Source: Longimicrobium sp. (GTDB lineage: Bacteria; Gemmatimonadota; Gemmatimonadetes; Longimicrobiales; Longimicrobiaceae). From it: a DNA stretch of 64,000 bases. The DNA is taken from contig DASVTZ010000157.1 in the NCBI GenBank assembly GCA_036387335.1, forward strand, positions 1 through 64,000, given 5' to 3'. The notes under the pieces were generated by a model that ran no database searches, was not told where the DNA came from, and saw only the letters and a program-made list of their open reading frames with translations. How positions within the stretch are numbered: position 1 is the stretch's first letter; each line of letters starts with the position of its first letter. Both the position numbers and the translations under genes were made by a program. Positions 1-64,000 of the stretch are shown here, piece after piece.

Positions 1-57
1 CCGGCGCAGGCGGCGAACGCGGCCAGCACGGCAACCCCGATGGCGATGCGGATCATG
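1..57 (-). CDS. Partial lipoprotein or secreted protein, N-terminus only
   Basis: Reading leftward from an ATG at 57, the first 19 residues are a short basic start, a run of small hydrophobic residues and a Cys (MIRIAIGVAVLAAFAACAG). This is the shape of a lipoprotein signal peptide with the acceptor Cys at residue 17; the -3 residue is Phe, so the lipobox is not ideal. The gene leaves the window at its left edge, so the mature protein and its function cannot be seen. It is divergent from the BlaI-like regulator at 237, and the two share the intergenic region 58-236. Confidence 0.5.
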
Positions 58-165
58 ATTCGACTCGTGTGTGGGTTCGTGATCGTTGCGGCACTACGGC
101 TCACCTATTCATGTTCGATTACAGCCCTGTTTGTTAACGAAGGGTGGTGCTGCCGATCGAGAGGG

Positions 166-194
166 TTGACTTCGCGGGTCGAGTGCTGAATATT
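166..194 (+). promoter_or_regulatory. Predicted sigma70-type promoter of the first BlaI/M56 operon
   Basis: A -35 box TTGACT (166-171) and a -10 box AATATT (189-194) are separated by exactly 17 nt and lie about 40 nt before the BlaI-like start codon. Two small palindromes (AATATT and GCATATGC, 199-206) fall in and just after the -10 box and could be operator material. The TGACA/TGTCA dyad found at the second BlaI locus is not present here. Confidence 0.5.
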
Positions 195-236
195 CCGCAT
201 ATGCTGATTTCTCCGCATTAAGCTCCGGGACAACTG

Positions 237-632
237 ATGGAAGCAAGCGTGCCCGTCGCGCTCAGCCGCCGCGAACGCCAGATCATGGACATCGTCTACC
301 ACCGCGGGCGCGCCACGGCCGCCGAGGTGATGGACGACCTGGCAGATCCGCCCTCGTACAACGCCGTGCGCTCCGCGCTGCGGCTGCTGGAGGAAAAGGG
401 CCACCTTCGGCACGAAGAGGACGGCCGCCGCTACGTCTACCTCCCCACTACGCCGCGGACGAGGGCGCGCACGCACGCCCTGCAGCACCTCCTGCGCACC
501 TTTTTCGGCGGGAGCGCGGAGCAGGTGGTGAACGCGTTGCTGGACGAGACGAAGCTGTCCAAGGCGGAGCTGGAGCGCATGGCGGAGCGCATCCGCGAGG
601 CGCACGCGGAGGAAGAGGAGGAGGCCCGATGA
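237..632 (+). CDS. BlaI/MecI/CopY-family transcriptional repressor (locus 1)
   Basis: This 131-residue protein has the BlaI/MecI layout. A winged-helix domain spans roughly residues 8-80, with the family's RRERQIMDIVY opening, a recognition-helix segment SYNAVRSALRLLEEKGHL and the wing RRYVYLP. A charged helical C-terminus for dimerisation follows. Members repress their own operon and are inactivated by cleavage when the partner M56 membrane peptidase senses a signal. The stop codon overlaps the start of the M56 gene (ATGA at 629-632), so the two are translationally coupled. A 17-nt-spaced promoter lies at 166-194. The protein is clearly a paralogue of the regulator at 52313. The signal it responds to is unknown. 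Confidence 0.9.
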   Translation: MEASVPVALSRRERQIMDIVYHRGRATAAEVMDDLADPPSYNAVRSALRLLEEKGHLRHEEDGRRYVYLPTTPRTRARTHALQHLLRTFFGGSAEQVVNALLDETKLSKAELERMAERIREAHAEEEEEAR

Positions 633-2668
633 TCGAGTGGCTGGCGGGGGCCGGCGAGTTCGCGCTCGCGGTGACGCTCAAGGCGTCGCTGCTCGTGGTG
701 CTGGGATTCCTGGCGGCGGCGTTGCTGCGCGACCGGAGCGCGGCGCAGCGCCACCTGGTGTGGAGCGTCGCCCTCGCCGCGGCGGCCGCGATGCCGCTGC
801 TGCAGCTCGCCCTGCCGAGCATCGAGGTGGCGGTCCTCCCCGCGCCAGTCTCCGCGCCGGCAAGCGTGGTCGTGGCGAACCCCGTGGCACCGGCGGCGGT
901 CGAGGTACGGTCGGCGCCGGTGAGCACGACCGCTCCCGCCGCCGCGCCCGCGCTGCCAAGTCCTACCGTGCTGCTGGCGGGGCTGTGGCTGCTGGGTGTG
1001 CTCGCGCTGAGCGTACGGCTGGCGGCGGGCGTGCTGCGCGTGTGGTGGATCGAGCGCCGCTCCAGCGAGGTGACCGACGACGCGTGGGTGCGGCTCACCG
1101 ACACCCTTTCGCGGCGGCTGAAGCTGGGGCGCATCGTCACCCTGCTGCGCGCCGAGCCCGCGGCGGTGCCGATGACGTGGGGCGTATTCCGGCCGGTGGT
1201 GGTGCTCCCCGGCGAGTCGGCGGAGTGGGACGAGGAGCGGCGCACGGTGGTGCTGGCGCACGAGCTGGCGCACGTGCGGCGCTGGGACGCGCTCACGCAG
1301 TGGGTGGCGCACGTTGCGGTGGTCGTCCACTGGTACAACCCGCTGGTGTGGATGGCCTCGCGCCGCCTGCACGACGAGCGCGAGCGCGCCTGCGATGACG
1401 CGGTGCTCGCCATCGGCGCGCGTCCCTCCGCCTACGCGGACCACCTGCTGACGCTGGTGCAGTCGCTCGGCCGCTCCGAAGGGCCGGTGGCCGCGCTCGC
1501 GATGGCGCGCCGGTCGCAGTTCGAGGGGCGCCTCCTGGCCATCCTGGACCGCGCCATCCCCAGGCGCGGCGTGTCGCGCACGGCGCTGGCGTCCTCGGTG
1601 GTGCTCGCCCTGGCCGCCGCGGCGCCGCTCTCCGCGCTCCGGGCCACGCAGCGGACCGCGCCGGCTTCGCAGAATCACGCGCGCATGCCGTCGGCGACGC
1701 TGCCCGTAGCATCCACGGCCGCGCCCGGGGCGGGTCGCGCGCAAACGTCTGCCCGGACGGTGAAAGGCATGCCGGGTGCGCCGTCCACGACCGCGCTTCC
1801 GCCGGCCGCAACCGTCGCGGGCCGGGACACGGGTGACGTTTCGGAGATGCTGGCGGCCGTGGGGTTGATCGGCTCGTCGGAGGAGCGGACCCGGGTGCTG
1901 ATCGACCTGCTGACGTACCGGCGGCTCTCCCCCGGCGAGTCCGTCACGTTCCTGGAAAGGGCGGGCGAGATGGAGTCCGCGAACAGCGTGCACCGCGTGC
2001 TGGTGGCCGCCCTCGACCACCTTCCGATCGGCGAGCGGCGCGTGCGCGACGCCTTCTTCCGCGCCTTGGAGGGGATGGGCTCCAACGCGGAGAAGCGGGA
2101 CGTGCTGATCGCGGCGCTGCAGCGCTACGGCGATGATGTGGCGCTCGCCTCCGCCGTCTTCCGCGCGACCCACACCATGTCGTCGGACGCCAACCGGCGG
2201 GAGGTGCTGGTCGCCGGGGTGCAGGCGCGCCGGGTGGACGCCCGCACCCGCGGCGACTTCATGGCGGCGCTGGCGGCGATCCAGTCGGACTACGAGCGGT
2301 CGATGGTCGTCACCGCGCTCGGTGGGATGCCCGGCCCCACGACGACGACCGCGGCCGGCGGTGCCGTCTGGAACAGCACCACCACGCACCGTCACATCGA
2401 AGACGAAGTGGAGCGTTACCGGACCGTGCTCGCCGCGCGCAAGGTGCGCCTCAGCCCCGCGCGCGACGAGATCGCCGCGATCGCCGCGGGCGGCTCGTTC
2501 ACGCTGCACGAGACGCGTGCGGACGGGGGCAGCTCGCGGTCGCTCAAGGTGACGCCTTCCGCGTCCGGAGCGCTGCAGTACGAGTACCGTGTGGATGGCG
2601 CCGCGCGCCCCTTCGACGCCAGCGCCCGCACCTGGATGCGGGAGCTGATCCGCTCCAGCGCCAACTAG
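629..2668 (+). CDS. M56 (BlaR1-like) membrane metallopeptidase with C-terminal helical repeats (locus 1)
   Basis: This 679-residue protein begins with hydrophobic membrane segments (about residues 12-35, 42-60 and 112-132), followed by the M56 zinc-protease core with HELAH at residues 211-215 and the family's RRLHDERERACDD motif downstream. M56 receptors sense an external signal and trigger loss of a BlaI-type repressor, which here is encoded directly upstream with a 4-nt overlap. There is no penicillin-binding sensor domain of the classical BlaR1 kind. From about residue 414 to 566 there are instead repeats of about 34 residues sharing the pattern S-x3-R-x2-VL-x-A, predicted to form a helical solenoid. 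A short globular C-terminus ends the protein. The solenoid is a plausible extracytoplasmic ligand or partner-binding region; its target is not evident. Confidence 0.85.
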   Translation: MIEWLAGAGEFALAVTLKASLLVVLGFLAAALLRDRSAAQRHLVWSVALAAAAAMPLLQLALPSIEVAVLPAPVSAPASVVVANPVAPAAVEVRSAPVSTTAPAAAPALPSPTVLLAGLWLLGVLALSVRLAAGVLRVWWIERRSSEVTDDAWVRLTDTLSRRLKLGRIVTLLRAEPAAVPMTWGVFRPVVVLPGESAEWDEERRTVVLAHELAHVRRWDALTQWVAHVAVVVHWYNPLVWMASRRLHDERERACDDAVLAIGARPSAYADHLLTLVQSLGRSEGPVAALAMARRSQFEGRLLAILDRAIPRRGVSRTALASSVVLALAAAAPLSALRATQRTAPASQNHARMPSATLPVASTAAPGAGRAQTSARTVKGMPGAPSTTALPPAATVAGRDTGDVSEMLAAVGLIGSSEERTRVLIDLLTYRRLSPGESVTFLERAGEMESANSVHRVLVAALDHLPIGERRVRDAFFRALEGMGSNAEKRDVLIAALQRYGDDVALASAVFRATHTMSSDANRREVLVAGVQARRVDARTRGDFMAALAAIQSDYERSMVVTALGGMPGPTTTTAAGGAVWNSTTTHRHIEDEVERYRTVLAARKVRLSPARDEIAAIAAGGSFTLHETRADGGSSRSLKVTPSASGALQYEYRVDGAARPFDASARTWMRELIRSSAN

Positions 2669-2730
2669 CGGAAGAGGCGCGTCCTCTCCCCGTAGCTCCA
2701 GTACACGAGTGCTGATTTTTCGGCGGAGGA

Positions 2731-2819
2731 AATGGTCTCACGCAAAGGCGCGAAGCCGCAAAGAAAGTTGATCTGCGTCTTTCCTTAGCGTCTTTGCGCC
2801 TTTGCGTGACATCCATTTC
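2731..2819. repeat. Intergenic hairpin with iterated-word arms (CGCAAAGG type)
   Basis: The left arm (from 2731) and right arm (to 2819) are near-perfect reverse complements, including an uninterrupted TCACGCAAAGGCGC block. The arms consist of loosely repeated 8-9 nt words (CGCAAAGGCG, CGAAGCCGC, CGCAAAG). It separates the M56 gene from the DUF5916 gene and could act as a transcript end or RNA-stability element. It is one of about eleven hairpins of this design in the window. Confidence 0.75.
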
Positions 2820-2901
2820 CTCTCAAATGCCGGAAAACGTTTTCTGAACCGTCGTGAGTGCTGAAAATTCGGCACTGGTCCGCTACCCCAAAGGCACACC
2901 G

Positions 2902-5514
2902 ATGCGATCCCTCTCCTGGTGGTACACGATGGCGGCGGCGCTGGCCGTCCTGGCGCTCCCCGCGGCGGCGCAGGATGCGGCGCCCGCGCGCAAGCAGGCG
3001 CGGGCAGAGCGCATCGCCGGGCGCGCGCCGGTGATCGACGGGCGGCTGGACGACGAGGCGTGGAGCGCCGCCACACCCATCACCGACTTCACCCAGAAGC
3101 TCCCCACCGAAGGCGCGGCGCCCACCGCGGCGACCGAGGTGCGCATCCTCTTCGACGCCGCGTACGTCTACGTGGGCGCGCGGATGCAGGCGGTGCCGGA
3201 GGGGATCCGCGCGCCGCTCACCCGGCGCGACGTGCCGCTGCTGGCGGAGCACATCCGCGTCTCCTTCGACACGTACCTGGACCGCCGCACCGCGTACAGC
3301 TTCGGCGTGACGGCGGCGGGCGCGCGCATCGACGGCTACCACGGCGGCGACAGCGAGTCGATGGACTTCAAGTACGAGCCCGTCTGGGAGGTGCGCACCG
3401 CGCGCGACTCGGCGGGGTGGACGGCGGAGCTGCGCATACCGCTCAGCCAGCTTCGCTTCATCGCGCGCCCCGAGCAGACGTGGGGGCTCAACATCACCCG
3501 CTGGATCCCCAGCCGCGAAGAGAGCCTGTACTGGGTCGTCATCCCCGCCAGTCAGAGCGGCTACGCGTCTCGCTTCGGCGAGCTCACGGGGCTCAGCGGG
3601 GTGCGCCCGGTGCGCCGCATCGAGGCGATGCCGTACGTATCTACCGGCGCGACGCTGCGCAGCGGCGTGGACCCCGCCGATCCGTTCACCGACGCGCGGG
3701 AGGGCGCCGTACGCGCCGGCGCGGATCTCAAGGTGGGCCTGGGATCGAACCTCACGCTCGACGCCACCGTCAACCCGGACTTCGGGCAGGTGGAGGCGGA
3801 CCCGGCCGAGGTGAACCTGGGCGTGTTCGAGACCTTTTTCGGCGAGAAGCGGCCCTTCTTCACCGAGGGGAGCCAGCTCCTCTCGGGCGGCGGCAACAGC
3901 TACTTCTACTCCAGGCGCATCGGCGCGGCGCCGCGCGGCGCGGCCAGCGGCGACTTCGTGCGGCGGCCGGACGACTCCACCATCCTCGGCGCAGCCAAGC
4001 TGACGGGGCGCCTCCCCTCCGGCCTCTCGGTTGGCCTGCTGGGCGCGGTCACGGACCGGGAGCGGGCACGCGTCTACCACGCGGACGAGGACAGCGTGGC
4101 GCTGGTGGACGTGGAGCCGCGCACGGCGTACGCGGTGGGAAGCGTGCAGCAGCAGATCGGGAAGAGCGGCTCCACCATCGGCGCGACCCTCACCGCGGTG
4201 GCGCGGGACCTGGAGGGCGGCTCCCCGCTGGCGGCGCGCCTCCCCGCAGGCGCGTGGAGCGGCGGGGTCGATTGGGACCTGCGCTTCGGCAAGGGCGCGT
4301 ACCAGGTGAGCGGCTTCGCGGGCGGAAGCCACGTGCGCGGCGACTCGCTGGCCGTGCTGCGGCTCCAGCGGAGCTCCGCGCGCTACTTCCAACGCCCCGA
4401 TGCCGGCCACCTGGAGGTCGACCCGTCGCGCACCTCGATGGCGGGGTACACGGGCGGGCTGACCGTGGCGCGCATCAGCGGCGAGCACTGGCTGTGGAGC
4501 ACCGGCGCCAGCGTGGAGTCGCCGGGGCTGGAGCTGAACGATGCGGGGCAGCTCGCAACCGCAGACGACATCAGCGCGTACGCCCAGCTCCAGTACCGGC
4601 AGACGAAGCCGCGCGGCGCCTTCCGCAGCTACGACGTGTTCCTGACCTCCGACGCGGAGTGGAACCTGGACGGCGTGCGCATGGGCGGCGCGGTGGCGCT
4701 GGACGCGGTCGGCACCTGGCGCAACCGCTGGCGCAGCGACTTCAGCGCCTTCTACCAGCCCCGCGCGCAGAGCGTGAGTGCGTCGCGCGGCGGGCCGCTG
4801 GTGGGGACGCGGGCGCAGTGGGCCGTCATCAACCGGCTGGCCAGCAGCAGCGCGGCGCGGTTCCGCTGGAACGGGCGCGTCTACTACGGCGAGAACGAGG
4901 ACGGGCGCGCGACGTACCGGCTGAGCGGCGGCGTCGCGTTCCGCCCCGGCCCGCGCTGGCAGCTCTCCATCGACCCCAACTACCTGCGCACCACCCCCGT
5001 CCGCCAGTACGTCGCTACGCTGAACGATGGGCCGGAGGCGACGTTCGGGAAGCGCTACGTCTTCGCGTCGGTGGGGCGCAGCGAGTTCTTTGCGCAGATC
5101 CGCCTCAACTACCTCTTCACCCCGGACCTGTCGCTGGAGTTCTACGCCGAGCCGTTCGCGTCCAGCGGGCGCTACCACACCTTTGGCGAGCTGCCGTCGG
5201 CGGGGAGCCACGAGCTGGCGCTGTACGGAAGCGACACCACGCGCGTGCGGCGCGAGGGGAACTCCACGCGCGTCTTTGGCGCCCCGCGCGACGCGGTGGT
5301 GGAGGACTTCAACGTGCGCTCCTTTCGAAGCAACGCGGTGCTGCGCTGGGAGTGGCGGCGCGGAAGCTCGCTCTTCGTGGTCTGGCAGCAGGACCGCGCC
5401 GGCGAGCGCGACGAGATCGCTCCCGTCGGCGTGCGCTCGCTGGCGGAAGCGCTGGACGCGCCCGGCGACCACCGCCTTGCGATCAAGATGACGTACTGGA
5501 TTCCGGTGCGGTGA
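2902..5514 (+). CDS. DUF5916 outer-membrane protein with CBM9-like N-terminal domain (locus 1)
   Basis: The 870-residue product starts with a signal peptide (MRSLSWWYTMAAALAVLALP, cleavage after AAAQ). A CBM9/DOMON-like beta-sandwich domain follows, with the typical DGRLDDEAW entry and ILFDAAYVYVGARM. The DUF5916 region has the signature NPDFGQVEADPAEVNL followed by EKRPFFTEG. The last several hundred residues alternate like a transmembrane beta-barrel and end in an aromatic strand (MTYWIPVR). I chose the ATG at 2902 because it opens the signal peptide; an upstream in-frame GTG at 2854 adds only hydrophilic residues. Members are common in Gemmatimonadota and Bacteroidota; their substrate is not established. 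A close homologue lies at 56397, also downstream of a BlaI/M56 pair. Confidence 0.85.
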   Translation: MRSLSWWYTMAAALAVLALPAAAQDAAPARKQARAERIAGRAPVIDGRLDDEAWSAATPITDFTQKLPTEGAAPTAATEVRILFDAAYVYVGARMQAVPEGIRAPLTRRDVPLLAEHIRVSFDTYLDRRTAYSFGVTAAGARIDGYHGGDSESMDFKYEPVWEVRTARDSAGWTAELRIPLSQLRFIARPEQTWGLNITRWIPSREESLYWVVIPASQSGYASRFGELTGLSGVRPVRRIEAMPYVSTGATLRSGVDPADPFTDAREGAVRAGADLKVGLGSNLTLDATVNPDFGQVEADPAEVNLGVFETFFGEKRPFFTEGSQLLSGGGNSYFYSRRIGAAPRGAASGDFVRRPDDSTILGAAKLTGRLPSGLSVGLLGAVTDRERARVYHADEDSVALVDVEPRTAYAVGSVQQQIGKSGSTIGATLTAVARDLEGGSPLAARLPAGAWSGGVDWDLRFGKGAYQVSGFAGGSHVRGDSLAVLRLQRSSARYFQRPDAGHLEVDPSRTSMAGYTGGLTVARISGEHWLWSTGASVESPGLELNDAGQLATADDISAYAQLQYRQTKPRGAFRSYDVFLTSDAEWNLDGVRMGGAVALDAVGTWRNRWRSDFSAFYQPRAQSVSASRGGPLVGTRAQWAVINRLASSSAARFRWNGRVYYGENEDGRATYRLSGGVAFRPGPRWQLSIDPNYLRTTPVRQYVATLNDGPEATFGKRYVFASVGRSEFFAQIRLNYLFTPDLSLEFYAEPFASSGRYHTFGELPSAGSHELALYGSDTTRVRREGNSTRVFGAPRDAVVEDFNVRSFRSNAVLRWEWRRGSSLFVVWQQDRAGERDEIAPVGVRSLAEALDAPGDHRLAIKMTYWIPVR

Positions 5515-5525
5515 AAACGGATGGC

Positions 5526-5613
5526 CTCACACAGAGCCACAGAGGCAACGGCAAGGGCACAGAGAGAACCCCTCTGGCTGTTCTTGCCTTGCCCCTCTGT
5601 GGCTCTGTGTGAG
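5526..5613. repeat. Intergenic hairpin with iterated-word arms (CACAGAGC type)
   Basis: A perfect 20-bp inverted repeat (5526-5545 with 5594-5613) built on CTCACACAGAGCCACAGAGG surrounds a partly self-complementary loop. It lies between convergent genes ending at 5514 and 5626, so it probably serves as a transcript end for one or both. The same word family recurs at 40058-40137. Confidence 0.8.
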
Positions 5614-5625
5614 ACCCCTTTGGAT

Positions 5626-6189
5626 CTACTGTGGGAGGTACTGCCGCGGGATCGGGCGCGCGGCGGTCTCGGCGGCCCAGTAGACGGAGACGACCCACCA
5701 GCGCGTGCCGTCGTTCACGAGCTGGATGCTGTTGATGCCGCGCGTCCGCACCGTGTCCGCCTCACCGCCTCCTTCGTAGGTGCTGAAGACGTGCGCGATG
5801 GGGCCGTACTCGTCCACCTTGCGCGAGATCTCCCGCTCGCGGAAGCCGATTCGCTCCAGCACCGGCCCGGTGACCGCGATGTAGTCGTTGACCTCGAGTA
5901 ACCGCATCCCGGTGCTGCCGTTGGGCCGCGTGCCGGTGGGGATCAGCTTGCCGCCGGGGATGAAGAGCGAGCGCATGCGGTCCCAGTCGCGCCGCGCGCC
6001 CACCGGCCCGGAGATCACGTCGTAGAGCGCCTTGATGATCGCGTCGATGGAGCCCACGTCCTCCGCCTTTGCAGCCGTGGCGGACACGGCGACGGGGTGC
6101 GGAACGGGCTGCGGGGGCGTGGCCTGCGCAAAGAGCGCCGGCGCCGGTGCCGCCAGCGCCGTGAGGGCGAGAAGGACGAAGGTGCGCAT
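5626..6189 (-). CDS. Secreted NTF2/SnoaL-like protein (locus 1)
   Basis: The 187-residue product has a signal peptide (MRTFVLLALTALAAPAPALFAQA). It is followed by a single alpha+beta domain resembling the NTF2/SnoaL-like fold: an opening helix (DAIIKALYDVISGP), a segment with RSLFIPGGKLIP, and final strands NSIQLVNDGTRWWVVSVYW. Such domains serve as small-ligand binders or enzymes. I see no diagnostic catalytic residues, so the function is open. It is convergent with the DUF5916 barrel gene, the same arrangement seen at 56397-59670. Confidence 0.7.
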   Translation of the reverse strand: MRTFVLLALTALAAPAPALFAQATPPQPVPHPVAVSATAAKAEDVGSIDAIIKALYDVISGPVGARRDWDRMRSLFIPGGKLIPTGTRPNGSTGMRLLEVNDYIAVTGPVLERIGFREREISRKVDEYGPIAHVFSTYEGGGEADTVRTRGINSIQLVNDGTRWWVVSVYWAAETAARPIPRQYLPQ

Positions 6190-6321
6190 GGGCGATTCCG
6201 TTCTGGAGGGTGGATTTCCCGGCCGCGCCGGGGCAGTCGCACGATGATAGTGCCGGGGACGCTATGGAAGCCAGGCAGATGCTCGGGTGAGCGGAAGCCA
6301 ACTCACCCGAAGCCATCTCCA

Positions 6322-6471
6322 TTGGTCTCCCGCATTGCCCTGGGCGCCCCCGCCGAGCTCATCGCCCGCAACATCCCGAGCGCCGCCTCCATGTGCTACG
6401 ACGCCGGCGCGAACCAGCTCGTGATCCCCATGAACCCGAACAACGGCCTCGCCTTCGTGCCGCTTCCGTGA
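6322..6471 (+). pseudogene. Remnant C-terminus of a beta-propeller (SMP-30/NHL-like) protein
   Basis: Ending at a TGA at 6469-6471, one frame reads IALGAPAELIARNI, then CYDAGANQLVIPMNPNN and GLAFVPLP. This resembles the last blade of SMP-30/NHL-type propeller proteins, where the final lines describe a ligand site and a closing strand. No start codon, signal peptide or earlier blades are present upstream, so I read it as the truncated tail of a lost gene. The rest of the 6190-6589 interval holds no other gene that I can see. Confidence 0.45.
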
Positions 6472-6589
6472 TCGCCCCAGGCTAACTGTAAACCTGAGCG
6501 GGACCGACGAACTCTCGGCGGCACGCGTGGTCGCGGTGTGTACGCTGAAGCTGGAATCGGCGGGGGGAATCAATAGGAATGCTGCGCGC

Positions 6590-8221
6590 TTACGATTGTG
6601 GCTGAAAGGTGATCGGGATCTGCACCAGCACCTTCACCGGGCGGTCGTTCACCTTGGATGGGCTGAATCGCATGCGCTCCACCACCTTCTTGGCCGCCTC
6701 GGAGAACTGCTCGTTGTCGCTGGACACGACCTCGATGGTCGTGGGGTCCACGCGGCCGTCCTCGTTCACGCGGAAGCTGAGCATCACCGTGCCGCCGACG
6801 CCTGCGTCACGAAGCAGCGGCGGGTAGTTCCGCTCCAGCGCGCGCGCCACGTCGCTGCCGTTGGAGAGCGAGGGCTTCACCTCCACCGAGGAGATATCGT
6901 AGACACCCGCGTCGTCTTGAGGAGCGGACTGGCCGGGCGTGTCCACGTAGGAGGGAGCCGGTTCGTCCGCAGGGTACGAACCCCTGGGCTCATCGGAACG
7001 ATCTTGGTTGCTGACGGAACGAGGCTTTTTCTTAACGGGTCGGGAGCGGACCTCCGGAGGCGAAGAGTTCGAATAATCATCGGTAGGCGGCGGAACCCCA
7101 ACGATACCCTCGGGCGGTCCGGTTAACCCCTCTCTGATCAGTGGCGCTCCCACACTGACGCTCCCAATCCAGAAAGCGAGAGCGAGCAGTCCGACCGCGG
7201 CCAGTGCGGTGTTGACCAGAGCAGTTGAGTGCGACGGGTGTGCCGATTTCCGGCCGTACGCCGTGTGCGCCCCCGGCGCGAGGTGCCGGGAGTCGGCAAT
7301 CACCGGGTTCGGGTGGGCCGTTGCCTCCCTTCGTCCGCGATGCTGCCGAGTTGGTGGAGGCGCCAAGTCCGCCGTTCCGGCGAGCGCGGCGGCAAACTGC
7401 CCTGCGTCTGCGAAGCGATCTTCCGGCCGTGGGGCCAGCGCACGCCGTAGCGCCTCTTCCAGGAAGCTCGGGCATGCTTGAGAGAAGCCCAGCAGCGGCG
7501 GGTCGGCTCCCTGTGACATTGCAAGGAGTTGCTCCTGCGAGTACGGCGGCACCCCCGTAAGCGCGAAGTAGCCCGTCATTCCCAGGCTGAACACGTCCGA
7601 AGACGGGCGAATCTCTTCCACGCCCCGCCACTGCTCAGGTGACGCGTAGCCGGGCGAGAGGGGGTGCCGCCCGAACATGGTGAAGTGGGTGGCTGTACCG
7701 GCCTGTTCCGCCGCTTTCGCGATGCCGAAGTCGAGTACGTGCACGTGATGACGTGCAGACGCACCGCGGCTGGAGAGGAACAGGTTCGCTGGTTTGAGGT
7801 CGCGATGGACGAGCCCCACCTGATGACCGGCGTTTACGCCATCCGCGGCTTGTGCGAGGATGTCGGTTACCTCGTCCGGTGGCAGTGGCCCACCTTTTTT
7901 TACCCGCTGGCCGAGATCCTGGCCGACCAGGTGTTCCATCACCAGAAATTCCAGGTCGAGTCGCTCGTCGCTCAAAAAGTCATGGACGGTCACCACGTTG
8001 GGATGGTGCAGGCTCGCCGCGATCCGAGCCTCCCGTCGGAATCGCGCCCGGGCGGCGGCGCCTGCCTCTCCGTCCTCGGCGATCGTCACCGCCTTGAGCG
8101 CGACGTGTCGCTCGAGGGTAGTGTCCATGGCGAGATAGACCGCTCCCATGCCTCCGCGACCAAGAAGCGAAATTATGTGGTAGCGCTGGCCGACCGTCTG
8201 GCCGAGAAGGAGGCGATACAT
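6590..8221 (-). CDS. Membrane Ser/Thr protein kinase fused to a C-terminal TonB domain
   Basis: This 543-residue protein begins with a complete Hanks-type kinase domain: glycine loop GRGGMG at 21-26, Lys43, HRDLKPAN with HRD at 139-141, DFG at 164-166, and SPE at 194-196 in place of APE. A basic, Pro-rich linker leads to one transmembrane helix (about 334-356). After a low-complexity spacer rich in Pro, Ser and Lys comes a TonB C-terminal domain (about 448-541) with the family pattern NYPPLLRDAGVGGTV, FRVNEDGRVDPTTIEV and RFSPS. The kinase therefore faces the cytoplasm and the TonB domain the periplasm. In PASTA kinases the external domain reads a ligand; here it may contact an outer-membrane receptor. 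No exbB or exbD gene is in the window. Confidence 0.85.
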   Translation of the reverse strand: MYRLLLGQTVGQRYHIISLLGRGGMGAVYLAMDTTLERHVALKAVTIAEDGEAGAAARARFRREARIAASLHHPNVVTVHDFLSDERLDLEFLVMEHLVGQDLGQRVKKGGPLPPDEVTDILAQAADGVNAGHQVGLVHRDLKPANLFLSSRGASARHHVHVLDFGIAKAAEQAGTATHFTMFGRHPLSPGYASPEQWRGVEEIRPSSDVFSLGMTGYFALTGVPPYSQEQLLAMSQGADPPLLGFSQACPSFLEEALRRALAPRPEDRFADAGQFAAALAGTADLAPPPTRQHRGRREATAHPNPVIADSRHLAPGAHTAYGRKSAHPSHSTALVNTALAAVGLLALAFWIGSVSVGAPLIREGLTGPPEGIVGVPPPTDDYSNSSPPEVRSRPVKKKPRSVSNQDRSDEPRGSYPADEPAPSYVDTPGQSAPQDDAGVYDISSVEVKPSLSNGSDVARALERNYPPLLRDAGVGGTVMLSFRVNEDGRVDPTTIEVVSSDNEQFSEAAKKVVERMRFSPSKVNDRPVKVLVQIPITFQPQS

Positions 8222-8361
8222 GGGTTCCGGGGATATTCAGGCAAGCGGTATTCTATTGCGCCCGAGAATCTTGCGCGGTCTTGCCGGATGGGCAAGCGCC
8301 GCCACGCATGGCGGCTCGTCAAGTTCAGCACTGCGATTGGACGCGGGCGCGTCGCCGCGGG

Positions 8362-8823
8362 TCAGCGCTCGGGCGGCACGGGGCGGCGCTCGTAGCGGAC
8401 GCGCTTGGTCATCTTCCACTGCGCGGAGTCGCTCGCCACGTCCAGGTCGGCGACGAGCTCGCGGGCGGAGACGCGCACGAAGGTGATGGTGCCGCGCACG
8501 TCGCGAGGGCCCGGGCGGGCGGGGTGGCCGATACGCTGGTACTCCGCGCGGGCGGCGGGATCGGGGAGGCGGAGCACGGTGCCCTCGCGGACGCGACCCT
8601 CGTCCACCTCCCAGATGAAGTTCTCGCCGCCGACGGCGAAGGGGAGCGGGTAGTGCACGAAGCGCCACCGCTCGAACACCATCCGATCTCCCGGCGTGGC
8701 GAGGGTGATCCCCACCGGACCCGTGGCGATCTGCGCGCCCGAATAGGCGCGCTCCCATCGCTGTATGCACCCCGCCTGGACGAGCGCGACGACCAGGACC
8801 GTCCCCCGGAAGATGCGCCGCAT
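8362..8823 (-). CDS. Small lipoprotein of unknown function
   Basis: The 153-residue protein starts at an ATG at 8823 with a strong ribosome binding site (GGAGGGAG) a few bases upstream. Its N-terminus is a lipoprotein signal with QAGC at residues 17-20. The mature part is predicted mostly beta, with segments such as GDRMVFERWRFVHYPLPF and GTITFVRVSARELVADLDV. I do not recognise the family. It is divergent from the ADOP permease at 9089 and lies upstream of the kinase-TonB gene on the same strand, 140 nt apart. Confidence 0.65.
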   Translation of the reverse strand: MRRIFRGTVLVVALVQAGCIQRWERAYSGAQIATGPVGITLATPGDRMVFERWRFVHYPLPFAVGGENFIWEVDEGRVREGTVLRLPDPAARAEYQRIGHPARPGPRDVRGTITFVRVSARELVADLDVASDSAQWKMTKRVRYERRPVPPER

Positions 8824-9088
8824 CTGCCTCCCTCCGTCTGATCGGTGGATGATCGCCGTCCGCGCCCCCACGGAGCCGCGCCGCCGGGTGTGCGGCAACA
8901 AAATGCGCATCAACGAGTTCCGCGTCCAGCAGATCGAAGCATCGAGCCGACCGCCCCCTTCCTCCAGAAGTTCGCCGAAAATTCCGGCCGAGGCCAACAC
9001 AACCGTCCGCACCGTTCGCGCGTCCAAGGCAGGTGCGCTCCGACGACCGTCGCGGCGCCGCATCGTCCCCCCCGGAGGAGAAACGACC

Positions 9089-11530
9089 ATGCGCTGGATG
9101 AACCGAGTCCGACCACGGCGATGGGGCGCGGAGATGGCGGCGGACGTGCGCTACGCGATGCGCGGGCTGCGCAGGAGCCCGGGCTTCACCGCGACCGCCG
9201 TGCTCACGCTGGCGCTGGGGATCGGCGCCAGCTCGGCGGTGTTCAGCGCGGTGAGCACGGTGCTGCTGGCGCCCCTCCCGTACCCGCACCCCGAGCGCCT
9301 GGTGCGCATCTACCACCAGAACTCCGGCTTCGACCGCGGCACCCTTTCCGCCGCGGACTGGCAGGGGATCAGGGAGCAGCAGCGCAGCTTCGAATCCGTC
9401 GCGCTCTTTCGCACGGGCGGCGCGGCGCTCACCACGCGCGAGGGCGCGGAGTGGGTGAAGGTAGGGTGGGGCACCGCCGGCCTCTTCCGGACGCTGGGCG
9501 TGCGGATGGCGCGCGGCGGCGGCTTTCGCGAGGGCGACGACCGCACCGGCGCCGCGCTCAAGGTGGTGGTCGGCGACGAGTTCGCGCGGCGCCACTTCGG
9601 CGGCGCGGACCCGGTCGGCCGGCCGCTGGTGCTGGACCGGGTGAGCTACACCGTGGCGGGCGTGCTGCCGCCCGGCGTCAGGGAGCTGGCGGGGGTGGAG
9701 GCCGAGGTGTGGCCGATCCTGCAGCCCCCGGTGCCCACGCGCCGCGGCCCGTTCGGGCTGCACGGCATCGGGCGGCTGCGCGCGGGGGTGACGCAGGAGG
9801 CCGCCGCGCGCGAGCTGGCCGGGATCAGCGCGCGCGTGGTGGCGCAGTGGGCGAATGGCGCGCCGGACCGCTCCGTCCGCTACACGCCGGTCCCCCTGCG
9901 CGACGTGCTGCTGGGCGACGCGGGGCGCTCGCTGCGGCTGTTCGGCGGCGCGGTCTTCCTCGTCCTGCTGATCGCCATCGCCAACGTCGCCAACCTGGTG
10001 CTGGTACGCGCATCGGGACGCGGGCGCGAGATCGCGGTGCGCACGGCGCTGGGCGCACCGCGCGAACGGCTCGCGCGCATGCTGCTGACCGAGAGCCTGG
10101 TGCTGGGCGGGCTCGGCGGCGTGGCAGGAGTCGCGGTTGCGGCGCTGGGGCTGAAGGCGCTCGCCACCGTCGGTCCACGGCTCCCGCGCATCGAGGAGGC
10201 GAGCCTGGACCTGCGCGTGATGGCGTTCAGCGTCGCGGCGGGGCTGCTGAGCGGCGCGCTGGTCGGCACCTATCCGCTGGTGGCGGGGATGTCGCGCTCC
10301 ATCGCGGCCTCCCTGCGCAGCGGCGACCGCGGAGCTGGCGCCGGACGCGGGACGCAGCTCTTTCAGGGCGCGCTCGTGGCGGGCGAGTTCGCGCTTGCGC
10401 TGCCGCTCCTGTTGGGCGCCGGCCTCCTCCTCCACTCGTTCGTGAACCTCCAGCGGGTGGACCCCGGCTTCGATCCGGACCGCGTGCTCACCGCTCGCAT
10501 CTCCCTTCCCGAGGCCGCCTACGCGGAGCCGGCCGAGATGCTGCGCTTCTGGGACGAGGCGCTGCGCTCGGTGAAGGGGCTGCCCGGTGTGGAAGAGGCC
10601 GGGCTCACCACCTCGCTCCCACCCGACAACGGGGGCGACAGCAACAACTTCGACCTCGTGGAGCGCCCCGTCGCCCCCGGCGAGTCGGAGCCGTCGGTAC
10701 CTTGGGCGCTGGTCACGCCGGAGCTGTTCGGCGCGCTGGGCGTGCCGCTCGTGGACGGGCGCATGCTGGAGCGGCGCGACGACTCCCCCGATCGCCCCGT
10801 GGTCGTTGTGAGCCGGTCGTGGGCGCGGCGCTACTTTCCCGGCGAGAGCGCGGTGGGGAAGCGCATGTACGTGGGCGGGTGCCGCGAGTGCCCGCCGTCG
10901 ACCGTCGTGGGTGTGGTGGGGGACGTGAAGTACTCCGGGCTGGCCGAAGGTGCCGAGTCGGTTTATGAGCCCGCGCGCCAGAATCCGGGCTCCACCCTCA
11001 GCCTGGTGGTGCGCGCCAGCGTGTCGCCCGAGAGCCTCGCGGAGCCGATCCGGCAGCGGATCCGCGCGGTGGACCCCGGCGTGCCGGTGCGGGACTTCGC
11101 CACGATGGGAGAGCGGCTCTCCACCTCCATCGCCACCCCGCGCAGCCTGGCGTGGCTGCTGGGCGCCTTCGCCGCGGCGGCGCTGGTGATGGCGGCGCTG
11201 GGGGTGTTCGGGGTGATGTCGTACGCCGTCGCGCAGCAGCGCCGCGAGATCGCCGTGCGCATCGCACTGGGTGCCGATGCGCCGCGCGTGGTGCGGATGG
11301 TGATGCGGCGCGGGATGGTGCGCGCGGCGGCGGGGCTCGCGGTGGGCGCCGTCGTCTCCATCGGGGCGATGAGTGCGGTGGAGGCGATGCTCTTTGAGGT
11401 GCGCACCACCGATCCTGCCACGATGGCCATCGCGACGGCGCTGCTGCTGGGGGTGGCGGTGGTGGCGTGCTGGGTTCCAGGCCGGCGCGCGGCACGGATC
11501 GATCCCGCGCGGGCGATGGCGGCGGAGTGA
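9089..11530 (+). CDS. ADOP-type ABC transporter permease (duplicated MacB/FtsX)
   Basis: This 813-residue protein has the duplicated architecture of the acidobacterial ADOP family: MacB periplasmic core, FtsX domain, then a second core and FtsX domain. The entry DVRYAMRGLRRSPGFTATAVLTLALGIG is fused to the first membrane helix. The first FtsX block includes a long run of small hydrophobics and REIAVRTALGAPRERLARMLL, and the second contains REIAVRIALGAD followed by VRMVMRRGM. The start was set at 9089 because GGAGGAG (9074-9080) sits 8 nt upstream. Such permeases work with a MacB-type ATPase in peptide or lipoprotein export or cell-envelope mechanotransmission. No ATPase gene is adjacent, so the partner is encoded elsewhere. 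Confidence 0.88.
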   Translation: MRWMNRVRPRRWGAEMAADVRYAMRGLRRSPGFTATAVLTLALGIGASSAVFSAVSTVLLAPLPYPHPERLVRIYHQNSGFDRGTLSAADWQGIREQQRSFESVALFRTGGAALTTREGAEWVKVGWGTAGLFRTLGVRMARGGGFREGDDRTGAALKVVVGDEFARRHFGGADPVGRPLVLDRVSYTVAGVLPPGVRELAGVEAEVWPILQPPVPTRRGPFGLHGIGRLRAGVTQEAAARELAGISARVVAQWANGAPDRSVRYTPVPLRDVLLGDAGRSLRLFGGAVFLVLLIAIANVANLVLVRASGRGREIAVRTALGAPRERLARMLLTESLVLGGLGGVAGVAVAALGLKALATVGPRLPRIEEASLDLRVMAFSVAAGLLSGALVGTYPLVAGMSRSIAASLRSGDRGAGAGRGTQLFQGALVAGEFALALPLLLGAGLLLHSFVNLQRVDPGFDPDRVLTARISLPEAAYAEPAEMLRFWDEALRSVKGLPGVEEAGLTTSLPPDNGGDSNNFDLVERPVAPGESEPSVPWALVTPELFGALGVPLVDGRMLERRDDSPDRPVVVVSRSWARRYFPGESAVGKRMYVGGCRECPPSTVVGVVGDVKYSGLAEGAESVYEPARQNPGSTLSLVVRASVSPESLAEPIRQRIRAVDPGVPVRDFATMGERLSTSIATPRSLAWLLGAFAAAALVMAALGVFGVMSYAVAQQRREIAVRIALGADAPRVVRMVMRRGMVRAAAGLAVGAVVSIGAMSAVEAMLFEVRTTDPATMAIATALLLGVAVVACWVPGRRAARIDPARAMAAE

Positions 11531-11760
11531 TTGGGGGGGCAGGCTGGGTGAGCCTGGGGACCGGCGGTTGAAACCGCTGCAACAACCGCGGGAAGCCTGC
11601 CTTCGCAGGCTGCGCGAGCGAGGGCGGCGCCGGATCGCCGGCGCCGTGTCGCCGGGGGGGTGAATCGCCGGCGCCGCATCGCCGGGGATGAGTCGCCGGG
11701 GGATGAATCCCCCGGCTGGAACTACGCGAAGGCGGCTGAAGCCGGCTCGTGCGATTCGGG
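11531..11760. repeat. Clustered small palindromes, GAATCCCCCGGCTGGAA family (copy 1)
   Basis: The interval after the permease stop is a series of short stem-loops: GCCTGCCTTCGCAGGC, repeated CGCCGGCGCC and GTCGCCGGGG units, and GGGGGATGAATCCCCCGGCTGG. They are linked by segments such as TTGAAACCGCTGCAACAACC. A related array occurs at 63583-63815, partly inverted relative to this one. No open frame here shows coding character. Confidence 0.7.
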
Positions 11761-11829
11761 CGTGGCGGTGGAGGCGAGGGCGGCCGTGGGGCCGAGATGC
11801 GCGATCTTGAGCGAGTGCTTCTCGGCGCC

Positions 11830-12507
11830 TCAGTGTGCCCGTGCGATCAGGATGAGCGAGGCCGGGTCGCCGGTCTCGGGGTGGAGCGGCTCGCTCACGA
11901 AGTCGACGCCGAGGCCCGCTTGGCGCAACGCGTGGAGCGAGGACTCCAGCGTACGGTAGTACCAGGGCATGGGCTCGGTGAACCCGCTCCCGAACGCGGC
12001 GAACCGCTCCGTGCGCCACCCGTCGCGGTACGGCTCGTCGCCGCGGGCGGACCAGGGGTGGACGGTCTGGATGATGAGCGTTCCGCCGGGCTTCAGCAGC
12101 GCGCGTGCGCCGAGGAGCGCGTCGTCGAGGGGGTCGCCGAGGAGCGAGAAGTTCGCGACGACGACGTCGAACGGGCCGCCGAGGCGGGCGGATGCGGCCG
12201 CGAGCTCCGCGTAGGAGCAGACGTGGAACTCGGCGCAGCCGGCCTCGCGCGCCGCCTCCACCAGCGGCGCCGATGCATCGACGCCCACCACCTCCACACC
12301 TGCGGCGGCGAGCGCCCGCGCCAGCCATCCCTCGCCGCAGCCGAGGTCGAGGACGCGGCGGGGGACGAGCGCCAGCACCGCGTCCACCACAGCTTGGTCG
12401 GTGACGAGGCGGCGCGTGGCGATGCGACCGTCGCGCACCGCCTCCGTCCACGCCGCGGCGTTGGTCTCCCAGCTTCGCTCGATCTGCCGCAGCGTGTCGT
12501 CCGTCAT
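11830..12507 (-). CDS. Class I SAM-dependent methyltransferase
   Basis: The 225-residue protein carries the Rossmann-type methyltransferase core. Motif I, VLDLGCGEG, is at residues 52-60, followed by VEVVGVDASAPLVEAAR (motif II), FDVVVANFSLLGD (motif IV) and the LLKPGGTLIIQTVHPW segment typical of UbiE/MenG-like small-molecule methyltransferases. The substrate cannot be read from the sequence. I start it at 12507; an in-frame ATG at 12537 would add ten residues. Neither has a convincing ribosome binding site. It is divergent from the LysE-family exporter. Confidence 0.8.
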   Translation of the reverse strand: MTDDTLRQIERSWETNAAAWTEAVRDGRIATRRLVTDQAVVDAVLALVPRRVLDLGCGEGWLARALAAAGVEVVGVDASAPLVEAAREAGCAEFHVCSYAELAAASARLGGPFDVVVANFSLLGDPLDDALLGARALLKPGGTLIIQTVHPWSARGDEPYRDGWRTERFAAFGSGFTEPMPWYYRTLESSLHALRQAGLGVDFVSEPLHPETGDPASLILIARAH

Positions 12508-12636
12508 TTGGCGAGGGGTTGAGGGTGGGTCGGCCATCCCGGCTCGCGAGCCCTTCGCACTTGCGTGGAAGTCGGGTGCTGGGCATGGTGGGAGGCTCAA
12601 CCGGCCGCCCACTCCCACGCCCCGAGTCCGCCCAAG

Positions 12637-13257
12637 ATGCCGCCCGTATCCGACCTGCTGGCCTTCATGGCGGCCACGCTCGCGCTGAACGTCACGCCCG
12701 GCCCCGACATGCTGTACGTGATCGCGCGCAGCGTGGGGGAGGGAAGGCGCGCGGGCGTGGTCTCGGCGCTGGGCATATCGACGGGGACGCTCTTCCACAC
12801 GGCGGCGGTGGTGCTCGGGGTGTCGGCCTTCCTGGTCGCCTACCCCACCGCGTACGACCTGCTGCGCTATGCGGGCGCCGCGTACCTGGCGTGGCTGGGC
12901 GTGCGCGCACTCCGCACGCCCGCCCGCGAAGGCGCCGAGCCGGACGTGGCGCCGGCGGAGCTGCCCGCGATCTTTCGGCAGGGAGTCATCACCAACGTGC
13001 TGAACCCCAAGGTGGCGATCTTCTTCCTCGCCTTCCTCCCGCAGTTCGTGGATGCGGGGCGCGGGAGCGTCACCGCGCAGCTCCTCGTCCTCGCGGCGCT
13101 CTTCATCACCTCGGGCACCCTCGTCAACGTCGCCGTCGCGCTCGCCGCCGGCCATGCCCGCACCGCCGCCCGCCGCGCCGTGGCCTCTGGAGTGCTCCCG
13201 CGCGTCACGGGTTTCGTCTTCCTCGCCCTCGCGCTGCGCCTGGCAATCGTCCGCTGA
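12637..13257 (+). CDS. LysE/RhtB-family translocator
   Basis: The 206-residue product is an integral membrane protein of normal LysE-family length. Its hallmark N-terminal motif TPGPDMLYVIARSVGEGRR follows the first helix. Further hydrophobic segments cover VSALGISTGTLFHTAAVVLG, YDLLRYAGAAYLAWLG, FRQGVITNVLNPKVAIFFLA and the C-terminal helices. Members export amino acids or related small molecules from the cytoplasm. The ATG at 12637 matches family starts; an upstream in-frame ATG at 12565 would add a polar tail. The gene is monocistronic and followed by an iterated-word hairpin. Confidence 0.85.
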   Translation: MPPVSDLLAFMAATLALNVTPGPDMLYVIARSVGEGRRAGVVSALGISTGTLFHTAAVVLGVSAFLVAYPTAYDLLRYAGAAYLAWLGVRALRTPAREGAEPDVAPAELPAIFRQGVITNVLNPKVAIFFLAFLPQFVDAGRGSVTAQLLVLAALFITSGTLVNVAVALAAGHARTAARRAVASGVLPRVTGFVFLALALRLAIVR

Positions 13258-13262
13258 CGGCC

Positions 13263-13330
13263 CCACGCGGAGACGCGGAGACGCAGAGAGAGCTCAGCGC
13301 CTCTCCCCGCGTCTCCGCGCCTCCGCGTGA
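13263..13330. repeat. Intergenic hairpin with iterated-word arms (CGCGGAGA type)
   Basis: The arms 13264-13292 and 13301-13329 are nearly perfect reverse complements. Each consists of repeats of the word ACGCGGAG with minor variation. The hairpin lies between the convergent LysE-family gene and the small membrane protein at 13367. Related arms occur at 23945, 42164, 46138 and 59140. Confidence 0.8.
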
Positions 13331-13366
13331 GATTGCGGTTTGTTCGATGACGATCACTCTCGGCGG

Positions 13367-13636
13367 TCAGCGCTTCCCGCGCGTCCCTCTGATCATCCGA
13401 GAGCCTTGCACGAGCAGGTACGCGGCAAAGATCGTGGCGAGCGCGATGATGCCGTAGAACCAGAAGGGCTCCTGTGCGGCCACGATCCATTCGGACTCCG
13501 ATGGCGGCGCATATTCCCGGCGAGCGTCGAGCGTTCCGCTGCGCAGCGCGTTGACCACCACGACGAAAAGCGCCACGCCACCGACGACGAAAACGCTGCC
13601 TATCGCGGCGAGAATTCGTTCGTCTCTGTTCTTCAT
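13367..13636 (-). CDS. Small two-helix membrane protein
   Basis: The 89-residue product has two clear transmembrane segments, IGSVFVVGGVALFVVVVNAL and FYGIIALATIFAAYLLVQ. Between them is a polar loop of about 28 residues, and the C-terminus is basic. No known domain is recognisable. It lies 55 nt downstream of the histidine kinase on the same strand and could be co-transcribed with it, which would make it an accessory membrane component; that is inference from position only. Confidence 0.6.
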   Translation of the reverse strand: MKNRDERILAAIGSVFVVGGVALFVVVVNALRSGTLDARREYAPPSESEWIVAAQEPFWFYGIIALATIFAAYLLVQGSRMIRGTRGKR

Positions 13637-13691
13637 CGAAAGTATGAGATGTTGAGGAGGGTGGATCTCTCTCGATGTCTCCGCGCCCATC

Positions 13692-14831
13692 TCAACCGTG
13701 ACGCGGCAGGGAAACGGTGAAGGTGGTGCCTTGCTCCGCGCTGGAGGCGACCTCGATGCTGCCCTGGTGCGCCTGCACGATCTGCTGCGCGATGTACAGG
13801 CCCAGCCCGAGGCTCGCCTGCGGGCCACCCGCCACGGGCTCCACCACCTTGTTCCGGGGCTTCATCGGGTTGAAGATCCCGTTCAGGCGATCCTTGGGAA
13901 TCGGCTTGCCGCGGTTGTGGATGGAGATCTGGACCGTGTCGTCCGCGCCCTCCACCTCCACGCAGACCAGGGAGCCGTCCTCGCCGTGCTGCACCGCGTT
14001 GCCGATCAGGTTCGACAGCGCCTGCGTGAGCCGCTCGCAGTCCCACTCCCCGTCCCCTTCGAGGCGTGTTTCCACCTCGAACCTGCGCTTCGGATTCGCG
14101 GCCGCGATCTCGTCCACCACGTCGTGCACCATCTTGCCGATCGACATGGGCGCGCGCTTCACCGGGATTCCGCCTCCCAGCCGCGCGCGGGTGAAGTCGA
14201 GGAGGTCGCCCACCATGGCCACCGTGCGGCTGGCGCTGCGCGCGATGCGGTTGGTGAGGGTGAGGACCGGCTCCTGGAGCGACTGCGTCTCCACCAGGAA
14301 GCGGGCGGAGGTGTAGATGGCGCCGAGCGGCGTGCGAAGGTCGTGGCCCAGGATGGCGAGGAAGACCTCCTTCGCCTGGTCCAGGTCCTGGTTGTACCGC
14401 GCGACGGACTCCGCGAGCGCCTGGTCGATGGACTCGTTGAACCGCGTCAGGTCCTCGATGTCTCTGAAGCGGAGCTCCCCGCCCTGCTCGCGCGTCCAGA
14501 GCCGGATGACGCTGGCGCGAAGGGCGCGGAACTCGGCCACCATCTGGTCCACGGTGAAGCCGCTCTGGGCGCGGCCGGCGCCATGCTCCTCGGCGGCAGT
14601 CTCCGATGCGGAATCCGAGTCGTCGGCGTTCCCCTTGGACTTCTCCGACTGCTCCTCCGAATCCTGCGGGGTGGCCAGATCCTTGGCGATCGCCGTCAGC
14701 ATGTCGTTGGCGTGGTCGCGCAGCGCCTCGATGTCCATCGCGCCGCTCGCCGGCTTGCACGACCGCGCGAACGCCTCCCACTCCGTCAGGATCGGCTCGC
14801 GGTTCGCCAGGATGAACTCGGAAAGCTGCAT
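13692..14831 (-). CDS. Soluble sensor histidine kinase with RsbRD-type N-terminal domain
   Basis: This 379-residue protein has no transmembrane helix. The N-terminal region (residues 1 to about 150) starts LSEFILANREPILTEWEAFA, resembling the RsbRD/RsbR-type sensor domain, interrupted by an acidic Ser/Asp-rich insert. It is followed by a HisKA dimerisation domain with the phospho-acceptor His163 in LGHDLRTPLG. A HATPase_c domain has an N-box (LSNLIGNAVQHGEDG) and a final G-box region (GLGLYIAQQIV). The start at 14831 has GAGAGG upstream; a longer frame to 14957 adds a basic unstructured tail. No response regulator gene is adjacent, so the cognate regulator is unknown. Confidence 0.85.
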   Translation of the reverse strand: MQLSEFILANREPILTEWEAFARSCKPASGAMDIEALRDHANDMLTAIAKDLATPQDSEEQSEKSKGNADDSDSASETAAEEHGAGRAQSGFTVDQMVAEFRALRASVIRLWTREQGGELRFRDIEDLTRFNESIDQALAESVARYNQDLDQAKEVFLAILGHDLRTPLGAIYTSARFLVETQSLQEPVLTLTNRIARSASRTVAMVGDLLDFTRARLGGGIPVKRAPMSIGKMVHDVVDEIAAANPKRRFEVETRLEGDGEWDCERLTQALSNLIGNAVQHGEDGSLVCVEVEGADDTVQISIHNRGKPIPKDRLNGIFNPMKPRNKVVEPVAGGPQASLGLGLYIAQQIVQAHQGSIEVASSAEQGTTFTVSLPRHG

Positions 14832-15024
14832 CACGCCTCTCGTGGAAAGTGCGGCCCAGTGCGGGCCGGCCAGCTTCGGGCGCCGCCGTCGTTCGCGTTG
14901 ACGCGCAATCTCCCGGCCAGACGTCCAGTTTGCGCGCGCCGCCTGCCGAGAAAGCAACAGGGACGCGAAGAGCCCGAACCGCTCCCCGCGTCCTTTTCTA
15001 TCGAGCGATCAAGATGTCACGCCG

Positions 15025-17112
15025 TCAGTGGCGATGCTCCGGCTGCGCGCCCGGCCGCCGCTGCCCGCGTCCTCCGCCGGTGCGCGCGGCAGGGCGGGGC
15101 GAACCGTGGCCCGCCGGCTTCGTCAGCCGTTCCCCTGGCCCCACCACCTGCAGCACCTGCATCATCCCGCGCTCCTCGTGGCCCAGGATGTGGCAGTGCA
15201 TCACGAAGTGGCCGGTGGGCGGGCCGCACTTGCCGTCCCTGCACCCCGCGAAGCTGGCGTAGCGCTGCGTGATGAAGACGGCCGCGGAGTCGACGATGGC
15301 GCCCTTGCTGTCCACGGTGGGCGTCGGCAGCGGGAGCACGTCCAGCCAGATCGGCGATCCCCTGCGTGCCGCCGCGTTCAGCTCCCGGTACAGCGGCAGA
15401 AACGGGTCCTGGGCGTACGGGGCGTGCACCGAATCCACCTGGAACGGGTTGATGTGGATGTGGAACGGGTGGTTGATCTGGTTGACGCTGTTGTTCACGA
15501 TCTTCCACGTCTGCGTGGAGTCCAGCACCATCGGCATGGCGGCGCCGCGCGCGTTGGACGGCACGTAGACCACCGTGTCGTTGAACCTCTGCTGCGGCGC
15601 CACCCGGCTTCCCAGGAAGAACTGCGTGGGCGTCGAGTCGTTTCCGGGGCCCGCGCTGTCCGTGAACACGACCACCGCGGTGTCGCGCGCCGGCGTCAGG
15701 TTGGTGGCGATGAAGGACGGCGGGGCCTGGATCGCCGTCCCCAGATAGGACGCAAGGTGCGGGATGCTCCGCGGGATCCCCGTGCTGCTCGCCCTGCGCG
15801 CGGGGTCGACGACCACGCGGAACATGAGGAACGCGGTCGTGTCGCTGAACTCCGGGTTGCCTGCGCTGGCGCGCGTCCGCCGCGGGAGCACCGGGTTGCG
15901 GGTGCGCCGCCCGGCCCCGGGATTCTGGCGCACCCTGAAGTTATGGATCCCGGCTCGCGGCGGCGCCTGCACGATCACGTCGAGCCGGTTGCCCGGCGCC
16001 ATCAGCAGGATGGAGTCGTTGTCGAACGCCAGGTTGGCCGGGGAAAACTGCACGCCGTCGCGCGCCACCTCCACCACCACGGGCTCCTCGCCGGGCCGGT
16101 CCTCGAACCTGAACTCGAGCGTCTTGCTGTTCCTCGTCACGTTCTCGTTCACGATGCGTCAGCGCTGCACCTCGCCCGGCGCCATGTAGAGCGTCGGAAA
16201 GTTCTGCCCGTTCACCAGCGGCGTCACCGCGCTCACGGCGGTCTGCCCCTGGAACAGCCCCAGCGTGGTGTCGACCTGCTGGAAGGCGATCAGGTGCTCG
16301 CGCAGGTTGTGCCGACGGGTGAAGCGGTCCAGGCCGGCGGTATCGTCTTCCACGATGAAGGCCCCCGACATACCGTTCGCCACCTGGATGGCGACCGAGC
16401 CGTGCTTGTGCGGGTGGTACCAGTGCGTTCCCGGTGACTGGTTCATCGGCACGCGAAAGGAGTACAGGATGGAGTCGCCCGGCGCGATCACCATCAGCAC
16501 GTCGTCGCCGACCACCGTGGAGTTGCTGTCGGGGGTGACGTGCATCCCGTGGTAGTGGATGTTCGTGTAGTTGGGCCCGTGGAAGCAGTCCTGGAACACG
16601 TCCCGCATCGCTCCCTGCGAGCTCGGCGGCGCGGGATTGGACGCCGGGTACGACATGCAGACCTGGTTGGAATCCGACGCGGTGGTGGGCGGGGGGAGCT
16701 TGTTCCGCAGCCAGATCTGCACCAGGTCGCCCGGCCGCACCCGGAAGGTGGGCCCCGGAAAGCGGGGGGTGAAGCGCGGATCGTTGGGCCGGTACGCGGG
16801 GTCCGTGGTGGCGGCCAGGGTGTAGGCGCGCAGGGAGAGGGTGTCCGTGCGCACGGAGTCGTCGTTGAACGCGCGCGTCACCGGCAGGGCGGCCATCGAG
16901 ACGTCCAGCGTGGCGCTGAGCACGCCGTTCACCGATCTCACTTCCAGCGGATCGGCCATCGAGTCCTGGTAGAGCCGCGCGTGTGGCGCCGCCGGCCCTC
17001 GATGGGCGCACCCGCCGGCCGCCGCGGCCACCGCCAGCGCGAGCGTGGCGATGCCCAGCAGGTCCCTCGTCAGACGGCGGGGTCGTGGATCGGGAGCGCG
17101 GCGTGCGGGCAT
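15025..17112 (-). pseudogene. Multicopper oxidase interrupted by one in-frame TGA
   Basis: The reading frame from the ATG at 17112 (GGAGGG just upstream) runs to the TGA at 15027-15025 and is broken only by a TGA at 16161-16159, codon 318. The N-half has a lipoprotein-like signal with AAGGC, a first cupredoxin domain with IHYHGMH (HYHG at 186-189) and HWYHPHKHG. The C-half has HPFHIHINPF and HCHILGHEERGM. All four copper-binding motifs are therefore intact. The stop sits in PGEVQR-stop-RIVNENV, where relatives carry Trp, so TGG to TGA would explain it. It may be a pseudogene, a sequencing error, or a gene read through or restarted at the GTG at 16152. No neighbouring copper-homeostasis gene is present. 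Confidence 0.85.
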
Positions 17113-17252
17113 CGGGAGCCCTCCAGGATGGCGGGTTTCGAGCGAGGCGGGGCAGACCGCGCCGCCGAAGTGGAGCGCTTCGGCGGGAGCGGTGCCGTGT
17201 TCTGGCGGAATATGAACGTCGCCACTCGTGCGCGCAACGACGCTCTCGCGCG

Positions 17253-18458
17253 CTACGGGGCCGCTTGCCTGTGCGCCCGGATCGCGCGCACGACGGCGCC
17301 CACGACGCGCCCGGGCGGCAGCGCATCCCTGGGAAGCGCGCTTGTGTTGATCTGCACCACGACGGCGAGGCGGTCCTGCGGAAAGTACATCATCTCCGTG
17401 AGGTAGCCGGGAAAGAATCCGCTGTGGCCCCAGCTGACCCCGAGCGGCAGTGGCCGCACGATGACGCCCAGCCCGTACGTGGTCCCCTGCGGGCCGAGCG
17501 GCGCCGGGACGCCGCGCAGCATCTCCGCGCGCGTGGCGGAGTCCAGCACGGTGCCGGCGTAGAGCTCGGTGGCCCAGCGCGCCAGGTCGCGCGGTGTGGA
17601 GGCCATCCCCCCACCCGTCCACTCGAACTGCGGGTTGATGGCGAAGCGTCCATCCGCACCGATCATCGCGTCCGTGCCGCCGAACGGGTTGCCGGCTCCC
17701 GCGTACCCCTGCGCCAGCCCCGGCAGCACCCGCCGGTCCGAGGGGATCGTCTCGCGCAGCCGCAGCGGGCGAAGGAAGCGGCGGGTGACCTCCTCGTAGT
17801 AGGGGCGCCCGGTGATCCGCTCCACGATCATCCCCAGGACGATGTAGTTGGTGTCCGAGTAGTCCCACCCCTGCCCCGCCGCGAACGGGGCCCGCTCGCC
17901 GAGCACGTACGCCACCAGCTCCTCAGGCCTCCAGGTGCGGTCCGGATCGGCGGTGAGAGCGCGGGTGAACTCGTCCTTGAACTCGTAGCGCATCACCCCG
18001 CTGCTGTGGTTCATCAGCTGCCGCACGGTGATGGTGCGCGCGTTGGGCAGGCGGTCGAACCAGGGCTCCCGTCCCAGGTAGCGCGAGATGGGCGCGTCCA
18101 GCTCCAGCCGCCCTTCGCGCACGAGCTGCAGCGCGAGGGCCGCCGCGTACGTCTTCCCCACGCTCCCCTGCAGCAGGAGGTGCGCGGGCGTGAGCGCCAC
18201 CCGCCGCGTCGTGTCCGACCACCCCGCCGCGATCCCGAACGCGCGCCCATCCACGAACGCCACCCCCACCGACAGCCCCGGATACCCGCTCACCCCATAC
18301 AGCGAATCCACCACCGGCCGCAGCCGCGCCTCCCACCCCGCCGGCGACGGCCCCGCCCCCGCTCCGCGCGCACCACCGCACGCCGTGCACAGCAGAAGCG
18401 CGCCCAGCAGCATCAGCGCGAGGTGGCGGAAGGGTGGACGGATCGATGGGTGTCGCAT
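17253..18458 (-). CDS. Secreted serine hydrolase of the class C beta-lactamase/DD-peptidase family
   Basis: The 401-residue product has an N-terminal signal peptide with Cys27 as a possible lipidation site. A penicillin-binding-protein-like fold follows. The catalytic SxxK is at Ser99-Lys102 (QGSVGKTY), a YSDTNY segment takes the place of the YxN motif, and WGHSGF matches the HxG variant of the third motif. Such proteins include esterases, D-aminopeptidases and PBP4-like enzymes; true beta-lactamase activity should not be assumed. It stands 140 nt upstream of the multicopper oxidase on the same strand. The ATG at 18458 gives the correct signal peptide; longer upstream frames run into repeat DNA. 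Confidence 0.85.
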   Translation of the reverse strand: MRHPSIRPPFRHLALMLLGALLLCTACGGARGAGAGPSPAGWEARLRPVVDSLYGVSGYPGLSVGVAFVDGRAFGIAAGWSDTTRRVALTPAHLLLQGSVGKTYAAALALQLVREGRLELDAPISRYLGREPWFDRLPNARTITVRQLMNHSSGVMRYEFKDEFTRALTADPDRTWRPEELVAYVLGERAPFAAGQGWDYSDTNYIVLGMIVERITGRPYYEEVTRRFLRPLRLRETIPSDRRVLPGLAQGYAGAGNPFGGTDAMIGADGRFAINPQFEWTGGGMASTPRDLARWATELYAGTVLDSATRAEMLRGVPAPLGPQGTTYGLGVIVRPLPLGVSWGHSGFFPGYLTEMMYFPQDRLAVVVQINTSALPRDALPPGRVVGAVVRAIRAHRQAAP

Positions 18459-18540
18459 CGGCGTGGTTGCGTTGGGGGGGGATCTTCGAGGCGGGCGTGT
18501 GCCTGTACAACCTGCGCGTTCCATCTTGGTGAAGCCAGCC

Positions 18541-18890
18541 CGCATTTGCGACCCGCGTGCGGGGTGCGGGGTGCGGGGTGCGGGGTGCGGGGCGCGGGAG
18601 GGCACGGGCAGCCACATGGGGCGGCCCCTACGAGGATCGTGCGTGATGCATGAATCGGGGCGGGGCAGGGGAGGGCAGACACGCAGGTCTGCCCCTACCG
18701 GGATTTGGTGCGCGGGGACGGGTGACGGAGCCGCCCGTGACACGGGCGCGATTAATCGCGCCCCTACGGGATCTGTGCTTGATAACCGACATAAGCCCCC
18801 TCTCTCGATGACAGGAGGGCGGAGCCCTCTCCTGTTATCGGGAGAGGGGGCAGGCGAGTGTAACGAGCCGGGGGTGAGGGCCCCTCACAC
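18541..18890. repeat. Modular hairpin array I (A-B-C-E)
   Basis: After a tandem heptamer (GGGGTGC, about 18557-18594) come palindromic modules in the order A (18600-18640), B (18673-18718), C (18737-18784) and E (18798-18890). A contains GGGCAGCC with GGGGCGGCCC, B pairs GGGCAGAC with GTCTGCCC, and C pairs GGGCGCGAT with ATCGCGCCC. E is built on CCTCTCCTGTTATCGGGAG. A, B and C share a tail close to CCCCTACGGGATTTG. The right end of E contains the stop codon of the ArsS gene. There is no gene in the 18459-18884 interval. Confidence 0.75.
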
Positions 18891-19931
18891 CGTCGCCCCG
18901 CCGCAGCTGGAGCCGGCGCCGGCGGTGCAGCCGAAGCAGTGCGGCCCCAGCACGATCTCGCGGTTGGCGAGGGCGGCGAGGTCGAAGTCGAAGATGGTGC
19001 GCGGGGCGGCGGGGTGCACCGGCAGGTCGAGCATCTGGTTGAAGTCGCAGTCGTACAGCGTGCCGTCGTAGCCCACCGAGAGCGTGTTGCGGCACATCAC
19101 GCCCGTGGCCGCGGCGGGGTTGAACGCGGTCACCAGCCGCTCCATGTAGGCGTCCAGCGCGCCGCCCTCCTCCAGGAACTCCAGGAAGCGCGAGACGGGC
19201 ATGTTGGTGATCGTGTACAGCGAGCTGAACTCGATGTCGTACAGCCGCGCCATCTGCCGCTTCCACTCCGCCTCCAGCGTCCCCTGGCTGCCGGGGAGAA
19301 AGGTGCCGACCGGGTTGGTCACCAGATCCAGCAGCAGCCCCGTCCCCGGCTTGCCGTAGCCGAGCGCGTTGAGCTGCTGGAGCGCCGCGATCGACTGCTC
19401 GAACACGCCGTCGCCGCGCTGCGTGTCCGTCCCCTTTTGACGGTAGTGCGGCAGGGATGCGACGACGTGCACGCGGTGCTCGGCAAAGAACTCGGGGAGG
19501 TAGCGGTAGTTGGGGAGCTGGGTAATGGTGAGGTTGCAGCGGTCGATCACGTGCTTCCCCGCGGCGGATGCGCGGCGCACGATCTCGCGCCAGCGCTTGT
19601 GCAGCTCCGGGGCGCCGCCGGTGATGTCGAGCGTGGGGATGGCGCTCCCCTCGATCACCTCCAGGCAGCGATCGACGACGGCGTCGCTCATCATCTCGGT
19701 GCGGTCCGGGCCGGCGTCCACGTGGCAGTGGCGGCAGGTCTGGTTGCACTTGCGCCCCACGTTGATCTGGAAGACGTCGATCCCGGTGGCGCGGAGCGGA
19801 AACAGCCCGGCCTCGCCGAGCGCATCCTCGAACGCCCGCGCGACCGGCACCCCCGCCAGAACCTGCTTCTGGCGGCGGGTGGAGGCCAGCTCGGCCTGGC
19901 GCTTCTGGAGGGTCGGGAGGACGCGGGACAT
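18885..19931 (-). CDS. arsS: Arsenosugar biosynthesis radical SAM protein ArsS
   Basis: The 348-residue protein is a radical SAM enzyme with the 4Fe-4S motif CNQTCRHC (Cys62, Cys66, Cys69). It carries the Cys-rich DUF3641-type C-terminal half that defines ArsS: GVMCRNTLSVGYDGTLYDCD and the terminal CFGCTAGAGSSCGG. ArsS transfers the 5'-deoxyadenosyl group to dimethylarsinous compounds on the route to arsenosugars. All positions that are sometimes selenocysteine in the family are ordinary Cys codons here. The partner peroxidase-like gene lies directly upstream (20045-20389). The gene's stop codon lies at the edge of a hairpin module. No arsM is visible in the window. Confidence 0.9.
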   Translation of the reverse strand: MSRVLPTLQKRQAELASTRRQKQVLAGVPVARAFEDALGEAGLFPLRATGIDVFQINVGRKCNQTCRHCHVDAGPDRTEMMSDAVVDRCLEVIEGSAIPTLDITGGAPELHKRWREIVRRASAAGKHVIDRCNLTITQLPNYRYLPEFFAEHRVHVVASLPHYRQKGTDTQRGDGVFEQSIAALQQLNALGYGKPGTGLLLDLVTNPVGTFLPGSQGTLEAEWKRQMARLYDIEFSSLYTITNMPVSRFLEFLEEGGALDAYMERLVTAFNPAAATGVMCRNTLSVGYDGTLYDCDFNQMLDLPVHPAAPRTIFDFDLAALANREIVLGPHCFGCTAGAGSSCGGATV

Positions 19932-19965
19932 GGCGGGGCCGGTGAATGCGTAAAGTGTGGTAAAA

Positions 19966-20039
19966 AAGTGCTAAGTGCCAAGTGCTAAGTGCTGAAAGAA
20001 CCCTGGCACTCAGGACCTAGCACTTAGCACTTAGGACTT
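19966..20039. repeat. Intra-operon hairpin with iterated-word arms (AAGTGCT type)
   Basis: The left arm (19966-19994) is four tandem versions of AAGTGCT/AAGTGCC, and the right arm (to 20039) repeats the complement (AGCACTTAGCACTTAGG). It lies between the peroxidase-like gene and arsS, which are otherwise arranged as an operon. It could set the relative amounts of the two messages. Confidence 0.75.
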
Positions 20040-20044
20040 TCTGT

Positions 20045-20389
20045 TCACATCCCAAGCCGGTCCGCGTGGTTCCGCATCTGCAGGCCGTGCACCAGCGATG
20101 CGCCGCCGCGGATGGCGGCCGCCACGTGGACGGCTTCGGTCATCTGCTCTGTGTCGGCGCCCTTCTGCAGGCAGTCGCCGGTGTAGGCGTCGATGCAGTA
20201 GGGGCACTGGACCGCGTGCGCCACGGCGAGGGCGATCAGCGACTTCTCACGCTGCGTCAGCGCGCCCTCGGCGAAGACGGCGTTGTACCAGGCGAAGAAC
20301 TTCTCCGCCAGCTCGGGCGCGTCCTTGCCGATCTCCGGAAAGCGGGCCAGGTCCTGCGCGTCGTAGTAGCCGGGAGCGTGCGTGTGCAT
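20045..20389 (-). CDS. Arsenosugar-associated peroxidase-like protein (AhpD/carboxymuconolactone decarboxylase family)
   Basis: The 114-residue protein has the AhpD-like helical core with the redox motif CPYC (Cys62, Cys65). It is preceded by LTQREKSLIALAVAHAVQ and followed by DAYTGDCLQKGA and a TEAVHVAAAIRGGASLVHG helix. This matches the small AhpD-like family that accompanies arsS in arsenosugar gene pairs. Its position immediately upstream of arsS on the same strand supports that assignment. The exact reaction is not established; a thiol-based redox role is inferred from the CxxC. I start it at 20389, where the family's short N-terminus begins; a longer frame to 20452 adds a non-conserved tail. 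Confidence 0.88.
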   Translation of the reverse strand: MHTHAPGYYDAQDLARFPEIGKDAPELAEKFFAWYNAVFAEGALTQREKSLIALAVAHAVQCPYCIDAYTGDCLQKGADTEQMTEAVHVAAAIRGGASLVHGLQMRNHADRLGM

Positions 20390-20528
20390 CGTCGGATCGC
20401 CTGGTTGAGTTGCGGATGGGCGCAGGGCAGGAACCCCTCCCCCACCGGGCACGTGGGAAAGGGGGACCCTGGTCCTGCCGATTGTACGACATGCGGCGCG
20501 CCGTTGGATCTCTGTCGATGCGGGCGTC

Positions 20529-21014
20529 TCAGCCGCGGACCTCGCCGATATCCGCCGTGCTGACGTGCACCTGGCGCGCGAACTCCCATCCCGCGGCCGA
20601 GCGAACGAAGAAGATCCGCCAGGTGTCGATGCCGGTCTGGATGCCTCCTCTGTCCGCGGGCCGCCGGCGATCCCCGAACTCGAAGATCACCGCGGCCGTG
20701 TCGCCGCGGAACTCGGCGCCGCGGGTGACGACCCAGTCCGCCGTGTCTGCCTGCGCCTCCAGAAAGGGCAGCGCGTTCTCCTCCTGCAGACGCAGCGTCA
20801 CCCACCGGTCGAAGTCGGTCGTGGGCTCGCCTAGGTAGTAGTGCCGGAGCGCGGCCGGGCTCCGCGAACGGATTCCCTCTCTGATCCGGTCGGCGGTGGC
20901 ACGCACCAGCGTCGTGGTGTCCGCCGCCGTCTGCGCGGAAGCCGCGGCAGGGGCGATCAGGCCGGTCAGCAGGAGCGCGGCGAGTGCCCGCGAGTGGCGA
21001 ATCAGCGGAGCCAT
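20529..21014 (-). CDS. Secreted protein of unknown function
   Basis: The 161-residue product has a good signal peptide (RALAALLLTGLIAPAAASAQ). The mature domain starts with an amphipathic helix (LVRATADRIREGIRSRS) and continues with beta segments such as WVVTRGAEFRGDTAAVIFEFGD and DTWRIFFVRSAAGWEFARQV. This organisation is compatible with a small NTF2-like ligand-binding fold, but I cannot name a family. It is the third gene of a tight operon: its start is three bases after the DUF2721 stop, so translation is probably coupled. Confidence 0.65.
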   Translation of the reverse strand: MAPLIRHSRALAALLLTGLIAPAAASAQTAADTTTLVRATADRIREGIRSRSPAALRHYYLGEPTTDFDRWVTLRLQEENALPFLEAQADTADWVVTRGAEFRGDTAAVIFEFGDRRRPADRGGIQTGIDTWRIFFVRSAAGWEFARQVHVSTADIGEVRG

Positions 21015-21017
21015 GGG

Positions 21018-21503
21018 CTAGCGGAGGTGCGCGCGGGCCTCGGAGGCGCGCTGCTGGAGCACCTCCACCGCAATTTTCGTCTCACGAACGAGGACCAGCG
21101 TCCCCGTCACCAGGCCGCCCACTCCCAGCAGCCCCACGATCAGCGCCACCACCTCCAGCGGCAGGGCGACGGAGGCGGGGAAGAGCGGCGTCAGCACGGC
21201 GCCCATCAGCGACAGGAAGGCCGCCGCCGCGAAGCCGCCCAGCGCCACATAGAACGAGCGCAGCGCGTGGAGCAGCATCAGCGCCCGCCGCTCCGTGGCC
21301 GCCAACTCGCGCACCTCGCCGGGGTGCGGGGTGGAGCCTGTCGCGCCCGCCTTCTCCAGCTCCGCGGTCATGATGCGCGCGCGGTCCACGGCGCGCGCCA
21401 GGCGGTTGCTGGTGCTCATGATGAGCACCGAGCACGCGTTGGTGAGCACCGCCGGCGCCACGATCAGCGTCAGCGCGGCAAAGGGGTTGGGGATTGCCTG
21501 CAC
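21018..21503 (-). CDS. DUF2721 membrane protein
   Basis: The 161-residue product has an N-terminal hydrophobic helix (FAALTLIVAPAVLTNACSVLIM) followed by the DUF2721 signature TSNRLARAVDRARIM and a cytoplasmic helical stretch. Two further membrane helices follow (YVALGGFAAAAFLSLMGAVL and LEVVALIVGLLGVGGLVTG) and a charged C-terminal helix. Function is unknown for the family. The GTG start shares its first base with the TAG stop of the upstream DUF1499 gene (TAGTG at 21505-21501), which argues for translational coupling and fixes the start. An AAGGA sequence lies at a suitable distance. Confidence 0.8.
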   Translation of the reverse strand: MQAIPNPFAALTLIVAPAVLTNACSVLIMSTSNRLARAVDRARIMTAELEKAGATGSTPHPGEVRELAATERRALMLLHALRSFYVALGGFAAAAFLSLMGAVLTPLFPASVALPLEVVALIVGLLGVGGLVTGTLVLVRETKIAVEVLQQRASEARAHLR

Positions 21504-22270
21504 TACCCGTTTTCCTTGAGCCGCCGCACGTAGGCGCGGATGCGGGCCGCGTTGGCGCCCACGTCGCTCCGCCCTACTCGCGACACGGAGCGCACGTCCA
21601 CTCGCGCGATTCCGGATGCGGGCATCACGCGGATCACCACGTCGTCCCTGAACCCCCACCATCCCGTGATCGCGGTCGCCTCGATGCGGCCCTCGTCGCG
21701 CTCGGCGGCAACGATCTCCCATCCCATTTCGCGCGCGGCCCGCAGCGCCTGACCGTACGCGGAGTCGGGCGTCATAGCGAGCATCACGGGCTGCACGTCC
21801 TTGTACGCCTCCGTCTGCAGCCGCGCGATGGAGTCGCCCTCGTACGCGGGCGGGTTGGTGGCGCCCGTCTGCTCGCGCAGGGGCAGCGTGGCGATGAGCG
21901 GCGGCGGGTTGCGCGTGTCGGTGCTGATGTCGTGGATGGGCGGCAGGCCGCGCGCCTTCACCAGGAAGCTGTACGGCACCAGGAACGCCCCCGCCGCGAT
22001 CCCCAGCGCCAGGATCGACGGAAGCACCCCGCGCCTGTGCCCCCGCACCAGCACCAGCGCGACGACCGAAAAGAGCGCCGCCGGCACCGCCAGGTACGCC
22101 CCCCACCGCATCAGCTGGAACCCGGTGCTGAAGTGCCAGAATCCCAGCCGCGTGCCGGGCCCGGCCAGGAGCACCAGCAGCCCCGCCACCATCGCGGTTG
22201 CCAGCGCGACCCCTGCCATCGGGTTGCCGCGCAGCGGGGGGCGGTCGTTGATGAGGTCTGCGTCTCGCAT
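21503..22270 (-). CDS. DUF1499 membrane-anchored protein
   Basis: The 255-residue protein opens with three hydrophobic segments (MAGVALATAMVAGLLVLLAG, MRWGAYLAVPAALFSVVALV and VLPSILALGIAAGAFLVPY). These are followed by the soluble DUF1499 domain, recognisable by IHDISTDTRNPPPL and the C-terminal pattern DDVVIRVMPASGIARVDVRSVSRVGRSDVG. The family is widespread and uncharacterised. It is the first gene of the DUF1499-DUF2721-secreted protein operon; its start is immediately preceded by a nested inverted-repeat element (22286-22428), so any promoter must lie within or beyond that element. Confidence 0.82.
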   Translation of the reverse strand: MRDADLINDRPPLRGNPMAGVALATAMVAGLLVLLAGPGTRLGFWHFSTGFQLMRWGAYLAVPAALFSVVALVLVRGHRRGVLPSILALGIAAGAFLVPYSFLVKARGLPPIHDISTDTRNPPPLIATLPLREQTGATNPPAYEGDSIARLQTEAYKDVQPVMLAMTPDSAYGQALRAAREMGWEIVAAERDEGRIEATAITGWWGFRDDVVIRVMPASGIARVDVRSVSRVGRSDVGANAARIRAYVRRLKENG

Positions 22271-22285
22271 GGAACTCGGGGAAAG

Positions 22286-22428
22286 GGTGCGTTAGTGCGT
22301 GAGTGCGTTAGTGCGTTTTTATCTGTCATCCTGAGAGAGTCGCCCCGCTGAGCTGCGCCTCACTCGGGATGACAGAACGTGCCTCGCCAGTGCGGCGCAC
22401 CAACGCACTAACGCACTAACGCACTTCT
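22286..22428. repeat. Nested inverted-repeat element (GTGCGTTA outer arms, TCTGTCATCCTGAG inner arms), copy 1
   Basis: Outer arms of iterated GTGCGTTA/GTGCGTGA words (22287-22316) pair with AACGCACTAACGCAC (22402-22424). Inside them, TCTGTCATCCTGAG (22322-22335) pairs with CTCGGGATGACAGA (22363-22376). The element separates two minus-strand genes and its right arm encodes the last residues and stop codon of the TVP38 protein. The same nested design occurs at 36182-36457. Confidence 0.8.
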
Positions 22429-23175
22429 GTTCCTCCTCCGATGCCTCACCTTCTTCACCACCACCGGCATCACCGACAGCACCCCCAGCAGTGTGAACGA
22501 CAGGAGCACGCTCGTCGAAAGCAGGTCGCGCGCGGAGTGGATGCGCAGCAGCGACTCGCCCAGGTTCACGAAGACGAACGACCCCGGGAGGATGCCGATC
22601 GCCGTGGCCACGACGAAGGTGCGCGTGCTGACGGGGGTGAACGCCGGCACCAGGTTCATCAGCCAGAACGGAAAGATGGGCACCAGGCGCACGAAGAGGA
22701 GGTAGTTGAAGGCGTCCGCCTCGAATCCGCGCGACAGCCGCTGGAGCCGCGGCCCCATCCGCCGCCGCGCCGCGTCCGCGAACAGGTAGCGCGCGGAGAG
22801 AAAGGCTGCCGTCGCGCCTACGGTAGCCGCGACGATGACGATCGCCGCTCCCACCCACCGCCCGAAGAGGAAGCCGACCGCGAGCGACATCAGCACCCCG
22901 CCCGGAAAGGAGAGGGCGGTCGCCACGGCGTATACCGCCAGCGTCGCCACCAGCATCGCCACGAAGTGCCGCGCCTTGAAGGCGAGCAGCTCGTCGCGGT
23001 GCTCCTTGAGCGTCTCGAAGCTCAGGTAGCGCGGCCCTCCCAGCGCGAAGAAGGCACCCAGCCCTCCCAGGAGGACGGCCGCGAGCACCCACTTCTTCCA
23101 CGGCCTGCGCCGCGGCCCCCGCTCCGCGCGCGGCGGGCTAGGGAGGGCGGCTGCGGCGGGGCGGGAGGGTCGCAT
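22408..23175 (-). CDS. TVP38/TMEM64-family membrane protein
   Basis: The 255-residue protein has a Pro/Arg-rich cytoplasmic start, a first helix ([19 protein letters not shown]), and the VTT-domain pattern. That pattern includes [16 protein letters not shown] followed by several hydrophobic segments, and the conserved loop [19 protein letters not shown]. Members are related to DedA proteins and are thought to move or scramble lipids or support membrane homeostasis. The C-terminus is odd: the final residues NRSALVR and the TAG stop are encoded by the right arm of the neighbouring repeat element, so the natural C-terminus may have been replaced. It is divergent from moaB. Confidence 0.85.
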
Positions 23176-23292
23176 GCAGGTCGGCTCCGTGGCATGGGGG
23201 CACCGTTGAATGTAGCGGCCCCGCTCCGCGCCGCAACGGACACGGCGGCACGCGCCTCGCGGCACTCCGCCGCCCGGCATCCGTCCATCCCA

Positions 23293-23811
23293 ATGCGCAC
23301 GCCCATGTCCACACCCAGCAGCGACCAGCACCACCGCCTCGCCGACCGCCACGGACCCATCCCCGTGGCCGTGGTCACCGTCAGCGACTCGCGCACCCCG
23401 GAGACCGACACCAACGGCATCTGGCTGCGCGAGCAGATCGAGGCGGCGGGCCACACCCCCGCCGGCTACCTCCTGATCCGCGACGAGCCGCTCGCGGTGG
23501 AGCGCGCACTGGACGACTCGATCGCCCAGGTGGTGATCTTCAACGGCGGCACCGGCATCGCCCCGCGGGACACCACCTTCGACGTCCTGAGCCGCCGCAT
23601 CGAGCGCCCCATCCCCGGCTTCGGCGAGCTTTTCCGCATGCTGAGCTGGGATCAGGTGGGCGCCGCCGCCATGCTCTCGCGCGCCACCGCCGGCGTCATC
23701 GGCGGCCGCGTGGTCTTCTCCCTCCCGGGCTCCCACGCCGCCGTCCGCCTCGCCTGGGAGCGCCTCATCGCCCCCGAGCTCCGCCACATCGCGTGGCTCG
23801 TGGAGGGTTGA
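23293..23811 (+). CDS. moaB: Molybdenum cofactor biosynthesis protein MoaB
   Basis: The 172-residue protein matches the MoaB/MogA fold. The first strand is [18 protein letters not shown], the signature [18 protein letters not shown] contains the conserved molybdopterin-binding loop, and [25 protein letters not shown] is the second conserved block. MoaB/MogA-type proteins adenylylate molybdopterin before metal insertion. The length is typical. Two ATGs are possible (23293 and 23305); I use the first, although neither has a strong ribosome binding site. No other Moco gene is nearby. Confidence 0.88.
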
Positions 23812-23867
23812 TGGAGATCCAGGCGAAGGTGCTAGGGATCATCTTCACAGACGGTCCCGCCGGACGC

Positions 23868-23972
23868 CGCGCAAGAAAGTAGCTTCCGTGTCTTTCCTTC
23901 GCGTCTTCGCGCCTTTGCGTGAAAGCTTTTCGGACGCCGCTCTTCCGCGTCTCTGCGTCTCCGCGTGAGGCC
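23868..23972. repeat. Two unpaired iterated-word arms (half hairpins)
   Basis: Two right-hand arms of the iterated-word family lie in tandem: one of CTTTCCTTCGCGTCTTCGCG type (23889-23925) and one of CGCGTCTCTGCGTCTCCGCG type (23945-23970). No matching left arms are seen, so these look like decayed or partial copies. The interval 23812-24049 has no gene. Confidence 0.6.
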
Positions 23973-23994
23973 CATCTGTTGGGAAACCCCGACA

Positions 23995-24037
23995 AACACG
24001 AGAGCCCGCCAGCAGATCGCAGGCGGGCTCTCGTGTT
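23995..24037 (-). terminator. Strong stem-loop terminator after the sensor-kinase operon
   Basis: A perfect 16-bp stem (23995-24010 with 24022-24037; arms AACACGAGAGCCCGCC and its complement) encloses an 11-nt loop. It stands 13 nt past the kinase stop codon on the minus strand and is followed by a short T-rich stretch. The symmetry would also allow it to stop transcripts coming from moaB. Confidence 0.75.
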
Positions 24038-24049
24038 GTTCCCACTACG

Positions 24050-25701
24050 TCACGCACCGCGTACGGGTAGGGTGAAGAGGAAGGTGGCGCCCTCGCCTTC
24101 GACGCTCTCCACCCAGATGCGGCCGCCGTGTGCTTCCACGATGCCGCGGGCGATGGAGAGGCCCAGGCCGATGCCCCGGCGGTCCGTCTTGCCCGCCTGC
24201 CAGAAGCGCCCGAACACACGCGGGATCTGGTCCGCGGGGATGCCGGGGCCGGTGTCGGCGACGGAGATGCGCAGCTCGTCCGCCTGGAGCTGGGCGCCCA
24301 GCGTGATGCGCCCGCCCGCCGGGGTGAACTTGACCGCGTTCCCCACCAGGTTCGAGATCACCTGCAGAACGCGCGACGAGTCCAGCGGAATGCGCGGGAG
24401 CTCGTCCGCGATCTGCGATTCGAAGGTGATGGAACGCGCGGCCGCGAGCGGCGCCATCATCGCCGAAGCCTCGCGCAGCACCGCGCCCGGGCTCTCGTTG
24501 CTGAGGTCGAGCGCCAGCTTCCCGCTCTCCATGCGGGTCACTTCCAGCAGGTCCTGGATGAGCTGGTTCATCCGGTCCGTGGTGCGCAGCATCATGTCCA
24601 CCGGCTTGCGATGGGCGGGCGCCACGTCGTCGGCCATGAGCTGCGCGGCCATGCGGATGGTGCTCAGCGGGTTGCGGAGGTCGTGCGCCACCACGCCCAG
24701 GATCTCGTCGCGGGCGCGCGTCGCCTGCAGGGCGTCGTGGTAGAGCTGCGCGTGCTCCACCGCCACCATGATGCGCCGCGCCAGCTCCTCGGCGAGCCCC
24801 AGGTCGTCCGCGTCCAGCGTGCGGCCGGAGCCGGCGGTCACCAGCGTCACGCCGCCCATCACCTCGCCCGCCGCCACCATCGGCACGCTCGCCACGGAGC
24901 GCGGAGCCAGGCGGCGAAGGATCTCGCGCTGCGCGTCGTCGTCGCCGGCGTCGGGGCCGAGCTCGGAGGCGACGTCGGTCACCAGGAGGAACTGGCCGCT
25001 GGTGCACCCCTTCACCAGCGGATGGCTGCGCGGCACGGTTCCGCCCCACAGCCCGTCGCCGCCGGCCAGGAGCTGCTCCTGCTCCGGGTCCGCGTGCGCA
25101 TAGGCGATCCGCTCGCTCTGGCCGTCGCCGTCCATCATCTCCACCACCACGTAGTCGGCCAGGCGGGGCACGGCCAGGCGCGCCACGGTGGAGAGCATGG
25201 CGCGGTACTCGAACGACGAGCTCAGCACGCGGCTCGCCTCGGCCAGGAAGGCGGCGCGGGCCTCCGCGGCTTCGGCGCGGGCGCGAGCGGCGCGCTCCCC
25301 CAGGTGCAGAAAGCGCGTCGCCAGCAGGTTGCGGATGCGCAGCACCACCTCCACCGCGTCCAGCGGCTTGGTGAGGAAGTCGCTCGCCCCCTCCGAAAGG
25401 GCGCGCAGCTTCGTCTCGGAGGTGACGTCGGCCGTCAGGACCAGGATGGGGAAGTAGTCGCTCGCCGGGATGCTGGCGCGCAGCTGCCGCATCACCCCGA
25501 AGCCGTCCACGTACGGCATGTGGAGGTCCAGCAGGAGGATGTCCGGGGCCTTCGCCTCGAACAGCTCCGGCACCTGGCGCGGGTCGGTGGTCAGGGTGAC
25601 GTTCTCGAAGCCGTCGAAGCGGAGGAACTCTTCCAGCAGCTCCAGGTTCGCCCGCTCGTCGTCCACCACCAGGATGGCGGCGTCCTCCACGGTGCGCGGG
25701 G

Positions 25702-25705
<4 letters not shown>
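24050..25705 (-). CDS. Response regulator-GAF-histidine kinase fusion
   Basis: The 551-residue soluble protein starts with a receiver domain (acidic pair in VVDDE, phospho-acceptor Asp60 in LLLDLHMPYVDGFG, conserved KPLD). A helical linker and a GAF domain (about 170-320) follow. A HisKA domain has His341 in VVAHDLRNPLS, and the HATPase_c domain has NLVGNAVKF, DTGPGIP and GIGLGLSIARGIV. It would receive phosphate at its N-terminus and then act as a kinase itself. The GTG start overlaps the TGA of the upstream 1860-residue hybrid kinase (GTGA at 25705-25702), so the two are translationally coupled and probably form one phosphorelay. A terminator follows. Confidence 0.9.
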
Positions 25706-31284
<5,579 letters not shown>

Positions 31285-31595
31285 GGCGCGGAGGGTACAG
31301 GCACGCGCACGCCGGTCAAGGCGGAGGCGGGCGCGGGTTTGCAGCGGGGTGGTTCGTACGGGCGGGCCACGCGCGCGGAACACGCGTGAGCAAGATACAA
31401 ATGTACGCGCCGTCTCCCGGCCGGTCCATGGGTCAAGCTCACCACGGCCGTAATCCGCCCCGCGTTTGCCCCGCATTGCCGCCGCCCCCCTCCTCCCCCA
31501 CATTCGGCTGGAAACCTGCAAGGGCTCGCCACAGCGGAGACACCATGCCCCCGGGAGCACCGGATGGACGACGGGAACAACGGCCGGAGAGCGAC
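31285..31595. other. Divergent intergenic region between giant kinase and HicB/HicA pair
   Basis: This 311-nt interval separates two divergently transcribed units and must hold both promoters. I find no -35/-10 pair with acceptable spacing and no clear operator palindrome. The TACAAATGTA stretch near 31395-31404 is the most AT-rich part and a possible promoter core. Confidence 0.3.
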
Positions 31596-31805
31596 ATGAG
31601 CGAGATCATCTTCCTGGTGGAAGACGCCGCGGAAGGCGGGTACACGGCCCGAGCGCTGGGTGAGTCCATCTTCACCGAGGCGGATACGCAGGACGAGCTG
31701 CGCGATGCGGTTCGTGACGCGGTGCGCTGCCACTTCGACGACGCGGAGCGGGCACCGCGGGTGATCCGCCTGCACTTCGTCCGTGAAGAGGTGATCGCCG
31801 CGTGA
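31596..31805 (+). CDS. hicB: HicB-like antitoxin, short form
   Basis: The 69-residue product has the small HicB-like fold: a first strand EIIFLVEDAAEGGYTARAL, a helix ADTQDELRDAVRDAVRCHFDD, and a final strand PRVIRLHFVRE. It lacks the C-terminal ribbon-helix-helix or HTH DNA-binding part of longer HicB proteins, so it probably neutralises the toxin without itself binding DNA, unless a partner provides that function. GGAGAG stands 6 nt before the ATG. The TGA stop overlaps the GTG start of hicA (31802-31805). The antitoxin-first order is the reverse of the classic hicAB operon but is known in this family. Confidence 0.75.
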   Translation: MSEIIFLVEDAAEGGYTARALGESIFTEADTQDELRDAVRDAVRCHFDDAERAPRVIRLHFVREEVIAA

Positions 31806-32047
31806 GGATTCCCCGGGACCTCGACGGGCGGGCCCTGGCTCGGGCGCTCGGCCGGCTCGGCTACGAAGTCACGCGTCAGACCGGGAGCCACATGCGCCTG
31901 ACCACCAGCGTCGGCGGGACTCACCACGTCACGGTGCCCGACCACCGGCCGTTGCGGGTGGGTACGCTGTCGGCCGTGCTCGCCGCCGTCGGCGCGCATC
32001 ACGGACTGGATCGCGAATCGCTCCAGCGCACCCTCTTCGGCGACTGA
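31802..32047 (+). CDS. hicA: HicA-like mRNA interferase toxin
   Basis: The 81-residue protein shows the HicA double-stranded-RNA-binding-like fold: a helix LDGRALARALGRLGYEVTRQ, the catalytic His in TGSHMRLT, a strand GGTHHVTVPDHRPLRVGTL, and a C-terminal helix. HicA toxins cleave mRNA and are held inactive by HicB. Translation starts at a GTG overlapping the antitoxin stop, so toxin synthesis depends on translation of the antitoxin. The PYROXD2-like gene begins 25 nt downstream and may be read from the same message. Confidence 0.8.
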   Translation: MRIPRDLDGRALARALGRLGYEVTRQTGSHMRLTTSVGGTHHVTVPDHRPLRVGTLSAVLAAVGAHHGLDRESLQRTLFGD

Positions 32048-32072
32048 CCCCGCGTGAGACCAAACGCTCCTC

Positions 32073-33704
32073 GTGCTTGACGTCGCCATCGTCGGGGCGG
32101 GGCACAACGCGCTGATCGCGGCGGCGTACCTGGCGCGCGCCGGGCACAGCGTGGAGGTGTTCGAGCGGGCGGCGCGGCCGGGCGGCGCGGTGCAGACGCG
32201 CGACGACATCTTCCCTGGGTGCCGCATCGACGTGGGGTCGTCCGCCCACATCCTGATCCACCTCACCCCCATCCTGGCCGAGCTGGAGCTGGAGCGCTAC
32301 GGGCTCCGTTACGTGGACTGCGACCCGTGGGCCTTCTACCCGCTGGAGGACGGCCGCTCGATCTACTTCCACCGCGACGTCGCGCGCACCTGCGAGTCGA
32401 TCGCCGCCATCTCGCCGCGGGACGGGGAGGCGTACCCGCGCTTCCTGGACGAATGGCGCCCCATCAGCCTCGCCGTGCTGCGCGCCTTCCAGGACGTGCC
32501 CACGCCGCTGAAGCTGGGCTGGACGATGGCGACCGGCGGCGGATTCGCGAAGAAAAAGGGTGCGGAAAGCGCCGCGATGCTCCAGACGATCCTGGGCTCG
32601 TACCGGCAGCTCATCGACCGCACCTTTCGCCATCCCGCCGTGCGCGCCGCCATCGAGTGGATCGCCGCGCAGAGCGGGCCTCCGCCGCTGGAGCTGGGCA
32701 CCGCCCCCCTGGCCGGATGGCAGCCGCTCTACCATGAGAGCGGGGTGAAGCGCGCGGTCGGCGGCTCTGGCGCGCTCACCACCGCGCTCGTGGCGGCGAT
32801 CGAGGACCACGGCGGGCGCGTCCACACATCGACGCCGGTGCGCCGCATCGTGGTGGAGGGCGGGCGAGCCGTGGGCGTTGAGGTCGCCGACGGCGCCGAG
32901 CCGGGCCTGCCGCTGGACTCCCCCGCCATCACCGGCGGCCGCACGCGGATGGTGCGCGCGCGGACGGTGCTCGCCGGCTGCCACGCCGCCACCACCTTCC
33001 TCCGGCTCCTGGCGGACGCCCCCGAAGCCGCCGCCATGCGCGACCAGGTGGCGAACGCGCGCATCGGCAACGGCTTCGGGATGATCCTGCGCTGCGTGAC
33101 CAGCCAGCTTCCCGCCTACGCCGGCTGGGAGGGCGACCCCGCGCGCGGCGGCGACGGCGCGCCGGGCCCCATGCACCAGGGCCTGCAGCTCCTCTGCCCG
33201 CCCGCCCCCTTCCTCGACGCCGCCTACGCGGACTACCTGCGCGGCGAGGCCGCCCGCGACCCCGCCGTCGTGGCCATGACGTGGACGGCGGTCGATCCGT
33301 CGCTCGCGCCGCCGGGGAAGCACCTCCTCTTCGCGTGGGCGCAGTGGCACCCGTACGCCCTCGCCGGCGGGCGCGCCTGGGACGATGAGCGCGGGCGCGC
33401 GGCGGACGACATCCTGCGCGCGGTGGGCCGCTTCGCCCCCAACGTACCCGACTGCGTGGAGCAGGTGCACATCCAGACGCCGCTGGACCTGGAGCGCGAG
33501 CTCGGCCTGTACAACGGCAATGTGATGCACCTGGAGATGTCGCTGGACCAGATGTTCATGTTTCGCCCCGCGGCGGGCCTCTCCGGCTACCGCACCACCA
33601 TCCCGGGCCTCTACCTTACCGGCGCCAGCACCCACCCCGGCGGCGGAGTCTTTGGCGCATCCGGCCGCACCGCCGCCCGCATCGTGGCGAAGGCGCTGAA
33701 GTAG
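32073..33704 (+). CDS. FAD-dependent oxidoreductase, PYROXD2/phytoene-desaturase-like
   Basis: The 543-residue protein opens with an FAD-binding Rossmann motif ([21 protein letters not shown]), followed by the acidic end of strand 2 ([16 protein letters not shown]). It closes with a C-terminal FAD motif ([21 protein letters not shown]) typical of the phytoene desaturase/PYROXD2 group. No carotenoid gene (crtB, crtE) is nearby, so a carotenoid role is not supported by context; a generic amine or lipid oxidoreductase role is equally possible. It starts with GTG at 32073, 25 nt after hicA. The stop is followed by hairpin array II. Confidence 0.85.
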
Positions 33705-33714
33705 GCGCGGAGAT

Positions 33715-33915
33715 CGTCACGGCACGGGGCACGGGCAGCCACGTGGGGCGGCCCCTACGAACTCCGGTGCGCGTTGCGGGCATTGGCGCGGCGTCGGGCA
33801 CGGGCGCGATGAATCGCGCCCCTACCGGATCTGCGCGGCGGACAGGGTGTTCTCCCCCTCACCGGCCCTGCGCCCCCGCAGGCGGGGGAGGGGGCCGGGG
33901 GGAGGGGGCCCTCAC
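33715..33915. repeat. Modular hairpin array II (A-C-D)
   Basis: Modules are in the order A (about 33720-33770), C (33796-33842, GGGCGCGATGAATCGCGCCC) and D (33852-33915). D is a long G/C-skewed hairpin centred on CCCCCGCAGGCGGGGGAGGG. It ends a few bases before the ribosome binding site of the SDR gene at 33929, so it forms most of that gene's leader. Confidence 0.75.
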
Positions 33916-33928
33916 CACAGGAGAAACC

Positions 33929-34720
33929 ATGCATCGACTACAGGACAAAGTGGCGCTGGTGACGGGCGCGGCGCGGGGGATCGGCGCGGCGGTGGCGGAG
34001 CGCTTCGCGGCGGAGGGCGCACGGGTCGTCCTCACCGACATCCGCGACGAGGAGGGGGCCGCGACGGCCGCGCGCATCGGCGGCGAGTACCTCCGCCTGG
34101 ACGTGCGGCGCGAGGAGGACTGGGACGCGGCGATGGCGTGGACCGCGGAGCGCTTCGGCCGGCTGGACGTGCTGGTGAACAACGCCGGCATCACCGGCTT
34201 CGAAGAAGGATTCGTTCCGCACGACCCCGAGAACGCCACGCTGGAGGCCTGGCGCGCGGTCCACGCCACCAACCTGGACGGCGTCTTCCTGGGATGCCGC
34301 GCCGCCATCCGGCTGATGCGGAATGGTGGCGGCTCCATCGTCAACGTGGCGTCGCGATCGGGGCTGGTGGGGATCCCCGCGGCGGCGGCGTATGCCAGCA
34401 GCAAGGCCGCGGTGCGCAACCACACCCGCACGGTCGCCCTCTACTGCGCGGAGCAGGGGCTCGGCATCCGCTGCAACGCCATCTTCCCCGCCGCCATCCT
34501 TACCGCGATGTGGGAGCCGATGCTGGGCGATGGCCCCGACCGCGCCGACCGCATGGCCGCCCTGGTGCGCGACACCCCGCTCCGCCGCTTCGGAACGCCG
34601 GAGGAGGTCGCGCACGCCGCCGTCTACCTGGCGTCCGACGAGTCGGCCTACACCACGGGAGCCGAGCTGGTGCTGGACGGCGGCCTGCTCGCCGGCTCCG
34701 CGGCGCGACCCGAGCGTTGA
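33929..34720 (+). CDS. Short-chain dehydrogenase/reductase (SDR)
   Basis: The 263-residue protein is a classical SDR. It has an N-terminal cofactor motif [24 protein letters not shown] after strand 2 (an acidic residue that favours NAD), NNAG in strand 4, catalytic Ser in [15 protein letters not shown] with the Tyr-Lys pair, and a C-terminal [12 protein letters not shown]. The substrate is not evident. The start is confirmed by ACAGGAGAAACC before the ATG. It is a single gene between hairpin array II and the promoter of the KAS III gene. Confidence 0.88.
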
Positions 34721-34928
34721 CCGGGCGCCCCCTTGGGGCGTAAACATTTTTGACGTGTCAAGATTCTCTACAGCGGATGGCGGGCCGACGCGACCCACAT
34801 TCGACTCGCCGCGAAGTCTCCAAATGGGCTCCGCGGCGTTTGTGCGTCCGGACCGCAGGAACAGGCAAACCCGTCCGCGTCTTTGTGTTACCGGATGCGG
34901 CGGGGTGCACCTGTTTGCGGCGAGGGGG

Positions 34929-34957
34929 TTGACTTGAACAATGCGTGTCGCTAAATA
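34929..34957 (+). promoter_or_regulatory. Predicted strong sigma70-type promoter of the KAS III gene
   Basis: TTGACT (34929-34934) and TAAATA (34952-34957) are spaced exactly 17 nt apart, about 105 nt upstream of the ATG at 35064. This is among the best promoter matches in the window. The rest of the 34721-35063 interval shows no gene; it contains only a weak GCCCC/GGGGC hairpin after the SDR stop. Confidence 0.65.
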
Positions 34958-35063
34958 ACTGCACGGCATCGCCTGTGCACAGCGGTGTCGGCAACCCACC
35001 GGGCAGCGGTGGTGAGTCTCGGCCGCTGCTCACGATCCTCTTGCGCACAAATCGGCTACTACG

Positions 35064-36179
35064 ATGATCCAACCCGCCATCCCATTCATCCCCCGCAGCG
35101 TCCGGATCGCCGGCGCCGGAGCGTACGTGCCCTCGCGCGTGGTGGAGACCGCGCGCATGGTCGAGGCGATTCCCGGCTGGTCGTCCGAGTGGATCGAGGA
35201 GAAGACCGGGATGCGTGAGCGGCGCTTCCTGTGGGACGTGGACGTGGAGTCCGGCGTCGCCGTGGCGCCGCCGGTGGTGGAGGGCGAGTGCCGCACCAAC
35301 ACCGACATGTGCGAGGTGGCGGTTCGCCGCGCCCTCGAAATGGCCGACGTCGACGCCAAGGAGCTGGACGCCGTGCTGCTGGTGACCTGCACGCCGGACC
35401 GCCTCAACTTCAGCTACGACGCCATGGAGCTGCACCGGCGCCTCGGTTGCCGCGTGGACACCTACGCGCTGACGGTGGACGACGGGTGCGGCGGCACGCC
35501 CTACATCATGGACATGGCCTACCGCATGATCCGCAGCGGCGCCGTGAGCACGATTGCGGTGATCGGCTCGGCATGCACTTCGGCGCTGATCGACCGCAAC
35601 GTGTGGAGCGGCGAGGTGAACCACACCCCCGGCCGCAAGCCGCTGAATGCCTCCTTCGGGATGTACGTCTTCGGCGACGCGGCGGGCGCCGTGATCCTGC
35701 GCGCGGACCCGGACCCGAAGCTGGGGATCGTCTCCTCGATCTCGGGGAACGACTACCAGGAGCTGGTGGTGCGGCGCGCGGGCGGCGTGCACGAGCGGCT
35801 GTACGGAAAGAGCTCGCCCGCCGAGGACGCCTTCGTGATCGACGGCCAGCTCGTGGCCCGCTCGTACCGCGTCTTCATGAAGCGGTGCATCAACGACGTC
35901 CTCGCCACCCATCCGGAGCTGACGGACGAGGTGAAGCGCTACTACTTCCACCAGCCCAACAAGCGCCTCCTCGACCACTTCGTCGCCGACATGGGCCTTC
36001 CCGCCGACCGGGTGGCCTGCAACGTCGACCGCTACGGCAACACCTCCGCCGCCGGCATGCTCGTCCTCCTCGCCGAGGACCTCGAAGCCGGCGTCGTCAC
36101 CCTCGGCAGCGGCGACCTGGTGATGATCGCCGCCGTTGGCGCCAACGTGCACTACGGCGCGCAGTTGGTACGTCTGTAA
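35064..36179 (+). CDS. 3-oxoacyl-ACP synthase III-family protein (KAS III/FabH-like)
   Basis: The 371-residue thiolase-fold enzyme keeps the full KAS III triad: Cys142 in VDDGCGGTPY, His295 in YYFHQPNKR, and Asn326 in DRYGNTSAAG. The C-terminal VMIAAVGANVHYGAQLV is also typical. KAS III enzymes condense acyl-CoA primers with malonyl-ACP, but relatives include OleA-type head-to-head condensing enzymes and secondary-metabolite synthases. It stands alone without other fab genes and is longer than housekeeping FabH (about 320 residues), so a specialised role is more likely than primary fatty-acid initiation. It has its own strong promoter, and a nested repeat element follows. Confidence 0.85.
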   Translation: MIQPAIPFIPRSVRIAGAGAYVPSRVVETARMVEAIPGWSSEWIEEKTGMRERRFLWDVDVESGVAVAPPVVEGECRTNTDMCEVAVRRALEMADVDAKELDAVLLVTCTPDRLNFSYDAMELHRRLGCRVDTYALTVDDGCGGTPYIMDMAYRMIRSGAVSTIAVIGSACTSALIDRNVWSGEVNHTPGRKPLNASFGMYVFGDAAGAVILRADPDPKLGIVSSISGNDYQELVVRRAGGVHERLYGKSSPAEDAFVIDGQLVARSYRVFMKRCINDVLATHPELTDEVKRYYFHQPNKRLLDHFVADMGLPADRVACNVDRYGNTSAAGMLVLLAEDLEAGVVTLGSGDLVMIAAVGANVHYGAQLVRL

Positions 36180-36181
36180 AA

Positions 36182-36457
36182 AGAAGTGCGTGAGTGCGTT
36201 AGTGCGTGACCCGGCGGGCATCCCCCCCCTTCTGTCATCCTGAGCGACGCGCCTCTCCGACCTTGCCTCCGCGCCAGCCTCTGGCGCGGAGTGAAGGATC
36301 TACTGCGCATACCGCGGGGCCGAGCGTTTCACCCCGGGCCTCTCGCGTCGCCGGCTAGATCCTTCGGTCGCCGCGAGAGTCTGGAGCAACGCCGACGCCG
36401 CGGAGGCGGCTCCCTCAGGATGACAACGAAAACTCAACGCACTCACGCACTGCTGTT
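36182..36457. repeat. Nested inverted-repeat element, copy 2 (three nested levels)
   Basis: Outer arms of GTGCGTGA/GTGCGTTA words (36184-36208) pair with AACGCACTCACGCACT (36436-36451). Inside, TCTGTCATCCTGAG (36231-36244) pairs with CTCAGGATGACA (36414-36425). Further inside, GAAGGATCT (36293-36301) pairs with AGATCCTTC (36357-36365). The element occupies almost the whole 36180-36500 gap. It is about twice the size of copy 1 because of the extra inner segment. Confidence 0.8.
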
Positions 36458-36500
36458 CCCCTGTTCCTTACCCATTTCCCCTGTAGGAGATTGCCCCAAA

Positions 36501-37160
36501 ATGAACCCCATCACTCGCACTCTCGGCGCCGCGGCGCTGGTGCTTGCCCTTGCGGCCTGTGACGAAGGACGCACCTCGCCGGTGCAGCAGGACGTGCCGA
36601 GCGGACCCGCGCTGAACGCGGCGGCCACCGCGGACGAGGGCGGCGGCCCGAATCGTGACGGTGTGGAGGTGCTGCGCTTCCGCTCCGAAGAGGACCCTTC
36701 GGTCACGCCTGACCCCGCGGTGTGCGCGGCGGCGGGCTTCACCTCCAACGTGCGCTTCGGGGCGGTGCTCTACTCCGAGGCATCCAACGGCCAGGAAGGC
36801 CGCATCGTCAACCGCAGCGCCCGCCGCATCGGCACGGCCACGGCGTGCGCGCGCATCACCGACCCGCGCTTTCCGCCCGACCTGCGGCAGGAGTTCTACG
36901 TGCGCTTCGACCTCCCCGAGGGGCCGGTCACGGCGCGCGGCGGGTGCACCCTGGTCAGCAACGACGTCCCCACCGCCGGCCTGGTGCTTGCCGGCTGCCA
37001 CCTGCGCGTGACCGAGGCTCCGTCGTGGTACACGGGCGGCGCCGTCGCCTCGCTCTCGGTGTTCAACCCGCGCAAGCTCCCCGGCTACCTCACCGGCTCG
37101 GACTACACGCTCCAGCTCTACACGGGCCCGCGCCAGATCGGCTCGCCCCACGGCGACTGA
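36501..37160 (+). CDS. Lipoprotein of unknown function
   Basis: The 219-residue product has a clear lipoprotein signal (RTLGAAALVLALAAC, lipobox LAAC) and then a disordered Ala/Gly-rich stretch. A globular part contains four cysteines, which suggests disulphide bonding (VCAAAGF, TACARITD, GGCTLVSN, AGCHLRVTE). The domain is predicted mostly beta. I do not recognise the family. GTAGGAGA lies 12 nt before the ATG. It follows the nested repeat element and is closed by a GC-rich stem-loop. Confidence 0.65.
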   Translation: MNPITRTLGAAALVLALAACDEGRTSPVQQDVPSGPALNAAATADEGGGPNRDGVEVLRFRSEEDPSVTPDPAVCAAAGFTSNVRFGAVLYSEASNGQEGRIVNRSARRIGTATACARITDPRFPPDLRQEFYVRFDLPEGPVTARGGCTLVSNDVPTAGLVLAGCHLRVTEAPSWYTGGAVASLSVFNPRKLPGYLTGSDYTLQLYTGPRQIGSPHGD

Positions 37161-37181
37161 TCCACGCAGCCCTCGCCAAGG

Positions 37182-37213
37182 ACGCCCGCCCCCGCTTCGG
37201 CCGGGGCGGGCGT
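37182..37213 (+). terminator. GC-rich stem-loop after the lipoprotein gene
   Basis: ACGCCCGCCCC (37182-37192) pairs perfectly with GGGGCGGGCGT (37203-37213) across a 10-nt loop, 21 nt after the stop codon. There is no T-run, so termination may need assistance. Confidence 0.55.
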
Positions 37214-37228
37214 TCGTGCATCAACAAC

Positions 37229-37261
37229 CAGCGCACTCACGCACTAACGCACTCACGCACT
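37229..37261. repeat. Solitary iterated-word arm (ACGCACTC type)
   Basis: About 33 nt of GCACTCACGCACTAACGCAC words match the right outer arm of the nested elements at 22402 and 36436. No opposite arm is nearby, so this is a half element. Confidence 0.65.
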
Positions 37262-37304
37262 TCCTCACGCCACAGCCCATCCTATGTGGTGAATCGCGCT
37301 CACC

Positions 37305-37333
37305 TTGCCTGTTCCGGCGCGCGATGCTACAGT
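37305..37333 (+). promoter_or_regulatory. Predicted promoter of pckA
   Basis: TTGCCT (37305-37310) and TACAGT (37328-37333) are separated by 17 nt and stand about 74 nt before the pckA start codon. Confidence 0.5.
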
Positions 37334-37406
37334 GTCCCCTCTCCACCGCCTCCGGCCGACCATTGGGCTGGGGGCGTGCTGCACTCACGACACGAGATGG
37401 ATGCCG

Positions 37407-39035
<1,629 letters not shown>

Positions 39036-39057
39036 CGCGGCACGAAGAACCGTACAG

Positions 39058-39090
39058 AGCGGGCCGGGGCAGATGCCTCGGCCCGCTTTT
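39058..39090 (+). terminator. Rho-independent terminator of pckA
   Basis: AGCGGGCCG pairs with CGGCCCGCT across a short loop and is followed by TTTT, 22 nt after the pckA stop. This is the most canonical intrinsic terminator in the window. Confidence 0.85.
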
Positions 39091-39135
39091 GATTGGGGCA
39101 GTCGTGGATCGGTGCCGGACCGCAGGGTTCGTCGC

Positions 39136-39310
39136 ACGGGAAGGCACGGGCAGCCACGTGGGGCGGCCCCTACAGGGTTCGGTGCATCCAACCTGGCAGC
39201 GGAGCAGCGCCGGCCATTACGGGATCTGTGCGATGCAAAGGGTAGTTCTCCCCCTCACCCGCCCTGCGCCCCCGCAGGCGGGGGAGGGGGCCGGGGGGAG
39301 GGGGCCTGCC
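39136..39310. repeat. Modular hairpin array III (A-C'-D)
   Basis: Module A (39140-39190) is followed by a decayed module C (39193-39236; the stem is lost but the tail TTACGGGATCTGTGC is kept) and by module D (39248-39306). The array stands between the pckA terminator and the TetR gene. The rest of the 39036-39402 interval holds no gene. Confidence 0.7.
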
Positions 39311-39402
39311 GATCCTCTTGCTTTCCGGCGGTAGGACGCATACCAATGAAGAGGTAGAAACCGCCGTTTTGCCCGCTCACCTGCAGCAAGCGCAACGTCC
39401 GC

Positions 39403-40050
39403 ATGCCGAGAATCACCGAGGAGCGCCGCGAAGACCGCCGGGAGGCCATCTTCCAGGCCGCCGTGGAGTGCCTGGCCGAGCACGGCTGCGCGGGCACAAA
39501 CATGCGGACCATCGCCGAGGCGGTGGGGCTCACCAAGGGCGGGCTGTACCCGTATTTCGACAGCAAGGAAGCGATCCTCCTCGCCATCGCGGACCGCTAC
39601 CTGGAGACGCAGATCTCCATCCTCTCCCCGCGCGAGGGGGTGAGCGCGCAGCACCAGCTCATCGAGTTCCTGGAGAGCTACAAGCAGTCGTCGCAGGACC
39701 CGCACGACAACGCCGCACGCCGCGCCGTCGTGGACCTGTGGCTCTCCGCGGGCGAGATCCCCGCGGTGCGCGCCAACATCCAGGGGCGCCACGAGGCGTA
39801 CCTGTCCGCGCTCGCGGCGCTGGTGCAGCGGGGGCAGGACGAAGGCGTCTTCCGCCAGGACATCCCTCCCGAGCACGCTGCCGGGCTGATCCTGGCGGCG
39901 CGCGACGGGATGCTCTTCCAGTCCGTGAAGCTGGGCGTCCCCGTCCCCATCCCGCAGCTCATCGACTGCTTGCGCCGCGCCCTCGTCGAGTACCTGACCG
40001 GCGTCCCCGGCGCGGGCGACGCGGTGCTGACGGAGATGGCCGCCGCGTAG
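39403..40050 (+). CDS. TetR/AcrR-family transcriptional regulator
   Basis: The 215-residue protein has the TetR N-terminal HTH (RREAIFQAAVECLAEHG, TNMRTIAEAVGLTKGGLYPYF). A helical ligand-binding C-terminal domain of the TetR_C type follows. The DNA-binding helix is intact, so it is expected to be a functional repressor. The regulated gene is not obvious: no divergent partner is present, and the next gene (amidohydrolase) is convergent. I saw no dyad operator upstream. Confidence 0.88.
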   Translation: MPRITEERREDRREAIFQAAVECLAEHGCAGTNMRTIAEAVGLTKGGLYPYFDSKEAILLAIADRYLETQISILSPREGVSAQHQLIEFLESYKQSSQDPHDNAARRAVVDLWLSAGEIPAVRANIQGRHEAYLSALAALVQRGQDEGVFRQDIPPEHAAGLILAARDGMLFQSVKLGVPVPIPQLIDCLRRALVEYLTGVPGAGDAVLTEMAAA

Positions 40051-40057
40051 TAAAAAA

Positions 40058-40137
40058 GGCCTCACACAGAGCCACAGAGAGAACCGCAAAGGGTTTCTCT
40101 GTGCTTTCAGTTTCCTCCGTGTTCTCTGTGTGAGGCT
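40058..40137. repeat. Intergenic hairpin with iterated-word arms (CACAGAG type, copy 2)
   Basis: GCCTCACACAGAG (40059-40071) pairs perfectly with 40124-40136. A second stem (AGAGAACC with GGTTTCTCT-like sequence) lies inside. It fills the gap between the convergent TetR and amidohydrolase genes and probably ends both transcripts. Confidence 0.78.
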
Positions 40138-40140
40138 TTT

Positions 40141-41469
40141 CTACGGCTGCTTGTGCACCACCCCGCCCCGCATCACGAACACCGGCCGCTCCATCGCCCG
40201 GATGTCGCGCGTGGGATCGCCGGGGACGGCCACGACGTCCGCCATCTTGCCGGCGGCGAGCGTGCCGACCTCGCGGTCCACGCCCAGCAGGCGCGCGGCG
40301 CTCAGGGTGCCGGCCTGGATCGACTGCATCGGCGTGAGGCCGCTCCACTCGACCATCAGCGTGAACTCGTGGCCGTTGGCGCCGTGCGCACCCACCCCCG
40401 CATCCGTGCCGAGGGCGATCGGCACGCCCATCCGCGCGGCCATGCGGGTGGTGTTGCGCATGGCGGTGCCGGCGGCGCGCGCCTTCTCCGCCCGCTGGCC
40501 GGTGAGGACGCCGCTGTCGGCCGCGCGCAGCACCGTCTCGCCCGCGCTCAGGGTGGGGACCAGGTAGGTGCCGCGCTGCCTCATCAGCCGCGCTCCCTCC
40601 TGGTCCAGAAAGGAGCCGTGCTCGATGGATGCGACCCCCGCGCGCACGGCGGCCCGGATCCCATCGGCGCCGTGGGCGTGCGCCATCACCTTGCGCTCCA
40701 GCAGCCGCGCCTCCTCCACGGCGGCCCGCAGCTCCGCGTCGGAGAGCTGCTGCACGCCCACCGCGTCGCCTTCCGACAGGACGCCACCCGTCGCGCAGAT
40801 CTTGATGACGTCCGCGCCGTACTTGGCCTGGTAGCGCTCGGCCGCGGCCACCTCGTCCGGCGTGTTGGCGACGCCGTGGCGGTAGTCGCTCTCCAGCAGC
40901 CCGGGCCGGAAGCCGTTCTCGTCGCAATGCCCGCCCGTGATGCCGATGGCGTGGCCGCTGGCCAGGATGCGCGGCCCCACGACGACCCCCTGGTTGATGG
41001 CGTTGCGCAGCGCCACGTCCGCGAAGTCGTCCGAGCCGGCGTTGCGGACGGTGGTGAAGCCGGCCATCAGCGTCCGCCGCGCGTTCTCCACGCCCAGGAT
41101 GGCCGCGGTGGCGGGGAAGTCGCGCACGGCCGCGTCGTCACCCGCGGGGTCGCCCAGCGTGCGGCCCATGATGTGGACGTGCGCGTCGATGAAGCCGGGG
41201 AGGAGGGTCGCGTCGCCCAGCTCCACCACGCGCGCGCCCGCGGGCTCGGGCACGCTCCCGCGCCGCCCGGCGGCGAGGATGCGGTCGTTCGTCACCACCA
41301 CCACCGCGTTGGAGATGGGCGCGGCGCCGGTGCCGTCGATCAGCCGCGCGGCGTGCAGCACCACGGTGCCGGTGCCGCGCACCGGGTAGTTGGTGGCCCG
41401 CGGCTGCTGCGCGGCGAGGGGTGCGGCGACGGCCGCGGCGAGCGACAGGGCGAGCGTTGCGCGGATCAC
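40141..41469 (-). CDS. Secreted metal-dependent amidohydrolase (Xaa-Pro dipeptidase-like)
   Basis: The 442-residue product has a signal peptide (IRATLALSLAAAVAAPLAAQ) and the amidohydrolase TIM-barrel. The metal-binding HxH is in FIDAHVHIMG, conserved GFTTVRNAG follows, and further metal ligands lie in KVMAHAHGADGI and SIEHGSFLD, with Asp in ALGTDAGVGAHG. The C-terminal sandwich includes VGTLAAGKMADVVAVPGDPTRDI. Relatives hydrolyse imide or peptide bonds (prolidase, imidazolonepropionase-like). I start it at the GTG at 41469 because GGAGG lies 5 nt upstream and the signal peptide begins there. It is convergent with the TetR regulator. Confidence 0.88.
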   Translation of the reverse strand: MIRATLALSLAAAVAAPLAAQQPRATNYPVRGTGTVVLHAARLIDGTGAAPISNAVVVVTNDRILAAGRRGSVPEPAGARVVELGDATLLPGFIDAHVHIMGRTLGDPAGDDAAVRDFPATAAILGVENARRTLMAGFTTVRNAGSDDFADVALRNAINQGVVVGPRILASGHAIGITGGHCDENGFRPGLLESDYRHGVANTPDEVAAAERYQAKYGADVIKICATGGVLSEGDAVGVQQLSDAELRAAVEEARLLERKVMAHAHGADGIRAAVRAGVASIEHGSFLDQEGARLMRQRGTYLVPTLSAGETVLRAADSGVLTGQRAEKARAAGTAMRNTTRMAARMGVPIALGTDAGVGAHGANGHEFTLMVEWSGLTPMQSIQAGTLSAARLLGVDREVGTLAAGKMADVVAVPGDPTRDIRAMERPVFVMRGGVVHKQP

Positions 41470-41637
41470 GGATCCCTCCGGATGGGCGTTCTGGCCGGCA
41501 CTTCGGATGCGGCCCAAGGTACGAACGTCCGTCCGCCGCCGAAAGGAGCACGTCCCGGAACGGCATTCATCGCAACGGGATGCGCGGATACAGAGATCCC
41601 GTCCGAGCGCCTCGTGCGGCGCGGATCAACAAGATTC

Positions 41638-41666
41638 TTGACAGGGCGGTGCTTTCACGCGATATT
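41638..41666 (+). promoter_or_regulatory. Predicted promoter of the cold-shock gene, with long leader
   Basis: TTGACA (41638-41643) and GATATT (41661-41666) are separated by 17 nt. A start near 41673 would give a 5' leader of about 195 nt before the cold-shock ATG at 41868. Long structured leaders are a known feature of cold-shock mRNAs. The 41470-41867 interval holds no other gene. Confidence 0.6.
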
Positions 41667-41867
41667 GTTGAGCGCGATAGTCGTCGGTACCAATCGACGC
41701 TGATTCCAGTGTGAGATGGGAACCTGGACGCAACAGTCCGGTTCCCCTTTTCATATCTGTCGCGAGCGCCCGAAGCGGGGGGCGTAAGACCCGCAGAACA
41801 CAGGCGGTCGGTTGGTACGGACAATCCGCACCTCGGCAGTCGGTAACAAACAACTGGAGTTCGGAGA

Positions 41868-42074
41868 ATGCGTACCAGCGGAACCGTGAAGTGGTTCAAC
41901 GACAGCAAGGGCTTTGGCTTCATCACGCCGGACAATGGCGACAAGGACTGCTTCGTGCACCACTCCGCCATCCAGGCCCAGGGTTTCCGGACCCTCGCCG
42001 AGGGGCAGAAGGTCGAGTTCGACGTCGTCCAGGGCCAGAAGGGCCCCGCGGCTGAGAACGTCACCCCGGTCTGA
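41868..42074 (+). CDS. Cold-shock protein, CspA family
   Basis: The 68-residue product is a single cold-shock domain. The N-terminal [18 protein letters not shown] contains RNP1 (KGFGFI), and CFVHHSAIQ provides RNP2 (FVHHS). [21 protein letters not shown] closes the barrel. Such proteins bind single-stranded RNA and DNA and melt secondary structure. Its length is standard. The gene is monocistronic with its own promoter, a long leader and a terminator, the usual layout for csp genes. Confidence 0.95.
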
Positions 42075-42111
42075 AGCACTTCCGTCGTCTTCGGACGAAG
42101 GCAGGGCAACG

Positions 42112-42146
42112 AGAAGGGCCGCTCCGAGAGGGGCGGCTCTTCTTGC
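42112..42146 (+). terminator. Terminator of the cold-shock gene
   Basis: AGAAGGGCCGCTCC (42112-42125) pairs with GGGGCGGCTCTTCT (42130-42143) with two wobble pairs around a GAGA tetraloop. It is followed by a T-rich stretch, about 37 nt after the stop codon. Confidence 0.78.
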
Positions 42147-42163
42147 GTGTGGGAAACAGCGGG

Positions 42164-42196
42164 GCTCACGCGGAGGCGCGGAGACGCAGAGGAGAG
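42164..42196. repeat. Solitary iterated-word arm (CGCGGAG type)
   Basis: This is a single left arm (CTCACGCGGAGGCGCGGAG and following) of the family seen at 13263 and 59140. No complementary right arm is found before the next gene. Confidence 0.6.
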
Positions 42197-42481
42197 GCCG
42201 CGGAGGCACGCGCTCTTTTTAGGCGCTCGCGTTTTACGGAACGCGGCAATGTGCGTCCAATTCCTGACCAGATCACGTAAGTAAAGATGGCGCAAGTGGT
42301 TAGATATGGAAGGTGGGTGGTGCCGTCTGATCGGCGTACAGTTCCGCCAGGTGTGGAGTGATCGTTATGTGATTGTGCCGCAACGGGTTGCGGTTTGTGG
42401 CCGCACGGTGCGCCGGTTGCCTTATGGAGGGCGTGCGGGACTCCCGCCTCCCCTGTTCGGTCACACCGTGCCGCCAAGATC
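42197..42481. other. Intergenic leader of the lipoprotein metallopeptidase gene
   Basis: I see no gene or convincing promoter pair here. The segment is less GC-rich than its surroundings up to about 42400 and includes a small hairpin (CCGCAACGGGTTGCGG, around 42380-42395). An open frame from 42395 adds only non-conserved residues to the downstream protein. Confidence 0.3.
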
Positions 42482-44626
42482 ATGCGCCACTTGCTCGCCA
42501 CACTCCGTTTCGGTATCGCCGCCACGCTCCTCGCCGGGTGCGGCAGCCCCACGGGTCCATCCAGCGCCGGCGGCGGCTCGGCTTCATCGCTGCGGCTGGA
42601 CCGGACGAACGTGGTGCTCGAGGCGCTCGGCGACAGCGCGGCACTGACGGCCATCCTGGACGGGCAGAGCACCCGCACCCCCGCGCTCTCGCTGCGCACT
42701 GAGGTGCGGCACCTGTCCGAGGCGGCGGTGCTGGATGCGGCGGCGCTCGCTCGCGGCGTCATCCTGGCCTCGGCGCCGGGATCGGCCACGCTGCAGGTGA
42801 CGGCGTTCGGATCGGCGCCGGCGGTGGTGACGGTGCAGGTGCGCCCGCGCAGGCCCGCCATCGTCGCGGCCAGCGCGAGCGCGATCGGCGACGGCGACAC
42901 GCTGCGGCTACGCGGCTACCGGATGGACGCGCTGGCGGCCGGCTCGGTGATGGTGGGCGGCACCCCGGCGCAGCTCGTGGGCGGCGACAGCGCGACGCTC
43001 CTCGTCACCCTCCCCTCGATGGATGCGCCGGACTGTTCCGCCGGGGCCACGCGCCAGCCGCTCCAGGTGCAGGGCGCCGACATGGCCGCCGGCATCGAAG
43101 TGCGCCGCCGCCGCCGCGGCGACGTGAAGCTGGCGGTCGGTCAGGCGCTCCAGCTAACCCCGCGCGCCGCGCACTGCCTCCTCCTGGCGCCGGAGCCGGG
43201 CGCGCGCTACGCCCTCGCCTTCGTCGACACGCGCCAGACGGCGCGCGCGCAGAGCGGGTACGAGGGCTACCTCAACGGCCCCGCGCGCTACACCGTCACC
43301 GTTCGCGGCGACGGAACCGCGGCTCGCGCATCCTCGCTCGCGCCGAGCTACTCGCACGCCCCCGCGCCCGAGCGGATGCGGTCGAGCCTCTCCGGCGCCG
43401 GCGCGGACGTCAGCGACCGCGATGCCCGCGTCTTCGCCCGCTCCACCCCCTGGCGCGTCGGCGACCGGTTCCGGGCGATGGACCCATCGGCCGACACGCT
43501 CCTCACCACCCGGGTCCTCGCCGTCTACGAAGGCGGCCTGGTGCTCGCCGCCGCCGAGGGGCAGACCGCGGACGGGGGCGTGGACGCGTGGCTGGCGCGC
43601 GCGGACAGCGCCCTCCGCTTCTTCGCCGCCGAGGGTGCGGGTATGTACCGCCGCGTCATCACCTCCAGCGCGCCTACCACAAGCGCCGGGTCGGGCCAGC
43701 TCCTGGTGCTGGCCGCGCGCGACAACTCCGCCTATCTGGGCTTCAGCGAGTCCGCCGAGGTGGACGGGCGCGTGCACTCCGTCACGCACCTCAACCTCGC
43801 CACGCCGCTGCCGAGCTCGGCCAGCGCGCTTCGCCTGATCTCGCACGAGATCGCGCACGCCTGGCAGGCGCAGTACGCCGCCGACACGCGCCCCGCCGGC
43901 GCGCACGAGTGGCAGACGGGCGCCACGTGGTCCATCGAGGGAACCGCCGACCTGCTGGGCTGGTGGCTCGTGGGCCGCTACCTGCGGATCGAGCCCAACT
44001 CCAACTGGGACTGGGCGCGCGCGGTGGAGCAGCCCGCGTCGGCGCCGTACGCCCTCCTCGCCGCCAGCACGCGCGACAACTTCTCGCAGGGGTACGCCAG
44101 CGCCGCGAGCTTCTGCCTTGACCTGGCCACGCGCATGGTGCGCGAGGGCGCCACGTGGGATGCCGCGCTGTCCTCGGTGGTGCGCGGCTCGCTGGACGGC
44201 TGGTACGGCTACTCGGCATCGGGCGCGAGACGCGAGGGGCTGGCCGCGCGCGTCCGCCCGCTGCTGGGCGCGGGCTGGGAGCCGGGGAGCGCCCTCCTCA
44301 CCTGGACCCTCAGCCAGGCCGTGGACGACGCCAGCGCGAGCGACGTCTTCCAGAACCGCGCCTTCCTGAGCGCCTCCTCCGGCCCCAACCCGACGCAGGG
44401 GTGGGGGGCCCCGGCCGTCCTCCGCACGGGCGGCACCGCCACCCGCGTCAACTACGGCGCCGTCGCCGAAGTCTGGGGCAACGCCGCCTCCGTCTCCCCC
44501 GTCTCCAGCAGCCCCAACTACCTCCTCATCGACGACGACGGCCAGGGCGGAGCCTACTCGCTGGCCGCCGCCTGGAACGGTTCGCCGCTGCCGAGCGTGG
44601 CGTGGGCGCTGGTGCGGTACAAGTAG
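42482..44626 (+). CDS. Lipoprotein with bacterial Ig-like repeats and a zinc metallopeptidase domain
   Basis: The 714-residue product starts with a lipoprotein signal (LRFGIAATLLAGC). The N-terminal third looks like an Ig-like module followed by an IPT/TIG-like segment (SASAIGDGDTLRLRGYRMD, VMVGGTPAQLVGGDSATLLVTLP). The central part leads to a gluzincin-type active site: HEIAH at residues 455-459 and Glu486 in WSIEGTADLLGWW, spaced as expected for a third zinc ligand. The C-terminal 200 residues are predicted mixed helix and strand. I can support an exported zinc peptidase at the cell surface or periplasm; the substrate and exact family are not recognised. A perfect terminator stem follows. 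Confidence 0.78.
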   Translation: MRHLLATLRFGIAATLLAGCGSPTGPSSAGGGSASSLRLDRTNVVLEALGDSAALTAILDGQSTRTPALSLRTEVRHLSEAAVLDAAALARGVILASAPGSATLQVTAFGSAPAVVTVQVRPRRPAIVAASASAIGDGDTLRLRGYRMDALAAGSVMVGGTPAQLVGGDSATLLVTLPSMDAPDCSAGATRQPLQVQGADMAAGIEVRRRRRGDVKLAVGQALQLTPRAAHCLLLAPEPGARYALAFVDTRQTARAQSGYEGYLNGPARYTVTVRGDGTAARASSLAPSYSHAPAPERMRSSLSGAGADVSDRDARVFARSTPWRVGDRFRAMDPSADTLLTTRVLAVYEGGLVLAAAEGQTADGGVDAWLARADSALRFFAAEGAGMYRRVITSSAPTTSAGSGQLLVLAARDNSAYLGFSESAEVDGRVHSVTHLNLATPLPSSASALRLISHEIAHAWQAQYAADTRPAGAHEWQTGATWSIEGTADLLGWWLVGRYLRIEPNSNWDWARAVEQPASAPYALLAASTRDNFSQGYASAASFCLDLATRMVREGATWDAALSSVVRGSLDGWYGYSASGARREGLAARVRPLLGAGWEPGSALLTWTLSQAVDDASASDVFQNRAFLSASSGPNPTQGWGAPAVLRTGGTATRVNYGAVAEVWGNAASVSPVSSSPNYLLIDDDGQGGAYSLAAAWNGSPLPSVAWALVRYK

Positions 44627-44740
44627 GGGTGTGGCTGGCGCATTCGGGACGCGTTGACAACGGGCGCGGACTATATCATCGTTGGTACAAGGGGCCTTCG
44701 GATTCGCGCCCGGCGACGGGTTCCCCGGAGGACATAGACG

Positions 44741-44774
44741 AGAGCGGGTTGGGTGAATTTACCCAACCCGCTCT
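44741..44774 (+). terminator. Perfect stem-loop terminator after the metallopeptidase gene
   Basis: AGAGCGGGTTGGGT (44741-44754) pairs perfectly with ACCCAACCCGCTCT (44761-44774) around a GAATTT loop. It lies between convergent genes and can act in both directions. Confidence 0.8.
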
Positions 44775-44827
44775 ATCTTCATAACTCAGTGCTTCGGCTA
44801 ACTGTTCAGGCCGGATCCTCTACGAAA

Positions 44828-45034
44828 CTAAGCCACCTTCCCACTGCGCACGCGTTTTCGGTGTAAACTCCTGCCGGTCGTGTCGAGATGCGGAAACTCG
44901 TACACGTTCTTCTTTGCGATGCCGAGCCGAACCATTTCGCGATAGAACTCTTCCATTTCGCGATATTCCGACTCCCCCGGGACAGAGCTCGCCTGCTGTG
45001 CCGCGATCTGGCGCAGTTGATCCACGAGAGTCAT
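44828..45034 (-). CDS. Small charged protein of unknown function, coupled to a Clp-fold protease
   Basis: The 68-residue product is mostly helical and charged. An N-terminal helix (TLVDQLRQIAAQQAS) is followed by a second one (EYREMEEFYREMVRLGIAKKN) and a basic tail (GRSLHRKRVRSGKV). I do not recognise it. AAGGAG stands 6 nt before the ATG and directly follows the stop of the upstream protease gene, so the two form an operon with a 10-nt gap. It could be a regulator, adaptor or substrate of the protease. Codon use and GC of this pair are visibly lower than in neighbouring genes. Confidence 0.65.
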   Translation of the reverse strand: MTLVDQLRQIAAQQASSVPGESEYREMEEFYREMVRLGIAKKNVYEFPHLDTTGRSLHRKRVRSGKVA

Positions 45035-45044
45035 CGAGATCTCC

Positions 45045-45908
45045 TTAGATTCGGCTGTGCATGAAAACGGGAAGCTCGATGCGCGCGATGTATTCGATCA
45101 TCAGATCGTTGTACGCACGAACCAATCCCTTCAGGGTCTCGTCCGCCGAGTAGTCCTCCACCTGGAGCCGAAGGTCACGCCGCACCGTTTCGATCCCCAA
45201 CATACGCTCGTGTGAGTGCCACTTCTTGTTACTTCCCAGGATACGCGCAATCTCTTCTGCCCGTTCGCGCTTCTCTTCTAGTGTAACCGGCTGGTGCAGC
45301 TTCTCGGGGGTGGTCTGGTGTACGGTCCAATCCTTGAACTTATACTCCACCAACCACTTCTTGAGAAGCGTAATCGTCAGGTCTCTCGCCTGCTCACACC
45401 GGCTGAGCGTGGCGAGATCCTGGCTCTGCAGAATCAGAAACTCGGCGCGGCTGATCTGCTGGGCCTGCGCTTTCTTGATCAGCTCCTCAACCTTGTCCAG
45501 ATAGCCCAGCGCGGGTACCCAGTCTTTCCCGTTAAAGACTTGGGGATCGATCGGCCCAAGTGAGGACGAATAATCCATGTAGATCTTGTCGCCCGACATA
45601 CAAAAGATCGTTCCTGCCGACATCGCGAAATCAGGCACGACGAAATACACTTCGGCGTAGTGGTGCCGGATGATCTCGACCATCTTCTCCACCATTTCGG
45701 CGCTACCGCCAGGGGTATTCAGCACCACGACGAGCCGGTCCCGTGCGGCGGGATCTGCCTTGAGGCGCTCAATGAAGTCCCTGAACACCTTTATGTAACC
45801 GGGGTTGATCTCTCCGAAGTAAAAGATGACATCCGCTTCGAAATGCTTCTCGAGCGCCGCAAGACGCTCGTTCAGCACTTCGGTGATCGTCACATCGAAG
45901 ATCGCCAT
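45045..45908 (-). CDS. Clp-fold serine protease of the SDH/SppA-like family
   Basis: The 287-residue protein has the ClpP/crotonase fold of the SDH-protease family. It opens with FDVTITEVLNERLAALEKHF, continues VVVLNTPGGSAEMVEKMVEI, and carries the nucleophile Ser in DFAMSAGTIFCMSGD, followed by YMDYSSSLGPIDPQV. A helical C-terminal region contains many Lys and Glu residues. Members are ClpP-like peptidases with poorly known substrates. The start is uncertain: an in-frame ATG at 46037 would add a hydrophobic stretch that could be a membrane anchor; neither start has a good ribosome binding site. GC content is lower than in the flanks (about 55% in one inspected line), suggesting acquisition by transfer. 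Confidence 0.78.
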   Translation of the reverse strand: MAIFDVTITEVLNERLAALEKHFEADVIFYFGEINPGYIKVFRDFIERLKADPAARDRLVVVLNTPGGSAEMVEKMVEIIRHHYAEVYFVVPDFAMSAGTIFCMSGDKIYMDYSSSLGPIDPQVFNGKDWVPALGYLDKVEELIKKAQAQQISRAEFLILQSQDLATLSRCEQARDLTITLLKKWLVEYKFKDWTVHQTTPEKLHQPVTLEEKRERAEEIARILGSNKKWHSHERMLGIETVRRDLRLQVEDYSADETLKGLVRAYNDLMIEYIARIELPVFMHSRI

Positions 45909-46136
45909 CTTCAATCTGGAGGAGGAGGACGGCTCGCGACCTGCTTGGAGTGCGAGGATAATCACGGCCTCTCCGGCGCACAAGCTGATCACCCCCGTTC
46001 CGCAAAACACCGCCAACATTGATACCGGACCGTACATCCACTGGCCGAATAGGCGTGCGGCAACCGCATCGGCTGAAGCTTGCCTGAGCGCATCATTTCG
46101 TCATGTGAATCCCGTTATGTGTTTTAAATGCCCAAA

Positions 46137-46189
46137 ACACGGAGGCACGGAGAAGAACATCTCTCCGTGCCTCCGCGTCTCCGCGTGAG
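46137..46189. repeat. Intergenic hairpin with iterated-word arms (CACGGAGG type)
   Basis: CACGGAGGCACGGAG (from 46138) pairs with CTCCGTGCCTCCG (46163-46175), and the right arm continues with CGTCTCCGCGTGAG. It lies just after the ettA stop codon and upstream of the protease gene on the same strand. The 45909-46212 interval otherwise shows only the possible N-terminal extension of the protease. Confidence 0.7.
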
Positions 46190-46212
46190 CCCTGCTGTTT
46201 GGGCCTCTGGGG

Positions 46213-47895
46213 TCAGGCCCGCACCAGCTTGCGGTAGCGGATGCGGTGCGGGATGTCGGCGTCGGCGCCGAGGCGGCGCTTCTTGTCGAGTTCGTATTCG
46301 CGGTAATTGCCCTCGAACCACACCACGTTGCTCTCGCCCTCAAAGGCGAGGATGTGCGTGGCGATGCGGTCCAAGAACCACCGGTCGTGGGAGATCACGA
46401 CGGCGCAGCCGGCGAAGTCCAGCAGCGCCTCTTCCAGCGCGCGCAGGGTGTCGACGTCCAGGTCGTTGGTGGGCTCGTCCAGGAGGATCAGGTTGCCGCC
46501 GGACTTGAGCACCTTGGCCAGGTGCACCCGGTTGCGCTCGCCGCCGGACAGGGTGCCCACCTTCTTCTGCTGGTCCGATCCCTTGAAGTTGAACCACGAG
46601 CAGTAGGCGCGCGCGTTCACCTTCACCTTGCCGAGCTCCAGCGTCTCCTGGCCGCCTGAGATCTCGTCGTAGACGGACTTGTCCGCGTTCAGGGTGTCGC
46701 GGCTCTGGTCCACGTAGGCCAGCTGCACGGTGGAGCCCACCTTGAGCGCGCCCGCGTCCGGCTGCTCGCCGCCGGTGATCATGCGGAAGAGCGTCGTCTT
46801 GCCGGCACCGTTGGGGCCGATCACGCCCACGATGCCGCCGCGCGGAAGGCGGAACTCCAGGTTGTCGATCAGCAGCTTGTCGCCGAACGCCTTCGTGAGG
46901 TGGTCGGCCACGACGACCTCTTCACCGAGGCGCGGGCCGGCGGGGATGATGATCTCGGCGGTGGAGGTGCGCTCGCGCTGGTCGGCGTTCAGCAGCTCTT
47001 CGTAGGCGGTGATGCGGGCCTTGCTCTTGGCCTGGCGCGCTCGCGGCGCCATCCGCACCCACTCCAGCTCGTGCTGAAGGGTGCGCTGGCGGGCGGAGGC
47101 GTGCTTCTCCTCCTTGGCCAGCCGCTCCTGCTTCTGCTCCAGCCACGAGGTGTAGTTGCCCTTCCACGGAATCCCCTCGCCGCGGTCCAGCTCCAGGATC
47201 CACTCGGCCACGTTGTCCAGGAAGTAGCGGTCGTGGGTGATGGCCACGATCGTCCCCTTGAACTCGGAGAGGTGGTGCTCCAGCCACGCCACCGACTCGG
47301 CGTCCAGGTGGTTGGTGGGCTCGTCGAGGAGGAGCATGTCCGGCTCTTCGAGGAGCACCTTGCAGAGCGCCACGCGGCGCCGCTCGCCGCCGGAAAGGTT
47401 GGTGACTTCCGCCTCGCCCGGGGGAAGGCGGAGGGCGTCCATGGCGATCTCGATCTTGCGGTCGAGCTCCCACAGGTTGCCGGCGTCGATCTGGTCCTGA
47501 AGCCGCGCCTGCTCCTCGATGAGCGCGTCCATGTCCGCGTTCTCGTCGCCGAACGAGTTGTTGACTTCCTCGTAGCGGCGGAGGACGTCGCGCTGGTGGC
47601 GGACGGCCTCTTCCACGTTGCCGCGCACGTCCAGCGACGCATCGAGCTGCGGCTCCTGCGCCAGGTAGCCGATGCGAGTGCCGGCGGCGGCCCACGCCTC
47701 GCCGATGAAGTCCTTGTCGACGCCGGCCATGATGCGCAGCAGCGTGCTCTTGCCGCTGCCGTTGGAGCCCACGACGCCGATCTTGGCGCCCGGATAGAAG
47801 GAGAGCCAGATCCCCTTGAGGATCTCGCGGCTGGGCGGGACCACCTTGCGGAGGTCCTTCATGACGTAGATGAACTTGCTCGTATCCAGACTCAT
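46213..47895 (-). CDS. ettA: Energy-dependent translational throttle protein EttA (ABC-F)
   Basis: The 560-residue protein contains two ABC ATPase domains without membrane segments, the ABC-F layout. The first has [21 protein letters not shown] and [11 protein letters not shown]; the second has [22 protein letters not shown] and [10 protein letters not shown]. The linker between them holds the P-site tRNA-interaction motif and the arm typical of EttA ([20 protein letters not shown]). EttA binds the ribosomal E site and gates entry into elongation according to the ADP/ATP ratio. Length and N-terminus ([15 protein letters not shown]) match the family. Confidence 0.95.
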
Positions 47896-47971
47896 CGTAT
47901 CGAAAACAGGTTGAGGTAAGTCCTGATGGCACTGGTGCCGCATTTCGTGCCGCGCGGCACGCCCGCCTGGA

Positions 47972-49873
47972 TCAGGGGTCGCGCCGCACGCCGCCCGCGC
48001 GCGTGAACGCCGCGCGGCCGCCCACCACCGGCAGCGTGAACGACGTCCCCGCGAGATCCACGGTCAGCCGCGTGCCTGCCCGCGGCGAGAGGGTGAATTC
48101 CGGGTCGGTGGACATGATCATGATGCCCAACTGCCGCCCCGTGGGGATGACCTGGTCGTCCGGCTCCAGGTCGAACGTCAGGTCGTAGTACCGGCCCGGG
48201 ACGAGCGGCTCGCCGCGGCGCGTGGATGCGTAGATGCCGCCGCGCGTGAGCGATGCATGGTTCTGGATGTCGGCCCAGCCGCGCGTCACCACGCCCGCGC
48301 GGCCGGCGGCGCCGATCTCCGTCGCGTCGTAGGGCAGCGTCACCACCCACACGCTGAGATTGGCCGCGGGCCGGTCCACGGCGACGCGCACCGTCACGCG
48401 CGGCGTTCCCGAGATGTGCAGCGAATCGGCGAGCGGCGCCGTGGCGAAGAGGAGGCGATGGGCCGAGCGCGGCGCGCGGGCACTGGCGCTGCCGCTGACG
48501 GACGCGTCGTCGACGATGGAGTCGAGTCCCCGCGACGGCCGCAGGGCGAGGGCGGCGATGCCGTTGCCGCCATCCGTGGGATAGAGGACGACGGGCGCCG
48601 AGCCCGGCACCGGGAACGACGCAAAGGGAACAGGCGCGGGCATCCGCGCCCTCGGCCCGGCCGCGGTGCTCGAGACGATCCACACCGGCGGATCGCGCTG
48701 GACGCCGTTGTCCACGCCGTACAGGTAGTGCGTGAACCAGCGGTTCACCATCTCGAACGGCGGATCGCCCCCGTGGCCGCCCTGGTGGAGGTACATGGAG
48801 ACGGGCAGGCCGTTCGCCTTCATCGCCTCGTAGATCCGCACCGTGTGCGACGGCATGACGTTGAAGTCGTTGAGCCCGTGCGCCAGCAGCACCGCCGCCC
48901 TGATGTTCTTGACGTGCGGCAGCAGCTCGCGCGAGGCCCAGAAATCGTTGTAGTCGCCGCTCGCGCGGTCCTGCCCCGAGGCGAAGAGGCCGCCCTTTAC
49001 GATGCGGTCGCAGGTCGCGCGCATGGCGGTCGGGCCGCTGGCGACGAAGTCGTAGAGCACGTCCACGTCTTCGCCCAGATACCCGCCCGGCGAGCGCACC
49101 AGCCCGTTCGAACGGTAGTAGTGGTAGTACGACGTGTTCGCCGAGACCGGGACGACGACTTCGAGCCCCGCGACTCCCGTCGTGGCCGCGGCCAGCGGCA
49201 GGGTGCCCTCGTACGACGTGCCGATCATCCCCACCTTGCCGGTGGACCACGACGTCGCCGTCACCTGCTGCGTCCCCTCCGCGGTCGTGTAGCCTCTCGC
49301 GCGTCCGTTCAGCCAGTCGACGACGAACTTCATCGCCGTGCGCTCGGGCGTGTCGCCGATGGTCACGCACCCCTGGGAGCGGCCGGTGCCCGGCGCATCG
49401 GAATGCACCACCGCGAAGCCGCGCGGCACCCAGGTGCGCACGAGGTCGTTGGAGATGCGCGTGCGCTTGGGGTCGTGCGGCGGACCGGACATCGCGCCGC
49501 GCGCGGGCGAGGGCTGGCCGAGCTCCTGGCGCACGTCCCAGAACGCGAACGTGCGCGATACGCCGGCGTAGTAGGGGCTCGACCCGTACACGACCGGCAC
49601 CTTGAGGCCCTCGGTTTCCGTCTGGCGCGGCCGCGTCACGTCCACGTGCAGGCGGTCGTTGCGCCCGTCGCGGTCGGAGTCGAAGTCCGTCTCCACCCAG
49701 AGGTTCTGCCGGATCCACTGCGAGGAGTCGGCGAAGGCTGGGACGATCTGTGCCATGCCGTTCACGAAGACCGGCCCGGTCCGCGCGGTGCCCGGCGCCT
49801 GCGCGGCGAGCGTCGCGGTGCAGGCCAGCGTGAGCGCGAGGGCGATGGCGGCGCGCGAGCGTGGTTGGATCAT
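47972..49873 (-). CDS. Secreted Xaa-Pro dipeptidyl-peptidase/CocE-NonD-family hydrolase
   Basis: The 633-residue product has a signal peptide ([16 protein letters not shown]). An alpha/beta-hydrolase domain of the S15/CocE family follows, with the nucleophile Ser220 in [11 protein letters not shown], an early [16 protein letters not shown] segment, and catalytic Asp and His candidates in [14 protein letters not shown] and HQGGHGGDP. The C-terminal jelly-roll domain typical of the family starts near [13 protein letters not shown]. Substrates could be proline-containing peptides or esters. It is divergent in function from its neighbours and lies 76 nt upstream of ettA on the same strand. The next regulator (49973) is co-directional but unrelated. 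Confidence 0.88.
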
Positions 49874-49972
49874 GTGCGGGTTTCTCTCTGAGTACACCGG
49901 CTCCCGTCGGGGCGGGGAACAAGATAGCGTGGCGGAGGGCAGGGCGGGAGGCGGGGCGTTGCCCCTGACGGT

Positions 49973-50611
49973 CTACGATCCGGCGGGGAGTGCCGGCGCG
50001 GCCAGGTACAGGGTCAGCGCGTGGGAGAGCTCGGCGGTGACGTCCAGGCCGTCGTCGGTCGGGCCGCCGAAGACGATCCTCTCCTGGAGCGTCGCGGCGG
50101 CCATGCGCATGGCGAAGCGCACGCGCGGCGGTGTGAGCGCCCCCCCGCGCGCGGCGAGTAGCTCCATGAGGCGATCGTACACGGCGTCGTTGAGCGCCGC
50201 GGCCCTGCGCCGGAAATCGGGGTCCTCGTGCGTGCGCGCGTAGAGGATGAGCGCCCGCAGGAGGGCGCGGTGCTCGTGGTATCCCCTCGCCATCCCCTCC
50301 ACGATGGCGCGGGTGAGCGCCTCGGGCGAGACTCCCTCCCACGCACCGTCGCGGAGCGCCTCGCGGTTGGACTCCGCCGCCCGTTCGAAGAAGCGCACGT
50401 ACACCGCGCGTAGGACCGCGTCCTTGTCCGCGAAGCGGCGGTACACGTTCCCGAGCGACATCCGCGCGCGCGCCGCGATCGCGCGCAGAGTGGCTGCCTC
50501 CGCGCCGCCCTCCGCGAGAAGCTCTTCGGCCGCGGCCAGCAGCCGTTCGACCGTGTCCTGGCTTCGCTCCTGAACGTAGGGCAGCGGACGATCCGAATCG
50601 GTGGATGGCAT
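49973..50611 (-). CDS. TetR/AcrR-family transcriptional regulator, divergent from an aspartyl protease
   Basis: The 212-residue protein has the TetR HTH (TVERLLAAAEELLAEGGAEAATLRAIAARA, then MSLGNVYRRFADKDAVL) and a helical effector domain. A near-perfect palindrome of TTGTGATC/GATCACAA half-sites lies 34 nt upstream of its start, in the region shared with the aspartyl protease gene. The regulator therefore probably represses itself and possibly the protease. No effector ligand can be deduced. Confidence 0.88.
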   Translation of the reverse strand: MPSTDSDRPLPYVQERSQDTVERLLAAAEELLAEGGAEAATLRAIAARARMSLGNVYRRFADKDAVLRAVYVRFFERAAESNREALRDGAWEGVSPEALTRAIVEGMARGYHEHRALLRALILYARTHEDPDFRRRAAALNDAVYDRLMELLAARGGALTPPRVRFAMRMAAATLQERIVFGGPTDDGLDVTAELSHALTLYLAAPALPAGS

Positions 50612-50644
50612 CGAACGCGGGGGCCAAGAGGTTGACGTCGGCCT

Positions 50645-50666
50645 ATTGTGATCTTATGATCACAAT
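50645..50666. promoter_or_regulatory. Palindromic operator in the TetR/aspartyl-protease intergenic region
   Basis: ATTGTGATC and GATCACAAT face each other across a TTAT spacer (9-4-9 perfect inverted repeat). A further half-site GATCACAT follows at 50678-50685. It lies between the divergent regulator (start 50611) and protease (start 50751). Confidence 0.75.
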
Positions 50667-50750
50667 GTGGTCGAGCGATCACATCAGCTTACCACGCCAT
50701 CCGGCTCGTGTCCACCGCACGGGCGTCCCCTCCTCTACCGGCACCCTCCC

Positions 50751-51893
50751 ATGCAAGCTCCTCCCGCGCTTCAGAAGCCCGCGCACGTGATTCCCTTCAC
50801 GCTCCGGCACCGCCACATCCTGCTGGATGCATCGCTGAACGACCGCCCGGCGACGCTGATCCTGGACAGCGGGTCGAGCGTGACCACTCTCGACCGGAGG
50901 TGGAGCGCCACGCTGGGGCTGGAGGAGCGCCCGCTGCCGGGCGGTGCCAGCGGGGTGGGCAACGTGGATGCGGCGCTCGCGACGGTGGAGCGTCTCGGGA
51001 TCGGTTCGCTAGCGATGCCGGGTGAGACGGTGGCGCTGATGCCGCTCGGCAACGTGTCCGATGCGCACGGGATGCGGATCGACGGAACCGTGGGGTTCTC
51101 GCTTTTCGAGCGATTCGTGGTGGAGGTGGACGCTGCGGCCCGGGAGATCCGCCTTTACGAATCGGCCGGGTTCGCGTACGACGGGACCGGCACGGTGCTC
51201 TCCGTCCACCTGGACATGCGCGTGCCCGTGGTGCGCGCATCGCTGCGCGCTCACGACGACTCCGCGGAGCAGGTCCGGCTGGTGCTCGACCTGGGGACGG
51301 GCGGGTTCGACGTGCTGCTGACGGCGCCGTTCGGCGATGCGCATCGGCGGTGGTGGGAGGGGCGCGGCATCGAGCGGCCGCTGGGGAGCGGCGCCGGCGG
51401 TACGACGGTCGGGCGCGTGTGCACTCTCGAGAGCCTGGAGTTGGGCTCGATCGAGGTGCGCGCGCCGGTCGTCGCCGTAGCCCGCGAGCACGCGGGCTTC
51501 CTGGGCGCGACCTGGGCCGACGGCACCATCGGCGCGCCGGTTCTGGGGCAGGGGACGATCATCTTCGACTATTCGCGAAGGAGGGTGATCGTCGAAGGGG
51601 CGAGCTCCGCCAGGCGGGGCGCCTCGTTCGATGCCAGCGGGCTGGACTTGGTGTCGAGCGGAGCCGGGTTCGAGCGGGTCATCGTGCGCCACGTGGTCGC
51701 GGATTCTCCCGCGGCCGAGTGCGGTGTGCGCGCGGGTGACGAGATCACGGCGCTGGACGGATGCGCGGTGTGCGGTGCGGATCTGGACCGGGTCAGGGGA
51801 TCGCTGGCGCTGGCCGGGGAGACGAGGCACGTCGCGTGGCGGAGGGGCGGGGCGGGTTTTGAGTGCGAGCTGAGACTTAGAGTTCTCCTATGA
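50751..51893 (+). CDS. Retropepsin-like aspartyl protease with C-terminal PDZ domain
   Basis: The 380-residue protein shows two aspartic-protease half-folds. The first catalytic triad is Asp39-Ser40-Gly41 in LILDSGSSVTTLD, and the second aspartate is Asp180 in LVLDLGTGGFDVLL. A C-terminal PDZ domain follows (VADSPAAECGVRAGDEITALDGC). This two-domain layout with PDZ is common in bacterial retropepsin-like proteins. No signal peptide is seen from the ATG at 50751; an in-frame upstream ATG at 50667 adds a non-hydrophobic stretch. The second motif has Leu where Ser or Thr is usual (DLGTG), which may affect activity. Confidence 0.78.
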   Translation: MQAPPALQKPAHVIPFTLRHRHILLDASLNDRPATLILDSGSSVTTLDRRWSATLGLEERPLPGGASGVGNVDAALATVERLGIGSLAMPGETVALMPLGNVSDAHGMRIDGTVGFSLFERFVVEVDAAAREIRLYESAGFAYDGTGTVLSVHLDMRVPVVRASLRAHDDSAEQVRLVLDLGTGGFDVLLTAPFGDAHRRWWEGRGIERPLGSGAGGTTVGRVCTLESLELGSIEVRAPVVAVAREHAGFLGATWADGTIGAPVLGQGTIIFDYSRRRVIVEGASSARRGASFDASGLDLVSSGAGFERVIVRHVVADSPAAECGVRAGDEITALDGCAVCGADLDRVRGSLALAGETRHVAWRRGGAGFECELRLRVLL

Positions 51894-51959
51894 TGCGCGG
51901 ATGGGTCTGGGTTGGATGATGGGGTGGGGAGACAGGGCGTCGCGCGCGGGAACGGCAGG

Positions 51960-52235
51960 CGGTGGAGGCGGGGCGGGCACGGGCAGCCACGTGGGGCGGC
52001 CCCTACGGGTTTCGGTTCGCGGGGGCGGGGTTCGTGGTGCGGGCGAGGAGGGCAGACACGTAGGTCTGCCCCTACAGGATTGGTGTGCGTGGCGGGCGCC
52101 GGGGTGGCGCCGGGCACGGGCGCGATGAATCGCGCCGCTACGAGATCTGTGCGACGTGGGCAGCAGTTCTCCCCCTCACCCGCCCTGCGCCCCCGCAGGC
52201 GGGGGAGGGGGCCGGGGGGAGGGGGCCCTCCCTCC
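51960..52235. repeat. Modular hairpin array IV (A-B-C-D)
   Basis: This is the most complete array: A (51972-52025), B (52048-52090), C (52112-52157) and D (52169-52232) follow each other in the same strand sense. A, B and C each end in a CCCCTAC- or CGCTAC-type tail. D ends about 10 nt before the -35 box of the second BlaI promoter, so the array directly precedes a regulated promoter. The 51894-52245 interval has no gene. Confidence 0.78.
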
Positions 52236-52245
52236 ATCAACACCC

Positions 52246-52298
52246 TTGACCTCACCCGCAAGGGATGCTAGTGTACTGACAGAATGTCAATACACTAG
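52246..52298 (+). promoter_or_regulatory. Promoter with overlapping dyad operator, BlaI locus 2
   Basis: TTGACC (52246-52251) and TAGTGT (52269-52274) are 17 nt apart. The -10 box lies in the left arm of a perfect inverted repeat: CTAGTGTA (52268-52275) with TACACTAG (52291-52298). A second inner inverted repeat (TGACA, GAA, TGTCA) is at 52277-52289. The position, overlapping the -10 and start site, is that expected for autorepression by the BlaI-like protein encoded 15 nt downstream. Confidence 0.8.
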
Positions 52299-52312
52299 CA
52301 TAGAAGGTGTGC

Positions 52313-52708
52313 ATGTCCGCTCCCTCGCAGTTCGATCTCGGGCGCCGCGAGCGCCAGATCATGGATGTGGTGTTCAGGCTGGGTAGGGCCACGGGGGCCG
52401 AGGTGCACGGGGCGCTCCCCGATGCGCCCAGCTACTCCGCGGTGCGCGGGATGCTGCGCCTGCTGGAAGAGAAGGGCTACCTGCGCCACGAGCAGGACGG
52501 CCCCCGCTACGTCTACCTCCCCACCGCCGCGCCTGGCGAGGTGAGCCAGACCGCGCTCCAGCACCTCCTGCAGACCTTCTTCGGCAACTCGCGCGAGTCG
52601 GCGGTGGCGGCGCTGCTGGAGCTGCCGGACCAGCCGCTTTCCGAAGACGAGTACCACCGGCTCTCACGCCTGCTGGACGAAGCCCGCGACCCCGCAGAGG
52701 ACGAATGA
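52313..52708 (+). CDS. BlaI/MecI/CopY-family transcriptional repressor (locus 2)
   Basis: The 131-residue product has the same winged-helix layout as the protein at 237: RRERQIMDVVFRLGRATGAEVH, SYSAVRGMLRLLEEKGYL, RYVYLP, and a C-terminal dimerisation helix. Sequence identity between the two is obvious by eye over the HTH. An in-frame GTG lies two codons upstream (52307), but the ATG at 52313 has a better placed GAAGGTG. The stop overlaps the M56 start (ATGA at 52705-52708). A dyad operator overlaps its promoter. Confidence 0.92.
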   Translation: MSAPSQFDLGRRERQIMDVVFRLGRATGAEVHGALPDAPSYSAVRGMLRLLEEKGYLRHEQDGPRYVYLPTAAPGEVSQTALQHLLQTFFGNSRESAVAALLELPDQPLSEDEYHRLSRLLDEARDPAEDE

Positions 52709-55563
52709 ACCCGCCTCCCATCTCCGCCGCCGAAGCGCTCGCCGTGCTCGGCCTGCTGGCCAAGGCCACGCTCGTGGTGGCCGTCGCCGGGCTGGCGGCC
52801 GCCTGCCTGGTGCACCGCGGCGCATCGGCCGCCACGCGCCACATGGTCTGGGCGCTCGCCATCGGCGCCGTGCTGTCGCTGCCGGTGCTCACGATGCTCC
52901 TGCCGGGGTGGCGGGTGGCCGTGCTGACCGAGACGGAGCCGATCCCCGCCTCGTTCTCCGCTCCCGCCGATCCGCTGTCGGCGGGGCCGGTGGTGGCGGA
53001 TGTGGCGCCGGAGGATGCCGCTCCCTCCACCGCGGCGCCGGCGGAGGTGCCCGCGCCCATCCGCGTGGAGTGGCTGCTGGCCGGGCTGTACGCGGCGGTC
53101 GCGCTGGGGCTGCTGGCGAGGGTGGCGGTGGGGCGGTGGAGCGTGGCGCGCCTGGCGAAGAGCGCGACTCCGCTGGACTCGCCCGAGTGGCGGGACATGC
53201 TGCGCGACCTGATGTGGGTGGCGGAGGTCGAGCGCCCCGTGCGCCTGCTGCGTAGCGACCTCGCCACGATGCCGATGACGTGGGGGACGCGGCACCCGAT
53301 CGTGCTCCTTCCCGCGGCGGCGGACGGATGGTCGGCCGACCGGCGGCGCGTGGTGCTGTTGCACGAGCTCGCCCACGTGGCGCGGCGCGACTGCCTGATG
53401 CAGACACTGGCGGCGCTGGCGTGCGCCTTCTACTGGGTGCATCCGGGCGTGTGGTACGCGGCGCGACGGATGCGCGCCGAGCGCGAGCTGGCGTGCGACG
53501 ATCGCGTGCTTGCGGCCGGCACCCGCGCGCGCAGCTACGCCGCGCACCTGCTGGAGGTCGCGCGCGCCTTTCGCCCGGCCGGCGGAGCGTCGCCGGTGGC
53601 GGTGAGCATGGCGCGCCCGTCGCAGCTCGAAGGGCGTATGCTGGCGGTGCTCGACGCCGTGCGCAGCCGCCGCACTCCGTCGCGGCGGACGAGCGCCGTG
53701 GCGGCCGGGGTCGCGCTCGTCGTCTCCGGGCTGATGGCGGCGGTGCATCCGGCGGTTGCCAAGGTGCTGCCCCGGATGTCGGCCGAGGCCGGTCAGCAGG
53801 AGCACGTGGTGGAGCGCACCGTCGCGGCACGGGCGGGCGGGCGGCTGGATCTGGTGATGGAGGATGAGGCCGGCGTCGAGGTGGTCGGGTGGGAGCGCGA
53901 AACCGTCTTCGTGCACGCCGAGTTCACCGGCGCGCGCGCGCGCGAGGGGCGGTTGGATGCCGTCGCGTCCGCGGGCGGGGTGCGCGTGACGGAGCGGCGC
54001 CCCGGTGGGGCCGGGCGCCACGACAAGCTGCGCATCTGGGTGCCGCGGCGCTTCGACGTGGCGGTGCGCTCCACGGGCGGCGGGCTGTCGATCCGCGAGG
54101 TGGAGGGCCGCTTCACCGGGACCTCCGGCGGCGACGGGCTGCACCTGGACCGGGTGCGCGGCACGGTGGACTTCGCCACCGAGGGCGGCGGGCTGATGGT
54201 CGCGCGGTCGCGGCTGGACGGCGAGATCCGCACTCGCGGCGCGGGCGCGCTTCTGGACCGCGTGACCGGTGGGCTGAACGTCGTGAGCAACGGCGCCGCC
54301 GTGGTGCGCGGACGCATCGAGACCGGTGACGGCGATGACGAAGCGAGCCCCGCGCCGAACGGGCAGCGCGTGCACGTGGTCTCCGATCCGGAAACGGAGA
54401 TGGAGCTGGACTGCACCGCCGGGACCTGCACGTTGACCAAGGAGTGGAAGAAGCCCGCGCGCGCCCGCTCCGGCGGCAACGGCTTCGCCTACCTCACCGG
54501 CACCGGTGAGGAGCGGCGCGCGTCGGTCGAGGCGCTCGCCCGCAACGCGCCCCCCGAAACCGCCGCAGTGGCGCTGGAGCGGCTCGCCTTCCAGGAGACG
54601 GACCCCGAGGTGCAGCGCGAGGCCGCCGAGTCGCTCGCGGGGTTGCCGGGCGAGGCGGGGTTGCAGGGGCTGCTCAAGATCGCCCGCGCGCATCCCGGCG
54701 AGGAGGCGCGCCGCGAGGCCGCGGAAGGGCTGGGGATGCTCGCCTGCGACGAAGCCATCGCTGCGTTGCGCCGGATGGTGGCGTACGATCGCGATCCCAC
54801 CGTGCAGGGCGAGGCGGTGGAGGCGCTGGCCGGCATCCTGGGGCGCGACGACGTCTCCAGCACGGCGCGCGGTGTGGTACGCGCCGCCCTCCGCGAGATC
54901 GCGCGCACGCACCCCGTGCCCAGCGTGCGCGCCCGGGCGCGCGCCGAGACGGGCGACGCGCCGCGCGAGATGTCGCAGGCAGTGCCCGCGACCGGGGAGC
55001 GGGTTCCGCTGGCGCCCGGCGCGCGCGAGCTGGCGCTGCGCAACGCTGCGGGCGCGTCGGGTGCGGATGCGGCCGCCATCCGCCGCCTGCGCCCCGCGCT
55101 CGACCGCGCAGCCACGAGCCCGGTGGACCTGGTGCAGGACCGCGCCACCTGGGCGCTCACGCAGGTGCGCGGCGGCGAGCTCATCCGCCCGCTCGTGAGC
55201 GCGCTGGGCGACGCGGACTGGCGGGTGCGCGCCTACGCCGCCTGGGCGCTGGGCGTCGCGGGGGAGCGCAGGGCGGTGGATGCGCTCGCCGGCGCCCTGC
55301 GCGACCCGAACTGGCGGGTGCGCGCCAACGCCGCTTCGTCGCTGGCGCAGGTGCCGGACGCACGCGCGGTGACGGCGCTCGGCTCCGTGCTGGGCGACCC
55401 CGCCTGGCAGGTACGCGCCGGCGCCGTCGACGCCCTCGCCGCCCTCGGCGACGCGCGCGCCATCGCGATGCTGGAGCCGCTGCTGCGCGATCCGCACATG
55501 GCCGTCCGCGGCGCCGCGGAACCCGCCATCGCCCACCTTCGAAGCTCACGGGCGCGCGGGTAG
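52705..55563 (+). CDS. M56 (BlaR1-like) membrane metallopeptidase fused to DUF4097-like and HEAT-repeat domains (locus 2)
   Basis: The 952-residue protein starts with M56 membrane segments and the zinc motif HELAH at 220-224, followed by RRMRAERELACDDRVL. A membrane segment (about 332-352) leads to a beta-rich region (about 370-580) with DUF4097-type repeating strands such as VRSTGGGLSIREVEG and VDFATEGGGLMVARSR. The rest (about 600-950) is HEAT/PBS-lyase-like repeats, for example DPNWRVRANAASSLAQV. No penicillin-binding domain is present. I infer that the two C-terminal domains face outward and form the sensor. It shares the BlaI-coupled start with the locus-1 homologue but has a different repeat type. 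Confidence 0.85.
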   Translation: MNPPPISAAEALAVLGLLAKATLVVAVAGLAAACLVHRGASAATRHMVWALAIGAVLSLPVLTMLLPGWRVAVLTETEPIPASFSAPADPLSAGPVVADVAPEDAAPSTAAPAEVPAPIRVEWLLAGLYAAVALGLLARVAVGRWSVARLAKSATPLDSPEWRDMLRDLMWVAEVERPVRLLRSDLATMPMTWGTRHPIVLLPAAADGWSADRRRVVLLHELAHVARRDCLMQTLAALACAFYWVHPGVWYAARRMRAERELACDDRVLAAGTRARSYAAHLLEVARAFRPAGGASPVAVSMARPSQLEGRMLAVLDAVRSRRTPSRRTSAVAAGVALVVSGLMAAVHPAVAKVLPRMSAEAGQQEHVVERTVAARAGGRLDLVMEDEAGVEVVGWERETVFVHAEFTGARAREGRLDAVASAGGVRVTERRPGGAGRHDKLRIWVPRRFDVAVRSTGGGLSIREVEGRFTGTSGGDGLHLDRVRGTVDFATEGGGLMVARSRLDGEIRTRGAGALLDRVTGGLNVVSNGAAVVRGRIETGDGDDEASPAPNGQRVHVVSDPETEMELDCTAGTCTLTKEWKKPARARSGGNGFAYLTGTGEERRASVEALARNAPPETAAVALERLAFQETDPEVQREAAESLAGLPGEAGLQGLLKIARAHPGEEARREAAEGLGMLACDEAIAALRRMVAYDRDPTVQGEAVEALAGILGRDDVSSTARGVVRAALREIARTHPVPSVRARARAETGDAPREMSQAVPATGERVPLAPGARELALRNAAGASGADAAAIRRLRPALDRAATSPVDLVQDRATWALTQVRGGELIRPLVSALGDADWRVRAYAAWALGVAGERRAVDALAGALRDPNWRVRANAASSLAQVPDARAVTALGSVLGDPAWQVRAGAVDALAALGDARAIAMLEPLLRDPHMAVRGAAEPAIAHLRSSRARG

Positions 55564-55602
55564 CCCCCGCGCACCGGATCCCTCAACCGAAAGCGCTTCA
55601 TC

Positions 55603-56361
55603 ATGCTAAAAATTTCGCACAGGAACGCCGCCCTGGCGCTCCTTACCGGACTTGCGTCCGTCATCGCGACCACATCGGACGCACAGACCATCGCACAGCA
55701 CGTGGCGTCAGTCCGCGACGGCACGGTGCAGATCCACTTCGCCGCGGCGCCGGGGGCGTGCGGCGATGGGCGGGCGGTGATCGGGCGGCGGCTGGCAGGC
55801 GGCGGGGTGGCGCTCTTCGTCCCCAACCTGACGCATCTCCCCGCGGATGCGGAGGCGGCATGCCGGCCCGGACCGGTGGGGGGGGCGCTGGGGGGGGCTG
55901 GCGGGCGGGTGGCTTCGGTGCGCGCCACGGCTGGCCCCGCACCACAGACACCCGCGGTGTGGGTGGCACCGGCCGATGCGAGCGCGTTCCTCCTCGACGT
56001 GGCGATGCGGAGCGATGGACAGGTCGCGCGGGGAGCGCTGGTGCCCGTCTTCCTGCTCGATGGCGACGGCGTGTGGCGCGGGCTGCTGCGGGTGGCGCGG
56101 TCGGCGCGCGCGCTTGAGGCGCGGAGCATGGCATCCAAGGAGCTCGGGCGGCGCGCGGCGGCCACCATCGCGGGCGGCGACCGCGGGCACCAGGCAGACA
56201 CGGAGCTATCCAAGAAGAACGGCGGCGAGGCGGAATGGCTCGTCATCGCCACGCGCGACGCGGACCCGGCACGCCGCCGCGCCGCGCTGCAGCTGCTGGG
56301 CAAGGACGGCACTCCGCGGGCGCTGGACCTCTTCGAATCGATCCTGGCCCGCGCACGATGA
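55603..56361 (+). CDS. Secreted protein of unknown function between M56 and DUF5916 genes
   Basis: The 252-residue product has a signal peptide (ALALLTGLASVIATTSDAQ) and a beta-rich first half (GTVQIHFAAAPGACGDGRAV, GVALFVPNLTHLPAD). A C-terminal helical part with one HEAT-like unit follows (DADPARRRAALQLLGKDGTPRALDLFESIL). It is not a known family to me. Two G8 runs (55878-55885 and 55890-55897) lie inside the gene and could cause slippage. Its stop overlaps the upstream in-frame ATG (56358) of the DUF5916 gene, so all four genes from 52313 probably form one operon. Confidence 0.65.
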   Translation: MLKISHRNAALALLTGLASVIATTSDAQTIAQHVASVRDGTVQIHFAAAPGACGDGRAVIGRRLAGGGVALFVPNLTHLPADAEAACRPGPVGGALGGAGGRVASVRATAGPAPQTPAVWVAPADASAFLLDVAMRSDGQVARGALVPVFLLDGDGVWRGLLRVARSARALEARSMASKELGRRAAATIAGGDRGHQADTELSKKNGGEAEWLVIATRDADPARRRAALQLLGKDGTPRALDLFESILARAR

Positions 56362-56396
56362 GCGCCGCCACCCATCACAGACCCACCGAGGCCGCC

Positions 56397-59123
56397 ATGC
56401 GCCGCATCCACCTCACGCTTCTCCTGATCCTCGCCTGCGCGCCCGCCGCCGCCGCCCAGGTGCCCGCCGACTCCGCCCGCGCCGCCACGCGCGCCATCCG
56501 CGCCGCGCGGGTGAGCGGAACGCTGCGCATCGACGGCAAGCTGGACGAGGCCGCGTGGGCGGCGGCCGGCGTGGCGGACGCCTTCACCGAAAGCTATCCC
56601 AACCCGCGCGCGGCGGCGCGGGAGCGCACCGAGGCCCGTATCCTCTTCGACGACGCGGCCGTGTACGTGGGCGTGCGGATGTACGACTCGCGCCCCGACT
56701 CCATCGCGGCCCAGCTGGCGCGGCGCGACGCCACCGGGATCTACTCGGACTGGGTGCACGTGATGCTGGACACCTATCACGACCGGCGCACCGGCTTCCG
56801 CTTCGCCGTGAACCCGCGCGGGGTGAAAAAGGACTCCTTCCACTTCGACGACACCAACGAGGATCTGAGCTGGGATGCCGTGTGGGAGGTGGCGACGCAG
56901 GTGGACTCGGCGGGGTGGACGGCCGAGTACCGCATCCCGCTGTCCCAGCTCCGCTACGGCTCGCGCGAGCCGGCCAGCGGGCGCGTGTGGGGCGTGCAGG
57001 TGCAGCGCGACGTAGCGCGGCGCGAGGAGCGCACCTCGTGGTCGCCGTGGACGCAGAGCGACGGCGGCTTCGTGTCGCGCTTCGGCGACCTGGCGGGGCT
57101 GGAGGGACTGCGCACCCCGCGCCGCCTGGAGATCCAGCCGTACACCAGCGCCCGCGTGGACCGCTCGCCGCAGGGGGACCCGGCGAATCCCTTCTTCCGC
57201 GCCAACGACATGACCGCGTCTGCCGGCGTCGACGTCAAATACGGGCTCCCCTCCGGCCTCACGCTGACCGCGACCGTCAACCCCGACTTCGGCCAGGTGG
57301 AGGTGGACCCGGCGGTGGTGAACCTGAGCGCGTTCGAGGTGCAGTTCCCGGAGCGGCGCCCCTTCTTCACCGAGGGCACCGACATCTTCCGCTTCGGCCA
57401 TCCCACCAACTCCTTCAACAACTACGGCTTCACGCAGCCGTTCTACTCGCGCCGCATCGGGCGGCGGCCGCAGCGTTCGCTGGGAGGGCGGATCGGCGAG
57501 GACGAGGTGCTCTTTTCCGACGCCCCGGAGCAGACGACGATCGCCGCGGCGGCCAAGCTGAGCGGGCGCACGCGGGGCGGCTGGTCCGTCGGCATTCTGG
57601 ACGCGGTCACCACGGGCGAGAAGGCCACCTATCTCGGCCGGCGCATCGTGGACGGTGACACGGTGCTGGGTGAGCGCTCGGCGCTGGTGGAGCCGCTCTC
57701 CAACTACTTCGCCGGGCGCGTGCGGCGCGACCTGCGCGGCGGGCAGAGCGTGGCGGGCGCGATGTTCACCTCCACCCACCGCGACCTGGGCGACGCGGCG
57801 CTGGGCGGGATGCTCCGCTCGTCCGCGTACATGGGCGGCGTGGACTTCGACCACTCGTGGGGGAAGCGCACCTGGGACCTGAACGGGTTCCTCTCCGGGA
57901 GCACCATCGCGGGGGAGCGCGGGGTGATCGCGGCGGCGCAGAACGCATCGACCCGCTACTTCGCCCGTCCCGATGCGGACCACCTGCGCCTGGACAGCAC
58001 CGCAACCCGGCTGGATGGGTACGCGGGCGCTCTGGCGCTGGCCAAAACGAGCGGCAAGCACTGGCTGGGCTCGCTCACCTTCCAGACGGTGAGCCCCGGT
58101 TTCGAGGTCAACGACGCCGGCTTCCAGACCCGCGCCGACTATCGCTCGCTGTCCACGTTCGTCATGTACCGCGAGACGCGGGCGGGGCGCCGCTTCCGCA
58201 ACTACAACGCGTTCGCGTACAGCAACCACGCCTTCAACTTCGGCGGCGATGAGATCTTCGAGTCGTACAACGTGGGCGGGAACGTGCAGCTCGCCAACTT
58301 CTGGACGCTGGGCGGCCGCGTGGGTGGGAGCCCGGAGTACTTCAACGACCGCCTGACGCGCGGCGGTCCGCTGGCGAGCGTGCCGGCGCAGTGGAGCACG
58401 GGGCTGAACGTGCGCACGGACAGCCGCAAGCGGGTGATCGGCGGGCTGAACCTGAGCTACCGCACCGACACGTCCGGCGAGTTCGACCACGTGGTGGGGG
58501 TGACGCTCGATGCCCGCCCCAGCTCGGCGGTGCGCGTTCGATTGGAGCCGCAGTGGGTCAACGAAAAGGACACGGACCAGTTCATCCGCTCCCTGCCCGA
58601 CTCGCTGGCGCGCGCCACCTTTGGCCGCCGCTACGTCTTCGCGGACCTGGAGCAGACCACGGTGGCGCTGGGGACGCGCGTGGACTGGACCTTTACGCCG
58701 CGCCTGAGCCTGGAGCTGTTCGCGCAGCCCTTCTTCGTGCGCGGCGACTTCCGCGACTACAAGGAGTTCGGGACGCCGGGCGAGTACCGCTTCCGCGTCT
58801 ACGGCCGCGACCGCGGGACGGCGGTTCGCAACGACACCACTGGCGTCATCACCCTCGACGCTGACGGCGCCGGCCCCTCCGCCCCCTTCCGTGTGGCGCG
58901 CGGCTTCGGCGAGCGCGACTTCTCGCTGCGCAGCCTGCGGGGCAACGCCGTGCTGCGCTGGGAGTACCGCCCAGGCTCCGTGCTCTTTTTCGTCTGGCAG
59001 CAGGACCGCAGCGGGCTGGACTTCACCGGCGACTTCATGGACGCGCGCAACGACGGCTCCATCCTGCGCGATCCGGCCCGCAACATTTTCCTGGTAAAGG
59101 CGACGTACTGGATCGGGGGGTGA
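56397..59123 (+). CDS. DUF5916 outer-membrane protein with CBM9-like N-terminal domain (locus 2)
   Basis: The 908-residue product has a signal peptide (RIHLTLLLILACAPAAAAQ) and the CBM9-like entry LRIDGKLDEAAW with ARILFDDAAVYVGVRMYD. The DUF5916 signature NPDFGQVEVDPAVVNLSAFE precedes ERRPFFTEGTDIF, and a long barrel region ends in a short aromatic strand (KATYWIGG). It resembles the protein at 2902 over its whole length. I start it at 56397, where GAGG stands 5 nt upstream and the signal peptide begins; an ATG at 56358 overlaps the previous stop. Its role, probably binding or passage of an external polymer or small ligand, is inferred from the fold. Confidence 0.88.
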   Translation: MRRIHLTLLLILACAPAAAAQVPADSARAATRAIRAARVSGTLRIDGKLDEAAWAAAGVADAFTESYPNPRAAARERTEARILFDDAAVYVGVRMYDSRPDSIAAQLARRDATGIYSDWVHVMLDTYHDRRTGFRFAVNPRGVKKDSFHFDDTNEDLSWDAVWEVATQVDSAGWTAEYRIPLSQLRYGSREPASGRVWGVQVQRDVARREERTSWSPWTQSDGGFVSRFGDLAGLEGLRTPRRLEIQPYTSARVDRSPQGDPANPFFRANDMTASAGVDVKYGLPSGLTLTATVNPDFGQVEVDPAVVNLSAFEVQFPERRPFFTEGTDIFRFGHPTNSFNNYGFTQPFYSRRIGRRPQRSLGGRIGEDEVLFSDAPEQTTIAAAAKLSGRTRGGWSVGILDAVTTGEKATYLGRRIVDGDTVLGERSALVEPLSNYFAGRVRRDLRGGQSVAGAMFTSTHRDLGDAALGGMLRSSAYMGGVDFDHSWGKRTWDLNGFLSGSTIAGERGVIAAAQNASTRYFARPDADHLRLDSTATRLDGYAGALALAKTSGKHWLGSLTFQTVSPGFEVNDAGFQTRADYRSLSTFVMYRETRAGRRFRNYNAFAYSNHAFNFGGDEIFESYNVGGNVQLANFWTLGGRVGGSPEYFNDRLTRGGPLASVPAQWSTGLNVRTDSRKRVIGGLNLSYRTDTSGEFDHVVGVTLDARPSSAVRVRLEPQWVNEKDTDQFIRSLPDSLARATFGRRYVFADLEQTTVALGTRVDWTFTPRLSLELFAQPFFVRGDFRDYKEFGTPGEYRFRVYGRDRGTAVRNDTTGVITLDADGAGPSAPFRVARGFGERDFSLRSLRGNAVLRWEYRPGSVLFFVWQQDRSGLDFTGDFMDARNDGSILRDPARNIFLVKATYWIGG

Positions 59124-59139
59124 TACCGGTAAAGGAAGT

Positions 59140-59211
59140 CTCACGCGGAGCCGCGGAGACGCAGAGAGAGATTCAGCCCCTCTCCTTCGCGTCTCCGCGT
59201 CTCCGCGTGAG
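59140..59211. repeat. Intergenic hairpin with iterated-word arms (CGCGGAG type)
   Basis: CTCACGCGGAGCCGCGGAG and following (59140-59170) pair with the reverse-complement arm at 59180-59211. It lies between the convergent DUF5916 and NTF2-like genes, exactly as the hairpin at 5526-5613 does in locus 1. Confidence 0.8.
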
Positions 59212-59223
59212 CCCATTCTGTCT

Positions 59224-59670
59224 TTAGCGCGCGGCGTCGCGCCGGTCCTCCCACAACACGTTGACGATCACCCAGCGGCCGTTCCACTTGGCTATGTGCA
59301 TGTAGTCGATCCACCCGGACATGTCCACGCGCACGGAGGCGACGTTCTGGAAGAGATCGAGGATGCGCACGTCGGCGCGGCGCTCCGCGGCGGGGGTGTC
59401 GCGCCCGCCGCCGTTGGCCGCCTGCCCCACCAGCGTCATGGCACTCATCTGGACGATGCGGCTGCGCCCCGCGTCGTCGGTGGACACACGGCGCTTGGCG
59501 AGCTCGGGGTGGAGGGCGCGCTGCATCCGCGGCCCGTCCCCGTCGTACCATCCCAGCGCGTAGTCCAGGGCGGTCTGGCGGATGGCGGCGGAGTCCGCCG
59601 GGGCCTGCGCGCGGGCGGTTTGAGGCGCCGCCACCAGCGCGGCCGCCACCAGGATGAGCAGGATTCGCAC
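59224..59670 (-). CDS. Secreted NTF2-like protein, possible lumazine-binding-like (locus 2)
   Basis: The 148-residue product has a signal peptide (RILLILVAAALVAAPQTARA). An NTF2-like domain follows: ALDYALGWYDGDGPRMQRAL, a loop, and final strands NVASVRVDMSGWIDYMHIAK then WNGRWVIVNVLWE. This resembles the putative lumazine-binding family. I start it at the GTG at 59670 because GAGG stands 5 nt upstream and the signal peptide begins there. It is convergent with the DUF5916 gene, matching the locus-1 arrangement, although its subfamily differs from the protein at 5626. Confidence 0.72.
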   Translation of the reverse strand: MRILLILVAAALVAAPQTARAQAPADSAAIRQTALDYALGWYDGDGPRMQRALHPELAKRRVSTDDAGRSRIVQMSAMTLVGQAANGGGRDTPAAERRADVRILDLFQNVASVRVDMSGWIDYMHIAKWNGRWVIVNVLWEDRRDAAR

Positions 59671-59835
59671 GGTGCCTCGTGGGTGCGGGGTGGGTGGCGC
59701 GCGGAGTGCCCGCCATGCCCGCAAGTTTGCCGCGCGTGAACGCGGGCCGCAATGCGGATGGTGCGGATGGGCATCCCCGCGCCGCCACGACGCACAGAGG
59801 TGGGGGCGATTTTGCGCGGGGGCCGGGGCGAGGCA

Positions 59836-60225
59836 GGCGGAGGGCAGACACGCAGGTCTGCCCCTACCGTTTATTTGTTTTGAATGACAGGCGGTGGTGC
59901 AGCGCAGGGCACGGGCGCGATAAATCGCGCCCCTACAATGGCATGGGTGGTTCCGCCCCCTCTCTCGATAACGGCGAGGGCGCAGCCCTCTCCTGTTATC
60001 GGGAGAGGGGGCAGCGAGGAACGAGCGGGGGTGAGGGCCTACCCCAGTGGCGCCTACGTCGTTTCGGCGCCGAGACGCGGGGTTGGTGGTCGGGCGAGGG
60101 TGGGCAGACACGCAGGTAACCCGCAGGTCTGGCCCTACGTGGTCTGTGCAGCACGGGCGGCAGTTCTCCCCCTCACCCGCCCTGCGCCCCCGCAGGCGGG
60201 GGAGGGGGCCGGGGGGAGGGGGCCT
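59836..60225. repeat. Modular hairpin array V (B-C-E-B'-D)
   Basis: Modules B (59840-59880), C (59903-59946), E (59957-60044), a lengthened B' (60100-60154, with an insertion inside the stem) and D (60166-60225) follow in one strand sense. The array fills most of the 59671-60296 gap, and D lies 72 nt before the GTG of the monooxygenase gene. No gene is seen in the gap. Confidence 0.75.
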
Positions 60226-60296
60226 TGCCGGGGCGCGGCGGCGCGTCCTACACTACGAATCCAAGATCCGAACGACCGTTCCAATCCGGGAGGCGC

Positions 60297-62621
60297 GTGG
60301 CCGCAGTCGATCGCAAGCCCCTGAGCGTGGCCATCGTAGGAGGGGGGCCGGCGGGGCTCTACCTGGCGCTCCTGCTGCGCAAGGCGGACCCCGCGCGCCG
60401 CGTCACCGTCTTCGAGCGCAACCGTGCCGACGACACGTTCGGGTGGGGCGTCGTCTTCTCCGACCAGACGCTCGGTAACCTGCGCGAGGCCGATCCCGAG
60501 TCGTACCGCGAGATCGCCGACCACTTCGCGCACTGGGACGATATCGACATCCACTTCCGCGGCACCACCATCACCTCGGGCGGGCACGGCTTCTCCGGCA
60601 TCGCCCGCGTCAAGCTCCTCCAGATCCTCCGCGACCGCGCCGCCGCCCTCGGCGCCGAGCTCCGCTTCGAACAGGACGTAGCGGATGACGCAAACCTCGA
60701 AGGCGTGGACCTGGTGGTCGCCGCGGACGGGGTGAACAGCCGGCTGCGCGCGAAGTACGCGGACGACTTCAGCCCCGATCTGGACGTGCGCTCGGCCCGC
60801 TTCGTGTGGCTGGGGACGACCAAGCTGTTCGACGCCTTCACCTTCATCTTCGTCGAGAACGAGCACGGCGTTTTCCAGGTGCACGCCTACCGCTACGACG
60901 ACCGCAACTCCGCCTTCATCGTGGAATGCGACGAACGGTCGTGGCGCAACGCGGGCTTCGAGGGGATGGACGAGGCGGCGACGGTGGCGGCGTGCGAGAG
61001 GATGTTCGCGCCGTGGCTGGATGGGCACGCGCTGCGCAGCAACGCGCCGCACCTGCGCTCGCCCTGGATCTCGTTCACGCGCGTCAGCAACGAGCGCTGG
61101 TTCACCATGGGGGGCGCCGCCGCCCCCGTCGCGCTGATCGGCGATGCGGCGCACACGGCGCACTTCTCCATCGGCTCCGGGACGAAGCTGGCGATGGAGG
61201 ACGCCATCGCGCTCGCCCGCATCCTGGACGCGGAGCCCGACCTGGAGAAGGCGCTGGCGAGCTACCAGGAGGAGCGGCGCACCGACGCCGTCCGGCTCCA
61301 GAACGCGGCGCGCAACTCGATGGAGTGGTTCGAGAACGTGCGGCGCTACGTGCACCTCGATCCGCCGCAGTTCGCGTACTCGCTGCTCACGCGCAGTCAG
61401 CGGGTGGGCCACGAGAGCCTGCGCCTGCGCGACCGCGCGTACCTGGAGGGCGTGGAGCGATGGTTCGCGTCGCGCGCCGAGGAGCGCGAGCCTCCGGCGC
61501 CCATCCCCCCGATGTTCACGCCCTTCAAGCTGCGCGGGATGACGCTGCACAACCGCGTCGTCGTCGCGCCGATGGACATGTACTCGGCGGAGGAGGGCAC
61601 GCCCAACGACTTCCACCTGGTGCACCTGGGCGCCCGCGCGCTGGGCGGCGCCGCGCTGGTCTTCACCGAGATGGCGTGCGTCTCCCCCGAGGCGCGCATC
61701 ACCCTGGGCTGCACGGGGATGTACGCGGACGAGCACCTCGCCGCGTGGACGCGCATCGTGCGCTTCGTGCACGAGCGGACGCCCGCCAAGATCTGCCTTC
61801 AGCTCGGCCATTCCGGCCGCAAGGGCTCCACGCGGCTGATGTGGGAGGGGATGGACCAGCCGCTGGAGGAGGGCGGCTGGGAAGTCCTCGCTCCCTCCGC
61901 CGAGCCGTGGGCCCCCGGCAACCCCGTCCCCCGCCCGATGACGCGCGCCGAGATGGACCGCGTGCGCGACGATTTCGTGCGCGCCACGGAGATGGCGGCC
62001 ATGGCGCGGTTCGACATGGTGGAGCTGCACTGCGCGCACGGCTACCTCCTCTCCTCCTTCATCACCCCGCTCAGCAACACGCGCACGGACGAGTACGGCG
62101 GCTCGCTGGAGAACCGCCTGCGCTACCCGCTGGAGGTCTTCGCCGCCATGCGCGCCGCGTGGCCCCAAGCGCGCCCCATGTCGGTGCGCATCTCGGCGAC
62201 GGACTGGGTGGAGGAGGGGATGGGGTGCGGCGACTCGGTGGAGGTGGCGCGCGCCTTCCACGCCGCCGGCGCGGACGTGATCCACGTGTCGGCAGGCCAG
62301 ACCTCGCCGGGCGCGAAGCCGGTGTACGGGCGCATGTTCCAGACGCCGTTCAGCGACCGCATCCGCAACGAGGCGCGAGTGCCGACGATCGCGGTGGGCA
62401 ACATCACCGAGGCGGACCAGGTGAACGGGATCATCGCCGCCGGCCGCGCGGACCTGTGCGCCCTCGCCCGCCCGCACCTCACCGACCCGCACTGGACCAT
62501 CCACGCCGCCGCCGAGCTTGGCTACGCGGACCAGTGGTGGCCGGTGCAGTACGGCAGCGGGCGAGTGCAGCTGGAGCGGCAGGTGCAGCGGAAGGCGGAG
62601 CTGGCGGGGGGTGGGATCTGA
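60297..62621 (+). CDS. Bifunctional aromatic acyl-CoA monooxygenase/OYE-type reductase (salicylyl-CoA 5-hydroxylase or 2-aminobenzoyl-CoA type)
   Basis: The 774-residue protein joins an N-terminal FAD monooxygenase (GxGxxG at 15-20 in [12 protein letters not shown], and [20 protein letters not shown]) to a C-terminal old-yellow-enzyme domain. The reductase part is marked by [23 protein letters not shown] and [12 protein letters not shown]. This fusion is that of the 2-aminobenzoyl-CoA monooxygenase/reductase and salicylyl-CoA 5-hydroxylase family. The two substrates cannot be separated by eye. The start is a GTG at 60297 with GGGAGG close upstream (spacing only 3 nt). An SDR and an enoyl-CoA hydratase gene follow, supporting an aromatic-CoA degradation operon. 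Confidence 0.88.
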
Positions 62622-62629
62622 TGGCGGGC

Positions 62630-62805
62630 CCTCACCCCCCAACCCCCTCTCCCGATAACAGGAGAGGGTGCCCCTCTCAGTTATCGAGAGAGGGGGAGCA
62701 GATCCGTGCTCGGGCCTGTTTTGGTGTGCTCCCCTCTCCCGGGAACAGGAGGGCGGAGCCCTCTCCTGTTATCGGGAGAGGGGCCGGGGGTGAGGGCCCC
62801 CGCCG
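62630..62805. repeat. Modular hairpin array VI (E-E')
   Basis: Two E modules, built on CCTCTCCCGATAACAGGAG and CCTCTCCTGTTATCGGGAG, stand in tandem between two genes of one operon. The last module ends at GGGGGTGAGGGCCCCC, directly before the ATG of the SDR gene, so it probably supplies that gene's Shine-Dalgarno-like sequence. Confidence 0.75.
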
Positions 62806-63582
62806 ATGACCTACCTCGCTGGCAAGCACGCCGTGGTCACCGGCGGCGGGCGCGGCATCGGCGCGGCGATCGCGGACGAGCTGGCGCGGCTCGGCGCCGA
62901 CCTCACCCTGATGGGCCGCGACCTGCCTCGCCTGGAGGCGCACGCGGCCACCCTTCGCGAGCGGCACGGCGTCGAGGTGCGGGCGCTCGAGTGCGACGTC
63001 ACGGACGAGTTTTCGGTCCTGGACGCGTTCATCAGCGCGCGCGACGAGCTGGGGAATGCCGCGATCCTGGTGAACAACGCGGGCCAGTCCGCCGCCGGTC
63101 CGTTGATCGACACGTCGATCGAGGTCTGGAACCGGATGCTGGCGGTGAACCTGACGGGTACCTTTCTCTGCACCCGCGAGGTGATCCCCGCGATGACGGT
63201 GGCGCGCTGGGGGCGGGTGGTGAACATCGCTTCGACGGCGGGGCTGCGCGGCTATCCGAAGACGGCGGCGTACACCGCGGCCAAGCACGGCGTCGTCGGC
63301 CTCACCCGCGCCCTCGCGCTGGAGACGGCGAAGCTGGGGATCACCGTCAACGCCGTCTGCCCCGGCTACACCGACACGGACATGGCGACCGCCGCCATCG
63401 GCAACCTGGTGCGCGAGCTGGGGAAGACGGAGGAGGAGGCGCGGAAGATGATCACCCGCGTCAACCCCATGGGCCGCCTGATCGACCCCGCCGAGGTCGC
63501 CGCCGCGGTCGGCTGGCTCTGCTCCCCCGCGGCGTCCGGGGTGACGGGGCAGGCGCTGGCGGTGGCGGGGGGGGAGGTGTAG
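62806..63582 (+). CDS. Short-chain dehydrogenase/reductase in the aromatic-CoA cluster
   Basis: The 258-residue SDR has the cofactor motif AVVTGGGRGIGAAI, NNAGQS, catalytic Ser in VVNIASTAGLRG, the active-site pair YTAAKHG, and VCPGYTDTDM. The classical length and C-terminus (VTGQALAVAGGEV) are present. Position between the monooxygenase/reductase and an enoyl-CoA hydratase suggests a 3-hydroxyacyl-CoA or ring-derived dehydrogenase step. A repeat module touches its 5' end. Confidence 0.86.
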   Translation: MTYLAGKHAVVTGGGRGIGAAIADELARLGADLTLMGRDLPRLEAHAATLRERHGVEVRALECDVTDEFSVLDAFISARDELGNAAILVNNAGQSAAGPLIDTSIEVWNRMLAVNLTGTFLCTREVIPAMTVARWGRVVNIASTAGLRGYPKTAAYTAAKHGVVGLTRALALETAKLGITVNAVCPGYTDTDMATAAIGNLVRELGKTEEEARKMITRVNPMGRLIDPAEVAAAVGWLCSPAASGVTGQALAVAGGEV

Positions 63583-63815
63583 GGGGCCGGGGATCGCCGA
63601 GGGATGAATCCCCCGGCTGGAACCACGGGAAGACCGCTGAAGCGGTCTCGCGCGCCGAAGCCAGTCCGCGAAGGCGGAGTTCGCGTGGTTGCAGCAGCCT
63701 CCATTCGCTCTGGGAGCGGCGTGCGCAACGCAGGCGAATCTCGCCGCCGAGTCCGCGCAGGCGGACTTTGTGCGGTTGTTGCAGCGAGTTTACTCGCCGG
63801 AACCTAGCACACCGT
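63583..63815. repeat. Clustered small palindromes, GAATCCCCCGGCTGGAA family (copy 2)
   Basis: The gap after the SDR contains GGGATGAATCCCCCGGCTGG, GACCGCTGAAGCGGTC, AGTCCGCGAAGGCGGA and AGTCCGCGCAGGCGGACT, ending GTGCGGTTGTTGCAGCG. The last segment is the reverse complement of CGCTGCAACAACCGC in copy 1 (11531-11760). The two arrays therefore share units in partly opposite order. Confidence 0.7.
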
Positions 63816-63840
63816 CCCTTACCGGAACCGCATTCAATCG

Positions 63841-64000
63841 ATGAACACCAAGATCCTCGGCGCCGATCTCAAGCCCACCTCGTTCCGCTGGCAGGTGGAG
63901 GGGCCGGTCGCAACGGTGACGCTCGCGCGGCCGGAGCGAAAGAATCCGCTCACCTTTGAGAGCTACGCCGAGCTGCGCGACACCTTTCGGCAGCTGCAGT
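63841..64000 (+). CDS. Enoyl-CoA hydratase/isomerase family protein, N-terminus only
   Basis: The 53 residues visible before the edge of the window include [20 protein letters not shown] and [15 protein letters not shown], the start of the crotonase fold. The rest lies outside, so the active-site loop cannot be checked. It follows the SDR on the same strand and is likely the third gene of the aromatic-CoA cluster, with a repeat array in between. Confidence 0.82.

Follow-up and report, generated by a model that had tools for sequence, protein, structure and literature searches.

Introduction

Pairs of a BlaI repressor and a membrane protease are known from penicillin sensing, and M56 proteins partnered with BlaI are often annotated as beta-lactam sensors. 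The operator of BlaI, MecI and CopY is a TACA/TGTA box, TACANNTGTA, with the CopY operator having the form RNYKACANNTGTMRNY (PMC7253601). A mycobacterial BlaI is reported to repress several genes beyond its own operon (PMC12565901, PMC8265638).

Here we analyse a 64-kb stretch of DNA (the window), in which such pairs, lacking the sensor domain, occur at a left and a right locus, each followed by a DUF5916 gene. Based on the sequence, we propose with fair confidence that these BlaI-M56 units carry palindromic operators through which they would control their own promoter and downstream effector genes, above all those of DUF5916. In the literature searched we found neither a function nor a regulator of DUF5916, with no mention of the family, and no report on BlaI-M56 in these bacteria.

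Results

Genes of the two loci

It is seen from Table 1 that BlaI, M56 and DUF5916, assigned to the same families by Pfam, follow each other at both loci, with the BlaI and M56 genes overlapping by ATGA at 629-632 and 52705-52708, as the sequence-only reading had stated. The gene order is, however, not fully repeated, since the right locus holds an extra gene (55603-56361), whose product weakly resembles the right M56 ectodomain (BLAST E 0.007). This ectodomain is made of HEAT repeats (HEAT_2 E 2e-37), while the C-terminal ectodomain of the left M56 has SDxERRxVL repeats of ~30 aa together with a beta-rich domain. The left DUF5916 protein begins with a stretch resembling a signal peptide, MRSLSWWYTMAAALAVLALPAAAQ. 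The right locus is packed tightly, with the ATGA overlap, then 39 nt, and then a possible ATGA overlap with the HEAT-like gene if the right DUF5916 starts at the alternative position 56358, while at the left locus the gap between M56 and DUF5916 is 233 bp and holds one hairpin and two operators.

Table 1. Features of the left and right loci in the window (strand. where not applicable).
Feature	Position	Strand	Details
Left BlaI promoter, sigma-70-like	166..194	+	-35 TTGACT 166-171; 17-bp spacer; -10 AATATT 189-194
Candidate operator O1	182..201	.	AGTGCTGAATATTCCGCATA; window rank 1, score 30.1
Candidate operator O2	200..219	.	TATGCTGATTTCTCCGCATT; tandem, 18 bp from O1; window rank 3, score 19.0
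BlaI-family repressor, left	237..632	+	PF03965 E 1.2e-28
M56 membrane metallopeptidase receptor, left	629..2668	+	PF05569 E 3.1e-38; HELAH at residue 211
Candidate operator O3	2708..2727	.	AGTGCTGATTTTTCGGCGGA; window rank 5, score 15.8; about 41 bp past M56 stop
Iterated-word hairpin	2738..2809	.	between left M56 and DUF5916
Candidate operator O4	2857..2876	.	AGTGCTGAAAATTCGGCACT; window rank 2, score 27.7; about 25 bp before DUF5916 start
Exported DUF5916 protein, left	2902..5514	+	PF19313 E 3.1e-67; N-terminal CBM9-like domain PF06452 (CBM9_1) E 5e-6
Right BlaI candidate operator	52266..52300	.	degenerate tandem TGCTAGTGTACTGACA-gaa-TGTCAATACACTAGCA; from sequence
BlaI-family repressor, right	52313..52708	+	PF03965 E 3.4e-24
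M56 metallopeptidase receptor, right	52705..55563	+	PF05569 E 1.9e-31; HELAH at residue 220
Operator-like site	55602..55621	.	CATGCTAAAAATTTCGCACA; start of HEAT-like gene; window rank 4, left matrix 16.9
Exported HEAT-like protein	55603..56361	+	between right M56 and DUF5916; weak HEAT_2 E 0.005
Exported DUF5916 protein, right	56397..59123	+	PF19313 E 9e-67; CBM9_1 E 4e-12

Between the loci the identities are 55% for BlaI, 38% for DUF5916 and 42% for the protease part of M56, so that the two loci are old paralogues rather than products of a recent duplication. A third module of the same genome, on another contig (C195), carries BlaI, M56 and two DUF5916 genes. In a search of a database of genome contigs the left M56 gives distant matches only; its best match is an Acidobacteria locus, at 41%.

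The module had also been thought to include a convergent NTF2-like gene and an iterated-word hairpin at the convergent end, and neither holds. The two convergent proteins have no detectable relationship (BLAST E 1.8), a Pfam match (Lumazine_bd_2) is found for the right one only, and the search of other modules, the near-identical right-type locus in a sister species among them, found no neighbour related to either. This neighbour is thus rejected as a part of the module, its copies being neither homologous nor conserved. Similar hairpins lie at 2738-2809, 13266, 40059 and 46140 in the window, indicating that they are dispersed repeats rather than a module feature. An Rfam scan of five leader regions gave no match.

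Gene neighbourhoods

Both families are abundant, with 15 BlaI and about 9 DUF5916 genes in the genome, and it could thus be argued that abundance alone brings them together, an alternative the sequence-only reading had taken seriously. The neighbourhood count against random expectation, which that reading had set as its refuting test, came out in favour of the module: among the 108 DUF5916 genes of 14 Longimicrobiaceae genomes, 22 lie within 8 kb downstream of BlaI on the same strand, as against 0.59 expected. Moreover, the orientation is strongly one-sided, with none of the BlaI-neighbouring DUF5916 genes upstream and one divergent, and the operators match (see below). Chance pairing is thus hardly credible and, within the source family, is refuted. 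The association is largely limited to this family: the 20 genomes analysed from two other families within the order hold about 118 DUF5916 matches, and BlaI precedes only 2 of them. One sister species has lost BlaI, M56 and DUF5916 together, while the flanks on either side are conserved. The left convergent gene persists in the sister species where the module is gone.

Candidate operators

The palindromes on the BlaI promoters have the form TGCTGAAWWTTCAGCA or TGCTAA-N4-TTAGCA, usually form tandems with a spacing of 18-19 bp, and are found again in the gap from M56 to DUF5916. The left-type matrix used to score them was trained only on the BlaI promoters of relatives. The sites had already been spotted by eye when both matrices were made, though the window itself did not contribute to them. 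With the left-type matrix, the five top-scoring sites of the window (182, 2857, 200, 55602 and 2708) are all within the two loci, scoring 30.1 to 15.8, compared with 6.5 for the next site and with a best of 14.8 and a mean of 7.0 in 50 random 64-kb sequences. An exact match to O1 occurs genome-wide at the left locus only. In 5.8 Mb there are three exact copies of AGTGCTGANNNTTCNGC, one ahead of BlaI and two ahead of DUF5916, and all three belong to the left locus. Among the palindromes with one mismatch are those at the BlaI promoter and in the gap between M56 and DUF5916 of the third module. The 18-bp tandem of the O1/O2 type is also present in L001, L003, L007, L010, L012, L051, L052 and L053, and in 10 other loci a counterpart of O3 lies 44-67 bp past the stop of M56. 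The right BlaI operator matches the TGCTAA matrix weakly, at 10.3 and 9.0; it is conserved in L009, and its half-sites form a clean tandem in L005. The TGCTAA matrix places the site at 55602 first in the window (23.9), and this site is also kept in L009.

All 7 left-type modules and all 5 of the TGCTAA type, those of the window included, have matching palindromes at the BlaI promoter and before DUF5916, and a second operator before DUF5916 was not found in L005, L014, L016 and L018. Across the 14 genomes most TGCTGANNNTTCNGCA sites are at BlaI promoters or in gaps between M56 and DUF5916; those elsewhere are few, about equal in number to the 4 matches of a reversed-pattern control. For TGCTANNNNNNTAGCA the totals show no enrichment (23 sites vs 25 for the reversed pattern), a result probably due to the latter being rich in CpG; here only the location of the matches is informative.

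DUF5916 genes having no neighbouring BlaI carry a TGCTAA-type site in the promoter zone in 15 of 49 cases, with a TTGAC box preceding the site in about six, while 34, including 4 of the 5 in the source genome, have no such operator; 2 of 129 control upstream regions score as high, one of which holds a BlaI gene and the other lies at a BlaI locus (L106). Together with the matching palindromes of the 7 and 5 modules, these sites support, directly at the sequence level, the control of DUF5916 by BlaI that had been suggested. Lone sites also precede exported peptidases (M16, M13, Met-zincin and S41) and DsbD.

That one site class stands before several exported-peptidase and lone DUF5916 genes might mean that the palindromes belong to another regulator, with BlaI merely one of its targets. 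By contrast, a palindrome of another kind, TACGAANNNNTTCGTA, goes with a third BlaI class and is found in L008 also 57 bp past M56, and the recognition helices change alongside, giving three BlaI classes that pair with three palindrome classes; moreover, tandem copies lie on the BlaI promoter itself, as autoregulation predicts. We consider another regulator to be very improbable.

Promoters and transcript structure

The left BlaI promoter is the sole promoter-like match in 1-6300, and its -10 element falls inside O1. Each of the 17 BlaI promoters checked has a TTGAC box, which lies either -16 to -20 or about -35 relative to the palindrome, and most of these palindromes overlap the -10 element. 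At the M56-DUF5916 gap operators no clear -35 box adjoins.

The tight spacing of the right genes, where it is the operator ahead of BlaI that forms a clear tandem, would agree with a single BlaI-M56-DUF5916 transcript, in which DUF5916 is controlled via the BlaI promoter only and the gap palindromes are something else. This is at odds with the long left gap, with the GC-rich terminator-like hairpin that follows the M56 stop in most modules, with an operator just beyond it, and with the own operators of DUF5916 genes having no BlaI. We give this alternative a small chance, and for the left DUF5916 a separate transcript is more likely than a shared one.

If the gap operators do act on DUF5916, the blocking may occur by promoter occlusion or by a roadblock behind the terminator-like hairpin. 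That they are chiefly roadblocks, where BlaI would stop M56 read-through instead of occluding a promoter, is consistent with the operator lying 41-67 bp past the M56 stop, right behind the hairpin, in 11 loci, and with the gap operator often being far upstream of the DUF5916 start with no TTGAC box near; it is unlikely, however, given that O4 is close to the DUF5916 start and that lone DUF5916 genes, with no M56 upstream, also have the operator, some with the TTGAC box.

Discussion

We propose a model in which BlaI-M56 units control surface proteins. In the model, BlaI would bind the palindromes at its own promoter and again those before the effector genes, with DUF5916 foremost, so that without signal BlaI dimers would hold down both the BlaI-M56 operon and the DUF5916 gene. 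M56 would sense a non-beta-lactam envelope signal through its repeat-containing ectodomain, perhaps joined by the exported ectodomain-like protein that is encoded beside M56 in many modules. The cytoplasmic-facing zinc protease of M56 would then inactivate BlaI, presumably by cleavage, and the genes would be derepressed, among them that of DUF5916, a putative outer-membrane barrel. DUF5916 genes elsewhere and some exported peptidases would be in the same regulon.

Since BlaI-M56 precedes DUF5916 at a frequency far above chance and the palindromes are shared, a system of the penicillin-sensor type has probably been turned to the control of cell-surface proteins in the source family. A wider envelope regulon is a tentative extension to which we give slightly less than an even chance. 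In it, each of several M56 receptors would have a distinct ectodomain class and a matching exported partner, would respond to envelope or nutrient peptides and would regulate, via class-specific palindromes, scattered DUF5916 genes and those of exported metallopeptidases (M16, M13 and Met-zincin), of an S41 peptidase and of DsbD. With the operators pointing to exported surface proteins, DUF5916, a family of no known function, gains its first predicted regulator and a route to probe its role. The operator sites are short and specific, and can be directly tested in vitro.

Comparison with known systems

Like BlaI-BlaR1 and MecI-MecR1 of staphylococci and bacilli, the present loci have a winged-helix repressor, an overlapping downstream M56 gene with HEXXH and, as predicted here, an operator on the BlaI promoter. 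Both BlaI proteins contain the Penicillinase_R domain (PF03965, cut-off 22.6 bits), and the palindromic operator over the own promoter that marks BlaI, MecI and CopY is seen here at the sequence level. By contrast with BlaR1 and MecR1, neither M56 has a penicillin-binding (class D-like) sensor domain by the Pfam scan, the ectodomain having SDxERRxVL repeats in one and HEAT repeats in the other, the NCBIfam model blaR1_generic gives 92.6 and 79.9 bits, over the protease part only, against a cut-off of 400, and the window loci have no beta-lactamase gene. In place of the TACA/TGTA box the candidate operator is of the TGCTGAAWWTTCAGCA or TGCTAA type; that box is absent from the left operator, while the right one contains TGTA and TACA, not arranged as TACANNTGTA.

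CopY/TcrY, of the same repressor superfamily, gives the highest NCBIfam score for both BlaI proteins, though under the cut-off (56.7 and 43.9 vs 121.95 bits). It differs in that the candidate operators here are unlike RNYKACANNTGTMRNY and that the partner here is a protease while that of CopY is a copper pump. The only cysteine in either BlaI falls in the extension that an alternative GTG start would give the right one, and thus the CXC metal-binding motif is absent from both sequences.

For DUF5916, a PDB sequence search gave no solved relative, and an AlphaFold model made with the two window sequences only had a pLDDT of 27.6, too low to be of use for the barrel fold; both window proteins agree with the family (PF19313) in a full-length match and a CBM9-like N-terminus. 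Finally, the mycobacterial BlaI is actinobacterial and has other reported targets, with no DUF5916 among them, but, as is predicted for the repressors here, it acts on more than its own operon (PMC12565901, PMC8265638).

Module linkage and gene content

The sequence-only reading proposed that a BlaI repressor (PF03965) and an M56 membrane metallopeptidase (PF05569) form a module with a DUF5916 protein (PF19313), taken for an outer-membrane barrel, with chance pairing as the alternative. Among the 108 DUF5916 and 96 BlaI genes of 14 genomes of the window's family, 22 DUF5916 genes follow a BlaI gene on its own strand at a distance of no more than 8 kb, against 0.59 expected from gene density, so that the adjacency is beyond chance; none lies upstream of BlaI and one is divergent. 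In 20 genomes of two other families of the order, having about 118 DUF5916 and about 78 BlaI matches (table rows counted by eye), only two DUF5916 genes lie downstream of BlaI and one upstream, and thus the module is largely specific to the window's family.

The source genome (5.8 Mb, 265 contigs) holds, besides the left and right window loci, which are old paralogues of each other, a third module, on contig C195, in which DUF5916 is present twice. The gene order noted for both window loci holds for BlaI, M56 and DUF5916, with the right locus adding a HEAT-like gene. The iterated-word hairpins, also listed as a shared feature, proved not to be locus-specific: with words such as CGCAGAG, CACAGAG and CGCGGAG, they are dispersed over 2738-2809, 5526-5613, 13266-13319, 40059-40136, 46140-46175 and ~59141-59212. 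Further ones, with words AAGTGCT and GTGCGTTA, lie at 19966-20032 and 22287-22425. At locus L051 (genome G008, contig C215), the genes after BlaI-M56 with its tandem operators encode two exported proteins but not DUF5916, showing that DUF5916 is not obligate in the module.

Genes and predicted regulatory sites of the two window loci
Feature	Position	Sequence	Remark
Sigma-70-like promoter, left BlaI	166-194	TTGACT-17-AATATT	-10 within O1
Predicted operator O1	182-201		
Predicted operator O2	200-219		
BlaI, left	237-632		
M56, left	629-2668		
Predicted operator O3	2708-2727		
Predicted operator O4	2857-2876		
DUF5916, left	2902-5514		
BlaI, right	52313-52708		
M56, right	52705-55563		with HEAT repeats
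HEAT-like exported protein, right	55603-56361		
DUF5916, right	56397-59123		

Predicted operators

Reading of the left locus by eye showed one palindrome in front of BlaI that recurs in the gap from M56 to DUF5916. Genome-wide, AGTGCTGANNNTTCNGC has three exact matches, all at these places of the left locus, and with one mismatch allowed the palindromic matches include C195:143 before BlaI and C195:3028 in the M56-DUF5916 gap. In each of the seven left-type modules (six genomes) the palindrome stands in front of BlaI, mostly in tandem with 18 bp spacing, and the M56-DUF5916 gap holds it once or twice. The best five sites in the 64-kb window of a weight matrix trained solely on the BlaI-promoter sites of the other six left-type modules are 182, 2857, 200, 55602 (right locus, start of the HEAT-like gene) and 2708, with scores of 30.1 to 15.8 against 6.5 for the sixth window site and 14.8 for the best among 50 random sequences, such matrices resting on few sites. 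One left-type site lies upstream of an S41 peptidase gene.

A second class, TGCTAA-N4-TTAGCA, occurs before BlaI and before DUF5916 in five further modules (L002, L006, L011, L015, L017). In the right locus the tandem upstream of BlaI is degenerate; locus L005 shows its clean form, TGCTAGTACACTAGCA-ca-TGCTAGTGTACTAGCA. A third BlaI-class palindrome, TACGAANNNNTTCGTA, is found in L004, L008, L014, L016 and L030, in L008 additionally 57 bp after M56. The BlaI recognition helix (YSAVRAALRLL, YSAVRALMRIL, YTTVLKMLQIM) tracks the operator class. At locus L024 (G000:C238, 2816), the third-class palindrome TACGAAACATTTCGTA lies after the M56 gene and before an exported-protein gene, while the BlaI promoter itself carries, unlike this, a TGCTACGATCGTAGCA site.

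Fifteen of 49 DUF5916 genes without BlaI neighbour, chosen blind to the motif, have a predicted operator of the TGCTAA type, in every case within the expected promoter stretch, where operator-to-gene distances depend on simply predicted gene starts. Equal-scoring sites occur in 2 of 129 control upstream regions, one containing the L051 BlaI gene and the other at BlaI locus L106. In the window's genome, one of five such lone genes (L033) has the operator. In six genomes, exact matches to TGCTANNNNNNTAGCA are located at BlaI promoters or modules, at DUF5916 promoters, or upstream of genes encoding an M16 peptidase (contig C8 of the window's genome and its counterpart in the sister-species genome G004), an M13 peptidase, a Met-zincin, a DsbD-like protein or an exported repeat protein; a further match has an AAA ATPase on one side and a permease on the other. 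Since the reversed pattern gives equally many total matches, only the location of these sites is informative. The palindrome TGCTACTAAACTAGCA is kept upstream of the M16 peptidase gene in two species (L112, G000:C8:9945; L113, G004:C27:25894).

The left-locus flanks, including the NTF2-like gene, are 89-92% identical in G004. At L054 (G004:C74:44500-52000), a fused BlaI-M56 remnant is all that is left of BlaI, M56 and DUF5916, with two operator sites kept before it and one after. This pattern suggests that the left module decayed or was lost as a unit, or the apparent loss may be a misassembly, because the assembly is in many contigs.

Promoter anatomy

In all 17 BlaI promoters checked, TTGAC lies at -16 to -20, or -35/-36, from the palindrome, which therefore covers the -10 or sits just beyond it; the left BlaI promoter is the sole sigma-70-like match in 6.3 kb of that locus. 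The gap operators of 11 loci lie 41-67 bp past the M56 stop, immediately downstream of a hairpin, GC-rich in most loci, and no TTGAC box was found at them. At these predicted operators BlaI may cover a promoter, or it may work as a roadblock.

The element AACCTT-(13-19)-TCCAA, which resembles an ECF-sigma promoter, occurs in 8 of 54 DUF5916 upstream regions (L071, L077, L078, L080, L081, L086, L006, L011) and in 1 of 107 controls, and could supply the same DUF5916 genes with a second input.

Possible exported partner of M56

In nine loci the exported protein encoded directly after M56 resembles the ectodomain of M56 proteins. The partners in L001, L003, L007, L010, L012 and L053 have SDxEKRxVL repeats, with the order of the beta-rich and repeat parts reversed between receptor and partner; that in L013 has the beta-rich part in common with the ectodomain; that in L005 has HGVTPEYxREMRALGF repeats matching it (E 7e-37); and the HEAT partner of the right window locus shows weak likeness (E 0.007). 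The left locus has no exported partner. The resemblance is a hint that the partner could participate in sensing. The exported repeat proteins of L005, L003, L010, L012, L053 and L116 mirror the M56 ectodomain of their own or related loci, with no convincing Pfam family found for them.

Discussion

Based on the palindromes shared before BlaI and before DUF5916, control of DUF5916 by BlaI, as proposed, is the best reading, and it is quite probable that BlaI binds these palindromes and thereby controls DUF5916. BlaI would repress its own gene and DUF5916, and M56 would lift this repression upon another envelope signal. That signal we guess to be envelope stress or peptides, because exported peptidase genes carry sites.

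In Staphylococcus aureus BlaR1, the sensor domain detects beta-lactam and the metalloprotease derepresses the BlaI targets (PMC9834060). The M56 proteins of the window retain HELAH, but no such sensor domain was found in them.

Follow-up and report, generated by a model that had tools for sequence, protein, structure and literature searches.

A BlaI/M56 cassette of Longimicrobium with a predicted toastrack and HEAT sensor, and the resemblance of M56 tails to neighboring secreted proteins

Introduction

Among the M56 membrane proteases analyzed here, the C-terminal sensor tends to match the domain type of the secreted protein encoded beside it, a point that was missed in the initial annotation of this DNA. 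The window, by which we mean the whole analyzed stretch of 64,000 nucleotides from a Longimicrobium sp. contig, contains two M56 proteins in two cassettes with BlaI regulators, and the right-hand one (P0001) is predicted to carry a toastrack beta domain and HEAT repeats behind its protease core. The gene order, domains, catalytic residues, predicted topology, candidate operators and matched pairs described below were obtained computationally. Judged by titles and the beginnings of abstracts, none of the papers found in our literature searches reports matched sensor and partner domains, and the searches gave no papers on M56 or BlaR1 proteins with HEAT repeats and none on DUF5916.

BlaR1 is known as an antibiotic sensor. 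In PMC9834060 it is described as a protein in which the outer domain senses and the inner zinc protease cleaves BlaI, so that the operon opens, and its sensor is described as a relative of the class D beta-lactamases, which are enzymes of the effector type (PMC9834060, PMC5957439).

The two cassettes of the window

Both loci share the order BlaI, M56, a secreted protein (on the right) and a CBM9-DUF5916 barrel-like protein:

52307-52708, + strand: BlaI/penicillinase-repressor family regulator (PF03965, E 3.4e-24; the start may be 52313)
52705-55563, + strand: P0001, M56 (BlaR1-type) membrane protease (PF05569, HEAT_2, HExxH..ExxxD, four hydrophobic helices)
55603-56361, + strand: P0003, secreted protein of 252 amino acids with an uncharacterised N-terminal domain and a degenerate HEAT end (signal-peptide-like start, profiles)
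56358-59123, + strand: secreted CBM9-like and DUF5916 protein, in ATGA overlap with P0003 (PF19313, E 9.4e-67; PF06452, E 3.9e-12)
237-632, + strand: BlaI of the left cassette (PF03965, E 1.2e-28)
629-2668, + strand: left M56 protein, 679 amino acids, with a different helical repeat tail (PF05569, E 3.1e-38)
2854-5514, + strand: left CBM9-like and DUF5916 protein (PF19313, E 3.1e-67; the start may be 2929)

With BlaI-M56-P0003-DUF5916 on the right and BlaI-M56-DUF5916 on the left, the two M56 proteins therefore sit in the same kind of cassette. The product of 56358-59123 is presumably an outer-membrane barrel. In the host genome, which comprises 5.82 Mb in 265 contigs, M56 is matched 15 times and DUF5916 10 times, with two of the DUF5916 matches being pieces of one gene; contig C195 of this genome carries a third cassette of the same kind. 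In the wider survey described below, a DUF5916 gene is among the first three co-directional genes that follow M56 in 22 of 79 cases and is found upstream of M56 in 0 of 122. Just upstream of the right operon and on the same strand, 50667-51893 encodes an aspartyl-protease-like domain and a PDZ domain.

The gene and protease core of P0001

The initial annotation gave the right-hand M56 protein as 952 residues, and this length is confirmed by an intact open reading frame, 52705-55563 (+), which has no internal stop and overlaps the end of the BlaI gene in an ATGA. A frame artefact can be rejected, as the frame is intact, shows GC-rich coding bias and is kept in an orthologue with 91% protein identity (locus L064) whose cassette is nearly identical. 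Two long reverse-strand frames, 55233-59216 (-) of 1327 amino acids and 52513-55536 (-) of 1007 amino acids, resemble the shadows of GC-rich genes on the opposite strand and were passed over by a codon-based gene caller.

Pfam places Peptidase_M56 (PF05569) on residues 32-313 with an E of 1.9e-31 and 109.8 bits against a cut-off of 31. The zinc-site motif consists of HExxH at residue 220 (H220) and ExxxD at +41/+45 (E261, D265), which is the spacing of H201/E242/D246 in BlaR1, and HExxH..ExxxD is found in all 136 non-redundant M56 proteins of the survey. Four hydrophobic helices were located at residues 12-30, 48-66, 124-142 and 329-347; the core ends at about residue 313 and the tail spans about 355-952. 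A role of P0001 as beta-lactam sensor was rejected, since Pfam finds no penicillin-binding (class D-like) domain in it, and the NCBIfam model blaR1_generic reaches 79.9 bits on P0001 against a cut-off of 400.

Location and structure of the tail

The positive charge of P0001 lies before its last helix (329-347), with little after it, and the same pattern is general: the net positive charge is greater before than after the last transmembrane helix in 125 of the 136 M56 proteins and equal in eight. The part of P0001 after the fourth helix is thus predicted to be extracytoplasmic, in an N-out and C-out arrangement with four helices. BlaR1 itself is described as N-out/C-out with a protease that faces the cytoplasm (PMC9834060). 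For toastrack domains generally, PMC11237479 argues for an intracellular location, from which one could propose that the tail is cytoplasmic and senses an internal signal. We consider this very improbable for M56 proteins, as it is opposed by the charge pattern and by the C-out BlaR1 structure (PMC9834060), and by the signal-peptide-like start of 26 of the 27 tail-like partners described below, although the rule for such starts is loose and is also satisfied by 150 of 300 control genes. The HEAT part, which the initial annotation had regarded as an extracytoplasmic sensor, is accordingly best placed outside by charge prediction and BlaR1 topology. The M56-toastrack fusions as a group predict an extracytoplasmic toastrack, against the intracellular placement argued in PMC11237479.

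Within the tail three regions can be distinguished:

53797-54309, + strand: toastrack/DUF4097-type beta domain, residues ~365-535 (profile evidence, AlphaFold2 model)
54505-54954, + strand: first HEAT block, residues ~601-750 (Pfam, relatives, AlphaFold2 model)
55171-55557, + strand: second HEAT block, residues ~823-951 (Pfam, relatives, AlphaFold2 model, Foldseek)

The initial annotation had described a beta region like DUF4097, starting at 53765 (residue 354, just past the fourth membrane helix), followed by HEAT repeats, and had proposed a domain search of this C-terminal part. In that search HEAT_2 (PF13646) matches P0001 in four stretches over the cut-off (E 2.2e-37), and DUF4097 is reached only through relatives: on P0001 itself Pfam gives no PF13349/DUF4097 match at a threshold of E 10. 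When the beta regions taken from 10 M56 proteins were used alone to build a profile, it matched free-standing proteins at L028 (3.6e-13), L138 (7e-11) and L175 (2.5e-6), all of which are DUF4097 by Pfam, and in the related M56 protein of L068 Pfam calls DUF4097 over the cut-off. By homology through these relatives the beta domain of P0001 is assigned to the DUF4097/toastrack type, and both parts of the description are borne out. The AlphaFold2 model of the tail, made from an alignment of 9 sequences, shows the beta domain at ~365-535 (pLDDT ~90) and two HEAT blocks joined by disordered linkers, with a pTM of 0.41. Searched with Foldseek, the tail model has alphaRep/HEAT designs as its best PDB matches; the best 50 matches are all HEAT or armadillo, which supports the HEAT repeats and is uninformative on the beta domain.

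In the relatives L065, L067 and L068 the toastrack is longer and is followed by one short HEAT-like end, and in P0001 and L064 the toastrack is shorter and there is more HEAT (alignment A1). The HEAT part of P0001 probably grew from such a short end; a fresh graft was rejected, as in A1 the relatives too have a short HEAT-like unit at their end.

The tail of the left M56 protein (629-2668) has no Pfam match and belongs, by eye, to a repeat family whose period is ~35 amino acids, so that the two cores do carry different solenoids, as the initial annotation had claimed. The C-terminal end of left-type tails resembles the N-terminal part of secreted partners (L016 573-4101 and window 629-2668). 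By eye, tail and partner seem to be made of the same two modules with their order reversed, and in L084 a blast match joins the tail end to the partner start.

Survey of M56 tails and their neighbors

The M56 genes were taken from a family set picked by similarity to P0001, 80 named loci picked by patterns from alignment A1, and a class-wide sample of 40 regions from the PF05569 list outside the window's family, chosen by M56 score, of which seven (L148, L154, L155, L159, L161, L173 and L183) had no M56 gene by our gene caller and profile. From 160 M56 genes with a core, eight with tails shorter than 100 amino acids were dropped and the remaining 152 were reduced to 136 at 85% identity. A next co-directional gene is present after 79 of them. 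By blastp a tail-like next gene was found in 27 of these 79, which is no rate for the phylum given how the family and named sets were picked, and in 26 of the 27 it is the first such gene. When tails and genes were shuffled, the mean was 3.3 and the maximum 9 in 500 shuffles, and the gene upstream of M56 is tail-like in one of 122 cases. In the class sample alone, 27 M56 genes are followed by a co-directional gene, which is tail-like in 6, L172 and L180 among them.

The identity between tail and partner is 72% over 357 amino acids in L172, 70% over 236 in L180, 61% over 236 in L095 and 47% over 368 in L178. Tail and partner are of the same domain class in all 26 pairs in which both were classed, where the IHG and PROP class profiles were built from matched partners and so favor the detection of same-class pairs. 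Sixteen classed tails stand before an unclassed next gene, among them the window's orthologous pair. Ten unclassed tails stand before a classed next gene (L176, L177, L179, L182 and others), which is of the beta-propeller class in eight.

In the window's family, tail and next gene share the left-type helical repeat in L016, L078 (twice), L080, L082, L086-L088 and L103, HEAT in L079, L081, L083 and L091, and the 'IHG' repeat in L074 and L095. In L066/L184 the M56 tail combines toastrack and HEAT, and Pfam assigns the product of the next gene to DUF4097. Matched pairs reach Acidobacteriota (L197, L207, L213) and a KSB1 record (L209), and partners are repeated two or three times in L078, L178 and L207. 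On the other side, for 52 of the 79 M56 proteins blastp detects no match in the next gene; the closest DUF4097 relatives (L065, L067, L068) have no co-directional next gene, and in L200 a toastrack M56 protein is followed by a HlyD-type protein, against the rule.

The window's own pair appears to be a weak case of this match. Between the tail of P0001 and P0003 no similarity is detected by blastp or phmmer, and a profile of the P0003 family alone reaches the HEAT part of P0001 (full score 2.8e-11, best stretch 6e-8). P0003 was left unclassed in the domain-class assignment. The initial annotation had it end in a HEAT-like unit, which stands in part: it has a secreted-type start and a degenerate unit is seen by profile, yet its own HEAT_2 match is one weak stretch below the cut-off (E 0.005, 17.5 bits against 27.7). 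P0003 homologues score 8.2e-16 and 2.6e-11 with HEAT_2 and pass the cut-off. An AlphaFold2 model of P0003 alone had a mean pLDDT of 36.9 and was set aside.

Exchange of tails on the M56 core

The initial annotation had proposed that sensor parts are exchanged on a common M56 core and that the C-terminal domains of such proteins be compared. In the comparison of the 136 non-redundant proteins, tail types vary and tend to match the neighboring secreted protein. Mapped on a tree built from 118 M56 cores, the tail classes require 27 changes, compared with a mean of 56.7 when shuffled, which indicates inheritance with frequent replacement. L095 shows this most clearly: its core lies inside a HEAT clade (support 99/99 and 100/100), yet both its tail and its partner belong to the IHG type, share 61% identity and differ together from those of its HEAT sisters. 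Exchange thus holds for the M56 proteins surveyed, but not for the window's two M56 proteins as sisters that swapped: the left one is placed in a clade (99*) whose members have similar tails and P0001, via its 91% orthologue L064, with DUF4097 M56 proteins, and recent duplication with swapped tails was rejected on these different clades. Grafting likewise stands as replacement of tail types on the core, but the right-hand HEAT part probably extends what its relatives already had.

The tail is more similar to its own partner than to any other tail in 4 of the 27 pairs. Its best secreted match is its own neighbor in nine and lies in another operon in 18, so that few operons give clear evidence of recent copying. 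Taken together, these counts suggest that the copying of a neighbor is recent in some operons and that most pairs are older and were inherited together.

P0003 and sigma-factor operons

Of the 198 genomes of the class, 65 have homologues of P0003. Of 20 regions fetched for P0003 loci, 16 were usable, and L128, L135, L137 and L143 had no gene fitting the full-length rule. A HEAT gene lies directly before the P0003 homologue in all 16 usable loci and an ECF sigma factor is at most four genes away in 13, the homologue being the last gene of its ECF operon. In L125-L143 these operons end in two HEAT proteins of unequal length. In the host genome, contig C118 (L028, 4297-9355) has an ECF sigma factor, a zf-HC2 anti-sigma-like protein, a DUF4097 protein and a DUF5916 protein in a row. 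These loci together show the same secreted modules under sigma factors or under BlaI/M56, and P0003 has probably moved from the ECF kind of operon to the BlaI/M56 kind. One effector set (DUF4097, HEAT, DUF5916) is thus found under two unrelated controls.

Operons with an ECF sigma factor, a zf-HC2 protein and two tandem DUF4097 proteins were seen in L138 (10879-13769) and L175 (978-3983), and in L139 (3193-10567) a pair of BlaI and M56 genes, the M56 tail being of the left-hand type, is convergent to an operon of sigma factor, anti-sigma-like protein, HEAT and HEAT.

Candidate operators

A dyad, TGCTR-N6-YAGCA with at most one mismatch, lies upstream of BlaI in 84 of 132 loci, a count that is not de-duplicated and comes from the same upstream regions on which the dyad was found. 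Paired dyads there are often 18 or 19 bases apart, and this spacing class dominates in the relatives. The one dyad count independent of motif discovery is that at the first gene after M56: 12 of 79 such genes carry the dyad, including those with the window's sites at 2859 and 55604, compared with 19 among 1312 other gene starts (Fisher p 2.9e-8). In the window the following sites were found:

52246-52274, + strand: candidate promoter of the right operon (TTGACC, 17-base spacer, TAGTGT; by eye)
52266-52281 and 52285-52300, no strand: two candidate BlaI-type operators, inverted copies of one 16-mer with starts 19 bases apart
55604-55619, + strand: candidate BlaI-type dyad overlapping the P0003 start codon (dyad pattern match)
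184-199 and 202-217, + strand: two tandem candidate BlaI-type operators of the left cassette (dyad pattern match)
2859-2874, + strand: candidate BlaI-type dyad ahead of the left DUF5916 gene (dyad pattern match)

The right promoter has two dyad matches, which none of 100 shuffles reach, and the -10 element of the candidate promoter falls in the left operator (52266-52281). An exact copy of the 16-mer at 55604 precedes the partner gene in L184, and in the orthologue L064 it differs by one base. Across the window there are 10 matches against 4 expected, and 4 of 100 shuffles reach 10, so that single sites are weak. Genome-wide the exact pattern is not enriched (28 sites against 67 for a control pattern), with only some of the 28 at BlaI promoters. 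By its BlaI gene beside M56 and the candidate dyad operators at its promoter, we classify the right cassette as a BlaI-type operon.

Proposed mechanism and alternatives

The regulation, the cleavage of BlaI, the shared ligand and the role of the barrel in the following account are what we infer. The cassette may work as a BlaR1/BlaI-type circuit whose sensor does not bind penicillin. BlaI would keep the cassette repressed by occupying the dyads in its own promoter and at the first gene behind M56. On binding an envelope ligand or protein in the periplasm, the toastrack-HEAT tail would activate the zinc protease that faces the cytoplasm; the activated M56 protein would cleave BlaI, and P0003 and the DUF5916 barrel-like protein would be released from repression. 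As tail and partner are of the same domain type across relatives, we favor the view that the sensor is a tethered copy of the secreted partner, and their match in fold suggests that both read one ligand, in the way that the BlaR1 sensor resembles class D beta-lactamases. New sensors would arise by the copying of a neighboring secreted gene onto the M56 core. For this whole account, in which a BlaI/M56 circuit has a non-penicillin sensor that is a tethered copy of its partner made by copying the neighbor, we estimate a probability of about 0.5.

HEAT and toastrack domains are common binding modules, and the same fold therefore need not mean the same ligand. One could imagine that the partner itself is the signal: docked on the look-alike tail it would keep the protease off until it is drawn away to a damaged envelope or to cargo, which makes a feedback loop and not two receptors for one ligand. 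The shared fold of tail and partner would fit this as well, and so would the candidate operators that partner genes also carry and the nature of HEAT and toastrack domains as protein-binding scaffolds (described for toastrack in PMC11237479). Partners that are repeated two or three times, as in L078, L178 and L207, fit a bulk effector better than a dosed signal, and we regard the docking as possible, with odds clearly below even.

Another option is that the match has no functional meaning, because neighbors in these GC-rich genomes are often duplicated in tandem and fused, and widespread periplasmic repeats would come to lie on both proteins by chance. HEAT repeats are indeed common in the class and the unmatched M56 proteins (52 of 79) are in the majority. 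Yet the 27 matches observed far exceed the shuffled mean of 3.3 and the one upstream neighbor in 122, a classed tail beside a partner of another class is never seen (26 of 26 agree), and the rule holds for several unrelated domain types, which makes this option unlikely.

Under the tethered-copy account, the neighboring secreted gene with the fold of the sensor provides a rule for finding both effector and ligand, and the matched pairs with 60-70% identity make the idea of a shared ligand directly testable. The loci suggest a large set of M56/BlaI circuits with sensors for envelope signals. More tentatively, at somewhat less than even odds, M56/BlaI may serve as a plug-in receptor of general use in Gemmatimonadota, Acidobacteriota and other groups, with a sensor repeatedly copied from the secreted protein that it controls and sharing its ligand, and with BlaR1 as a special case.

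Comparison with known systems

With BlaR1/BlaI and MecR1/MecI the P0001 cassette shares an M56 zinc protease with the same HExxH..E...D spacing and four membrane helices, a C-terminal domain on the outside (predicted here), an adjoining repressor of the BlaI family and dyad operators (candidates here). Unlike BlaR1 and MecR1, P0001 has no penicillin-binding domain, its putative sensor being toastrack plus HEAT, and in place of a beta-lactamase the M56 gene is followed by genes for a secreted repeat protein and a DUF5916 protein. The ECF sigma/anti-sigma operons of the same class have paired HEAT or paired DUF4097 proteins, with the P0003 homologue last; in contrast, the window's cassette appears to be controlled by BlaI and M56 and not by sigma and anti-sigma factors, and the pair's first protein is fused to the sensor. 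The toastrack domains of the phage-shock and Lia systems (DUF4097/DUF2154/DUF2807) are beta domains of the same type, which PMC11237479 describes as coupled to membrane stress signaling and proposes to be intracellular, whereas the toastrack of P0001 is predicted to be extracytoplasmic and is fused, together with HEAT repeats, to a protease.
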